The position numbers and the translations under genes were made by a program. The notes under the pieces were generated by a model that saw only the letters and a list, made by a program, of their open reading frames with translations, made no database searches and was not told the origin of the DNA. From IMG/VR virus record IMGVR_UViG_3300005096_000098, positions 1 through 37,469 of that record: a DNA stretch of 37,469 nucleotides. One strand, given 5' to 3'. Below, one piece after another: positions 1 through 37,469 of the stretch (position 1 is the first letter of the stretch; each line of letters begins with the position of its first letter). Source of the stretch: a virus.

Positions 1-48
1 TATCAAATTCCTGATAACATGACAACCTGAAAATAGATTGATATTGCG
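1..48. repeat. 48-bp contig terminal repeat, left copy
   Basis: These 48 bases are identical to bases 37422-37469. The repeat lies inside the divergent early promoter region: it contains the PL -35 and part of its -10, and PR begins two bases after it. The simplest reading is a circular or circularly permuted genome assembled with a short overlap, not a physical terminal repeat. Confidence 0.95.
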
Positions 49-49
49 C

Positions 50-78
50 TTGACTCTGGTGGTATCATTTGCTAGAAT
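50..78 (+). promoter_or_regulatory. Rightward early promoter PR
   Basis: TTGACT at 50-55, a 17-bp spacer, then TAGAAT at 73-78: five of six matches in each sigma-70 box. It precedes the rightward early genes from 116 on. A TATCA half-site (63-67) lies in the spacer and TGATA (39-43) lies upstream, so a regulator binding these would cover the promoter. It is back-to-back with PL across the contig ends. Confidence 0.8.
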
Positions 79-115
79 TCAGTTATCGAAGTTAACCAAC
101 AAGAGAGAAGACGAG

Positions 116-199
116 ATGTACTACGAGGAAATGCTGAAAGACGGAGTATGGTACTGCCGAACTCTGCCAAGAGGTAAATGGCGCAAGATTAATCCATAG
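116..199 (+). CDS. 27-residue basic leader peptide
   Basis: This is the first open reading frame after PR, with a purine-rich ribosome site (AAGAGAGAAG) about 6 bases before the ATG. It encodes 27 residues with three Trp/Tyr-rich patches and several Lys/Arg, and no known domain. Its place as the first translated unit of the early transcript suggests a real leader gene, but length alone cannot exclude chance. Confidence 0.45.
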   Translation: MYYEEMLKDGVWYCRTLPRGKWRKINP

Positions 200-280
200 G
201 CAAGGGAGCCAAACAGTCTGCCGGTGCTGTTTAAATAGCCGGTTAGAACTTTTAATGATTGAGCGGCGCGGAGAGGGTAA

Positions 281-586
281 ATGACAAACGGTGTTAGTTA
301 TAATGTTACATACGCGGTTGACGGGAAAGTCACCAAAGAATATATGCGGCTCAAAAAAGCAAGATATAGAGCAAAACACAGAGATAAGCATTTAGCTCAT
401 GAAGCAGTACAAACTGCAATCAGTAGAGGGAATCTTGTGCGAGGACGCTGCGAAGTTTGCGGAGAAGAAAACGCACACGCACACCATGACGACTACTCAA
501 AAAGACTAGATGTTAGATGGTTATGCAAGAAGCATCATTTAGAGCTACACAGGAAGTCAGGATTTGCGACCTGCCTCAATCATTAA
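281..586 (+). CDS. Small HNH-like zinc-binding protein
   Basis: A 101-residue protein of phage origin. The C-terminal half has CEVCG (about residue 58), then HAHHDDY, then WLCKKHHLELHR. Together these form a treble-clef layout: a CxxC pair, a His-rich strand and a Cys-x3-His. This is the core seen in many small phage HNH-fold proteins. The N-terminal half is basic. A GGAGAGG ribosome site lies just before the ATG. Whether it cuts DNA cannot be told, since the canonical catalytic His/Asn pair is not clear. It may be only a structural zinc domain that binds nucleic acid. Confidence 0.6.
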   Translation: MTNGVSYNVTYAVDGKVTKEYMRLKKARYRAKHRDKHLAHEAVQTAISRGNLVRGRCEVCGEENAHAHHDDYSKRLDVRWLCKKHHLELHRKSGFATCLNH

Positions 587-627
587 GAGTTTTAGCATCA
601 GAGCCAAAGGGCGATAACAGAGAGAGA

Positions 628-807
628 ATGAATATGAATCGAGATAATCATAGAGAAAGGCACGTTGAGCTACATAAAGCTCTTGATGAGCTGTTTGCTG
701 ATTTCATCACGCACTCAGGAACAGAGACATTTACCAAAGCTCCAATAATCTCATTAATAGAATGGTCACACGCTCAGACAATAGAGCCAGATCATGAGGA
801 AACATAA
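628..807 (+). CDS. Hypothetical protein, 59 aa
   Basis: A small, mostly helical protein rich in Glu, His and Arg at its N-terminus. The open frame extends upstream to 517, overlapping the HNH-like gene. However, the ribosome site (GAGAGA at about 621-627) points to the ATG at 628 or the one at 634. The stop TAA shares its last base with the next ATG (TAATG), which suggests translational coupling. No recognised domain. Confidence 0.6.
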   Translation: MNMNRDNHRERHVELHKALDELFADFITHSGTETFTKAPIISLIEWSHAQTIEPDHEET

Positions 808-1061
808 TGATAAAAAACCACACAACCCCCGCAGGGTTCGACCTGAACGCCTACACGCAGGAGCTATCAGCCATGCCATATGAAAAGCAGATGCAGGCTG
901 TAAGGGCGACTATAGGCTACGAGGACAGGATTATATTCCAAGCTGACGTAATCGAAGCCAGCTATCTAAAGTACCTTGAGCGCAGCCGTCATTGCCCTGA
1001 GCAGTGTTTGGATACGCTGAAAATTGAATTGGCTGAGAAACTGATTGCGGCTATTGGGTAA
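807..1061 (+). CDS. Hypothetical protein, 84 aa
   Basis: An 84-residue predicted helical protein, coupled by TAATG to the gene before it, with AGGAA as ribosome site. It has no membrane segment and no zinc motif. The N-terminal segment resembles many small early phage proteins with no assigned role. Its tight packing in the PR operon supports it being real. Confidence 0.65.
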   Translation: MIKNHTTPAGFDLNAYTQELSAMPYEKQMQAVRATIGYEDRIIFQADVIEASYLKYLERSRHCPEQCLDTLKIELAEKLIAAIG

Positions 1062-1085
1062 TACTTAAATTGACTGGAGAACGGA

Positions 1086-1448
1086 ATGGCAAAAAAGAAC
1101 ATTGTTTTGCTTGCAGAAGGCCATAGTGGCGAGACTGTGCAAATTGACACGGCGGCTAGTGAATCCGCGTTAAATGACTTGTTATGTGTTGGTGGTGAAT
1201 ATAACTTTAAAAATCAACCTGAGCGACTGAAATATATTGGTAAGCATAATGGCTGGCACCAATTTGAAAAGATAGGCGAACAGGGTGTGTGGTGCGAACT
1301 GCTTGATAGCGACCTGCATATGATTGAAGAAACCAAAGACAATAATATATTTTCAGAATGCGGATGCAGATTTGAAAACGATCACTCTAACGCTGTGGTT
1401 TTGTGTGAAGAATGTAGCAAGTTACCTTGCCACAATAGAGCCATATAA
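1086..1448 (+). CDS. Hypothetical protein with C-terminal Cys cluster
   Basis: A 120-residue protein. Residues 1-85 are a mixed alpha/beta region with no recognised domain. The last 35 residues hold CGCRF, then CEECSKLPC, five or six cysteines that could bind one or two zinc ions. TGGAGAAC precedes the ATG. The stop codon TAA lies inside ATATAAC, the outer box of the attC-like repeat that follows. Confidence 0.65.
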   Translation: MAKKNIVLLAEGHSGETVQIDTAASESALNDLLCVGGEYNFKNQPERLKYIGKHNGWHQFEKIGEQGVWCELLDSDLHMIEETKDNNIFSECGCRFENDHSNAVVLCEECSKLPCHNRAI

Positions 1449-1500
1449 CCAACAAGTTGAGCCGCCAGCCTTTCATGGTCGGCTCTAACGCAACTTAGAG
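1443..1500 (+). other. attC-like inverted repeat, degenerate
   Basis: ATATAAC (1443-1449) contains the stop codon of the preceding gene. The inner arms GTTGAGCCG (1456-1464) and CGGCTCTAAC (1480-1489) pair except for one extra A/T base in the right arm. The right outer box, CTTAGAG (1494-1500), does not match the left one well. An alternative pairing joins AAGTTG (1454-1459) with CAACTT (1491-1496). It shares the architecture of the clearer sites at 5564, 5935 and 33672, but could also be a plain mRNA hairpin. Confidence 0.35.
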
Positions 1501-1508
1501 AGAATGAG

Positions 1509-1718
1509 ATGAAAGCTATATTTTTTACAATGTACCTTATGTTCGGTGGAATTATGATCGGGCTTGCGCTAAATGCTTCCCACGAAAAATGTGGCACCCC
1601 CATATCTGTTGACTCTGAAACAATTTTATCAGCAGTAACGTGGCCTGCTTTGCTAGGTATGGCGCTTGTTATTGACAAAGATAACCTTGCAGAGACGCAA
1701 TGTGGTGGCGATAAATGA
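1509..1718 (+). CDS. Small membrane protein, two TM helices
   Basis: A 69-residue protein. A first hydrophobic segment covers about residues 3-23, a second about residues 40-57, with a short loop holding one Cys between them and a polar tail. AGAGAG lies upstream of the ATG. The stop overlaps the next start (ATGA). Function is unknown; small inner-membrane proteins in early operons often alter the host envelope or exclude other phages. Confidence 0.6.
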   Translation: MKAIFFTMYLMFGGIMIGLALNASHEKCGTPISVDSETILSAVTWPALLGMALVIDKDNLAETQCGGDK

Positions 1719-1855
1719 CAACCTACCGCGATGTACATAATGACAACTACTATCTGCCTGATGAAGAACCCGAATCAACCGAAGATCGCCTAGACCGTGA
1801 AGAGCGCAAGTTTGAGCAGCGGCGGGATGAAGAGGATTATGAAGATGAAGATTGA
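1715..1855 (+). CDS. Acidic 46-aa protein
   Basis: Starts at the ATG overlapping the stop of the membrane gene (ATGA). The 46 residues are very rich in Asp, Glu and Arg, and the tail is almost wholly Glu/Asp/Tyr. Such charge suggests a DNA mimic or a disordered protein, but this is only inference. It overlaps the beginning of the next gene by a few codons in another frame. Confidence 0.5.
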   Translation: MTTYRDVHNDNYYLPDEEPESTEDRLDREERKFEQRRDEEDYEDED

Positions 1856-2186
1856 GACCGTGAATAAGTTGATGGCAGATGCTTGCGGCATTGAAATAGA
1901 AACAAATGATGAATATCCAGATTTAGATAAGAGTCTTTACTATCAAGATTCAAGTGGGTTTGAGTACAACTGGACTATCGAAGACCCACGATGCAGGGAA
2001 GTTATTCGAGATAAGTTTGAGATAGTTACTTTCCCATTTGAGGGAAACGTCTGGAAATCTTTCACATTACCTTTTGATTTGGTAGCGGCGGAAAACTTCA
2101 GTAAAACAATAGCCGAAGCAGAGATAGCTTGCATAATGGCGATATGCGAAGAACTGGAGAATAATGATGATACTACAGATAAGTAA
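1839..2186 (+). CDS. Hypothetical protein, 115 aa
   Basis: The frame is open from 1797, but the best ribosome site (AGAGG at 1830-1834) serves the ATG at 1839 or 1845. The product is a soluble acidic alpha/beta protein with a central Tyr/Trp-rich part and a helical C-terminus ending in an Asp/Glu run. No domain is recognised. The last codons overlap the next small gene. Confidence 0.6.
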   Translation: MKMKIETVNKLMADACGIEIETNDEYPDLDKSLYYQDSSGFEYNWTIEDPRCREVIRDKFEIVTFPFEGNVWKSFTLPFDLVAAENFSKTIAEAEIACIMAICEELENNDDTTDK

Positions 2187-2334
2187 ACCAACCAGGCGTG
2201 AGAAGTTTCTGCTATCCCTAGTCATGGTCATCGGTGGCGGTAGAGGGCGATGTATGGTTTTTAGCCAGCATTTTCCCTTCTTTATCGGGCTGTACGGGGT
2301 TCTTGCTAATATATTTAAGTGGAGAGAGTTATGA
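2164..2334 (+). CDS. 56-aa basic/hydrophobic small protein
   Basis: ATG at 2164, inside the end of the previous gene. A basic N-terminus (KPTRREK) precedes a hydrophobic stretch, and a second hydrophobic stretch lies near the C-terminus. The stop overlaps the next start (TTATGA). The overlaps on both sides and the absence of other coding in this 150-base interval support a real gene, probably a membrane peptide. Confidence 0.45.
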   Translation: MMILQISKPTRREKFLLSLVMVIGGGRGRCMVFSQHFPFFIGLYGVLANIFKWREL

Positions 2335-2555
2335 CAGAAAGAGACAGACATTTGCTGAAAGCTGCTTATATTGAAGGATGGAAGGACGGTCTTAGTTATG
2401 AGGTGTATGGATTAACTGATTCTGATTTGAACACTCTAGCTAATTGCTGGATTGACGACGTTATTGCCGGCAACGGCGGAACAGTTAGTGAATATATTTG
2501 CCATGAGGCAGATGTAAAATTCCCAGAAAGTAACAAGCCAACTATGGTAAAATAA
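2331..2555 (+). CDS. Hypothetical acidic protein, 74 aa
   Basis: The ATG at 2331 is chosen over an upstream GTG because GGAGAG lies at the right distance and the preceding stop overlaps it. The product is soluble and acidic, with one helix-rich half (RHLLKAAYIEGWKDG) resembling a common small phage protein type with conserved YxxGW. No function is assigned. Confidence 0.6.
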   Translation: MTERDRHLLKAAYIEGWKDGLSYEVYGLTDSDLNTLANCWIDDVIAGNGGTVSEYICHEADVKFPESNKPTMVK

Positions 2556-2556
2556 A

Positions 2557-2583
2557 GGACACGGGGCTGCACACCCCGCGTCC
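2557..2583 (+). other. Strong GC-rich hairpin
   Basis: GGAC, one mismatch, CGGGG, a 7-base loop, CCCCG, one mismatch, GTCC. This would be a very stable RNA stem just after a stop codon, but no run of T follows, so it is not a classical intrinsic terminator. It may protect or process the early mRNA. Confidence 0.55.
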
Positions 2584-2612
2584 ACATCACCAGAAACAGA
2601 GAGGAGAATCTG

Positions 2613-2777
2613 ATGACTGCGGAAAATTATATCACAACATTTCAGCCCGTACTATCAGGGCGCTACAATGAATTACTAAAGCAAGCCACGTTCGGCGCTA
2701 AACTCGAAGAGTGGACAAGCCTTGAGGGGTTTCGTCCGAGACATTTCAGCATATCAAAACTACTGAGGATTAAATAA
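2613..2777 (+). CDS. Hypothetical protein, 54 aa
   Basis: A perfect ribosome site (GAGGAG, 6 bases from the ATG) and a TAATG overlap with the next gene mark this as real. The 54 residues form a small soluble basic protein with an aromatic-rich C-terminus (FRPRHFSISKLLR). No domain recognised. Confidence 0.6.
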   Translation: MTAENYITTFQPVLSGRYNELLKQATFGAKLEEWTSLEGFRPRHFSISKLLRIK

Positions 2778-3196
2778 TGGGAAACTGGACAACAGTACAT
2801 ATATCAGGCGCATGTGATAAAGAAGATGTCTCGGCGCTCAAGAAGTTTGTTAATACTGGTGATGATTGGAGTAAGTTCCATTGCCTATGTAATTCAGGCG
2901 GGCTATGCGGTCTTGGTGATTGGGCTACTGAAACAATAAGCGCATCGGGTAATCTTGCAGAGCGAGATTTTAGTGCTTCCGACGTTAAGGAAGCCATAGA
3001 AGATGCTTTGAAGAAAGCTCCATCATTAACGCTAAAGGTACATGTTGGCGGTGATTATGAATCACTTGAGTGCGTTGCTACCGTGAACTGCAAAGACGGA
3101 GAGGTGACGATTGATGAACCTGAAATAAAAGAGATTCCATCAATATCTCAAGGGCAGATTCAAGGCAATCTAATGAAAGCAATATACGGGCTTTGA
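2777..3196 (+). CDS. Hypothetical protein, 139 aa
   Basis: A soluble, acidic alpha/beta protein translationally coupled to the gene before it. It has a cluster around residues 36-50 (CLCNSGGLCGLGDWA) with three cysteines and many glycines, and a C-terminal beta-rich part. Similar proteins occur in phage early regions without a known role. No membrane segment or catalytic motif is evident. Confidence 0.65.
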   Translation: MGNWTTVHISGACDKEDVSALKKFVNTGDDWSKFHCLCNSGGLCGLGDWATETISASGNLAERDFSASDVKEAIEDALKKAPSLTLKVHVGGDYESLECVATVNCKDGEVTIDEPEIKEIPSISQGQIQGNLMKAIYGL

Positions 3197-3247
3197 GATG
3201 AATAATATATCGAGACATTTCCGGCTTAGTCGGTGGTGGTTAGTCAA

Positions 3248-3382
3248 ATGAATGAATTATTCTTTGCAAATTTAATTATATCTGCATTCTTCTTTATGAT
3301 TTCACTGCTGTTTCGTTTAAGACCTTACGCAGCAATACCATCGTTGGTGCTTGCAATAGTGTTTTTCTACTATGGGAGATGA
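3248..3382 (+). CDS. 44-aa two-helix membrane peptide
   Basis: ATG at 3248. Almost the entire sequence is hydrophobic: one TM segment at about residues 4-23, a short RLRPY turn, and a second at about 28-42. It overlaps the frame that follows. A 17-codon reading frame (3198-3251) ends on this start (AAATGA) and may be a coupling leader. Role unknown; the size fits an envelope-acting or exclusion peptide. Confidence 0.5.
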   Translation: MNELFFANLIISAFFFMISLLFRLRPYAAIPSLVLAIVFFYYGR

Positions 3383-3386
3383 CAAA

Positions 3387-3608
3387 ATGACCTGCATAAC
3401 CAAACAAACCCTAACGCTCTTAAACAAGATCAACGCAGTAGACCCTATGGCAGCGGCTAGTTATATGCTGATGCTGCTTGATAATAAGCCAAAACCGCTT
3501 TACTTCGATGAGAAGCCATACGATTTATCTGAGGCATTTCTGTGGAGGGCAACAAAGGAGGATTATGATTACTGGGATGATATTCACCAAAGGATAATCA
3601 ACCCATGA
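3387..3608 (+). CDS. Hypothetical protein, 73 aa
   Basis: ATG at 3387 with GGGAG 8 bases upstream; an alternative ATG is at 3372. The N-terminal half is helical, and the C-terminal half is rich in Asp, Tyr and Trp. Its stop overlaps the next start (ATGA). It sits two genes before recT in the same operon and resembles small unassigned phage proteins. Confidence 0.6.
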   Translation: MTCITKQTLTLLNKINAVDPMAAASYMLMLLDNKPKPLYFDEKPYDLSEAFLWRATKEDYDYWDDIHQRIINP

Positions 3609-3736
3609 GCCGCATCAAAACCCATTTACTAGACAAAGCCGAGGCAAAGCGTGTGTTGGCTGAAATGCAGGCTGAGCAGGACAGCTATGTTAAGCCTAAG
3701 AAATCAAAGAGAGAGAGAAGAAATCATGAGCAATGA
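3605..3736 (+). CDS. Basic 43-aa protein upstream of recT
   Basis: Starts at the ATGA overlap with the previous gene and ends 11 bases inside recT in another frame. Mostly one long charged helix with a strongly basic tail (KPKKSKRERR). It may simply couple translation into recT or bind nucleic acid. Confidence 0.5.
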   Translation: MSRIKTHLLDKAEAKRVLAEMQAEQDSYVKPKKSKRERRNHEQ

Positions 3737-4769
3737 ATTAGCTAAACAACTAACGTGGGAAGGCGTTGTTAATGAGGTTATGCCTCAGTTTAATCAGATT
3801 GCCGAGCGCGAGAAGCTTGTTATTTGGAAAGCCGAGAGCCAGTTTGCGCTACAAGCATTAAACAAAAACGACACGCTTGCAAAATGTAACCCACTCACGG
3901 TTCAAAGCGCGATCATTAATGTTGCCGCCGTTGGTCTTACCCTTAACCCTGTTGACGCTTACGCCTACCTTGTGCCAAGAAAAGGTGAATGTACGCTTGC
4001 CATCTCATTCAAGGGGCTGATTAAGGTCGCCACCGATGCAGGCGGCATTGCATGGGTTCGTGCTGAAGTTGTGAAGAAAGAAGATACCTTTGTCTTTAAA
4101 GGCGTGTCAGAGCTTCCTCAGCACGATATGCAGCCTTTTTCTGATCGTGGCGATACAGTTGGCGTTTACTGTGTCGCAAAGACCACAGAAGGCGATTATC
4201 TAGTCGATATTATGAGCAGTGAAGAGATTGCTAAAATTCGTGATTGCGCCATGACTAAAGCTGTATGGGATAAATGGCCTGATGAAATGTCAAAGAAAGC
4301 CATCATTAAGCGTGCTTCGAAGCAATGGCCTAGAACCGATACATCGCCAAGACTTCATAAAGCGATAGAAGTTATTAATGAGGTTGAAGGATTCGACCCA
4401 AACTACACAATTTACACTGAAGAACAGAAGAAGCATTTTGATTATCTTATTGAGAAAGAAGATGCTTACAACTACGCCCTTTTCATCAAGTCTATCAGTC
4501 AGGACATACAGACCGCGCTATTTAATAGCTTTGAAAAGGGCTTCAAAACAAAGAATAAAGACAAGTGCCGCAAATTATCAGCCGATGGTCATGAGATATT
4601 AAACTCGCTTATTGAGCAGGCAAATGAATTTTGCAGAGAAGGAGACGCCTTTGGCCTTGCTGAAACGATTACAGACTTAGGCGATGAAGGAAAGGCTATT
4701 TGGTGGCATGATGCTAGTGAAGAGACTAGAAAAGCAGCGACAGACCTAATGGCAACGGTGGAAGAATAA
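3726..4769 (+). CDS. recT: RecT-family single-strand annealing protein
   Basis: A recombinase of the RecT/Red-beta superfamily, which anneals complementary single strands during phage replication and recombination. The first 220 residues carry the RecT signature: an N-terminal helix, CNPLTVQSAIINVAAVGL, then the NPVDAYAYLVPRKGECTLAISFKGLI core, and a conserved KKAIIKRASK segment. About 120 further residues form a helical extension, making 347 residues against about 270 for Rac RecT. The true start is the ATG at 3726, after GAGAGAGAAG, not the upstream ATG at 3651. No RecE, lambda-exo or YqaJ nuclease gene is seen next to it, which is unusual. Confidence 0.92.
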   Translation: MSNELAKQLTWEGVVNEVMPQFNQIAEREKLVIWKAESQFALQALNKNDTLAKCNPLTVQSAIINVAAVGLTLNPVDAYAYLVPRKGECTLAISFKGLIKVATDAGGIAWVRAEVVKKEDTFVFKGVSELPQHDMQPFSDRGDTVGVYCVAKTTEGDYLVDIMSSEEIAKIRDCAMTKAVWDKWPDEMSKKAIIKRASKQWPRTDTSPRLHKAIEVINEVEGFDPNYTIYTEEQKKHFDYLIEKEDAYNYALFIKSISQDIQTALFNSFEKGFKTKNKDKCRKLSADGHEILNSLIEQANEFCREGDAFGLAETITDLGDEGKAIWWHDASEETRKAATDLMATVEE

Positions 4770-4945
4770 TGCCAAACAAGATAAAACACTCGCCAGAAAC
4801 CAGATGCCTATGCGCGTATTTATACTGGTTCTGCCGCAACAAAACTGGAAAAGGTGTGCGCGGTTTCCTTTCTCTGAGCCAGATAGAGAAGATCACCGGA
4901 GTTCCAGGCAGTAGCATAAGCAAAATATCCAGAGGTGTATTCTGA
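4769..4945 (+). CDS. Small HTH-like protein
   Basis: A 58-residue basic protein in TAATG overlap with recT and ATGA-type overlap with the next gene. The last 30 residues read like a helix-turn-helix (LSLSQIEKITGVPGSSISKI), with the Gly-Val-Pro turn and Ser/Ile pattern typical of recognition helices. It is too short for a full repressor, so it may be an accessory regulator. Confidence 0.6.
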   Translation: MPNKIKHSPETRCLCAYLYWFCRNKTGKGVRGFLSLSQIEKITGVPGSSISKISRGVF

Positions 4946-5163
4946 TGAAACCACTTGAAGAGCTATCCACAGAAGAACTAAGCCGCATCAGGGTTAAACA
5001 TGCTGCTAGTACGAAGAAGGATTCCTTCTCGGTCTTTTGCATCGGCCAGAAGAAGGCTGTGACTAAGCTGAATCACGACCCCTTGAGCAAGGAAGGGCGG
5101 AGGCTGGTGAATGAGGCGAAAGACAGGCTATGTTATCCAGAAGATGAAGGTGACTTATGGTGA
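4945..5163 (+). CDS. Hypothetical protein, 72 aa
   Basis: A helical soluble protein with a basic middle and an acidic tail ending YPEDEGDLW. A very similar tail (YPDEEDLF) is encoded by the tiny frame at 5522-5566. Acidic tails with a terminal aromatic residue can act as protein-docking peptides, as in SSB, but this is inference. No domain recognised. Confidence 0.6.
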   Translation: MKPLEELSTEELSRIRVKHAASTKKDSFSVFCIGQKKAVTKLNHDPLSKEGRRLVNEAKDRLCYPEDEGDLW

Positions 5164-5525
5164 AATTCGATAATATTAAAGTTGGCGACAAAGTGATGAT
5201 TCTCTCAGAAGTACGCATTGGATGGGGCGGCGGAAAATCATTTTGGATGCCTAAAACCGTAGATAAGGTTACACCAAAGCAATTTGTTGTTGGCAGTTCT
5301 CGTTATAAAAAGGAAACAGGTTCGGCTATTGGTGATTATTACTCAAAGAGCGCAAAGCTAATTGGTGAGGTGAAAGATGAGACAAAGGAAAGAAACGTCC
5401 TAGTTAGAAAACTGAATTACGCATACGAAATAAAGAAGATAATTGGAAAGGTAAAGGTGCCTCACGACCACGAAAATTTGCAAGAAATCCTAAGCAGATT
5501 AAGAGAAGTCAGCAAGCTACTATGA
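5157..5525 (+). CDS. Hypothetical protein with SH3-like N-terminus
   Basis: A 122-residue protein. Residues 1-60 look like a small beta-barrel (VGDKVMILSEVRIGWGGG... then VVGSSRYKK), as in KOW or SH3-type folds. The remaining half is a charged helical hairpin. It overlaps the previous gene by 7 bases. It could bind nucleic acid or a host protein; no family is firmly recognised. Confidence 0.6.
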   Translation: MVKFDNIKVGDKVMILSEVRIGWGGGKSFWMPKTVDKVTPKQFVVGSSRYKKETGSAIGDYYSKSAKLIGEVKDETKERNVLVRKLNYAYEIKKIIGKVKVPHDHENLQEILSRLREVSKLL

Positions 5526-5566
5526 AGGACAAGTTGACATATCCTGATGAAGAGGATTTGTTTTGA
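5522..5566 (+). CDS. 14-codon frame ending in attC-like box
   Basis: MKDKLTYPDEEDLF only. It is of interest because its tail repeats the end of the 4945-5163 product and its stop TGA lies in TGATAAC, the outer box of the repeat at 5564. It may be the remnant of a longer gene cut by cassette exchange. The evidence for expression is slight. Confidence 0.25.
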   Translation: MKDKLTYPDEEDLF

Positions 5567-5665
5567 TAACGACCACGCTCACGGGCGAATAAACGCCCAA
5601 CTGAGCATGAATTTTACAACGAAAGCCCGGCGCGTTTATTTGTCCGGTGGAGCTAATTGTTATGC
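5564..5665 (+). other. attC-like site 1
   Basis: Outer boxes TGATAAC (5564-5570) and GTTATGC (5659-5665) face each other. The arms contain GCTC on the left and its complement GAGC on the right, then perfect 9-base arms AATAAACGC (5588-5596) and GCGTTTATT (5632-5640). The arms differ in length by two bases, leaving unpaired bases. The start codon of the following gene lies inside GTTATGC, and its ribosome site (GGTGGAG) is within the right arm. At 102 bases it fits the size range of integron attC sites. Confidence 0.5.
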
Positions 5666-5940
5666 GTATTCTGCACCTAACACTTAAAAAGAAATGGTTT
5701 GACATGATCGCCAGCGGTGAAAAACGCGAAGAATACCGCGAAATGAAACCGTACTGGCATAAGCGACTTAACAACAAAGAATATGACGCTATACATTTCA
5801 GAAACGGGTACTCGAAAGATGCGCCAAACATGCTTGTAGAGCTGAAAGAAATTTGTTCTTCACTTGGCATTATTGAATGGGGCGCTCCTGAAAAAGAGTC
5901 TGTTTATATATTGCGATTAGGTAAGATTTTAGACGCATAA
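5662..5940 (+). CDS. ASCH-superfamily protein (DUF3850-like)
   Basis: A 92-residue protein resembling DUF3850 of the ASCH fold: LTLKKKWFDMIASGEKREEYR at the N-terminus, YWHKRL, IHFRNGY near the middle, and a closing VYILRLGKIL strand. ASCH proteins relate to PUA folds and are thought to bind RNA. The frame opens at a GTG (5647), but the ATG at 5662 matches the family start. The gene begins within one attC-like site and stops within the next (GCATAAC), exactly the arrangement of an integron gene cassette. Confidence 0.75.
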   Translation: MRILHLTLKKKWFDMIASGEKREEYREMKPYWHKRLNNKEYDAIHFRNGYSKDAPNMLVELKEICSSLGIIEWGAPEKESVYILRLGKILDA

Positions 5941-6022
5941 CGATAAAGATAAGTTGGCGCACAACCAAGCAAATCAGAAAACCAGCGGCGTATAACCGCT
6001 CAACTTAATTGCCTTGTTATGT
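5935..6022 (+). other. attC-like site 2 (best example)
   Basis: Outer boxes GCATAAC (5935-5941) and GTTATGT (6016-6022). Each is separated by exactly 8 unpaired bases from inner arms TAAGTTG-GCG (5950-5959) and CGC-T-CAACTTA (5997-6007). The right arm carries one extra base (T6000). Symmetric spacers plus one extrahelical base are the structural hallmark of attC sites. The stop TAA of the preceding gene lies in the left box. In classic cassettes the extra base is in the left arm, so orientation relative to the genes may be reversed. Confidence 0.55.
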
Positions 6023-6041
6023 GCAGGGCTGGAGTAAAAAA

Positions 6042-6230
6042 ATGAATTGGTTAATAACTTATACGCAAGACACTGGCGGACAGATTAAATATGCAAATGA
6101 GATTACACCTATGAGACCAGGTTACTGGTTATCTGATATGCTCAATACCTATCAAGATGCTGAAACAATTTTACATAGTGCGATTGAGATTACAGACGAA
6201 GAGTACGACTCTTTAATTAATATTATTTAG
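6042..6230 (+). CDS. Hypothetical protein, 62 aa, cassette-like
   Basis: The ATG at 6042 follows GGAG and is preferred to the ATG at 6009, which lies in the attC-like arm. The product is a small acidic soluble protein (YTQDTGGQIKYANEI... ending EEYDSLINII), with no family recognised. Its stop TAG is two bases before GCCTAAC, a perfect integron-type RYYYAAC box. It is thus the second gene flanked by such repeats. Confidence 0.6.
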   Translation: MNWLITYTQDTGGQIKYANEITPMRPGYWLSDMLNTYQDAETILHSAIEITDEEYDSLINII

Positions 6231-6231
6231 C

Positions 6232-6304
6232 GCCTAACAGTGTAATAGGCCGACGTCCGTAATATTGGAATATGCAGAACCGATGAAATCAAAGACGCTT
6301 AGGC
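6232..6304 (+). other. attC-like site 3, decayed
   Basis: GCCTAAC (6232-6238) is a textbook left box. The only opposing box is CTTAGGC (6298-6304), with one mismatch to GTTAGGC. No convincing inner arms are present, and the next gene begins at 6283, inside it. It may mark the broken end of a small cassette array. Confidence 0.25.
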
Positions 6305-6426
6305 TAACAAAACGTGAATCATGGGATTCAATGGACGAGAAAACACAATCCTTTGTTAGAGCAATGGCAAAGGAAGGGCTGACTGTTCGGGCAATTAAAA
6401 CAAAGAGTGGGATTTGGAGAAAATGA
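6283..6426 (+). CDS. 47-aa basic HTH-like protein
   Basis: ATG at 6283 and TGA at 6424-6426, overlapping the next start. Strongly basic. The second half (FVRAMAKEGLTVRAIKTKSG) looks like a short helix-turn-helix. No ribosome site stands out, and the first codons lie in the decayed repeat. Moderate evidence only. Confidence 0.45.
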   Translation: MKSKTLRLTKRESWDSMDEKTQSFVRAMAKEGLTVRAIKTKSGIWRK

Positions 6427-6626
6427 TGCAACCAGAGCAGTTTTTAAGATCACAATTCCTGTCTCAGCTAAATAGCAATAAAAAGCTATCAAAGCAGACG
6501 GTCACATTTAAGCGGCAAGCGGAAGAATATACCGTAACCCTGTGGAAACAATCTATACATCGCGCTGATGAGGCGATCAGGCAGGGCATGGCTCATGCCA
6601 AGCTTGCGATGAATAAGAAGAAATAA
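6423..6626 (+). CDS. Hypothetical basic protein, 67 aa
   Basis: Two ATG codons at 6423 and 6426 follow TTGGAGAAA, which acts as ribosome site. The product is 66-67 residues, helical and Lys/Arg-rich, with no membrane segment. It overlaps the preceding stop by ATGA. No family recognised. Confidence 0.55.
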   Translation: MMQPEQFLRSQFLSQLNSNKKLSKQTVTFKRQAEEYTVTLWKQSIHRADEAIRQGMAHAKLAMNKKK

Positions 6627-6666
6627 CAAACAAGTTTAGCGAGGGCGTACGGGTGATAAATAAAGC

Positions 6667-6695
6667 TTGACATTAGACATGTCTTGTGTTATACT
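6667..6695 (+). promoter_or_regulatory. Near-consensus internal early promoter with palindrome
   Basis: TTGACA (6667-6672), exactly 17 bases, then TATACT (6690-6695), with TG at the extended -10 position. The spacer holds the perfect 10-base palindrome AGACATGTCT (6675-6684), a probable operator. A promoter this strong inside an operon suggests that the following gene(s) need separate, repressible expression. Confidence 0.85.
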
Positions 6696-6718
6696 GTTGT
6701 TAGAGATAGGAGAAAGCC

Positions 6719-6958
6719 ATGAGCAAAACAATACAAGACTACATTGACAATAACCCTGATAAATTTGAAAGCTGGCACAGTGAAAATCATAATGAGCGTG
6801 GACTAGATTACTGGGTTTATTGCAAAGAACCATATTTTTATCCTTCAAAGGAAGGTCAGATTATTCACGAGGACACAGTAAAAGAAACGATGCAGGCCAT
6901 GAGACAGGTTGAAAAAGGATGGTTTGATGGATACTCATGGACAAATAGACATGAGTAA
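6719..6958 (+). CDS. Hypothetical protein from the strong internal promoter
   Basis: A 79-residue acidic, aromatic-rich soluble protein (14 Trp/Tyr/Phe). AGGAGA is 8 bases before the ATG. It is the first gene after the near-consensus promoter at 6667, so it is likely made early and in quantity. It then overlaps the RHH-like gene by eight bases. No family recognised. It could be a host-takeover or anti-defence protein, judged only from context. Confidence 0.65.
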   Translation: MSKTIQDYIDNNPDKFESWHSENHNERGLDYWVYCKEPYFYPSKEGQIIHEDTVKETMQAMRQVEKGWFDGYSWTNRHE

Positions 6959-7088
6959 AACACCAGCAGAGTATAAGCGAGAGCAGCGCAATAAAAAACG
7001 CGCAGATGGGTATGTGCTAAAACAGATATGGGTTAAGCCAAATAAATGGGCTGAGATAAAGCACATGATAGACAAAGCTAACCGCTAA
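6951..7088 (+). CDS. Ribbon-helix-helix-like small regulator
   Basis: A 45-residue basic protein: a disordered basic N-terminus, a beta-strand (GYVLKQIWVKP), then helix KWAEIKHMIDKAN. This is the strand-helix pattern of Arc/MetJ-type regulators, where the strand pairs in a dimer and reads DNA. It lies one gene after a promoter that carries a palindrome in its spacer, so autoregulation is a reasonable guess. ATGAGTAA overlap upstream, TAATG overlap downstream. Confidence 0.65.
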   Translation: MSKTPAEYKREQRNKKRADGYVLKQIWVKPNKWAEIKHMIDKANR

Positions 7089-7555
7089 TGAAATTCAACT
7101 GCAAAGTAACCCCTGACTTCGCGCTAGTTCCTGTAGACGATGAGGGAATAAAATACCTCTATCGTAGGAATGAAGGAGACATTATCAGTTGCGAAGTTAA
7201 GCAGGAAAGGAATTATCCGTTTTTAAAGAAAGCTATGGCATTGGTTAAAGTTGTACACGAATCACTGCCAGAGCCTGAGATGGTTGAGCATAAAGGCAAG
7301 ATGATACAGCCGATACGGACATTTGACGACACACGGAAGTACCTGACGATATTAGCTGGTGAATACGATATTATCGGATTGCCAAGCGGAAAGGTCAGAG
7401 CAGAGGCTAGGTCATGGAGTTTCGGCAAGATGACAAGTGATGAATTTAATACTTTCTACTCGAACCTGATTGACGCTTGCCTGAAAGCACTGCCGCGCAC
7501 ATGGTCTGCTGATGAACTTGAGCGGGTTGCAGGGCGAGTGGTTGAATTTGTTTAA
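7088..7555 (+). CDS. DUF1367 family protein
   Basis: A 155-residue protein of the phage DUF1367 family, found in the recombination/nin regions of lambdoid phages. Recognisable parts are the N-terminal LVPVDDEGIKYLYRRNEGD, a middle FDDTRKYLTILAGEYD, and a C-terminal ARSWSFGKMTSDEFNTFYS. Function is unknown but the context links it to DNA metabolism. It has full length for the family and TAATG coupling to the RHH-like gene. Confidence 0.8.
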   Translation: MKFNCKVTPDFALVPVDDEGIKYLYRRNEGDIISCEVKQERNYPFLKKAMALVKVVHESLPEPEMVEHKGKMIQPIRTFDDTRKYLTILAGEYDIIGLPSGKVRAEARSWSFGKMTSDEFNTFYSNLIDACLKALPRTWSADELERVAGRVVEFV

Positions 7556-7569
7556 ACAGTGAGGATAAA

Positions 7570-7917
7570 ATGATAATCGAAGAATTTATGAAACATAGCG
7601 AACAGATGAGCAAACTTGGCAAGTATCACTTTAGCGTTGCACGGCTTGTTGAATTGAGTAAAGATTTTAAGGTGATGAATATACCATTAGACCATTTGAA
7701 TGTTTATAACAGATACAGTGACTTAACGCTTCGAGATATGGCTATGCACATGAACGCGGTTAATAACTCAGACCTTTCATACCCGATAATTCTCGATGAA
7801 GACGGTGAGATAATGGACGGGAGGCACAGAATAATAAAAGCCATGATAACCGGCGAGAAATCAATCAAGGCTGTCAGATTCGACAAAAATCCAGAACCAT
7901 GCAAGGTTGACGACTGA
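7570..7917 (+). CDS. ParB/Srx-like nuclease-domain protein
   Basis: A 115-residue protein. The second half has YPIILDEDGEIMDGRHRIIKA, the ParB/sulfiredoxin N-terminal signature with the GRHR loop that in this superfamily binds nucleotide triphosphates. There is no helix-turn-helix domain, so it is not a partition protein. Similar stand-alone domains occur in phages as nucleases or CTPase-like modulators. It is preceded by GTGAGGATAAA and followed by an ATGT start overlapping its stop. Confidence 0.75.
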   Translation: MIIEEFMKHSEQMSKLGKYHFSVARLVELSKDFKVMNIPLDHLNVYNRYSDLTLRDMAMHMNAVNNSDLSYPIILDEDGEIMDGRHRIIKAMITGEKSIKAVRFDKNPEPCKVDD

Positions 7918-8072
7918 TGTCATACAAACGATACAATCTTTGCCCGCACTGCCTAAAAGTTCATGTATTCAGGTCGCTAAGAAATGATCTCGATGAATTG
8001 CAGCGAAAGCAAACAGAGAAGTGCCGGATGAAGAAGCAGAGCAGCGAAATTACTTTAACAACAAGAGGATAG
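7917..8072 (+). CDS. Small zinc-ribbon-like protein, 51 aa
   Basis: Overlaps the ParB-like gene by TGATG. CPHC occurs at residues 9-12 and a further Cys at about 36, with many Lys/Arg. It may bind one zinc with partner residues. No family recognised. Confidence 0.55.
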   Translation: MSYKRYNLCPHCLKVHVFRSLRNDLDELQRKQTEKCRMKKQSSEITLTTRG

Positions 8073-8076
8073 AAAG

Positions 8077-8379
8077 ATGAGTTTAGATGATTTTGGAAGC
8101 AAGTCTGGGGACACAGTAAAGGTTGGGTGCGCAGCACCAGCACCAGATAAAGCAAGAGAGCTACACAACGCTATCGGTAGAATCGACGAGGTTATTGAGC
8201 GCCTTAGTGGGCTTTGTGAAAGAATCGCTACGGGAGGCGGAGACCGTAAGGTCAATGAAGACATCGCTATAGACCCGCACACGTTCGCAAACCTGATGAG
8301 CAATGGTTCAAACGAGATAGATAAAAAGTGCGCTGTGATGCTCGAAAAGATTACAGAGATTGAAAACACGATATTTTAA
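8077..8379 (+). CDS. Hypothetical protein, 100 aa
   Basis: AAGAGG and GAAAG before the ATG. The product has an Ala/Pro-rich start, then two long amphipathic helices (about residues 25-50 and 75-98), probably a coiled coil. No membrane segment or catalytic motif. Role unknown. Confidence 0.6.
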   Translation: MSLDDFGSKSGDTVKVGCAAPAPDKARELHNAIGRIDEVIERLSGLCERIATGGGDRKVNEDIAIDPHTFANLMSNGSNEIDKKCAVMLEKITEIENTIF

Positions 8380-8405
8380 TGCCGATAGCAGAGCAGGGGT
8401 GAGAA

Positions 8406-8597
8406 GTGATATTTCAATTTGGAAATGTAGTGGTAGTTGATGACGACCAAATAGGCGTTATAGTCAAATCATGGGCTAACAATACACATGATGTATATGT
8501 TAGGTCGTATAACTTAGTGCGGGAATACAGCGAGGATGAAATAAAACATTTCGTCTACAGCAAGGAATTAACTGATGACGAAAAAGAATATTATTGA
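8406..8597 (+). CDS. Hypothetical protein with beta-barrel look, GTG start
   Basis: A 63-residue protein. There is no ATG near the beginning; a GTG at 8406 follows GGGGTGAGA, which decides the start. The first 45 residues (FGNVVVVDDDQIGVIVKSW... VYVRSYNLVREYSEDEI) resemble the SH3-like small phage proteins with a GxVV...GVI pattern. Function unknown. Confidence 0.6.
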   Translation: MIFQFGNVVVVDDDQIGVIVKSWANNTHDVYVRSYNLVREYSEDEIKHFVYSKELTDDEKEYY

Positions 8598-8657
8598 CAT
8601 TAACCTCAAATCCCGATGAATAACAGACAGTTTTGATGTGGAGCGCAAGAGGATATT

Positions 8658-8831
8658 ATGAGCGAAATAAAGAAAAAGCTAATAAAGCTAAGGGAAGGGG
8701 AGGTTTATACTGCGTCAGGAGAGGATTACGTGATAACGGAAGGTCACACCATAAGTGATATTATTAGGTATCTTGTCTCTTGTGACAGCAAATCTGGAAT
8801 AATTGAATTAATAGACAATATTGAAGAATGA
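8658..8831 (+). CDS. Hypothetical protein, 57 aa
   Basis: AAGAGG is placed well before the ATG, and the stop overlaps the ninG start (ATGA). Mixed alpha/beta, acidic at the C-terminus. No recognised domain. Its tight coupling suggests co-expression with ninG. Confidence 0.55.
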   Translation: MSEIKKKLIKLREGEVYTASGEDYVITEGHTISDIIRYLVSCDSKSGIIELIDNIEE

Positions 8832-9391
8832 AGCAACCAATATGCAAAGTGTGCAAAGAGCCATTTGAGCGCAAGTATTCATCCATACAGAAAACATGCA
8901 GCATAAAATGCTCAATACAGGACGCTACAGAGAAGCGAGAGCGTAAGGCTGGCGCTGATATGAAACGCCAGCAAAAGGTGCAGAGAGCGGCGCATAGGAG
9001 GCGTAAGGAGGCGTTGCGACCTAAGATTTGGTACGTTAGGCAGGCGCAGGCAGCGTTTAACGCATATATCAGGAAAAGAGACGAGGGGAGCGCCTGCATT
9101 AGCTGTCAGAAGCCACCTAAGAAGATTAACTGCGGTCACTACAAGACAACAAAGGCTCGACCAGATATTCGATTTCATCCGTTTAACGGGAATATCCAAT
9201 GCGAACACTGCAACACATGGAAATCAGGTGCTATTGATCTATATCGACCGAATCTGATTAAGAAGATAGGCGTGGAAAATGTCGAGTGGCTTGAGTCTGA
9301 GCAACCGATGCAGAATTTAACGCAGGATGATTTGATTGAGATAAAGCAATATTACAAATCTCAACTTAAACTACTGATAGATACTGCTTGA
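8828..9391 (+). CDS. ninG: NinG-like recombination protein
   Basis: A 187-residue homologue of lambda NinG (Rap), an endonuclease acting on recombination intermediates. An N-terminal zinc knuckle (CKVCKEPF at about 6-13, then CSIKC) is followed by a long basic helix, then CISCQ, INCGHY, FHPFNGNIQCEHCN, which is the conserved metal-binding and nuclease core of the family. It probably works with RecT in processing recombination junctions. It overlaps the preceding gene by four bases. Confidence 0.88.
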   Translation: MKQPICKVCKEPFERKYSSIQKTCSIKCSIQDATEKRERKAGADMKRQQKVQRAAHRRRKEALRPKIWYVRQAQAAFNAYIRKRDEGSACISCQKPPKKINCGHYKTTKARPDIRFHPFNGNIQCEHCNTWKSGAIDLYRPNLIKKIGVENVEWLESEQPMQNLTQDDLIEIKQYYKSQLKLLIDTA

Positions 9392-9417
9392 CGATGGGTT
9401 GATAGAGATTAAATAAT

Positions 9418-9585
9418 ATGACTACTGAAAGAGAATTAGCGCACCAATTAAGAGCCGCTTGTCGCAGGCTGCATAGATATAACGGAATCGACAAGAAAAG
9501 GACGGATAATGCTATGGATGAGATCGATGAAATTCTAGCAGAATGGGAATATCTTGAAGATAATGATGAGCTGGATAAGGGTTAA
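9418..9585 (+). CDS. Hypothetical acidic helical protein, 55 aa
   Basis: ATG at 9418 with a weak GAGAT site. The sequence is mostly helical, with a basic patch (RRLHRY) and an acidic tail. Its stop abuts the next ATG (TAAATG). No family recognised. Confidence 0.5.
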   Translation: MTTERELAHQLRAACRRLHRYNGIDKKRTDNAMDEIDEILAEWEYLEDNDELDKG

Positions 9586-9693
9586 ATGAAGCTCATCGCC
9601 CTATCCCTACTAACCGCATCAGCCTGGTTCGTGCTTTGGCTGATTAGTCAGATAGGTGGTGTTTGCCGATATATTATGCTGACTTATTGCTGA
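9586..9693 (+). CDS. 35-aa membrane peptide closing the rightward operon
   Basis: Starts directly after the previous stop. One hydrophobic segment (about residues 2-24) with a short tail. It is the last plus-strand gene and overlaps the end of the oppositely oriented Rz1 gene by 10 bases. Size and position resemble small envelope-active peptides, but function is unknown. Confidence 0.4.
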   Translation: MKLIALSLLTASAWFVLWLISQIGGVCRYIMLTYC

Positions 9694-9935
9694 CCACTAC
9701 GTAATTGCTTCATCCGTGCATTGCCTTCACGATTGCTTTCGTAGTTCTTTTCGTGGGCTATCCTGCACTCACGGTTTGTTGCGTCTAAAGCGATGTAATC
9801 AAAAGGGATTTGCTCCGTCAAACTTAAATCCCTCGCCTCTGTTCTCGCGCAACCTGCGCTGAAACTCAATATCAGTGGCATCACCACAATTACAATCAGT
9901 CTGCCCAACCTTGTTTGCCTTATCAATATTTTCAT
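9684..9935 (-). CDS. Rz1-like outer-membrane spanin lipoprotein
   Basis: An 83-residue protein with a basic start, a hydrophobic core and a cysteine in LSFSAGC at about residue 29, a probable lipoprotein cleavage site (position -3 is Ser, not the usual Leu). It starts inside the Rz gene in another frame and runs past its end, the usual overlapped spanin arrangement. It would sit in the outer membrane, bind Rz and fuse the membranes at lysis. An internal start nearer the hydrophobic core is possible. Confidence 0.75.
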   Translation of the reverse strand: MKILIRQTRLGRLIVIVVMPLILSFSAGCARTEARDLSLTEQIPFDYIALDATNRECRIAHEKNYESNREGNARMKQLRSGQQ

Positions 9936-10140
9936 GTAACACCTGTTTGCGAGTTTCTTTATCCTTGCGTATATCTACCATCACCTTTGCGTCCTGTACA
10001 AGCTGAGAAGCCTCTGCCTGCCTGTTCCACACGATATGACCAAACCAGCCCAGCACGATACCGATAATGAAGAATATCAGCGTGATGATGTTTCTGAATG
10101 CCGGCAGCATCCGACCTGAATCATCGGTGAGCTTTATCAT
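9799..10140 (-). CDS. Rz-like inner-membrane spanin
   Basis: A 113-residue protein. One N-terminal transmembrane helix (about residues 16-38) is followed by a periplasmic helical region rich in Lys/Asp/Glu with two cysteines (CNC), where spanins often form dimers. It overlaps the Rz1-like frame, and its start overlaps the stop of the basic protein gene. Family identity rests on topology, size and position in the lysis cluster. Confidence 0.75.
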   Translation of the reverse strand: MIKLTDDSGRMLPAFRNIITLIFFIIGIVLGWFGHIVWNRQAEASQLVQDAKVMVDIRKDKETRKQVLHENIDKANKVGQTDCNCGDATDIEFQRRLRENRGEGFKFDGANPF

Positions 10141-10280
10141 GCGTATTTGGTGCGCTGGTATTTCTTCTTAGGCGGTGACTTCTTCCGTGGCGGTGCTTTC
10201 TTCGGCACTGGTTTGCGGACAATCGGTCTACCCCGCTTATTCGTCTTATTTGCCATCATTGCACTCACTACCTTTTTCAT
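10137..10280 (-). CDS. Lys/Arg/Pro-rich 47-aa protein in lysis cluster
   Basis: The start at 10280 overlaps the preceding stop (ATGA), and the stop overlaps the Rz start the same way. After a short MKKVVSAMMA segment, the rest is almost entirely Lys, Arg and Pro (for example KKAPPRKKSPPKKKYQR). It has no match to known lysis proteins. It could be a cationic membrane- or DNA-binding peptide. The double overlap argues strongly that it is translated. Confidence 0.6.
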   Translation of the reverse strand: MKKVVSAMMANKTNKRGRPIVRKPVPKKAPPRKKSPPKKKYQRTKYA

Positions 10281-10651
10281 TGTCTCGACCTCTGGCTTTC
10301 CTCAATAGAAGATATGCGCTTGTCCTGAACCTTGAATATTGCATCGTGCGCGTCAAGCCTTGTTGAATTCTTTGTAGAGTTTACCATTGATTCTGTACGC
10401 GACCTTGCTGCATCATCTCGTATATCAACAAGCGCGCCATTTATTTCCTTAAACTGATAGATCACTTCGCTGCTGAATTTAGTGAACTCTGCAAGCACGT
10501 GATCTCCAAAGAAAGCTGTCATACCAAACATACTCGTAATAAGAAACATCTTTATCTTATCTGTTGTTCTGCTTGCGATTACTCCTTTCTCAACAATCTC
10601 ATCGGATACCGGCATAGGTTTAGCTGTTTCTGGATAGTCTTTAGGTGCCAC
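10277..10651 (-). CDS. Membrane protein with coiled coil, possible second holin
   Basis: A 124-residue protein. Residues 1-33 are polar, one hydrophobic segment spans about 34-58 (KMFLITSMFGMTAFFG), and the rest is a long charged coiled coil. It lies between endolysin and Rz, overlapping the endolysin end by 11 bases. It could be a single-TM holin, an antiholin partner of the 55-residue protein at 11087, or a membrane-anchored regulator of lysis. Confidence 0.6.
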   Translation of the reverse strand: MAPKDYPETAKPMPVSDEIVEKGVIASRTTDKIKMFLITSMFGMTAFFGDHVLAEFTKFSSEVIYQFKEINGALVDIRDDAARSRTESMVNSTKNSTRLDAHDAIFKVQDKRISSIEESQRSRQ

Positions 10652-11087
10652 GTTTCTTCCTCAGTTGAATATGTGGCATATCCCATCCATACTGTATGCC
10701 ATCAATTAGTTTCTTCTTGCGTGGTTTCCATAATCCGCCCCATTCAAGCTCTATACCGAGTTCTGAGCCAGCTTGAAGGAAGGCAGCGCCTACCATAGCC
10801 AAGTGCTGGTGCTTCCAACTAGCACCGAATACGTAGGCATAGAAGTCAAGCGCGTAGCCGTACTCTTCACCTCCTGGTATCTGGTGGTTGCTCAGGTCGT
10901 TATATCCATCAGCACGAGACTTTCCTGCCTTGAATAGCTCATTCTGCTCTTTATCGGTACGCACTCCTGATAGCTGACCGTGACCGAAATCAACCGTGGT
11001 TATCTGTATCGCTCTATCTGAAACACGGATAAGGTCAGGATGTACGCCTTCACGGTTTTTGATGGATGACTTGCTGAGAGAGAACAT
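10641..11087 (-). CDS. M15-family peptidase endolysin
   Basis: A 148-residue L-Ala-D-Glu-type peptidase that cuts peptidoglycan cross-bridges. It has the M15 layout: VHPDL near residue 15, GVRT at about 41, zinc ligand His68 in SNHQ, Asp81 in GYALDFY, WGGLW at about 116, and final ligand His139 in MPHIQL. No signal peptide, so release needs a holin. It overlaps the 55-residue holin candidate upstream by one base (TAATG). Confidence 0.88.
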   Translation of the reverse strand: MFSLSKSSIKNREGVHPDLIRVSDRAIQITTVDFGHGQLSGVRTDKEQNELFKAGKSRADGYNDLSNHQIPGGEEYGYALDFYAYVFGASWKHQHLAMVGAAFLQAGSELGIELEWGGLWKPRKKKLIDGIQYGWDMPHIQLRKKRGT

Positions 11088-11254
11088 TACTTGCCCTTTC
11101 CGTCTACATAGCCCTGCGAAGCGTTGTAAGCCACGCCAACACCAGTGAATACGCCAGCGACTTCCGGAGTCATAACCTTCAGCACGGCAAGCACAGTCGT
11201 TGCCATCAGTATAAATGCTGTTACGCCTAGTTTTCTGCTCATAAATTTACCCAT
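11087..11254 (-). CDS. Small holin candidate
   Basis: A 55-residue protein. A basic N-terminus (GKFMSRK) is followed by a hydrophobic segment (about residues 9-26) and a second Gly/Ala/Val-rich segment (about 29-44), then a polar tail. It lies directly before the endolysin and shares a base with it. Small size, one or two TM helices and coupling to the endolysin make it the best holin candidate. An AGAAAGG site precedes the ATG. Confidence 0.65.
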   Translation of the reverse strand: MGKFMSRKLGVTAFILMATTVLAVLKVMTPEVAGVFTGVGVAYNASQGYVDGKGK

Positions 11255-11300
11255 GATCTTACCTTTCTTATAATTTTACGCCAAAACGCCATTAGCCATC

Positions 11301-11678
11301 CTATGAATCCTCCAACCACGTACCCGCCGCTGGTGGCTTTACCCGTTTAACTGTATGCACCTTCTCGGCTGAGTATTTTGATTCTCTTGAATCAGTATCG
11401 ACAACCGTAAATACATAAAAATAATCACCATCAGCCAAAGCCGTATTATCAATAACTTTCTGACATACGTTGTTGGGCTGCATCGGTAACGTATAACTGC
11501 CTGTTGCAGTACCAGAATAGAACCGAACCTCTGCTATTTCATCCAATGCCAAAGCCGTACCGTCTTCACGTTCGATAGGCATGGCACAGTTGATAGTGGT
11601 GACGGGGGTTATGTCAGGATCAACCGCATAAGCACTGGTTGAGATTAGGAGAAGCAATGTTAAGAGTAGTTTTTTCAT
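11301..11678 (-). CDS. Secreted fibronectin-like domain protein
   Basis: A 125-residue protein with a clear signal peptide (MKKLLLTLLLLISTSAYA, cut after about residue 18) and a single beta-sandwich resembling a fibronectin type III domain (EIAEVRFYSG..., DGDYFYVFTVVDTD). Two cysteines could form a disulfide. It overlaps the phosphoesterase gene by four bases. Export of a lone such domain by a phage is unusual; it may decorate the virion after lysis or act in the periplasm. Confidence 0.65.
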   Translation of the reverse strand: MKKLLLTLLLLISTSAYAVDPDITPVTTINCAMPIEREDGTALALDEIAEVRFYSGTATGSYTLPMQPNNVCQKVIDNTALADGDYFYVFTVVDTDSRESKYSAEKVHTVKRVKPPAAGTWLEDS

Positions 11679-13204
11679 TCATCTGCACCATCTATGGTTA
11701 TTCCAACATCAGGAGAATAATCTGTTCTTAAAACGTTACTGCCGGGGTAAATTCTGCCATGCCAATGCGTTCTACCACCGTCAGCAATCATGCGCAATTC
11801 GATGTATTCTTTGCCTACGACATGCCCCTCAACGAGATAATGCCACTTACCATCATCATCAAAAAAGCGCATTACAGACATTTTATTTATAGCTGTATTT
11901 ATATTATTACCCGATGGAGACGCTCTCATTTGTAGATGCTCATTGGTTTCATCATATAAAACAGCCCCTCTGTGAGCATCACCCGATATAGTTGCGCATC
12001 CACCTTTAACAGCCCATCCTGCTGAGTTAGCGTTGCCGCCATCTTTCAGATAAGCCAACAACCTAGCTTGATCTGTGTCATACATCTGCCAAGCATCTTG
12101 TGTGCCGATAGTCTCTTTCGACACCAAGTATATTTTAAAGGTCGATGTACTATTTTTGATAACACTCTCTAGCCATGTGAACTGTGTGTCACCTAATATA
12201 CGTTTAGTAGCATCGCTATCTAATTTCCCATCTCGATCAGTTGTATATGGGTCAACAAGATTCTGTGTCGGAGTATCTCTAAAGGCGCAATTCTCCAGAA
12301 CAATGAAATGGACATCTGCAATAACAAAGTCATAGTATAACCGCTCTGCTTTAGTCAACGGATAAGCTAATTGTGTCCTGCTATTTACATCAGGGCTTTC
12401 AGGATTACCCTTAGCATAGGCACGATATGTATCAATGCCAAACTGCCACTGCTTGTCAACGTCTGCCTGATTTGCACAAAATACACCGGCAGCATTTGTC
12501 CCGCCTGTTGGGATATGCCCCCGTGAGTAATTTAATCCGCCATACACTTGTCCAGATTCATACTGCCTGCCTGCATTTCTTCCAGGGTCATTACCCGGCC
12601 ATGTATGGTCGTCGGTTGACTGTATATAAGGCGTATTCTGTATAGATGTTTCGAAGCCTTTTGTTTTCCAGTACATGCGGTATTTTGAATAGTATGACTC
12701 TTTCCATTCTGTATCTGTAATAGCTGAAAAAGACTTTCCGAGCGCCTTATCTAACCAACTTATTGAGCGGACAGTTTCACCATTCCATGTATCCACGCCT
12801 GGGTCTGATGTATTGATACCACCAGACGGCTGGTCACAATATATCTGGTCGCCGATAATAGATAAAAAGGCGGGGTCTGTATCCTTAATATACTGCTCAA
12901 ACTGAAATGGGAGTTTATACCCCAAACAACTACCAACAACGAAGCTCCACGTATCGCCTGATACCGGTGCTGTTTTTGCTATCCCGCTGACCGTATTAGT
13001 TTGTGTTAATGAGAAAGGGTATTTACTGTTAGCACTTAGCCCCGTTACATCAAAAACGATATTGCCATCATCTACAGCCGTATCAGGCGTTATTGCCTCA
13101 CCAGTTAATGACAGGGTAACAACATCATTAGAATCACACCTAGCGCAAATACGCACGGCTGACGATGAATCTTCATGTAATCCTAACCACCAGTGCGTTA
13201 TCAT
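11675..13204 (-). CDS. PhoD-type metallophosphoesterase, probable tail-associated enzyme
   Basis: A 509-residue protein. Residues 1-85 form a beta-sandwich like the PhoD N-terminal domain. The catalytic part has the family metal motifs in order: GSC at 91, GDQIY at 118-122, DDH at 198-200, LGDTQFTWL at 337-345 and SGDAHRG at 407-413. PhoD enzymes hydrolyse phosphate mono- or diesters, including teichoic acids. No signal peptide is present. It overlaps the lectin-like gene upstream, so it is probably assembled on the tail and may cut phosphodiester-linked surface polysaccharide. Substrate is inference. Confidence 0.82.
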   Translation of the reverse strand: MITHWWLGLHEDSSSAVRICARCDSNDVVTLSLTGEAITPDTAVDDGNIVFDVTGLSANSKYPFSLTQTNTVSGIAKTAPVSGDTWSFVVGSCLGYKLPFQFEQYIKDTDPAFLSIIGDQIYCDQPSGGINTSDPGVDTWNGETVRSISWLDKALGKSFSAITDTEWKESYYSKYRMYWKTKGFETSIQNTPYIQSTDDHTWPGNDPGRNAGRQYESGQVYGGLNYSRGHIPTGGTNAAGVFCANQADVDKQWQFGIDTYRAYAKGNPESPDVNSRTQLAYPLTKAERLYYDFVIADVHFIVLENCAFRDTPTQNLVDPYTTDRDGKLDSDATKRILGDTQFTWLESVIKNSTSTFKIYLVSKETIGTQDAWQMYDTDQARLLAYLKDGGNANSAGWAVKGGCATISGDAHRGAVLYDETNEHLQMRASPSGNNINTAINKMSVMRFFDDDGKWHYLVEGHVVGKEYIELRMIADGGRTHWHGRIYPGSNVLRTDYSPDVGITIDGADE

Positions 13205-14013
13205 CCTTCAAGACTCTCCACCAACATACCGCCTTGAGCGCGATATAAATCAACAGCAACTGTTGCAGCATCTACGCTTGCGGGAGGTCGACCAATGAAA
13301 TAAGAGTGTGTTTTGCAACCAGACGGTGTTGTTGGCGCACTGTTCATCCATGTTTGTAAAGTTAATGATCCCGTAAGACCAGCACCAATTGCTAGTTTTA
13401 ATCCAGCAGGAAAGCCATCTGCTTTATCGGTAGTGTCAAACTCATTAACACTAAAATTAAGCGCACCATCAATATAAATATCACCTCCAACTGTCGCGCC
13501 TAAGTCAATATCGAATAATACATGATGCTGAACACCGTATGATGGCGCTGATGTAGGCTGTAACGATACATCAGCGCCAGCACCAGAGGCATCAGCAACC
13601 TTCCAGCGCCATATAAATACTGGCCGGCCATTCGTGCCTAACCTCGCACCAAAGCCACCATCAGCGTTATTCGCAGCATTAGATGCGCCGCAATCAAGCA
13701 TCCACTCACTACCACCGACAGGTGCATTAACCGCTTCATACCAAAGACTAATTAATAAACGAGTATTGCCAGTACTTGTATCCATGATACTGAGCATTGC
13801 TGCATCAGTAGATGTTATGTCATTATCACCCGCCCACTGAAAACCTTTAGCTAGTACATCAAAAACATTAGTCATAGTGCCTGTTGCAGTTATATCAGCA
13901 ATGGTGCCTGTTCTATCTTTCACTGTAGCGTTGCCATCCAGCAGTGGAATAAACACAGCAGGATAAGTTATTTGTGGCAGGATTAACGCAGGGTCTTTAA
14001 TTCCGAGTTTCAT
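13201..14013 (-). CDS. Lectin-like (LamG/concanavalin-fold) tail protein
   Basis: A 270-residue protein. Residues 20-250 look like one jelly-roll sandwich, with repeated beta segments (FQWAGDND, LLISLWYEAV, HHVLFDIDLGA, GDIYIDGALNFSVNEF, GLKLAIGAG) typical of LamG-like carbohydrate-binding domains. It is coupled by overlaps to the genes on both sides, so it is probably part of the receptor-binding apparatus together with the PhoD-type enzyme. Confidence 0.65.
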   Translation of the reverse strand: MKLGIKDPALILPQITYPAVFIPLLDGNATVKDRTGTIADITATGTMTNVFDVLAKGFQWAGDNDITSTDAAMLSIMDTSTGNTRLLISLWYEAVNAPVGGSEWMLDCGASNAANNADGGFGARLGTNGRPVFIWRWKVADASGAGADVSLQPTSAPSYGVQHHVLFDIDLGATVGGDIYIDGALNFSVNEFDTTDKADGFPAGLKLAIGAGLTGSLTLQTWMNSAPTTPSGCKTHSYFIGRPPASVDAATVAVDLYRAQGGMLVESLEG

Positions 14014-14555
14014 TATTGCACCTCGATTGTGATCGTTACAGGGTTAACGGCTGTGCCTGTTGGAGCTAAAGCACCAAGATGAATCGTATCAATCGTTGCA
14101 TCAGTGCCAAAGGTTGACAGCTCAAGCACCGCTTTCTGCGCTGATACAGCAGGCTGCCCTTGATTTGTAGTGCTAGTACCACCGGCTGCAATATCGGTAA
14201 CGGTAAATCGCTGTATTGCTGTTCCAATGTCAGAAGCATTAAGCGATACCATCACCATAGGGGTGTAAGGAATACCACCTTCCTGATAATTAAAAGTGAT
14301 CGTGGCAAACTTAGCGCCAGTCTTAAAATTATTAATGATGAATATCTCAGCCTCTAATGGCGCTGTAATATCAGTGATAACCTTTGCAGCACTATCTATC
14401 GTGATTATGCGAGGGTCTGTTGATAGTGCTGGTTTATAATTCTCAGCAATCATCAACCCCGCATTTTTGTTGTCGCTTGTTGTTGAGCCGCCAGGCTTTG
14501 TCATGAAATAACGCTGACCGTCGACAATGGTATATTCTGATTTAATTGCTGTCAT
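14013..14555 (-). CDS. Tail fibre-like structural protein, 180 aa
   Basis: A 180-residue, Thr/Ala/Ile-rich all-beta protein. Its start (TIVDGQRYFMTKPGG) and its closing strand (PVTITIEVQ) look like small virion or fibre domains. Its beginning recalls the 258-residue protein at 25410. It is the first gene after the terminator at 14583, so expression probably needs antitermination. Exact role unknown. Confidence 0.55.
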   Translation of the reverse strand: MTAIKSEYTIVDGQRYFMTKPGGSTTSDNKNAGLMIAENYKPALSTDPRIITIDSAAKVITDITAPLEAEIFIINNFKTGAKFATITFNYQEGGIPYTPMVMVSLNASDIGTAIQRFTVTDIAAGGTSTTNQGQPAVSAQKAVLELSTFGTDATIDTIHLGALAPTGTAVNPVTITIEVQ

Positions 14556-14582
14556 GCTTTTCTCCGCCTTCTCTCAGGCATT

Positions 14583-14605
14583 AAAAAACCCCAGTTAAGG
14601 GGCTT
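14583..14605 (-). terminator. Intrinsic terminator, leftward
   Basis: Read leftward: AAGCCCC, loop TTAACT, GGGGTTT, then more T. The 7-base stem with six T in a row is a classical rho-independent signal. It lies after the membrane gene at 14632 and before the fibre-like gene. Confidence 0.75.
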
Positions 14606-14631
14606 GTTTATGTTGTTTTAATATTAATTAT

Positions 14632-15012
14632 TTAATTAACTGTTATATATATCGTATAAATAAAAATAGCGAAAAACTGCAACCCGAAAAATAACATCGG
14701 CGGTATAAATTTAACGCCAAACTCTCTACGCCAGATTATCCACGGCATTGTAAAAGTAAACACAACTGTTCCCCAAAGCCAATAGACAGGATTCATGTTC
14801 AAAAGATGCGCTGCTAAACTATAAAACTGATTTACTAATCCTGGCCTAATTCCGTTTATCTTTCCAAGATTCCCGTAATCATGTGCAGCACAAAGTAATC
14901 TCGCTCTATCAAGCAACTTGTGCATAAATTGAGATAATGAGCATCCGTCAGTATATTCGCCGTTGTCCATTAACGCCTGCGCCTGCTCAAGATAGTTTCT
15001 TACTGAAATCAT
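14632..15012 (-). CDS. Membrane protein with DGCS...HD motif
   Basis: A 126-residue protein if started at the ATG at 15012, which has GGA upstream; the frame opens at 15045. The soluble N-terminal half has DGCS, then LLCAAHDYG about 25 residues on, an arrangement recalling phospholipase A2-like proteins (Cys with His-Asp). Two transmembrane helices follow (about residues 76-96 and 103-125). It lies between the tailspike-type gene and a terminator, where phages often carry exclusion or accessory genes. Catalysis is not proven. Confidence 0.55.
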   Translation of the reverse strand: MISVRNYLEQAQALMDNGEYTDGCSLSQFMHKLLDRARLLCAAHDYGNLGKINGIRPGLVNQFYSLAAHLLNMNPVYWLWGTVVFTFTMPWIIWRREFGVKFIPPMLFFGLQFFAIFIYTIYITVN

Positions 15013-15017
15013 AATAA

Positions 15018-15791
15018 TTAATCCGTATATTGTATGGTTATCCAACCACGATTTATTGATGTATCATCAAATAGGTTTATATCAAACTTCCCACCTGTTA
15101 ATCTATTTAATACTATGTTAGTAGAGTCAGCTGAGTAACCTTTCGAACCTGTGGCTGCATCTTCTTTTGATTCGGCACTAGCCATGTCATATGTAGTGGC
15201 AAGACCATCTTCTTGGATAATTACGTTTATTGTTCTTATTTTTGACAGCGTGACTCCATGAGCAACGCTTACAGATGCAGTTGCATCCATATCCCATGTA
15301 CCAATATTTAATATCTTTGTATTAAGACTGGCTATTTTACCTTCTGTAACAAAAGTCGCATCACCCCATTGTGTAGGGCTTGATATAGGATCGTTCCCCT
15401 GATTCGTCTCTGTACCTGCAACTAATGATTTATAGTGAGCTAAATCAGAACCTTTTACAATGTCATTAAAGCTATATGACTTATCATTAATCCACGGATC
15501 AAACTGACCTGCGTCAACCTCGCCGATAGGGTCGCGGCTCCATATAGTCACATCGTTTTCGTCTTTTTGAACCGCCTTATACACGCCGTCTAGGAATACA
15601 TCAGGGATATATCCACCGGAAAGCGATAAAACAGGATTAGCTATTGCTGTGGAAAAGTCTGAGTCTGAATAAACCGTTTTAAGTGTGGTCGTGCCAGGTT
15701 CAAAAAAATAGGTCTTAGCGCCCACTACAGGATTTCCATTTGAATCAAGAATCTGTGGGGTTGGGTTTGAATAACGTGCCAAAATAATCAC
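15018..15791 (-). CDS. Tailspike head-binding protein with CBM-like module
   Basis: A 257-residue protein. Residues 5-95 match the P22 tailspike head-binding domain (ARYSNPTPQILDSNGNPV, FFEPGTT, SLSGGYIPDVFLDG, YKAV, DPIGEV). Residues 96-145 resemble a small carbohydrate-binding module (SYSFNDIVKGSD, HYKSL, GNDPISSPTQW). No beta-helix follows, so it is far shorter than P22 gp9 (about 667). It probably acts as an adaptor joining the separate lectin, fibre and PhoD proteins to the virion. Confidence 0.78.
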   Translation of the reverse strand: MIILARYSNPTPQILDSNGNPVVGAKTYFFEPGTTTLKTVYSDSDFSTAIANPVLSLSGGYIPDVFLDGVYKAVQKDENDVTIWSRDPIGEVDAGQFDPWINDKSYSFNDIVKGSDLAHYKSLVAGTETNQGNDPISSPTQWGDATFVTEGKIASLNTKILNIGTWDMDATASVSVAHGVTLSKIRTINVIIQEDGLATTYDMASAESKEDAATGSKGYSADSTNIVLNRLTGGKFDINLFDDTSINRGWITIQYTD

Positions 15792-15811
15792 CTATAATGT
15801 TATAATCGGTA

Positions 15812-15831
15812 CAGGGTGAAAACCACCCTGC
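15812..15831 (+). other. Hairpin between spike and HNH genes
   Basis: CAGGGTG, a 5-base AAAAC loop, CACCCTG: a perfect 7-base stem. It lies in the 70-base gap between divergent genes, next to two TATAAT-like hexamers at about 15791-15805. It could be a regulatory hairpin or an operator. No T run follows on either strand. Confidence 0.45.
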
Positions 15832-15861
15832 CCTAATCAATTAACTATTCGAGTAGCTAAT

Positions 15862-16461
15862 ATGACCTTTAAATATTGTACCAAATGTCACACTTTAAAA
15901 CCATTTTCTGACTTCGGAAAAAATCAACGCGGGAAACATGGATTAAGAGCAGACTGTAAATGTTGCGCCAGAATAAAAAGCAAATCCGACGGCCGGTCAA
16001 AAAAAGGATTGCTCAACAGGATATTTCAACACCAGCGAAGAAATTGCAAAGCAAGAAATCATCCGATGCCTGATTACACATTAAGTGAATTTCAATCATG
16101 GGCGTTCAATCAATCAATATTCCACGCACTCTATAATCAGTGGGTAATTGATGATTACGATAAAAACTCAACCCCATCTTTTGACCGCATAGACGACTAT
16201 CAAGGATATTCGATAGATAGGTTGCAAATAATCTCATGGCGAAATCATATTGATAAATCAAGTTACGATAGAATCAATGGCGTTAATAACAAAATAAGTA
16301 AGTCGGTAACGCAAATGACAAAAAACGGTGTATTTATTGCTAAATATCATTCGCAACATGAGGCATACAGAGTTACTAATATCCACAATACTTCTATATC
16401 GGCATGTTGCTTAGGTAAGCTTTCACACGCTGGTGGATTCAAATGGAGCTTTGATAAATAA
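15862..16461 (+). CDS. HNH homing-type endonuclease
   Basis: A 199-residue protein read against all its neighbours. An N-terminal zinc finger (CTKC at 6-9, CKCC at 32-35) is followed by an HNH-type core of the homing family (PSFDRIDDYQGYSIDRLQIISW) at about residues 110-132. A C-terminal NUMOD1-like DNA-binding repeat comes last (EAYRVTNIHNTSISACCLGK... GGFKW). Free-standing homing endonucleases insert between phage genes and cut relatives lacking them. No intron or intein is seen, so it is intronless. Confidence 0.8.
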   Translation: MTFKYCTKCHTLKPFSDFGKNQRGKHGLRADCKCCARIKSKSDGRSKKGLLNRIFQHQRRNCKARNHPMPDYTLSEFQSWAFNQSIFHALYNQWVIDDYDKNSTPSFDRIDDYQGYSIDRLQIISWRNHIDKSSYDRINGVNNKISKSVTQMTKNGVFIAKYHSQHEAYRVTNIHNTSISACCLGKLSHAGGFKWSFDK

Positions 16462-16539
16462 ATACAGCCCATTTAAAAGCCCGAATGCTGGCTTCTGTAG
16501 TTGTTTGCGTTAGGGCTGTGGTTTAGGTATTATTTGCTA

Positions 16540-16668
16540 GTGAATCTCTTAATTCTTATAGGTATCTTGTATCTTATTAACCCATTACTTGCTGGTGGGT
16601 TGGTTGCAATAGAGATTATATGGCTGCTAATTCAAGCTATAAATAATAGATGGTTTAATTTCTTCTAA
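16540..16668 (+). CDS. Possible 42-aa membrane peptide
   Basis: A GTG-started frame of 42 residues, nearly all hydrophobic (Leu/Ile-rich) with a basic, aromatic tail. It follows the HNH gene on the same strand and overlaps the end of the gp16-like gene by 14 bases. No ribosome site stands out. The 190 bases between the two larger genes hold nothing else recognisable, apart from short complementary stretches ACAGCCC/GGGCTGT. Confidence 0.3.
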   Translation: MNLLILIGILYLINPLLAGGLVAIEIIWLLIQAINNRWFNFF

Positions 16669-18526
16669 GCAGCTCGTTTATTGATTTAAAAGCGTTTTCC
16701 TCATTTACACCCCTGATTTTATCTGCGCCTTTTGCTGCAAGATCAATGGCTACGCCAGCAACCGTCTTATTACCTGCCGCTGCATCAAGTCCAGTCTTAA
16801 CATTCTTACCAATCTCGCCACCAAGCGATGTTCTTGCTACAGGGCCAAATACAGCATCTAATTCATCTGCAAATAGCATCTGAGTCGCAATATCGTCATC
16901 AAAGTTGCTGCCAAATTTCCTAGATATAGTCTCAATTTCGTCAACTGCATCAACTAGGTTAATCCTTGACTGGACATTGCTCATTAAGCCCCTGAGACGC
17001 GTTCCTAGAGCTTTATCTGCATTACCGCCAGCAAGGTTCATCTTTGTGCCGGCAGCATTCTGAATCGAATCTAGCGCGCCTATGGTCTCAGAATATATAG
17101 TATTTACTTTATTATATTCTGGAAACGTACTATCTAATGATTCATCAATGTTTCGTCTGAATTCTTTTAATACTCTTTCAGTATCACCACTAAGGCCGGT
17201 CTTAACTTTGCCAAATGTCACGTTATTATCAATAATCCGTTTCATTTTGTGCGCCGTGAAGCCGTCTGGCGTTCCGCGTCTTCCAGCAATATTCATTTGT
17301 CTAATAACTTCTTTTAATGGGCCTCTGTCGCCGGGCGAGATAATAGAGTTTTTAAAATCAGGAACCAAGCCGCCTTTTCCATTGTCAACAAGTTTAATCC
17401 CGAACCCATCCAGACTGTCAGCAAACCCATTTATAGCCTTGTCTAAATTTACAGGCTTACCTTTTAGCGTATTTGCAACAGCGTCTATTCTTTTCCCAGC
17501 GTTCTTATTAACAGATCTTACGTGCTGGATTCGCTTAAGTAGTGAATCACCAGCTATGTCTGTAGGGCGGTTTTTGGCTTGAAACAGGGCGTTTTTCTTA
17601 CCGCGTTGCATAATATCTACCATACGCAACATTTTAGCCCTGTCAGCTTTAGACGCTCCCTTGACCGCTGCTATAACGCCAGGCTCGAACCCCTGCTTAA
17701 TAGCAGTTGTTGCTAATTTATCAGTCTTAACCTTCCCGGCACCGTCTGCGATATATTTCGCTAACGTCCTATCCGTCCCACCTTCTGCAAGTTTCTCTGC
17801 AATCTTTAATTGCGTTTTAGTTGGTGGTGTAAATGGATTTTTTATATCAGGATTTACCTTACTTGATGGGATAGCCGATTTCCCAGCGATATTAGCCTTT
17901 GCTATTTTACCTAAAGCAAATGCAGCGCCTATTATATCTGGCGAAATTTTAGCTACGGTCGCAAGCAATGGGCTTCCAGTTTCCTCAAACACCCTGTCCC
18001 CTGCGACTGTAGTAAATCCCTTATCTTTTATATTTTGTTTTGTCTCTAAAGCCTGCTCTCTAATATTGCCTGCTAACCCTTCGGCAATCATCGCCTGTGG
18101 TATGGTCTGCTCACTAGCAAAATCAAGACCTTTCTGCACAACGTCACCAACGGCTTTAAGTCCTGCCTGTCCTGCTTGTGTTTTAGGCGTGAAGGTATTT
18201 TCTTGAAAACCTTTTATGTCAGATACAGCCTCGCCCAGAGTGCCGCCTGTTGCTAACGTGCCGATAGCAGATAAACCACCAGCTACCTGATTGCCCAAAC
18301 CTGATGCAATAGACATGGCAGGCTCTGCAATAGCATCAAACGCATTCCCTTCTGGCAATGGTTGAGCTGCCGCATCGTTTGATACGGCTTGCTGCGCTTT
18401 AAGCTCACGCAATTGATTAAGTCTTGCGCGCCGACCAGATTGCGATTTTAAAGCCCTTAGTTCTTCAAGGCGTTCTCTAGGGGTTGCCAAATTCGGCCTC
18501 CAAAGCATCGAGTTCCGCTTGCTCAT
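16655..18526 (-). CDS. P22 gp16-like DNA ejection protein
   Basis: A 623-residue protein in the position and size of P22 gp16 (609), ejected from the capsid into the host to help DNA cross the envelope. Long helical stretches, a Gly/Ala-rich hydrophobic part (about residues 60-105) and a Lys-rich C-terminal half are seen. The frame begins at 18526; the ATG at 18508 has a better upstream GGAA. Either way it overlaps the gp20-like gene. The assignment rests on synteny and composition. Confidence 0.7.
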   Translation of the reverse strand: MSKRNSMLWRPNLATPRERLEELRALKSQSGRRARLNQLRELKAQQAVSNDAAAQPLPEGNAFDAIAEPAMSIASGLGNQVAGGLSAIGTLATGGTLGEAVSDIKGFQENTFTPKTQAGQAGLKAVGDVVQKGLDFASEQTIPQAMIAEGLAGNIREQALETKQNIKDKGFTTVAGDRVFEETGSPLLATVAKISPDIIGAAFALGKIAKANIAGKSAIPSSKVNPDIKNPFTPPTKTQLKIAEKLAEGGTDRTLAKYIADGAGKVKTDKLATTAIKQGFEPGVIAAVKGASKADRAKMLRMVDIMQRGKKNALFQAKNRPTDIAGDSLLKRIQHVRSVNKNAGKRIDAVANTLKGKPVNLDKAINGFADSLDGFGIKLVDNGKGGLVPDFKNSIISPGDRGPLKEVIRQMNIAGRRGTPDGFTAHKMKRIIDNNVTFGKVKTGLSGDTERVLKEFRRNIDESLDSTFPEYNKVNTIYSETIGALDSIQNAAGTKMNLAGGNADKALGTRLRGLMSNVQSRINLVDAVDEIETISRKFGSNFDDDIATQMLFADELDAVFGPVARTSLGGEIGKNVKTGLDAAAGNKTVAGVAIDLAAKGADKIRGVNEENAFKSINELLRRN

Positions 18527-19757
18527 CTGGGGTTAATTCATCGTCAGTTTTAAGAATGTTCTCACGCTCTTCGATATTCCTGACTTTCTGTGCAATAAAC
18601 GCATCCAATTGCGCCATTTTTTCTGCTGGCGTTGCATTCGGGTCACCCATTGTAGCCTTTAAAGATTCACCCTCTTGAACACTAAACGAACCGCCGAAAG
18701 TTTGCTTTAAAAGCGGCAAGACTTGGTTGTTAATAATTGCTATAAATTTAGCTCTCGCTGTAGCGCCTTTGGTTGCGCCAAATCCTGATTCTTTGACTGC
18801 CGTATCAAATACTCTTCCACCAAGCGTGCTGGTTGCTATTGGCGCTAATTCTCGCAATGTATTTACTGTGCTGGTTAGTCCAGGTAGAGCTGCATTCATC
18901 TGTTTAAGCTCGGTAAATGCTTCGCCGTTCTGCTTAGCAAGTATCCGAGCTTTTGTAATATCAGCCTCAAGCTGCGGCTTGAGTTTTAACTGAGCCTTGA
19001 TTTTTTCAGCCTCTTTTCTTCCAGCCTCGTCAACCTTAATGTCTGCTTCAGCTGATAATGTATTCAATGCTTGTTGTCTTGATTGCTTTAACGCATCCAG
19101 TCTGGCTTGACCTGTGACGACCTTACCTGACGGGTCTCTTACCTGCACAGTTCCATCTGGTAAGGCCTGAATAACCGCACCACTATCAAGTATCTCTGTT
19201 TTAGCCGAAGCCAATCCACCTGCTAGGCTTTTAGGGCTTTGCAATATCCCCGCCTGCTGTCCAAGTGTAATAACCTTGTCAATCATGCCCTGTGCGCCCT
19301 GTGCATCGCCTGAGAGCAACAACTGTTCTAGTTCCTCAGTATCAGTCGTTGGCAGTCCGTCACGCTGTAGCTGCGCCTTACGCTCTTGTATGAACCTGAG
19401 CTTACCTTCGACCGTAGGAATAGAATTGATCTGTGCGGCACCCTGTACGACAGAGGTTAAAAAAGATTTGTTGCGGTCGTTAAGATTCTTAAAGCCTGCT
19501 GAATCTATCTTTGCAGCTCTCTCAGGATTAACCGCTGAACGCTGCCTTTGTGCCGCCGCTCGTTCTTCATTGCTCAGTGATGGGTCAAGCACCTGAGACG
19601 TTAATTCCCTAAACTGGTTTTGCCGGTCTATTGTATTCTCAGCTTCACGGTTCTGTACAAACTGACCACGTAATTGCTGACCTGTATTAAAACCGGAGGC
19701 GATATTACCCGGTACGTTCGGCTGAAGATTAAATCCTCTTGCATCGACTAAAGGCAT
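18477..19757 (-). CDS. P22 gp20-like DNA ejection protein
   Basis: A 426-residue, Gln/Ala/Glu-rich helical protein, close in length to P22 gp20 (471) and in the same place between the gp7- and gp16-like genes. Typical of internal virion proteins ejected before the DNA. It overlaps the next gene and starts at the stop of the preceding one (TAATG). No enzymatic motif is visible. Confidence 0.68.
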   Translation of the reverse strand: MPLVDARGFNLQPNVPGNIASGFNTGQQLRGQFVQNREAENTIDRQNQFRELTSQVLDPSLSNEERAAAQRQRSAVNPERAAKIDSAGFKNLNDRNKSFLTSVVQGAAQINSIPTVEGKLRFIQERKAQLQRDGLPTTDTEELEQLLLSGDAQGAQGMIDKVITLGQQAGILQSPKSLAGGLASAKTEILDSGAVIQALPDGTVQVRDPSGKVVTGQARLDALKQSRQQALNTLSAEADIKVDEAGRKEAEKIKAQLKLKPQLEADITKARILAKQNGEAFTELKQMNAALPGLTSTVNTLRELAPIATSTLGGRVFDTAVKESGFGATKGATARAKFIAIINNQVLPLLKQTFGGSFSVQEGESLKATMGDPNATPAEKMAQLDAFIAQKVRNIEERENILKTDDELTPDEQAELDALEAEFGNP

Positions 19758-20467
19758 TACAGAAATCCTATGTTTACGTTACTTGATTGAGGCGTAAGGA
19801 ATTGACTACCACCACCTACTGCGGCACCACCTGCACCACCAGTAAATGCACCAACGCCCAAAGCGCCCAACTGCAAGAACTGATTAGTTGCATTAGCCCT
19901 TGCCTGTGCAGCACCTAACTCACCACTAGCCAACGCCTGACCGCCTTGCATAATGGCATTGCCAGCTTGATTTGCAGCATTAGCACCTAACTGACCGACA
20001 TTAACTGCTGTCTGTGTACCTGGGGCTGATAATTGATTAAGTCGATTAAACTGGTTCTCTGTGTCCTGTTGAGCAAAGCCAACACCTTGCTCAACCAATG
20101 CGCTGCGAACATCGCCACCGCCAACACCGCCAATAGCTGCGGCGTTCTGCAACAAGTTCTTTTGGGCGCGCTTTCGCAAAAACTGTTGAGCGGGTGACTC
20201 TGCTATATTCTGTATAGCTGTTTCCTGTGCGCCTGCCCCACTTAATCCTAAAAGGGCAGACTGCTGATCTCTCGCCAGATTGCCCGTATCTATAGCAGGC
20301 TGTAAACTCTTTTGCGTAATATCAAAACGACGATTTATCCCCGTCTCGGCACGTCCGGCTGCATCCGCCTGTAATCGACCAGCACTTCTAGCCGCGTCAG
20401 CCGCAGCTTGCTCACCAAAGGCATCATCAACCAGCCCTAAAGTGCCAACTTTTACAATTTTACTCAT
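19757..20467 (-). CDS. P22 gp7-like DNA ejection protein
   Basis: A 236-residue Ala/Gly/Gln-rich protein similar in size to P22 gp7 (229). The C-terminal part is a Gly-rich hydrophobic stretch (GALGVGAFTGGAGGAAVGGG), which could insert into a membrane, as proposed for ejection proteins. The start overlaps the acetyltransferase-like gene by 8 bases. Assigned from gene order and composition. Confidence 0.68.
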   Translation of the reverse strand: MSKIVKVGTLGLVDDAFGEQAAADAARSAGRLQADAAGRAETGINRRFDITQKSLQPAIDTGNLARDQQSALLGLSGAGAQETAIQNIAESPAQQFLRKRAQKNLLQNAAAIGGVGGGDVRSALVEQGVGFAQQDTENQFNRLNQLSAPGTQTAVNVGQLGANAANQAGNAIMQGGQALASGELGAAQARANATNQFLQLGALGVGAFTGGAGGAAVGGGSQFLTPQSSNVNIGFL

Positions 20468-20936
20468 TGAATAATGCCTCTATTTCTTCTCTGGTAATAC
20501 CGAGATAATGCTGGTCATGTAATTGTTTGTTTTTCATATAGCTCAATCTCGATAAGCCTTCATCAGTAAAACCTTGATGTAGCGTGAAATGGTAAACGTT
20601 TGGATAAAGTGCTGGAATAATTGCCTGAATCTTCTTAAACTCAAGATTGTCTATCGCCCATTTAAGAATGGCACGACCTGATTCTTTTGCACGTGATCTA
20701 TACTCAGGCAGAATAAAAGCATGAATTTGCCACGTAACATTGTTTAACTTATGCAGGTTATAACACCCAATAGGCTCATCATTATTAGTAATCAACACCC
20801 ACGCTTCATTGATAACATCAGGTTTAAAGGTAGGCGGATTATCTTCTGTTGCTGTCGCCCATAATTCAGGGCGAAAGACGATTGACCAGATAAGCTCAAC
20901 GTCATAAGTCCGGACAGCTTTTATACAAGAATCCAA
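20460..20936 (-). CDS. GNAT-fold acetyltransferase-like virion protein
   Basis: A 158-residue protein with the GNAT secondary-structure order: EAWVLITNNDEPIGCYNLHKL strand pair, WQIHAFILPEYRSRAKESG as motif A around residues 68-86, and a C-terminal FTLHQGFTDEG, where a Tyr or Phe usually ends the fold. The P-loop is imperfect, so catalysis is uncertain. It occupies the place of P22 gp14, and T7 gp13 is a comparable GNAT-like virion gene product. It may be structural. Confidence 0.65.
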   Translation of the reverse strand: MDSCIKAVRTYDVELIWSIVFRPELWATATEDNPPTFKPDVINEAWVLITNNDEPIGCYNLHKLNNVTWQIHAFILPEYRSRAKESGRAILKWAIDNLEFKKIQAIIPALYPNVYHFTLHQGFTDEGLSRLSYMKNKQLHDQHYLGITREEIEALFNE

Positions 20937-21172
20937 CCTGTATCCCCTGATCCTGATTGCTTAATATATAAGACGCTACCAGCCGTTCCAGCTGTGTCCA
21001 TGTACCTTTGCCCTATCTCAGCCGTTATCACTCCCTCAGGGCTTCCAGAGCCTTGTACTGGGGTGTTTAAATTAATCTCTGTGGCTAGTTCTTCAAGGAA
21101 GGATGCAGCACGTAGCGTTAGCTTGCCGTTTTCATCTGTGAACTGAGAATAGCGCTCAAAAGGAACAATCAT
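20921..21172 (-). CDS. Small virion protein in the tail-needle position
   Basis: An 83-residue protein. An N-terminal helix (NGKLTLRAASFLEELATEIN) is followed by a Gly-rich beta part with YMDTAG and LYIKQSGSGDTGWILV, a common ending in small phage structural proteins. It sits where P22 encodes tail needle gp26, but is far too short and lacks heptad repeats. It may plug or cap the tail in a different way. Confidence 0.55.
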   Translation of the reverse strand: MIVPFERYSQFTDENGKLTLRAASFLEELATEINLNTPVQGSGSPEGVITAEIGQRYMDTAGTAGSVLYIKQSGSGDTGWILV

Positions 21173-22569
21173 CGAACATCTGCCCGTAAGTTTGTCACAC
21201 TAAAAGCAGTGGGGCTATCATGTGTAAATCGGTACATTCTCTGCCACGGTGAATCACCTTCACGCCGCCAGATTTGCCGTCTCTTATAATCACCTTCTTC
21301 GCCTAAACTCCGTGATGTGCTATTACTCCACGTATTACCGCCATCGTCTGAAAACTCTCGGCTTATCTGTGGCTCAGTATCAGAGGTGTTACCCGTTCCA
21401 CTATCCATCGTTATTTCCATCTCAGAGAACGAAATACGCTGGCCCTGATTGATAAATGGAATAGTAGAAAACACCCGCTTAATAGACTCGCCGTATTCTG
21501 TGCGCGTATCCTTCGACATCTCGCCAACCCTGCCGCTTTGGTTATCCATTACTAAAGTCTTGCCATACGCGCTTATAATCGACGACACACGCCAATTCGT
21601 TTGCAATCCATTAGTATCTTTCGATGTGCGCTCATGCCATAGCCCTGTAGACTGGTCATAAGTCATAGTTCTGTTTTTAAAGTGGACATTCAGGAAGAAT
21701 CCACCTCTTTCGGCATAGGTCGTGCAGAATATGGCCTTCAGCTCAGCATCAGTGTGACCCGCAATAATCAGATCAATTGCATTCGTTGCTATACGTTCAG
21801 GGGTTGACCCTGTGAACAAGTAAACAGATGGCATTTCATTTCTAGCGCCACCGACAAAAGCAAATGTTCGGGCAAATTCAACTAATGAGAACTGGGCCTT
21901 TACGCCCATCGGTATAACGCCACCATTGATTCGCTGATATGGGAAATTAACACCGCCAACATTCTGAAACGGCTCGATAGTCTCAACACCGCCGACATAT
22001 AACTGGTTGCGGCTTACATGAACCGAAGTAATCTTGTCAGGCAACACCTCGGCGCTGGCAAAATCCAACGCATCATAGGTCAGGCCATCATTAAGATTAG
22101 ATTTAAATAACTTTGTAGCAGTGACGTGTAAGAAATAACCGTCTTTGTATGTCACCTGTAAAGACAGGTTAGACGTGTATGTGGTGTCTGTTATTTGTGT
22201 TAATCCACCGGATACTGAATAAACGTAACCAGCAACGCCAGGAACCACAATACAAAGCTCTAAATTACTCGAAGCAATCGACACACGGCCTGACCCGGTA
22301 ATCGTGCCTAGACTTGTATTCGTACCGTCTGAATTAAGACGATATAACGTAGTGCCTGCGACCTCATAGGCTATTTCATCAAGTACCCGTGCACCACGAC
22401 TCAACTTTGTACCAGCAGTATCAAACAGCGATATGCCAGAAGTCGCTCTTAACTTTTTCTTTGTTACGCCTGCTACCTGATAAAACTCAGGGATAGCATT
22501 CGTACACTCGACTTTCGCCGCATTGACAGATTCATCAATGTAGTACCCAGAATAAAACGGCAAATCCAT
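21169..22569 (-). CDS. P22 gp10-like DNA stabilization/tail hub protein
   Basis: A 466-residue homologue of P22 gp10 (472), the hub that closes the portal and holds packaged DNA. It has the N-terminal FYSGYYIDESVNAAKVECTN region with a repeating beta-propeller-like pattern (VSGGLTQITDTTY, YKDGYFLHV, FKSN), and a C-terminal segment about ordered tail contacts (REFSDDGGNTWSN). It overlaps its small neighbour by four bases. Confidence 0.85.
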   Translation of the reverse strand: MDLPFYSGYYIDESVNAAKVECTNAIPEFYQVAGVTKKKLRATSGISLFDTAGTKLSRGARVLDEIAYEVAGTTLYRLNSDGTNTSLGTITGSGRVSIASSNLELCIVVPGVAGYVYSVSGGLTQITDTTYTSNLSLQVTYKDGYFLHVTATKLFKSNLNDGLTYDALDFASAEVLPDKITSVHVSRNQLYVGGVETIEPFQNVGGVNFPYQRINGGVIPMGVKAQFSLVEFARTFAFVGGARNEMPSVYLFTGSTPERIATNAIDLIIAGHTDAELKAIFCTTYAERGGFFLNVHFKNRTMTYDQSTGLWHERTSKDTNGLQTNWRVSSIISAYGKTLVMDNQSGRVGEMSKDTRTEYGESIKRVFSTIPFINQGQRISFSEMEITMDSGTGNTSDTEPQISREFSDDGGNTWSNSTSRSLGEEGDYKRRQIWRREGDSPWQRMYRFTHDSPTAFSVTNLRADVR

Positions 22570-23001
22570 TTAGAAATTCGCTTTGTCTTGTTCAGGAAAG
22601 AACCTGTCTTCATAAACTGTATCTCTATTCCCTGAGCCTCTTGGCAAGGTAGATGCAACCTTCACCGTTCCAATTTTAACTGTGTGACGTAATAACGCTG
22701 CACTAGCCGCTTTTATTTCAGCCGCCAATTCAATAGATATAGACTTTCTAAAAGGCACAGACAATCGACCAGCAAGGTTATATTTAACCGCTGATACCAG
22801 ACCACGCGGGATACGAACATCATCAGCTTCGGACTGTAGTGGCGTAAAGCCTAACTCTGTACCGCCTAAATCCCACTCAGACAACATGTCATTGAGCTTG
22901 CGTAATCCTAACTGCATATCAGCCGCTTCTATCGCTGTCTCAGACGCGAAAACGCCTATCTCAGCGAGCGCGTCCTCGATCATGTCTTGTCCTGTAGCCA
23001 T
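22570..23001 (-). CDS. P22 gp4-like head completion protein
   Basis: A 143-residue protein like P22 gp4 (166), which binds the portal first and starts tail assembly. Features are IEDALAEIGVFA at the N-terminus, LRKLNDMLSEWDLGG, then PRGLVSAVKYNLAGRL. The typical glycan-cleaving motif reported for gp4 in P22 is not obvious here. It lies between the basic small gene and the gp10-like gene, as expected. Confidence 0.82.
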   Translation of the reverse strand: MATGQDMIEDALAEIGVFASETAIEAADMQLGLRKLNDMLSEWDLGGTELGFTPLQSEADDVRIPRGLVSAVKYNLAGRLSVPFRKSISIELAAEIKAASAALLRHTVKIGTVKVASTLPRGSGNRDTVYEDRFFPEQDKANF

Positions 23002-23144
23002 TATTCAGTCGTTACTTTCTTTGGGCGTCCAGCTTTCTTCTTTTCTTTATCGGCAGGAGCCCATCCTATCGACTTACAATGTTTGATTGTTGCCTCAAGA
23101 TCATTCGTTTCGATCTCTTGACCGTTTTCTTTAATCCACTTCAT
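23001..23144 (-). CDS. Small basic protein after coat gene
   Basis: A 47-residue protein. The start follows GGAGAAAAAC, and its stop TAA overlaps the gp4-like start (TAATG). The tail reads KEKKKAGRPKKV, an AT-hook-like sequence. It could be a minor head protein or contact packaged DNA. No family recognised. Confidence 0.55.
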   Translation of the reverse strand: MKWIKENGQEIETNDLEATIKHCKSIGWAPADKEKKKAGRPKKVTTE

Positions 23145-23157
23145 GTTTTTCTCCAAT

Positions 23158-23183
23158 AAAAAAGGGAGAGCCGAAGCCCTCCC
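23158..23183 (-). terminator. Intrinsic terminator after the coat gene
   Basis: Read leftward: GGGAGGGC, loop TTCG, GCTCTCCC, then TTTTTT. An 8-base stem closed by a C(UUCG)G tetraloop is especially stable. It would limit downstream transcripts relative to the coat mRNA unless antitermination acts. Confidence 0.88.
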
Positions 23184-23200
23184 AATTGTTAGCTTACTTC

Positions 23201-24493
23201 CTAAACACCTGCGCCTTGGCCTGCGTAGAAGGGATTGAATGTCACATAAGCAGGCAGTATGTCGAAACGTACTTTCTGTTTATTGGCATCACCATCTGCA
23301 TAGCGTGAAACACGAAGCTGCAAGCCGTCTTCAGTGGTCATAATAGTGTCAGTTGCATAAAGCTTCTTCAGCTTCACAGAGCCGATACCAAATGCCTGTT
23401 TATGGAAGAACATCGCAGGCTGATAAACAGTCGAAGCCGCTGGATTGATGATAGTAATTACATCACCAGAAGCAACCGCGCTATCAGTAGTGTTGTACTG
23501 ACCATTTGTTTCGTAAATTGCAGGGCCTGCAACAACGATATTGCCAGCACCGGATGACAATGTGACATCAGCCGTTACAACGCCAGACCAAAGAACCTGA
23601 CCGCCAGTCGCATCAGTGAAGGCGCTACGTGTTGCCAAACCTAAACGATTACGACCTGTGATCTCTACAATCTCACCGGCCTTGATAGTGTCTGAACCAG
23701 CGCCAAAACCAGTGACAGCAAGTGTCTGCGTCATAGTGTTCTTGTTGGTTGCATAAGTCACATCAGGAGCGGCACTCAATGTACCGGCACGGTTTGCACC
23801 AGCAGACAACGTGCCAGAAGTATACGAAGCCAACGCAGCAGACTGCATAGCCTGCATGTTACCGAACTTGCGAGAGACTTTTGCAGTCTCCCATGATGTC
23901 GAAATCATGCTATCAGGGCCATTAGCCAAAGCATTCTGCACATTAGCAAGATTGGTCGTCACGTATGGATTCATCACGTAATAACGCTCACCTTCGCCTG
24001 GAACGCCCATTGAAGTCATCAGCGCATCAGCACCGGCAACATCAGACCATGCGTCAATAGCAGTGCCAGGAGTACCGTAGTGGAGGTTACAGTTCTTATA
24101 CATGTACTTGCCAAAGTCCAGTTCAAGATCAGTGACGATACGTGTAGCCATTGGCGCTAGGATTTTATCCAGTTCATCAAGGCTTGTGGCCTCATCGAAC
24201 TCATCCCAGTCAGCGTGTACAGTGAGATAATCCTGCACTGTGCCAGTAGCTTTAGCCGCTATAATATCACTACGATCAACAGATGAAATATCACCTTTTG
24301 CGGTTCGATCAGACTTATAGTCATGTGGTCGTTTAAAGTCAGCAGTTGAACCTGATGACGGGTCAATCTTGCCTTCAAGCAATTGAGTATCGACTGCTTT
24401 TGTTAATACCCGCGAGCTTTCAAAAGCTTTCAAAAAGCCTTTAGCAAGCGGGGTGGTGGTGTTGTCTGTTAAGACGTTTGTGGAACTAGCCAT
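23201..24493 (-). CDS. Major capsid protein, P22 coat-like
   Basis: A 430-residue protein, exactly the length of P22 gp5, expected to have the HK97 fold with an inserted domain. Features include the N-arm with DFKRPHDYKSDRTAKGDIS, the spine-helix region around LDKILAPMATRIVTDLELDF, YYVMNPYVTTNLANVQNALA, and a C-terminal VRFDILPAYVTFNPFYAGQG. It follows the scaffold gene and is followed by a strong terminator, as for abundant coat proteins. Confidence 0.9.
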   Translation of the reverse strand: MASSTNVLTDNTTTPLAKGFLKAFESSRVLTKAVDTQLLEGKIDPSSGSTADFKRPHDYKSDRTAKGDISSVDRSDIIAAKATGTVQDYLTVHADWDEFDEATSLDELDKILAPMATRIVTDLELDFGKYMYKNCNLHYGTPGTAIDAWSDVAGADALMTSMGVPGEGERYYVMNPYVTTNLANVQNALANGPDSMISTSWETAKVSRKFGNMQAMQSAALASYTSGTLSAGANRAGTLSAAPDVTYATNKNTMTQTLAVTGFGAGSDTIKAGEIVEITGRNRLGLATRSAFTDATGGQVLWSGVVTADVTLSSGAGNIVVAGPAIYETNGQYNTTDSAVASGDVITIINPAASTVYQPAMFFHKQAFGIGSVKLKKLYATDTIMTTEDGLQLRVSRYADGDANKQKVRFDILPAYVTFNPFYAGQGAGV

Positions 24494-24504
24494 GAGTTAT
24501 ACCT

Positions 24505-25302
24505 CTATTCAAATGTGCACCCGTCAAGCAACGGCGAATCTTTAGGCGCAGTGGATGCGCCAGATTGATTCAACGTCTCGATTGGGTCGGGAGCTGTACT
24601 TATATTGTTGGTTGTTTTTGCATTCGCTATTCGAGTAGAAATCTCGCCGATTTTCATCGCAGCAACAACAGGGTTTGAACTTGCAATAATGTCTGCAACG
24701 TCTAAATGCTCTGACAGGTAATGCACCAGTTGTGGTGCGTTCTCTGACTGCATCATTGCATCACGTACAGCCCCATCAAATTCAGGCAGATTGGCTGTGA
24801 CCTTGTAAAAATCTTTAATACCTGATTCTGATACTTTCTTGTCAAAATCAGAATAAAGACTATTCAGTCTGGCTTCTTCTGCGCTCTTCGATGTGTTCTG
24901 TACGTGCTGCTTTAACGTCTCTTGAGTCGTGTATTGAGCAAGCTTGACCGTGTAATCAGACATCGCCTGACTATATTTCTCGGTATCAAACTCAAAATCC
25001 GCCTCTTTAGGCATTACTGGTTTTGTTGTTACTTGTGCTGACTGCTCTGGCTTGGCTTGTAATTCATTAAGCTGTCGCTGTAACTCATCAGCACGGCGTT
25101 TCTCTTCTCGCTTTTCAAATGCAAGCTTATTTAGTGCTTTCTGCTTCTCATCAACCTCTACAGGTTTGGTATCACTGGAAGCCTCAGTGTCGGAGGTCGC
25201 TGTATCCTCTGGTGCATTGGTTGTTTCCTGCCCTTCGATTACAACTTCGTTATCTTCGGACGTGGTTACATCTTCTGCAATAGCAGCATTTTGGTCTGTC
25301 AT
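24505..25302 (-). CDS. Capsid scaffolding protein
   Basis: A 265-residue protein. It is acidic and Gln/Glu/Lys-rich, with a disordered N-terminus (many Thr/Glu/Asp), a long coiled-coil middle (about residues 50-95) and a helical C-terminus that would bind coat protein. It sits immediately before the coat gene, as P22 gp8 (303) does. No protease motif is present. Confidence 0.8.
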   Translation of the reverse strand: MTDQNAAIAEDVTTSEDNEVVIEGQETTNAPEDTATSDTEASSDTKPVEVDEKQKALNKLAFEKREEKRRADELQRQLNELQAKPEQSAQVTTKPVMPKEADFEFDTEKYSQAMSDYTVKLAQYTTQETLKQHVQNTSKSAEEARLNSLYSDFDKKVSESGIKDFYKVTANLPEFDGAVRDAMMQSENAPQLVHYLSEHLDVADIIASSNPVVAAMKIGEISTRIANAKTTNNISTAPDPIETLNQSGASTAPKDSPLLDGCTFE

Positions 25303-25340
25303 GAGTAGCGCCTCTTAAGCGTTTAGAATCGTCATTTAAA

Positions 25341-25358
25341 AAGGTAGACGTTTACCTT
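25341..25358 (-). other. Second hairpin with short T run
   Basis: Read leftward: AAGGTA, loop AACGTC, TACCTT, then TTT. A 6-base perfect stem just after the terminator at 25366 and before the scaffold gene. The tandem arrangement may make a double stop signal. Confidence 0.4.
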
Positions 25359-25365
25359 CGCGCAT

Positions 25366-25386
25366 AAAAAACCCTGTGAGGGGCTT
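25366..25386 (-). terminator. Intrinsic terminator, leftward
   Basis: Read leftward: AAGCCC, loop CTCACA, GGGTTT, then TTT. A 6-base stem with a wobble pair and a T run, following the 258-residue structural gene. It has the same style as the terminator at 14583. Confidence 0.6.
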
Positions 25387-25409
25387 CTAGTACGTGCTAA
25401 ATTTGTTGT

Positions 25410-26186
25410 TTAATTATCTACTAATATAATATCAAATGCGGCCGATACACTCGTTCCAGCCGCGCCTGATGTAGCTCTTACTTCAACATCTGTCTTCTCA
25501 GGCATAACCATCGGCGCTTTAAAAAAGTAATCATAATTCGCAGAATATATATCAAGCACATGACGTGCCATAAATACACCGCCAAACGGCCTGCCGAAGA
25601 ACTTAACTAATACGTCTTTGCCTGATGATGCAGAAGTTTTACCAAATACGATATATCCTGTCTTTTTTGCAGGTATGGTATATATCGCCATATCAGATAT
25701 GTTATCTTCAAACTCGATGTAACCTCTTACTGTTGACGCTGTGTTCGGTACACCAGCGGTAAAATCCCCGCCGGATGTGATAATAGACACGTTACCAACA
25801 AGATTTGTTGAGCTTGCGTTATATGCGTAAAAAATACGAAGAAACGCTGGCGATATCGTAACAGGTGTTGTCCCAGTTAGCGTTATAGATACTTTTTGCT
25901 CAGCATAATCAGTACCAAGACCAATGATATTAATCGCAGCAGTATCAGATGCGCTATCACTTGCTATCTGCGTTATATCTGCTGTGGCTGAATACGTGTA
26001 AGTTCCGCCGTATTCCCACAGATGTTCTTCTGTTGTACCTACGCCTGCATTTCTACCGAACGCATTGTAGCTAGAATGCCCTTGAACGTTACCGGCTACA
26101 ACCTCAAAAAAGAAATCAAACGGCATCCCAACGACATAACGCTGGCCCGTTATTTTATTTAAATGATACTCGCTTTTTATATCCAT
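25410..26186 (-). CDS. Virion structural or decoration protein, 258 aa
   Basis: A 258-residue all-beta protein inserted between portal and scaffold, a spot where P22 has no gene. FGRNAGVGTTEEHLWEYGG at about 43-61 resembles the FGRN...EDIW region of a structural protein widespread in aquatic phages. Two beta-sandwich-like parts follow, with Ser/Thr/Gly-rich strands. It ends at a terminator, so it may be needed in a separate ratio. Decoration of the capsid is inference. Confidence 0.6.
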   Translation of the reverse strand: MDIKSEYHLNKITGQRYVVGMPFDFFFEVVAGNVQGHSSYNAFGRNAGVGTTEEHLWEYGGTYTYSATADITQIASDSASDTAAINIIGLGTDYAEQKVSITLTGTTPVTISPAFLRIFYAYNASSTNLVGNVSIITSGGDFTAGVPNTASTVRGYIEFEDNISDMAIYTIPAKKTGYIVFGKTSASSGKDVLVKFFGRPFGGVFMARHVLDIYSANYDYFFKAPMVMPEKTDVEVRATSGAAGTSVSAAFDIILVDN

Positions 26187-26213
26187 AATCAGCCTACAAT
26201 ATATCCGTTATAC

Positions 26214-28289
26214 TCAGCCAGGTTTTATCTTGCCCCGCTCTATTTCAACCATCGCCAAACTATCATTCATCGCTTCCAAGTCATCTGGCGTGATTGGGAT
26301 GCCTGACTCAGATTTAATCTTTAAACTTTCCATTAGTGATTTATAGGAATCAATCGCTGCTTTCTGATTCTTGATGATAATCTCATCGACCTTTCTATCA
26401 TTAAGCTCAATACGACTTTGCTTCTCTGTCGTGTCCATTTCGATGTTATCTGTCATGGCTTGAGTCTGAGGATCAGGCTGTTGCTGCTGGTCTAAACCAA
26501 ACTCTTTAATCTCTTCGTCAGTTGGTTCGGCAATGCCCTGCTTGACCATTATCTTTCTAGCGCGCTTATACAGCTCCTCTGACTCAAGCACGTCTGCATT
26601 CTTGGCGACCAAATCAGTTGAGATGGCCTTGAATGTCTCATCAGCATTAATCAGGCTAATCAACTGATCAAGGCTTTCTTCCTTGCGGGTAGAATAAGCT
26701 TTCGATACATCAACAACCGTGCCATAACTAGAGCGAATATTATTTATGATAACCTCTTTTCCGGTCTCTTCATCAATGATTGATTCACCGAAACCATTAA
26801 TCTCTTTCTTGTTGATCGTCACGCTTTCAACAGAGCCGTCGATGTTCAATATGTTCACAACACGCTCGGTATCGTAAACACGGCCCATCATGTCCTCAAG
26901 TATCTCAGCACCGTACTTGATTGACTTCATGTGGTTATCAACAAAGACGTATGAGCCTCTATCACCCTTTGCGTCTTGATGCTTTAGCGCCACGCCAGAC
27001 TCAAGGCCTACATTCAGACCCAACGATGGGGGATACATGTTAGTTGTTGCGTATATGTCCATCTCAGCCTGCTTGATGCGGCCCATAGCCATTTGCTGCA
27101 CAGATGGTGCGCCAGTGCGTGTAGGGGCACCAGGTGCATCAGGGTCAGAGTTATACAGCATGACCGGTGGGCGCTCAGTCTTGTAATTCTCAAGCTGATC
27201 TTCATAACCTTTAGCCTGCACAGAAGTCATCCATACAGGATCATCCATCAACTCAGCCCCAATCTGCACCTGATTACTGGTTTCTGCGTTGTATATTCTC
27301 TGAGGATCTTTGGCGAAGCGAATAAGGCCACGTACATGCGTCTCATTCTCGATATGAGCAATACGCCCGAACTCAGGCACTAACGGGATATACTTGCTCG
27401 GAAATTCTTTAGGCTCAGTCAACCACTCTGCACCATTCATCTTCATCATGAAAACTTTATGTGACTTGTAAGTCCTGGTTTTATCCTCACCATTCGGCTT
27501 CGTGGCAATCGTTATGCCCTTTGCCGCAAGCTCATCAATCACGTCCTTTTCTTTCTCAAGATCAATGACGCGACCATCGGTTAATTGTGCAATGGTCTTT
27601 GTAACCGGCTCTTTCCACCAATACTCTGCAATAAGCATCTGATCGGTTGAAAACCAGTCCTTGTACATGCTCTTGCTGTACTTCTCAGCGGGGAAATCAC
27701 TGATTGTTGCATCAGGATACTCTGACTTAAACAAATCAGGATGAATGCCTGTAACCAGAAAGGCGTGCTTAGCATCTCTCTTTGTGTACTCTGTTGCATT
27801 AACATCGAAGAACAACGAACTGGCAGCACTATTTATCGCCTTCATCCGTATGACTTGGTCGAACCCGTCATCCTTGAACTTTGTTATGTAGCGCCAGCCA
27901 CCAAAACCGCCTGTGACCGTCTCATCAAAGCTCTGGTCGTAAATAGTATTAGCGTCTGATTTATTCTCAATACGACGAGCCATGCCTGTTTTGACTTCAG
28001 CAGCATCGTTATCAATATTATTGCCTTCGGGCAGGAACTTGATGCCTGAACGGTTCTCACGCTGACCACCTGTGACCTGATCGACCAGACCGGCAACACG
28101 ATTTACCTCACCACGGTACACGTCTGCACGCTCATCGAACGCATCTTCTGACTGAGCGCCAGCTACATGAGTAAAGCGCATATCCTCAATCGCTAACTCA
28201 CGGGCATTACGCTCTTTATCCTGTATCGCCTCCCACTGCTTTAACGCCGTAGCGTGCATGTCGTCTAGCTTTTTCTTATCAAATTTCAT
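26214..28289 (-). CDS. Portal protein, P22 gp1-like
   Basis: A 691-residue protein forming the dodecameric DNA gate at one capsid vertex. It follows the P22 portal (725) throughout: GLVDQVTGGQRENRSGIKFL near residue 70, DQSFDETVTGGFGGWRYIT at about 115-133, a central MTSVQAKGYEDQLENYKTER, then NTM-like APSVQQMAMGRIK and GSYVFVDNHMKSIKYGAEIL. The tail beyond residue 600 is helical and Gln-rich, as in the P22 barrel. It overlaps terL by ATGA. Confidence 0.92.
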   Translation of the reverse strand: MKFDKKKLDDMHATALKQWEAIQDKERNARELAIEDMRFTHVAGAQSEDAFDERADVYRGEVNRVAGLVDQVTGGQRENRSGIKFLPEGNNIDNDAAEVKTGMARRIENKSDANTIYDQSFDETVTGGFGGWRYITKFKDDGFDQVIRMKAINSAASSLFFDVNATEYTKRDAKHAFLVTGIHPDLFKSEYPDATISDFPAEKYSKSMYKDWFSTDQMLIAEYWWKEPVTKTIAQLTDGRVIDLEKEKDVIDELAAKGITIATKPNGEDKTRTYKSHKVFMMKMNGAEWLTEPKEFPSKYIPLVPEFGRIAHIENETHVRGLIRFAKDPQRIYNAETSNQVQIGAELMDDPVWMTSVQAKGYEDQLENYKTERPPVMLYNSDPDAPGAPTRTGAPSVQQMAMGRIKQAEMDIYATTNMYPPSLGLNVGLESGVALKHQDAKGDRGSYVFVDNHMKSIKYGAEILEDMMGRVYDTERVVNILNIDGSVESVTINKKEINGFGESIIDEETGKEVIINNIRSSYGTVVDVSKAYSTRKEESLDQLISLINADETFKAISTDLVAKNADVLESEELYKRARKIMVKQGIAEPTDEEIKEFGLDQQQQPDPQTQAMTDNIEMDTTEKQSRIELNDRKVDEIIIKNQKAAIDSYKSLMESLKIKSESGIPITPDDLEAMNDSLAMVEIERGKIKPG

Positions 28290-29611
28290 TTATAACGACT
28301 CGCAAAATTAAGGGTGACTGGTTCTTGAGCGCCATTCGCTATGCTTGGGAATAACTCGGTTATCGCCCATACAAACCAATCTGCTCTATTTGGTGATCTA
28401 GCACCTGTGTAGCCTGTTGTTGTAAATGAAAGCAGTTCGTCTTCAAGGTCATCAAAACGCCCTACTAATTTAATCTTTCCGGTTTCATGCAAAGCACTGA
28501 TAGGTTCCGCCCTGACTGTCTTGCCCCTGGATGCAGTAACGGACTTGTATGAAATAGTTGGGTCTGCTGTCTTGATAACAAACTCAACCATCGCGCCGCC
28601 AAAGTTACCCTCACCAACAACCCTGTCTGCTTTATGGCGTTGGTATGCACTAGCGACCACTTTTCCCCATGTGGCAGGGCCAGCATTAATTGTTAAGTCC
28701 TCAAAGACGTATGCAAGGCCATCGGTGCCTAAACCAACCACACCGATACCAATATCATCATTGTTCTTTGATTCATCATCGTCGGCACCTGAAGGGTCGC
28801 AGGCTACAACTACACGTACCATCTGCGGCAGGTCATCACCATTCACACGGGAGTCATCAATCATCTTGAGTGACCACAGGGCGTTCTCTGTGTCATCGGT
28901 GAACTTGCCTGACCAGAATCTATCCCGCTTACGCTTGGGAAGGTTTCTCAGGGCTTTTATATAGCTGTCTGGGAGGTTCTCTTCGTTATCCTTTGGATTC
29001 ATCAACAGTGATGCGTAATCCTCAGGATTCGATAGCGTTGCCTTTGAATCTGGGTCTTTGCCATCAATGAATAATTTGTATGTCCAATGCCCCTTGTTGG
29101 GCGGGTTCTCGTCAAGGAATAGCTTTAGCCTCAACTGTACCTGCTGGCCATCGCGCTCGTAATAGCATAGCTGCGCCAGTCGAGTGATGATAATCAGATA
29201 AGCATCGTATGAGATCTGACTACACTCATTCAGGAAAATGGTAGCGTACTCATTGCCGAGAATCTTCTCTGAACGCTCTTTGTCGTCCAGCCCGCCAAAC
29301 CATATCTCTGAGCCGTTCGGAAACTTCACATACCAATCAGACTTGTCCAGGTGAAACGGACAATCTGGAAAACACAGCTCCATAACCTTCGGGAACGTGT
29401 CCATCACAATCGATGCTTTAACGTGGTTGAATCTAAAGCGCAGTACAGCGTGGCGTGACTTAGGTACGGCCAACGCTCTCCATACGATAGTGCGGATAGT
29501 AGTGAATGTCTTAGTTGATCGTGAGCCGCCGTATAGCAGGACATATATAGCCTGACTACTGAATAACTCTATTGCCTCATTTTGCTTATCTGTAAGCTTA
29601 AATTTAGACAA
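28286..29611 (-). CDS. terL: Terminase large subunit
   Basis: A 441-residue DNA packaging motor. Walker A is GGSRSTKT at residues 28-35, Walker B is IFLNE at 125-129, and the coupling segment is DENPP at 166-170. The C-terminal RNase H-like nuclease begins with the first catalytic Asp271 in ACDPSG, followed by DDIGIGVVGLG. It translocates DNA into the head and cuts concatemers. It follows terS after 57 bases and overlaps the portal start. Confidence 0.95.
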   Translation of the reverse strand: MSKFKLTDKQNEAIELFSSQAIYVLLYGGSRSTKTFTTIRTIVWRALAVPKSRHAVLRFRFNHVKASIVMDTFPKVMELCFPDCPFHLDKSDWYVKFPNGSEIWFGGLDDKERSEKILGNEYATIFLNECSQISYDAYLIIITRLAQLCYYERDGQQVQLRLKLFLDENPPNKGHWTYKLFIDGKDPDSKATLSNPEDYASLLMNPKDNEENLPDSYIKALRNLPKRKRDRFWSGKFTDDTENALWSLKMIDDSRVNGDDLPQMVRVVVACDPSGADDDESKNNDDIGIGVVGLGTDGLAYVFEDLTINAGPATWGKVVASAYQRHKADRVVGEGNFGGAMVEFVIKTADPTISYKSVTASRGKTVRAEPISALHETGKIKLVGRFDDLEDELLSFTTTGYTGARSPNRADWFVWAITELFPSIANGAQEPVTLNFASRYK

Positions 29612-29668
29612 TGGCTGTTACCCGCCCATGAGACATAAGCATGTTAGTGTTGATTTATAAGGGATTTT

Positions 29669-30061
29669 TTAAAGTGTGCTTGCGTCTTTCTGTGGCATAT
29701 TGACGCTAAAACTGGCCTTCACTTCTTTCTTATCCGTTACCAGGCCGTGTATCTTTGCCTTGCCCATGATAGCTGTAGTCATGGCTGCTGCGTTGTTTGT
29801 TGAGCTTGCAAGGTTCTTCGCCTGCTCAAGCTCCAATGTGATGCTATCAACAGTTACCCTATGGCGTTCTGCGTGTTCTGCCTGCAATTCAGCTACCCTA
29901 GCGGATACATCGGGGTTTAGAAAAAGTCTATGCGCTTCGTTCCATACGGTCTCAGGCTTACTATCTTCACATTCATAGTTGCTTCTGTATGCCTCTGATT
30001 TATTGCCTGTTTCAACGTATACAAGGCACGCGCCTTCCTGTTTATCTGTTAGCTCAGCCAT
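29669..30061 (-). CDS. terS: Terminase small subunit
   Basis: A 130-residue DNA-recognition subunit of the packaging motor. The N-terminal part, LTDKQEGACLVYVETGNKSE followed by AY and a Asn/Trp-rich helix, is the HTH pattern of the Terminase_2-type family. A central helical region would oligomerise, and the C-terminus is a flexible tail. It lies directly before terL. The pac site, if P22-like, is likely within or near this gene, but cannot be read here. Confidence 0.85.
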   Translation of the reverse strand: MAELTDKQEGACLVYVETGNKSEAYRSNYECEDSKPETVWNEAHRLFLNPDVSARVAELQAEHAERHRVTVDSITLELEQAKNLASSTNNAAAMTTAIMGKAKIHGLVTDKKEVKASFSVNMPQKDASTL

Positions 30062-30215
30062 TAGTCGGTGAAACTATCTCAGAGTAAAAAACTATTGCTT
30101 CCACAAATAACATAAATACAAGCAATGGGATATTATGCTCAAGCACTGAATTAACAGTAACTACTAACCACAGAAGCTGAAACAATATAAATATATTTCT
30201 GTAAGTAATCATCAT
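30054..30215 (-). CDS. 53-aa membrane protein before terS
   Basis: Two ATG codons (30215, 30212) follow AGAGGGG, a strong ribosome site. Two hydrophobic segments cover about residues 8-22 and 30-45. Its end overlaps terS by 8 bases. Small membrane proteins in this spot are not part of the P22 core, and function is unknown. Confidence 0.6.
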   Translation of the reverse strand: MMITYRNIFILFQLLWLVVTVNSVLEHNIPLLVFMLFVEAIVFYSEIVSPTNG

Positions 30216-30224
30216 TAATCCCCT

Positions 30225-30551
30225 CTATGCCAATACATTAAAAAAAACATAGTCACTAACAATCTCATTAGTCGCTGACAATTTAGCCTTGCCTTTCATC
30301 CGATACTGTCCTGCGTAGTCAAGGTCGGTTGATTCAATGGTGTATTCGATAAACTCATTTGCCAGATAAGAGCTATCACCTACATCAACGTTGCTTGAGC
30401 CTACTGTAACACCGGTTAGATTGGTCTTGCTGACCTCTGTGCCGTACTTTGGTTCGAGTAGAAAGGTCAGGTCTGTGGCGCCTGATACGTCCTGGTTGAA
30501 GTTAATGCGCAGGACTTGGCCGTATTCATTCTTGTTTAGTTCGTTAGCCAT
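30225..30551 (-). CDS. Beta-sandwich protein, possible fibre or decoration domain
   Basis: A 108-residue protein with the pattern GQVLRINFNQDVSGATDLTF, EYTIESTDLDYAGQYRMKGK and a final DYVFFNVLA. It resembles the Ig-like N-terminal domains of phage receptor-binding/baseplate proteins (BppU-type). It stands as an early gene of the late operon, far from the fibre genes, so it may be a decoration protein. AAGAGAG precedes the start. Confidence 0.55.
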   Translation of the reverse strand: MANELNKNEYGQVLRINFNQDVSGATDLTFLLEPKYGTEVSKTNLTGVTVGSSNVDVGDSSYLANEFIEYTIESTDLDYAGQYRMKGKAKLSATNEIVSDYVFFNVLA

Positions 30552-30658
30552 TAGTGTATTCTCTCTTTATTCGGCCTCGTCGCCTTTCTGAGCATGTCTC
30601 TGTACTCCTTGCGCTCTTTGTCTTTGCGCTGGAGTTCGATGAATTTCTCTCGGTTCAT
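30551..30658 (-). CDS. 35-aa highly charged peptide
   Basis: Starts at 30658 and ends by overlapping the next start (TAATG). Nearly all Lys, Arg and Glu in one helix (EKFIELQRKDKERKEYR). It is the first frame of any length in the late transcript. A tiny 11-codon frame begins at 30714 just before it. Confidence 0.45.
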   Translation of the reverse strand: MNREKFIELQRKDKERKEYRDMLRKATRPNKERIH

Positions 30659-30736
30659 CTCAGTTAAGTTTGGATCTTTAATCAAGTGTATTCAACTTAA
30701 CCGCGTTGCTCATTGGAAAGCCTCTAAGAATTAGGA

Positions 30737-30760
30737 CGCACCAGAAAGAGGACTGGTGCG
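30737..30760 (-). other. Late-leader hairpin
   Basis: CGCACCAG, loop of 8, CTGGTGCG: a perfect 8-base stem. It lies about 40-65 bases downstream of the candidate late promoter start, next to the palindrome CATGCA-G-TGCATG (30766-30778). In lambdoid phages a pause or terminator stands here until Q acts. A T run is lacking. Confidence 0.5.
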
Positions 30761-30807
30761 GGCATCATGCAGTGCATGGGCTTTGCTCTTTAGCCTTTAA
30801 CAAGCCG

Positions 30808-30837
30808 ATTATGGCTAGATAGATCACCTCACTACAA
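30808..30837 (-). promoter_or_regulatory. Candidate late promoter downstream of Q-like gene
   Basis: Read leftward: TTGTAG (30832-30837), 18 bases, CATAAT (30808-30813). It stands 75-100 bases beyond the Q-like stop and before all late genes, the place of lambda PR'. The fit to consensus is moderate. Confidence 0.5.
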
Positions 30838-30910
30838 GGCTATGTGTTTGTTTTGCGGGATAAAATCCTACGTTGGTAAAATACTACTACATCAATTCGG
30901 GTATGGCAAG

Positions 30911-31489
30911 CTATAAACATATATTATTTACTGCTTTGTGCATGATGTTTTCTATCATGCAAACGATATCGTTATATTTGTGTCGATAGTTCTCGCTGTA
31001 GGTTGATTCTGCTATGCCTAGCTCTTTTGATACCATCCTTGCATCAAATCGCTTCTGGCCTGAACCACCACACCCGCCGCATATCGAGCTATCAGTATAC
31101 TTGGTGCCGTGGCATGTTCTGCATACTGGCGTTGTTATTACGCGCTCTATAGCTATTCTTGTGAGGGTTCTGAGCCTATCCTTTCCCTTGTCCACACATC
31201 GCCAGCGTCTTTCTGATGCTAGTTTTAGCGTTTCATTGAATACGTAGCTGAACAGTCCGTTGGTCTTTTCGATCTTTCCATTAACCATCTTGAATGTGGG
31301 GCGCAGTAATCGCTTTAATTCCTGATCGTCACCGTTGATTCTTGCTGACAAGAGACTGTTTGATACCTTATCGAGCTTATAGCAGGCCGCTGCTACGTCT
31401 GAGCTAGTTATACCGATGGCGGTACTATGGCCTACAGTGCCAATTTGTGAGGTTTGCGGATTCAATTTTGTTAAAGCTTCTGGATTCAT
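30911..31489 (-). CDS. Q-like late antiterminator
   Basis: A 192-residue protein. It has an N-terminal helical region, then a zinc knuckle with C123, C126, C137 and C140 (CRTCHG and CGGCGGSG), the CxxCxG pairs of phage 82-type Q proteins. A C-terminal helix-turn-helix (MVSKELGIAESTYSENY) would bind a site near the late promoter. Q proteins bind RNA polymerase held at the late promoter and let it read through terminators. Position directly before the late genes supports this. Confidence 0.82.
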   Translation of the reverse strand: MNPEALTKLNPQTSQIGTVGHSTAIGITSSDVAAACYKLDKVSNSLLSARINGDDQELKRLLRPTFKMVNGKIEKTNGLFSYVFNETLKLASERRWRCVDKGKDRLRTLTRIAIERVITTPVCRTCHGTKYTDSSICGGCGGSGQKRFDARMVSKELGIAESTYSENYRHKYNDIVCMIENIMHKAVNNICL

Positions 31490-31517
31490 TAGCTAATTCC
31501 ATTATTTTGAATGATTT

Positions 31518-31545
31518 ATTTTACCACATAAGTTATTGATTACAA
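31518..31545 (-). promoter_or_regulatory. Candidate promoter for the Q-like gene
   Basis: Read leftward: TTGTAA (31540-31545), 16 bases, TAAAAT (31518-31523). It starts 29 bases before the Q-like start, in an AT-rich divergent gap. The promoter is moderate in quality. Confidence 0.45.
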
Positions 31546-31586
31546 ACAATCTGGTTAAATAGTTTGATTATATTAGTGATTATTAC

Positions 31587-31615
31587 TTGATACTTTGTGC
31601 AGGTTTTGCTATATT
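31587..31615 (+). promoter_or_regulatory. Promoter of the 31.7-33.1 kb operon
   Basis: TTGATA (31587-31592), 17 bases, TATATT (31610-31615), with TG at -13/-12 less clear. It precedes the small-gene group beginning at 31661 and is divergent from the Q-like promoter. Confidence 0.75.
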
Positions 31616-31660
31616 TAATCCATAGTCAATAACGGCTTATAACTTAAAGAGGGTTTAGAG

Positions 31661-31849
31661 ATGAATATTAATTTTTGGCCTGATGTAGATGGTAAATGGG
31701 TCTGCTATGTATGCAAGAAGCCAATGCCAGATAACTATGAACCACCAACTTGCTGTAGCGGGCATGAGTGCGGCTGCATGGGGATGCCTACTGAACCGAA
31801 TGTTTGTTCTAATAAGTGCTGGGATAAGAGGCTAAAGGAAAAACAATGA
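31661..31849 (+). CDS. Cysteine-rich zinc protein, 62 aa
   Basis: Nine cysteines in 62 residues: CYVC at 15-18, CC at 31-32, CGC at 37-39, CSNKC at 49-53. This suggests two zinc sites with a treble-clef look (VCSNKCWDKR at the end). AGAGGG is before the ATG. It has relatives at 33152 and 33725 with the same CYVC and CS..C layout. Role unknown; likely binds nucleic acid or protein. Confidence 0.6.
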   Translation: MNINFWPDVDGKWVCYVCKKPMPDNYEPPTCCSGHECGCMGMPTEPNVCSNKCWDKRLKEKQ

Positions 31850-31974
31850 CCACACTAACCATCTTCACAGTATCCCTGCTCGTCACCTTTGGCGGGTTAG
31901 GGCTTATCTACTGGCTTGAGGGGTTGATGTATAAAGAGCCAGTGAACAATAACTTTAATCGGGATTATAAATAG
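31846..31974 (+). CDS. 42-aa single-pass membrane peptide
   Basis: ATGA overlap with the previous stop. One TM segment at about residues 3-24, then a polar Asn-rich tail. Preceded by AAAGGAAA. Unknown role. Confidence 0.5.
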   Translation: MTTLTIFTVSLLVTFGGLGLIYWLEGLMYKEPVNNNFNRDYK

Positions 31975-31981
31975 GTGACTT

Positions 31982-32143
31982 ATGAGATTCAAAGCATTTG
32001 CTGGCAACATGTTCGTCGGCTATCTATCCGTAGTGCCTGGATTCTCCCATAACTTTATCAGCCGTAGTAATCAGGTAGTCTGTCATCGTTATGCGCTGGG
32101 AAGGGTTGCGGGTTATAAACAACTTAGATTAGAGAGAGTTTAA
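31982..32143 (+). CDS. Hypothetical basic protein, 53 aa
   Basis: Starts with AGGTGA upstream. A mixed hydrophobic/basic sequence, beta-rich at the start, with no recognised domain. The stop is two bases before the next ATG. Confidence 0.5.
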   Translation: MRFKAFAGNMFVGYLSVVPGFSHNFISRSNQVVCHRYALGRVAGYKQLRLERV

Positions 32144-32145
32144 TT

Positions 32146-32280
32146 ATGCCAATTATAGGATTTATTATAGTGGTTGTCATCGGGCTTTCTGCGTCGAAGC
32201 TTCTAGGATTTAGTGATATGGCCGCTCTTGTCGGCGCTATCATTGGCGGCGGAGTCTATATTTTATTACAAATAAATTAA
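32146..32280 (+). CDS. 44-aa membrane protein
   Basis: Two hydrophobic segments (about residues 3-20 and 24-41) with a short polar loop; GAGAGAG lies before the ATG. The Gly-rich second helix (GAIIGGGVYILL) resembles holin-like peptides, though it lies in an early-type operon. Function unknown. Confidence 0.5.
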   Translation: MPIIGFIIVVVIGLSASKLLGFSDMAALVGAIIGGGVYILLQIN

Positions 32281-32314
32281 CCGCCACGGATGGCTTTACC
32301 TTATAGGGTGACTT

Positions 32315-32464
32315 ATGGAATATACGGAAAAAGAGATTGAAGAGCTACTTGCAAGGCAGCGAGAACAATGCGCAGTAGCGTATATCAAATACGTATCTAA
32401 TACTCTACCTAGCGATTGGGACGACTATGATGCTTGGTATGCTATTAAATCTGCCGAGTTGTAA
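32315..32464 (+). CDS. Hypothetical acidic protein, 49 aa
   Basis: AGGGTGA site before the ATG. An N-terminal charged helix and an aromatic, acidic C-terminal part (DWDDYDAWY). No domain recognised. Confidence 0.5.
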   Translation: MEYTEKEIEELLARQREQCAVAYIKYVSNTLPSDWDDYDAWYAIKSAEL

Positions 32465-32508
32465 AAGAGCGATTAACTAACTGAATTATAACACATTAAA
32501 GGTGCCAT

Positions 32509-32685
32509 ATGAACATTAAACAACTCAACGAAGCTATAGCCCGCTGCAATCCCTACGAGCAGAAAACCAAACTCCGCCACCTGCACAAGCAGAAGCGCCA
32601 GCTCCTTAAATCCATCAATCAGTCGGTGGTTGATGTGACTACGGGGAATTTACCGGCTATGTTACAGAAGCAATCGGGGCTTTAA
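32509..32685 (+). CDS. Hypothetical basic helical protein, 58 aa
   Basis: AGGTG is 6 bases before the ATG. Helical and Lys/Gln-rich (KLRHLHKQKRQLLKSIN), resembling a small DNA- or RNA-binding coiled protein. Its end is two bases from the next start. Confidence 0.5.
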   Translation: MNIKQLNEAIARCNPYEQKTKLRHLHKQKRQLLKSINQSVVDVTTGNLPAMLQKQSGL

Positions 32686-32686
32686 T

Positions 32687-32905
32687 ATGATATTACTTAG
32701 ACGGAATAATCAGGTTGATGAAAGCTTTTCTTATCCAAACGAAAACATGATCGAAGGCGAAGCCGTTGAGCTTGTTAAGGTTGAACGCTATAAGCACCTT
32801 CCCCCTAATATTATCTTTAAATCTAATGATGGGTTGCGGCTACACGGCGATTTAAACTGTGGCGATTTAAACTGTTTTGACTACGTCAGGCAGGCTAAGA
32901 AATGA
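32687..32905 (+). CDS. Hypothetical protein with tandem GDLNC repeat
   Basis: A 72-residue protein. Its 3' part contains two perfect copies of a 15-base unit (32846-32860, 32861-32875), coding GDLNC twice. This is probably a recent duplication by slippage. No domain recognised. The stop overlaps the HTH gene (ATGA). Confidence 0.55.
   Translation: MILLRRNNQVDESFSYPNENMIEGEAVELVKVERYKHLPPNIIFKSNDGLRLHGDLNCGDLNCFDYVRQAKK
32846..32875 (+). repeat. Two tandem 15-bp repeats
   Basis: GGCGATTTAAACTGT occurs twice without a gap and in frame. The unit carries the TTTAAA palindrome. Confidence 0.95.
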
Positions 32906-33099
32906 CCAACGCCGACGAACTGCGCCAGATCAAACGTGATTACAAGCTAACCTCGAAAGATGTTGCGGATCTTCTTTCCTGTGAGGAGGTCACAGTTATA
33001 TCCTGGCTTCGTAATCCTGAAACAGAGGCGCATCGCAATATGAATGATGGAAGGCTGAAGCATCTTAGGCTGGCTTTGCGTGGTAGAAAGAAGAAGTAG
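32902..33099 (+). CDS. Small HTH DNA-binding protein
   Basis: A 65-residue protein. LTSKDVADLLSCEEVTVISW is a clear helix-turn-helix of the XRE/YdaS-like type, followed by a Arg/Lys-rich C-terminus (LALRGRKKK). It is the last gene before a terminator. It is the nearest thing to a Cro- or repressor-like protein in the genome, though it lies 4 kb from PL/PR and is short. It may regulate its own operon. Confidence 0.7.
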   Translation: MTNADELRQIKRDYKLTSKDVADLLSCEEVTVISWLRNPETEAHRNMNDGRLKHLRLALRGRKKK

Positions 33100-33104
33100 C
33101 CTTT

Positions 33105-33141
33105 GCCTGTAGGTTGCTTTGCCGCCTATGGGCTTATTTTT
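33105..33141 (+). terminator. Rightward terminator between convergent operons
   Basis: GCC, internal loop, TAGG, loop, CCTA, internal loop, GGC, then TTATTTTT. The stem is interrupted but has a good T run, and lies right where the 31.7-33.1 kb operon should stop before meeting the PL operon. Confidence 0.55.
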
Positions 33142-33151
33142 GTACTTTATA

Positions 33152-33355
33152 TCAATAACAAAACAAAGGATTAATATATTCTTTACTTAGTTGTTTATGT
33201 CTTTTTAAGCTATGTTCGGGAGAGCAATAAACTTCTTTCAGTTTCACATTCCAATAATTTGATTCTGGAAAACCACTGTCACTGCTTTTTATACGCGCGC
33301 CGCAAACATAGCACTCCCACCCAATCAAGCCGTTTTTAGGTATATTAAATCTCAT
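33152..33355 (-). CDS. Zinc-finger-like protein, 67 aa
   Basis: CYVC at about residues 15-18 and a second pair YCSPEH at about 43-48 (Cys and His), similar in spacing to the 31661 product (CYVC ... CSNKC). Last gene of the PL operon. The 120 bases upstream (33356-33475) hold no gene; they contain an imperfect GC-rich inverted repeat. Confidence 0.55.
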   Translation of the reverse strand: MRFNIPKNGLIGWECYVCGARIKSSDSGFPESNYWNVKLKEVYCSPEHSLKRHKQLSKEYINPLFCY

Positions 33356-33475
33356 ATTTATCTCAGACTGTGCACCTCTATGCGCGTTTTACCTGCCCGC
33401 CTAGCCTGATGCTCCTATTTGCCGTTTAAATCGCTTAGCGGGGCTTATAACAGGGTTTTATGGTGTTCTGTGGCA

Positions 33476-33649
33476 CTATTCTTCGTCCTCATCATCTTTA
33501 TCTATAATTTCACAGTCATATAAGCACTCAAATTCGCATTCGGCATGACATGGCGCTAAGTCTTTAGCTTCTTCCTCTGATTTAGCTTTCACCCAAACAA
33601 AATCAATATGCTTCTCTGTCACCTTAACTCTGTAGTCTTTCGTTTTCAT
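33476..33649 (-). CDS. Hypothetical acidic protein, 57 aa
   Basis: The ATG at 33649 follows the perfect site GGAGGT, so it is chosen over a TTG at 33661. Residues 1-25 form a beta/alpha unit (DYRVKV, FVWVKAKSEEEAKDLA), known in small phage proteins. The tail holds CHAECEFECLYDC, four cysteines, then a Glu/Asp run. Possibly binds a metal. Confidence 0.6.
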   Translation of the reverse strand: MKTKDYRVKVTEKHIDFVWVKAKSEEEAKDLAPCHAECEFECLYDCEIIDKDDEDEE

Positions 33650-33671
33650 CTCTACCTCCAATTATAGCATT

Positions 33672-33730
33672 TTATAACCTTACGTTACACCCGACACGGT
33701 TATGCTGTGCGGGTGAACTAGGTGTTATGT
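33672..33730 (-). other. attC-like site 4, compact
   Basis: Outer boxes TTATAAC (33672-33678) and GTTATGT (33724-33730), each 5 bases from inner arms. Left arm GTT-A-CACCCG-A-CAC (33684-33697), right arm GTG-CGGGTG-AAC (33707-33718): perfect pairing except for two extra A in one arm. The stop TAA of the gene at 33725 lies in the box (ACATAAC on the minus strand). 59 bases, close to the shortest class of attC sites. Confidence 0.5.
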
Positions 33731-33919
33731 GTTGTAATCATTGGCACACGTTTCAGAGCAAAAAACTTCATTCCCTCGACTATAAATTTCACGGCACGTT
33801 TCAGAACATCTAGCGCATACAGTACCGCTGTTTTCTTCAGCCTTTACTTGTGCGTTCATTTCACGACAACACTCTTGGCAATAGCTAAACGGGTGGTTCC
33901 CATGATTACATGGCTTCAT
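33725..33919 (-). CDS. Double zinc-knuckle protein, 64 aa
   Basis: CNHGNH at 3-8, CQECC at 16-20, CARC at 37-40, CSETC near the end: ten cysteines and some His, enough for two zinc ions. AGGAGAA precedes the ATG. The stop lies in the attC-like box, as expected of a cassette gene. It resembles the 31661 protein in its final FCSETCAND treble-clef ending. Confidence 0.6.
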   Translation of the reverse strand: MKPCNHGNHPFSYCQECCREMNAQVKAEENSGTVCARCSETCREIYSRGNEVFCSETCANDYNT

Positions 33920-33934
33920 CTTTCTTCTCCTAAA

Positions 33935-34210
33935 TTATTGTTGTACCAAGCTCCGCGCCAAATGGTCACGGATCACCCTTTCTTTCTTCGTCAATATCCG
34001 CACTGCCTTTGCTGCTTCTGTTATCTCGCAGCGATCTAATCCGACAACCTGGCGAAGCGCTATCCTTGCGCCGAGCTGCTTCAGCTTGTAATCCCGCCTG
34101 ATTGCATAGTCTGTCTTGCCGGTTATGTTCGACCAGCCAGTGACTCCGTGGGTTATTAATTCGCCGTTGTCGTCTTTGGTGGTTATGGATATTGGGCTAC
34201 TTCTGCTCAT
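33935..34210 (-). CDS. Hypothetical basic protein, 91 aa
   Basis: Overlaps the upstream gene by ATGA. Residues 20-50 (GWSNITGKTDYAIRRDYKLK) and a C-terminal helix with many Arg/Lys suggest nucleic acid binding. No family recognised; it could be a NinH-like or replication accessory protein, but evidence is thin. Confidence 0.55.
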   Translation of the reverse strand: MSRSSPISITTKDDNGELITHGVTGWSNITGKTDYAIRRDYKLKQLGARIALRQVVGLDRCEITEAAKAVRILTKKERVIRDHLARSLVQQ

Positions 34211-34503
34211 TTTTTTACCGGTTTGATCTTTTCTATCTTTAACTGCGCTTCTTGACTACCCTTAAAAAGTGGCTTTATCTTTAAATGGTCAAATATCGCG
34301 CCAAACAGTGCCGATTGAGAAACCTTATATTCTATGCCGTATCCGTTATAATCTTCTACAAAATCAATCTCTTCGTAATTACCAAAAATAATACAATCAC
34401 TTCCGTCGCTTAAGTCTATTTTCTTTACCGTTGTTTTCCCTATTTCTTTTTCAAGATCACTTATTCGCTTCTCAAGCTCTTCTATCTTCTTTTTATTAAA
34501 CAT
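34207..34503 (-). CDS. Hypothetical protein with N-terminal coiled coil
   Basis: A 98-residue protein. The first 22 residues are a strong coiled coil (KIEELEKRISDLEKEI), followed by a beta-rich acidic middle and a Lys-rich end. GAGAGAAC lies before the ATG. Role unknown; probably oligomeric. Confidence 0.55.
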   Translation of the reverse strand: MFNKKKIEELEKRISDLEKEIGKTTVKKIDLSDGSDCIIFGNYEEIDFVEDYNGYGIEYKVSQSALFGAIFDHLKIKPLFKGSQEAQLKIEKIKPVKK

Positions 34504-34523
34504 AATTGTTCTCTCTTGTTAAA

Positions 34524-34709
34524 TTAAACATCTACATATTCAGTTGGAACATCTGTCCATTCAGACCAAACCGGCGTTTGATTCATGTCTGAATTATCAA
34601 TGGAAACAACTTCTTTATATTGCAAAACAGGCTCTTCATAACGCGTTATCATGTGCCCAAACTCAGGATATTCATCCCATCTTCCAACTTTCCATCGTAA
34701 TTCAATCAT
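34524..34709 (-). CDS. Conserved-type small phage protein, 61 aa
   Basis: The ATG at 34709 has AGAGAGG upstream; the frame opens at 34754. The sequence IELRWKVGRW... VLQYKEVV... VWSEWTDVPTEYVDV fits a small protein common in phage early regions, with LRW, LQYR and W.DVP.V positions. Function unknown. Confidence 0.65.
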   Translation of the reverse strand: MIELRWKVGRWDEYPEFGHMITRYEEPVLQYKEVVSIDNSDMNQTPVWSEWTDVPTEYVDV

Positions 34710-34725
34710 ATCAACCTCTCTTAAA

Positions 34726-35214
34726 TTAAATATCCACGGTTCTTGTTCTTGCAATAATTGTTTTCATCATGGAAAAAAGCTTTGATTTGTCAATCTTTCC
34801 CATATCAACCTTTTCTCTAGTTCTCATAAATTTAATCGAATCCCCGCGCCACCATATCCCTTGTTGTTGAAGATCAAGAATGTACATCTGGTCTGGATGA
34901 CTAAGCTTGTAAAATGCTGATAATGTTTCAGACAATCTATCAGCATAGGGCGTGACCCAATATTGCTTGGTCTCGTCAGTATTCCGTTTTGGCTTCGTCC
35001 ACTCAAGTCGTGGTTTTTCACCCTTAGACATAGGCTCTACTTTTGTCATCCACCACTTAGCAGCGTCCTGCTGTTTTTCAGGCATCATCGCAGGGTGGCT
35101 TTTATCAGCATCTCGACGATTATTAATAACGTCCATCAACCTCTGAACAGGTGTAATTTGCGCGGCAATCTCTGATTGATCTCGGTACTTACTTTTTTTG
35201 TTGAAATCAGCCAT
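34726..35214 (-). CDS. Possible replication partner protein, 162 aa
   Basis: A 162-residue protein directly after the O-like gene and overlapping it by 8 bases, the place of lambda P (helicase loader). There is no Walker motif, so it is not a DnaC-type ATPase. It is helical with Trp-rich parts (KWWMTKVEPM, YWVTPYADRL, GIWWRGDSI). P-like function is inferred only from position. Confidence 0.5.
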   Translation of the reverse strand: MADFNKKSKYRDQSEIAAQITPVQRLMDVINNRRDADKSHPAMMPEKQQDAAKWWMTKVEPMSKGEKPRLEWTKPKRNTDETKQYWVTPYADRLSETLSAFYKLSHPDQMYILDLQQQGIWWRGDSIKFMRTREKVDMGKIDKSKLFSMMKTIIARTRTVDI

Positions 35215-35881
35215 GATAATTTTCCTCTTTAACTTTCACAAAATTCGACTCTTTTACCAGCCATTCAAGATTTGCCATAAATGGCTTCTTTCCGTTGTTT
35301 CCGCCAGATAGTCCAACAAGGAATTTAGACTGGTTGACGTATTGAAAATAATTCTCCCAATTATCCAATGATTTTAAATCTTGTATCCATCTTTGCCTGA
35401 TATAGCTTTTTCTTGTTGCTGTTAGCTTTTCAACCTTCGGCAGTGTTGGTAATTCTTTGTGATATAGGTCTACAATAGCCTGATACGGAACGCCATTCGC
35501 CTTTGGTGATGGCTTGTTGTTTATTGTTTCATTAACAGTATCAGTAACAGTTACAGTATCATTAACAAGGTTATTTGGGTTAGCTTGGGTTGTTTGGGTT
35601 TCTTTAGAAAGGCTTGGGTTATTTGGGTTTTTCTTAGGTCTACCCCCTAAAGCCCCGTTCTTACGCTGTTTCTCGACGAAAACATCATATTTTTTCATAT
35701 CTCTATCAAGCTGATTTTTTATTGGAGTGAAAGCAAAAGTTAAATCTCTACTTAGTTTAACGTCAACACCGTCAACATGATTAATGATTGATTTCAGTAA
35801 TTTTCCGGCCTCATCATCTGTCATTAGTTCAACCGTTGTTAGTAAGTCTCGCATTAGAATAAATGATTTTTTTTGACTCAT
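35207..35881 (-). CDS. O-like replication protein (DUF6291 N-terminus)
   Basis: A 224-residue protein. Residues 1-85 match the DUF6291 pattern (FILMRDLLTTVELMTDDEAG, AFTPIKNQLDRDMKKYD, KQRKNGALGGRPKK). A low-complexity Asn/Thr linker (about 85-125) covers the iterons. Residues 125-224 resemble the C-terminal domain of phage replication initiators (VPYQAIVDLYHKELPTLPKV, then RKSYIRQRW and NLEWLVKESNFVKV). It would bind the origin and recruit the host helicase. Confidence 0.75.
   Translation of the reverse strand: MSQKKSFILMRDLLTTVELMTDDEAGKLLKSIINHVDGVDVKLSRDLTFAFTPIKNQLDRDMKKYDVFVEKQRKNGALGGRPKKNPNNPSLSKETQTTQANPNNLVNDTVTVTDTVNETINNKPSPKANGVPYQAIVDLYHKELPTLPKVEKLTATRKSYIRQRWIQDLKSLDNWENYFQYVNQSKFLVGLSGGNNGKKPFMANLEWLVKESNFVKVKEENYHG
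35514..35640. other. Candidate replication origin with phased iterons
   Basis: Five exact TTGGGTT copies start at 35575, 35585, 35594, 35614 and 35623, spaced 10, 9, 20 and 9 bases, so about one or two helical turns apart. AT-rich DNA with the palindrome GTAAC-A-GTTAC (35544-35554) lies beside them. Lambda's origin is also a row of iterons inside its initiator gene. The repeats partly coincide with Asn-Pro codons, so coding constraint is an alternative. Confidence 0.5.
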
Positions 35882-36072
35882 TTCTCTATCTCACCTGTAA
35901 ACTCGAAATACCATTTTCGGTATTTATCAAAGTTGTTTGGGTGTAAAATAGTACTTGTGACTATTGATAGCTCACTAGCGTTTTTAGGGTATCTGCCGTT
36001 GATAGCATGGAATTCTCGAAAGCACACTAAAACGCCGCGCTTACGGATTCCTATCGTTGTTGTATCTTGCAT
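35878..36072 (-). CDS. Hypothetical basic protein, 64 aa
   Basis: The ATG at 36072 follows ACGAGAAATT, while the frame extends to a TTG at 36117. A small basic alpha/beta protein (IRKRGVLVCFREFHAINGRYP). Its stop overlaps the start of the O-like gene, so it is probably coupled to it. The 190 bases upstream (36073-36262) carry no gene beyond a 15-codon frame and may hold regulatory DNA. Confidence 0.5.
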   Translation of the reverse strand: MQDTTTIGIRKRGVLVCFREFHAINGRYPKNASELSIVTSTILHPNNFDKYRKWYFEFTGEIEK

Positions 36073-36262
36073 AATTTCTCGTTTAGTTGTGTCTCGTTTA
36101 AAAGGATTGGCAGCCAACGAGAAAGGCGCTTCATCGGGTAATTACTCCCGACTAAGCCAGTATGTCTATTGTACACAAATTATCCATAACCTGCAAATCA
36201 ACGAAAGCAAACAGCAAGCGCAATTATGGCAAGCTGTGTTCTCATGTCGCAGTTGCACTTAT

Positions 36263-36457
36263 TCACTTTATTCTCCCGAAGTCTGTTTTACGATTTTTTC
36301 TTTTATTTCTTCGTTCCACATACTTCACGACATTACTAGCCGCGCGCATACAGTCTTTATTCATCTGTTCTTCAGATACGCTCCAGCCATTGAAATAAGA
36401 CACCTCTCGCAGAATCATATCGTTAATATGCTTAGCCATCCTTTCGTTTTCTTCCAT
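36263..36457 (-). CDS. Hypothetical protein, 64 aa
   Basis: ATG at 36457 in TGATG overlap with the upstream stop. Helical and polar, ending in a basic tail (VERRNKRKNRKTDFGRIK). It resembles small DNA-binding phage proteins but has no named family. Confidence 0.55.
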   Translation of the reverse strand: MEENERMAKHINDMILREVSYFNGWSVSEEQMNKDCMRAASNVVKYVERRNKRKNRKTDFGRIK

Positions 36458-36711
36458 CACTCATCCCCCAGTACGCTATTAATGGCTTCATGGGTCTCAT
36501 GCAGCGTTATCAGTATCCCGCTTGAGCATCCGATATTACCCTTTGCTGATGCCCTCAAGTTGCCGATTGCCGCCTTCAACCTCTGGTGGTCTGATCTGCG
36601 AACCAGGGCGATGATTTGCTTTGCGCTAATTAAATCAAGACCATCTTGATAAACGTGGTCACGAAGTAGGTAAACCTTCGCGATTCTATCTATTATCTCT
36701 TCGTCATTCAT
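36457..36711 (-). CDS. Hypothetical protein, 84 aa
   Basis: A soluble helical protein with AGGAGA upstream of the ATG. The first 20 residues are acidic, the middle is basic (VRRSDHQRLKAAIGNLRA), and the C-terminus (ITLHETHEAINSVLG) is another helix. No domain recognised. Confidence 0.55.
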   Translation of the reverse strand: MNDEEIIDRIAKVYLLRDHVYQDGLDLISAKQIIALVRRSDHQRLKAAIGNLRASAKGNIGCSSGILITLHETHEAINSVLGDE

Positions 36712-36755
36712 TGCTTATCTCCTGCTGTTGATTCGATTGATTCCTGCTTATTCAT
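36708..36755 (-). CDS. Possible 15-aa leader peptide
   Basis: ATG preceded by AAGAGAG and a stop overlapping the next start (ATGA). The 15 polar residues have no family. It may exist only to couple translation to the gene at 36457-36711. Confidence 0.25.
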   Translation of the reverse strand: MNKQESIESTAGDKQ

Positions 36756-36770
36756 TATCGACTCTCTTTG

Positions 36771-37223
36771 CTATTTATCATCGTTCAAGCTTCCATCTGT
36801 TCCAAGAAAAGACCATTTAATAAACCTTAAAACATTATCAAGCGCATCTATATACTCGCTGGTCTCTGCGTCATACGTCCCTTTCATCTTTTCAACAATC
36901 TTTATGTCTCTATCCATCGTTGCAGGATTATGTTTGTACCTTGTGTCGTTGCTCATACCTTTTCCCTCGTTGAATTCTGATTCTATGGCTTGCCATGTGG
37001 TTGTGGCTTCTTTGTCGGGGAGGCGTTTTAGCCTAGATTCAGGGGCATGATTACAGGTTTCGCCAGATTTTGTTTCAAGCTCTTTATCAACAATCCATCT
37101 ATCATTGCCAACAAAGCCTTTAATTTTTCCGGCAAACGTAATAACCGTAACGATCATTCCCTTATTTGGCTTTCTACCGCCAACAATAACCGCTCGACAC
37201 CCCTCAACAATTGGTAAGCTCAT
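36771..37223 (-). CDS. Hypothetical protein with SH3-like N-terminus, 150 aa
   Basis: CCGGAGAATAAG provides the ribosome site. Residues 1-60 look like a small beta-barrel: GCRAVIVGG, KGMIVTVITFAGKIKGFV and DRWIVDKEL, similar to KOW/SH3-like folds of small phage proteins. The C-terminal 75 residues are helical (KIVEKMKGTYDAETSEYIDA). It follows the RHH-like gene by one base. Function unknown. Confidence 0.6.
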   Translation of the reverse strand: MSLPIVEGCRAVIVGGRKPNKGMIVTVITFAGKIKGFVGNDRWIVDKELETKSGETCNHAPESRLKRLPDKEATTTWQAIESEFNEGKGMSNDTRYKHNPATMDRDIKIVEKMKGTYDAETSEYIDALDNVLRFIKWSFLGTDGSLNDDK

Positions 37224-37224
37224 C

Positions 37225-37383
37225 TTATTCTCCGGTCTTAGCCTTGATTATTCTGTTTCTACTTAGTCGCGCCGTGTTCTTTAACTTGTGATGGTCTGAC
37301 TTGTGCGCCCATAAACATATCTTGGATAGCCCTAGAGCCTTCATCTTCTCTACATACTTTTTTTCATGCTTGCTGTTTGCCAT
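37225..37383 (-). CDS. Ribbon-helix-helix-like regulator, first gene of PL
   Basis: A 52-residue basic protein. The open frame reaches 37446, but its start there lies inside the PL promoter, so the ATG at 37383 is chosen. KKYVEKMKALGLSKICLWAH then helix SDHHKLKNTARLSRNRI fits a strand-helix-helix (Arc-like) DNA-binding fold. It is the first gene after PL, whose spacer holds the inverted repeat TATCA-n6-TGATA. It is the best candidate for control of PL and PR. Confidence 0.6.
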   Translation of the reverse strand: MANSKHEKKYVEKMKALGLSKICLWAHKSDHHKLKNTARLSRNRIIKAKTGE

Positions 37384-37417
37384 GCCTGTAAACCCTGTTA
37401 TTATTGTTTGTATAGCT

Positions 37418-37446
37418 ATAGTATCAAATTCCTGATAACATGACAA
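37418..37446 (-). promoter_or_regulatory. Leftward early promoter PL
   Basis: Read leftward: TTGTCA (37441-37446), 17 bases, TACTAT (37418-37423). The spacer contains TATCA-n6-TGATA (37422-37437), an inverted repeat whose half-sites are 11 bases apart. It is divergent from PR across the circle joint. Confidence 0.75.
37422..37437. promoter_or_regulatory. Operator candidate TATCA-n6-TGATA
   Basis: A 16-base inverted repeat lying between the -10 and -35 of PL. Further half-sites occur at 39-43 (TGATA) and 63-67 (TATCA) beside PR. The motif spacing suits a small dimeric regulator such as the RHH-like protein encoded next to it. Confidence 0.55.
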
Positions 37447-37469
37447 CCTGAAAATAGATTGATATTGCG
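37422..37469. repeat. 48-bp contig terminal repeat, right copy
   Basis: Exact match to bases 1-48. Joining the copies gives a circle of about 37,421 bp with a continuous PL/PR intergenic region. Confidence 0.95.

Follow-up and report, generated by a model that had tools for sequence, protein, structure and literature searches.

A probable integrase-less array of integron-like gene cassettes, apparently of inverted polarity, in the recombination/early operon of a phage genome

Integrons are a bacterial gene-capture device whose cassettes are swappable units, resistance genes among them, and the attC arrays found in phage genomes have so far been interpreted as host-derived fragments. The closest described systems are the CALINs (at least two close attC sites, no intI) of Tetrasphaera phage TJE1, Polaribacter phage P12002L and Pseudoalteromonas phage H101/PH101 (Qi 2023, PMC9892861); five of the six phage attC sites tested in that work recombined with attI1 by IntI1 (PMC9892861), so the kind of locus that we describe here is already known. 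Our locus resembles those CALINs in having attC sites without intI in a phage genome, together with small or accessory genes (PMC9892861). It differs from them in that its cassette genes are phage genes common to otherwise unrelated phages, in that its polarity is inverted (by our covariance model, TJE1 is canonical, while the one site found in P12002L is sense) and in that its attI-like array end is common to another phage. Sedentary chromosomal integrons and the complete integrons of Vibrio phage Va_90-11-286_p16 and Shewanella phage M16-3 share with it the attC boxes, arms, extrahelical base and GTTRRRY core, but they have intI and their genes lie antisense to the recombining strand, neither of which holds here. 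In the open-licence literature, we found no description of reversed-polarity cassettes shared by unrelated phages or of a shared phage attI-like end.

The window analysed is the whole of IMG/VR virus record IMGVR_UViG_3300005096_000098 (37,469 bp). Its portal protein is ~31% identical to the portals of Vibrio and enterobacterial phages, which makes it a distant relative; searches of its RecT, ProQ-like and NinB genes against viral contigs yielded no useful close relatives, a nucleotide search against phages yielded none, and these searches together turned up no relative with an empty or swapped cassette site. An ASCH-like gene and a 62-aa ORF lie between a ProQ-C-like gene (5157-5525), which is left of site 1, and the genes that lead, from 7088 onwards to the right of the array, towards NinB and NinG. 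We read this stretch, with a probability of about 0.74, as an integrase-less cassette array of the CALIN type within the phage recombination/early operon, made up of two attC sites, two genes and an attI-like right end, on which an integron integrase would act in trans. The initial annotation had held that the genome lacks an integrase, and a PF00589 profile search of the entire record for tyrosine recombinases indeed returned no match; the locus is not a complete integron (intI plus attI), as the record is without intI and its attI-like element is putative.

Candidate sites were scored with a covariance model of our own, R1, and not with that of IntegronFinder; the tool itself describes the E-values as rough. 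Starting from TIGR02249 integron integrase genes in bacterial genomes, we collected 21 attC sites from the adjoining arrays, chose them by box and arm geometry and then aligned them, so that the model holds both the R and the L helices. Training used only attC sites beside bacterial intI and zero phage sites; the set is limited and consists mainly of GC-rich proteobacterial sites, and the polarity reading given below depends on it. The window was scanned with filters off, and each site was also compared with 3000 dinucleotide shuffles. As controls, R1 detected sites beside intI genes outside the training set (up to 49 bits), one site in Tetrasphaera phage TJE1 (18.7 bits) and one in Polaribacter phage P12002L (13.6 bits). 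Across 92 ASCH and RecT loci (915 kb), it gave ten matches at E<=5, all confined to the loci L007, L013, L025 and L098, each of which carries an ASCH gene at attC-type boxes, and this restriction argues that the model is specific.

Site 2 (5935-6022, + strand) is the clearest attC site of the genome. Its core boxes, GCATAAC (5935-5941) and GTTATGT (6016-6022), are inverse complementary (RYYYAAC-like and GTTRRRY-like) and pair at six of seven positions by Watson-Crick pairs and at the remaining one by G-T, and its L arms (AAGTT+GGC and GCT+(C)+AACTT) leave a single extrahelical base. R1 matches it at 5933-6024 with 30.0 bits (E=1.8e-5 over the whole window), the top score in the genome, and none of the 3000 shuffles does as well. 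In the fold of the coding strand both boxes and both arms are paired. The arms (one of five pairs, the other of three), the single extrahelical base and the two spacers occupy the same alignment columns as in the bacterial sites, so the opposing boxes, inner arms, symmetric spacers and extra base that had been described for this site stand in the register of a bacterial attC.

Site 1 (5564-5665, + strand) has the boxes TGATAAC (5564-5570) and GTTATGC (5659-5665), a long imperfect inner stem and a 15-nt inverted repeat. It comes second in the R1 scan, with a match at 5563-5667 of 13.4 bits (E=0.19 over the whole window; E=0.00078 when the search is restricted to 155 bp around it), and 55 of 3000 shuffles are equally good. 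By itself, this site is weak, given that a match of 13.3 bits, which we take to be chance, occurs elsewhere in the genome at 12919-13007, on the - strand of the structural-gene region. Sites 1 and 2 are ~270 bp apart in a record without a PF00589 match, which would make the locus a CALIN if site 1, weak at the scale of the genome, is a true attC; were site 2 the lone attC, the locus would be a single, SALIN-like attC.

The third site is of another nature. The initial annotation had placed the boxes and inverted repeats of sites 1 and 2 correctly, and had extended the attC architecture to a decayed site at 6232-6304; the R1 search bears the architecture out for site 2 and, less strongly, for site 1, and does not for the third, where the scan of the window gave no match on that strand. 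Within 6232-6304 the sole convincing part is the first box, GCCTAAC (6232-6238; reverse complement GTTAGGC); the partner box reads CTTAGGC, there are no L arms, and 670 of 3000 shuffles do equally well. We therefore rejected a full attC at this position, also when a longer partner box, near 6355, was considered. The bare core box instead overlaps an element, TAACAGTGT, 11 variable bases and GTCCGTAATATTGGAATATG, that together with the box spans 6232-6274 (+ strand) and that recurs at the array end of the L007 phage (at 6343) over 40 bp, with 29 of 29 defined positions and identical spacing. Because the element shared with L007 overlaps a perfect core box, we interpret the former third site as a core box that stands alone, flanked by an attI-like element. 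The similarity to the L007 phage is also seen by blastn (window positions 6235-6287, 79% over 53 bp, E=7e-5); the best unrelated match to the element reaches 20 of 29 positions in 2.1 Mb, only coincidental matches appear in 388 genomes with two mismatches allowed, and a search of IMG/VR with an exact 17-mer recovers the full element in the contig of L007 only. We take the element for a putative attI-like platform that closes the array, a role based on two phages.

The ASCH-like gene (5662-5940, + strand; 92 aa) is joined to both sites in the way that had been noticed at the outset: translation starts at an ATG (5662-5664) inside the 3' box of site 1 and ends at a TAA (5938-5940) inside the 5' box of site 2. 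A Shine-Dalgarno-like GGTGGAG lies in the arm of site 1 that adjoins the start. Its product matches PHROG family phrog_625 strongly (E=1.1e-26), while the match to the ASCH Pfam domain PF04266 (E=0.009, 17.1 bits) falls below the gathering cut-off of 21.2 bits, and a comparison with solved structures gave no match. The second gene, the 62-aa ORF (6042-6230, + strand), has an SD-like GGAG ahead of its ATG; its protein has nothing real among viral contigs beyond a single 10-residue match, and no relative on plasmids.

Polarity sets this array apart. R1 is strongly strand-specific. Every site used to train it is on the same strand as intI; in canonical cassettes this is the bottom strand, the one that recombines, and the genes are encoded on the opposite strand. 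Accordingly scored, the matches in L104, L105 and TJE1 (from annotated genes) and in L208 (an intI contig, from ORF length) are antisense to the genes; those in the window, L007, L013, L025, L098 and L199 are sense, as is the single R1 site found in P12002L. The attC sites thus appear, under this model, to be inverted relative to the genes, with the coding strand as the recombining strand and with attC plus the following ORF as the unit. In that arrangement the crossover would fall at AA^C (TAA^C) at the stop codons of the ORFs, at A5569^C5570 in site 1. Mobile unit A would comprise the rest of site 1 and the ASCH gene (5570-5940, 371 bp, + strand), with its ends at two AA^C crossover points, and mobile unit B, delimited by the polarity and the core box at 6232-6238, would comprise the rest of site 2 and the 62-aa ORF (5941-6237, 297 bp, + strand). 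A unit of attC plus ORF would account for the position of the ASCH start and its SD-like GGTGGAG inside site 1, and for a right end of the array at which a bare core is enough. It would likewise explain the ORFs of L013, L025 and L098 that begin in the attC loop or hairpin and cross the 3' box in frame.

The same gene recurs as a cassette in other phages. We found 104 relatives of the phrog_625 ASCH gene in viral contigs, as against 18 loci in ~85,000 bacterial genomes (2 of 384 genomes in one sampled class); the gene belongs to phages and is rare in bacteria, and we rejected bacterial integrons as the source of the cassette, since relatives occur in just those 2 of 384 genomes. ASCH genes with attC-type boxes at start and/or stop are present in L007, L013, L025, L028/L029, L199 and L098, the last a MAG contig; L007 and L025 each have rows of at least four consecutive sites, and terminase, portal or capsid-maturation genes are present in L007, L013, L025 and L199. 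The majority of the other relatives have an ordinary start and no attC, so that phage genes of this same protein family are mostly plain genes. Compared with six other ASCH-bearing phage contigs, the window is similar to them in the ASCH gene alone, with two exceptions (the L007 element and the gene at 1086-1448, discussed below). The proposal of a cassette-like ASCH gene is thus upheld by the same end boxes in phage contigs that are otherwise almost dissimilar, and recurrence in unrelated phages, together with the inverted polarity, suggests that phages trade genes by integron recombination. In a weakly resolved ASCH protein tree, the cassette state switches at least three times at supported branches (six times by parsimony), and a single clade of cassette-form ASCH genes was not supported. 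In the Acidobacteria MAG contig L098 (7280-8010), a pair of attC-like sites, of 19.9 and 11.4 bits, is accompanied by ORFs that start inside the hairpin; the second ORF is continuous, in the same frame, with a truncated ASCH gene.

These observations bear on several other ways of explaining the locus. A piece of a host array could have been captured by phage mosaicism, whether by illegitimate or by homologous recombination of the RecT annealing type, to leave attC sites that are real and never used in the phage. Qi et al. 2023 proposed as much for other phage CALINs (PMC9892861), the genome is without intI, and decay would fit the bare box at 6232 as well as a lost 3' box at 1443-1500; against this passive carriage, the same cassette genes with boxed ends recur in otherwise unrelated phages, the attI-like array-end element is common to the window and L007, and a gene present in 2 of 384 bacterial genomes is unlikely to have come from a bacterial array. 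We therefore regard it as unlikely, and it is still the strongest of the competitors. Alternatively, the hairpins could be RNA elements, with a role in termination, in the regulation of translation or in processing, that have come to resemble attC by convergence; they lie between co-directional genes, contain stop codons as well as SD/start signals, and form stable DNA hairpins. Yet the ATAAC/GTTAT boxes, the spacer lengths and the extrahelical base agree with attC sites beside intI, Rfam has no matching family in the window, and L199 shows the same arrangement adjoining an intI gene, all of which leaves this explanation very improbable.

The array might also be read in the usual direction, with each ORF followed by its own attC and three attC sites in all, the third decayed. 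The stop codon within the first box of the next site and the good first box at the third site would both suit such canonical cassettes, in which the ORF is antisense to the bottom strand and attC stands at the ORF's 3' end. The strand-specific R1 matches are sense here and antisense in canonical arrays, L013, L025 and L098 have ORFs that begin within the hairpin and extend through the 3' box, and the third site is without arms; this direction is accordingly improbable, and the division into an ORF plus its own attC made initially gives way to attC+ORF units at 5570-5940 and 5941-6237.

Returning to an integrase-less array of attC+ORF units, we expect that an integron integrase would be supplied in trans, either by the host or by a co-infecting or prophage element with intI; that this phage makes use of a host IntI is what we infer. 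The integrase would bind the folded coding strand and recombine each site at the AA^C of its first box. Phages could then acquire, drop or exchange units, either at the attI-like end or at any of the attC sites. If the recombinogenic strand is the coding strand, each unit would bring its own translation start, in or near the attC hairpin, and would stop at the crossover, and an inserted unit could be read by phage transcription directly, with no need for an integron or cassette promoter. In several unrelated phages, then, it is phage genes themselves that appear as the cassettes; their polarity is favourable to phage transcription, and an array end is shared. Such exchange would give phage mosaicism a precise, site-specific path and, by the reverse path, phage genes could pass into bacterial integrons.

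At least one phage with the ASCH cassette has an intI of its own. The L199 contig carries, in one direction, primase, HNH nuclease, attC, ASCH, a second ORF, a bare core GCATAAC, intI and terminase, and its intI scores 435 bits against TIGR02249 (cut-off 265), so phages are able to have their own enzyme. A broader proposal, less likely than not, is that phages maintain an integron economy of their own, in which reversed-polarity cassettes are swapped among unrelated phages at an attI-like site, with intI in trans or phage-borne. The integron-like module of L199 (also L203) lies at 11620-15300 of the phage contig IMGVR_UViG_3300031697_000459. In the viral contigs L207, L209, L213, L214 and L215, intI is followed by a co-directional phage-type tyrosine integrase with zero to two small ORFs between them, and several of these contigs have upstream attC arrays. 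In L207, GC by codon position points to cassette ORFs that are co-directional with intI, unlike those of canonical arrays.

A second cassette-derived gene may lie at 1086-1448 (+ strand; 120 aa), the core of which is homologous to a cassette gene in the phage array of L013, where the homologue and ASCH are cassettes of one array (L190 13371-13557; blastn 77% over 190 bp, tblastn 72% over 65 aa). Its codons 25-36 (SESALNDLLCVG) overlie an attC-like 3' arm and the box GTTATGT (1181-1187), and the alignment with a plain homologue in Shewanella phage 1/41 begins at residue 33; judging from the sequence, this region may be an attC fossil that has become coding. The stop codon TAA of the gene sits inside ATATAAC (1443-1449), the first box of a degenerate attC-like site (1443-1500, + strand) with the arms GAGCCG (1459-1464) and CGGCTC (1480-1485), identified by direct reading; its 3' box has decayed (CTTAG), and it reaches just 6.8 bits with R1 (E=0.098 in 481 bp). 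In L013, in L025 and in this gene of the window, the attC 3' arm encodes the N-termini of the proteins, with a recurrent SESxLxxLL motif that amounts to a translated recombination site.

Directly before site 1, a 14-codon ORF (MKDKLTYPDEEDLF and stop, 5522-5566) repeats the acidic C-terminal tail of the gene at 4945-5163 (AKDRLCYPEDEGDLW and stop, 5115-5163). With a copy of the tail on either side, the ProQ-C-like gene (5157-5525) may itself be an inserted gene.
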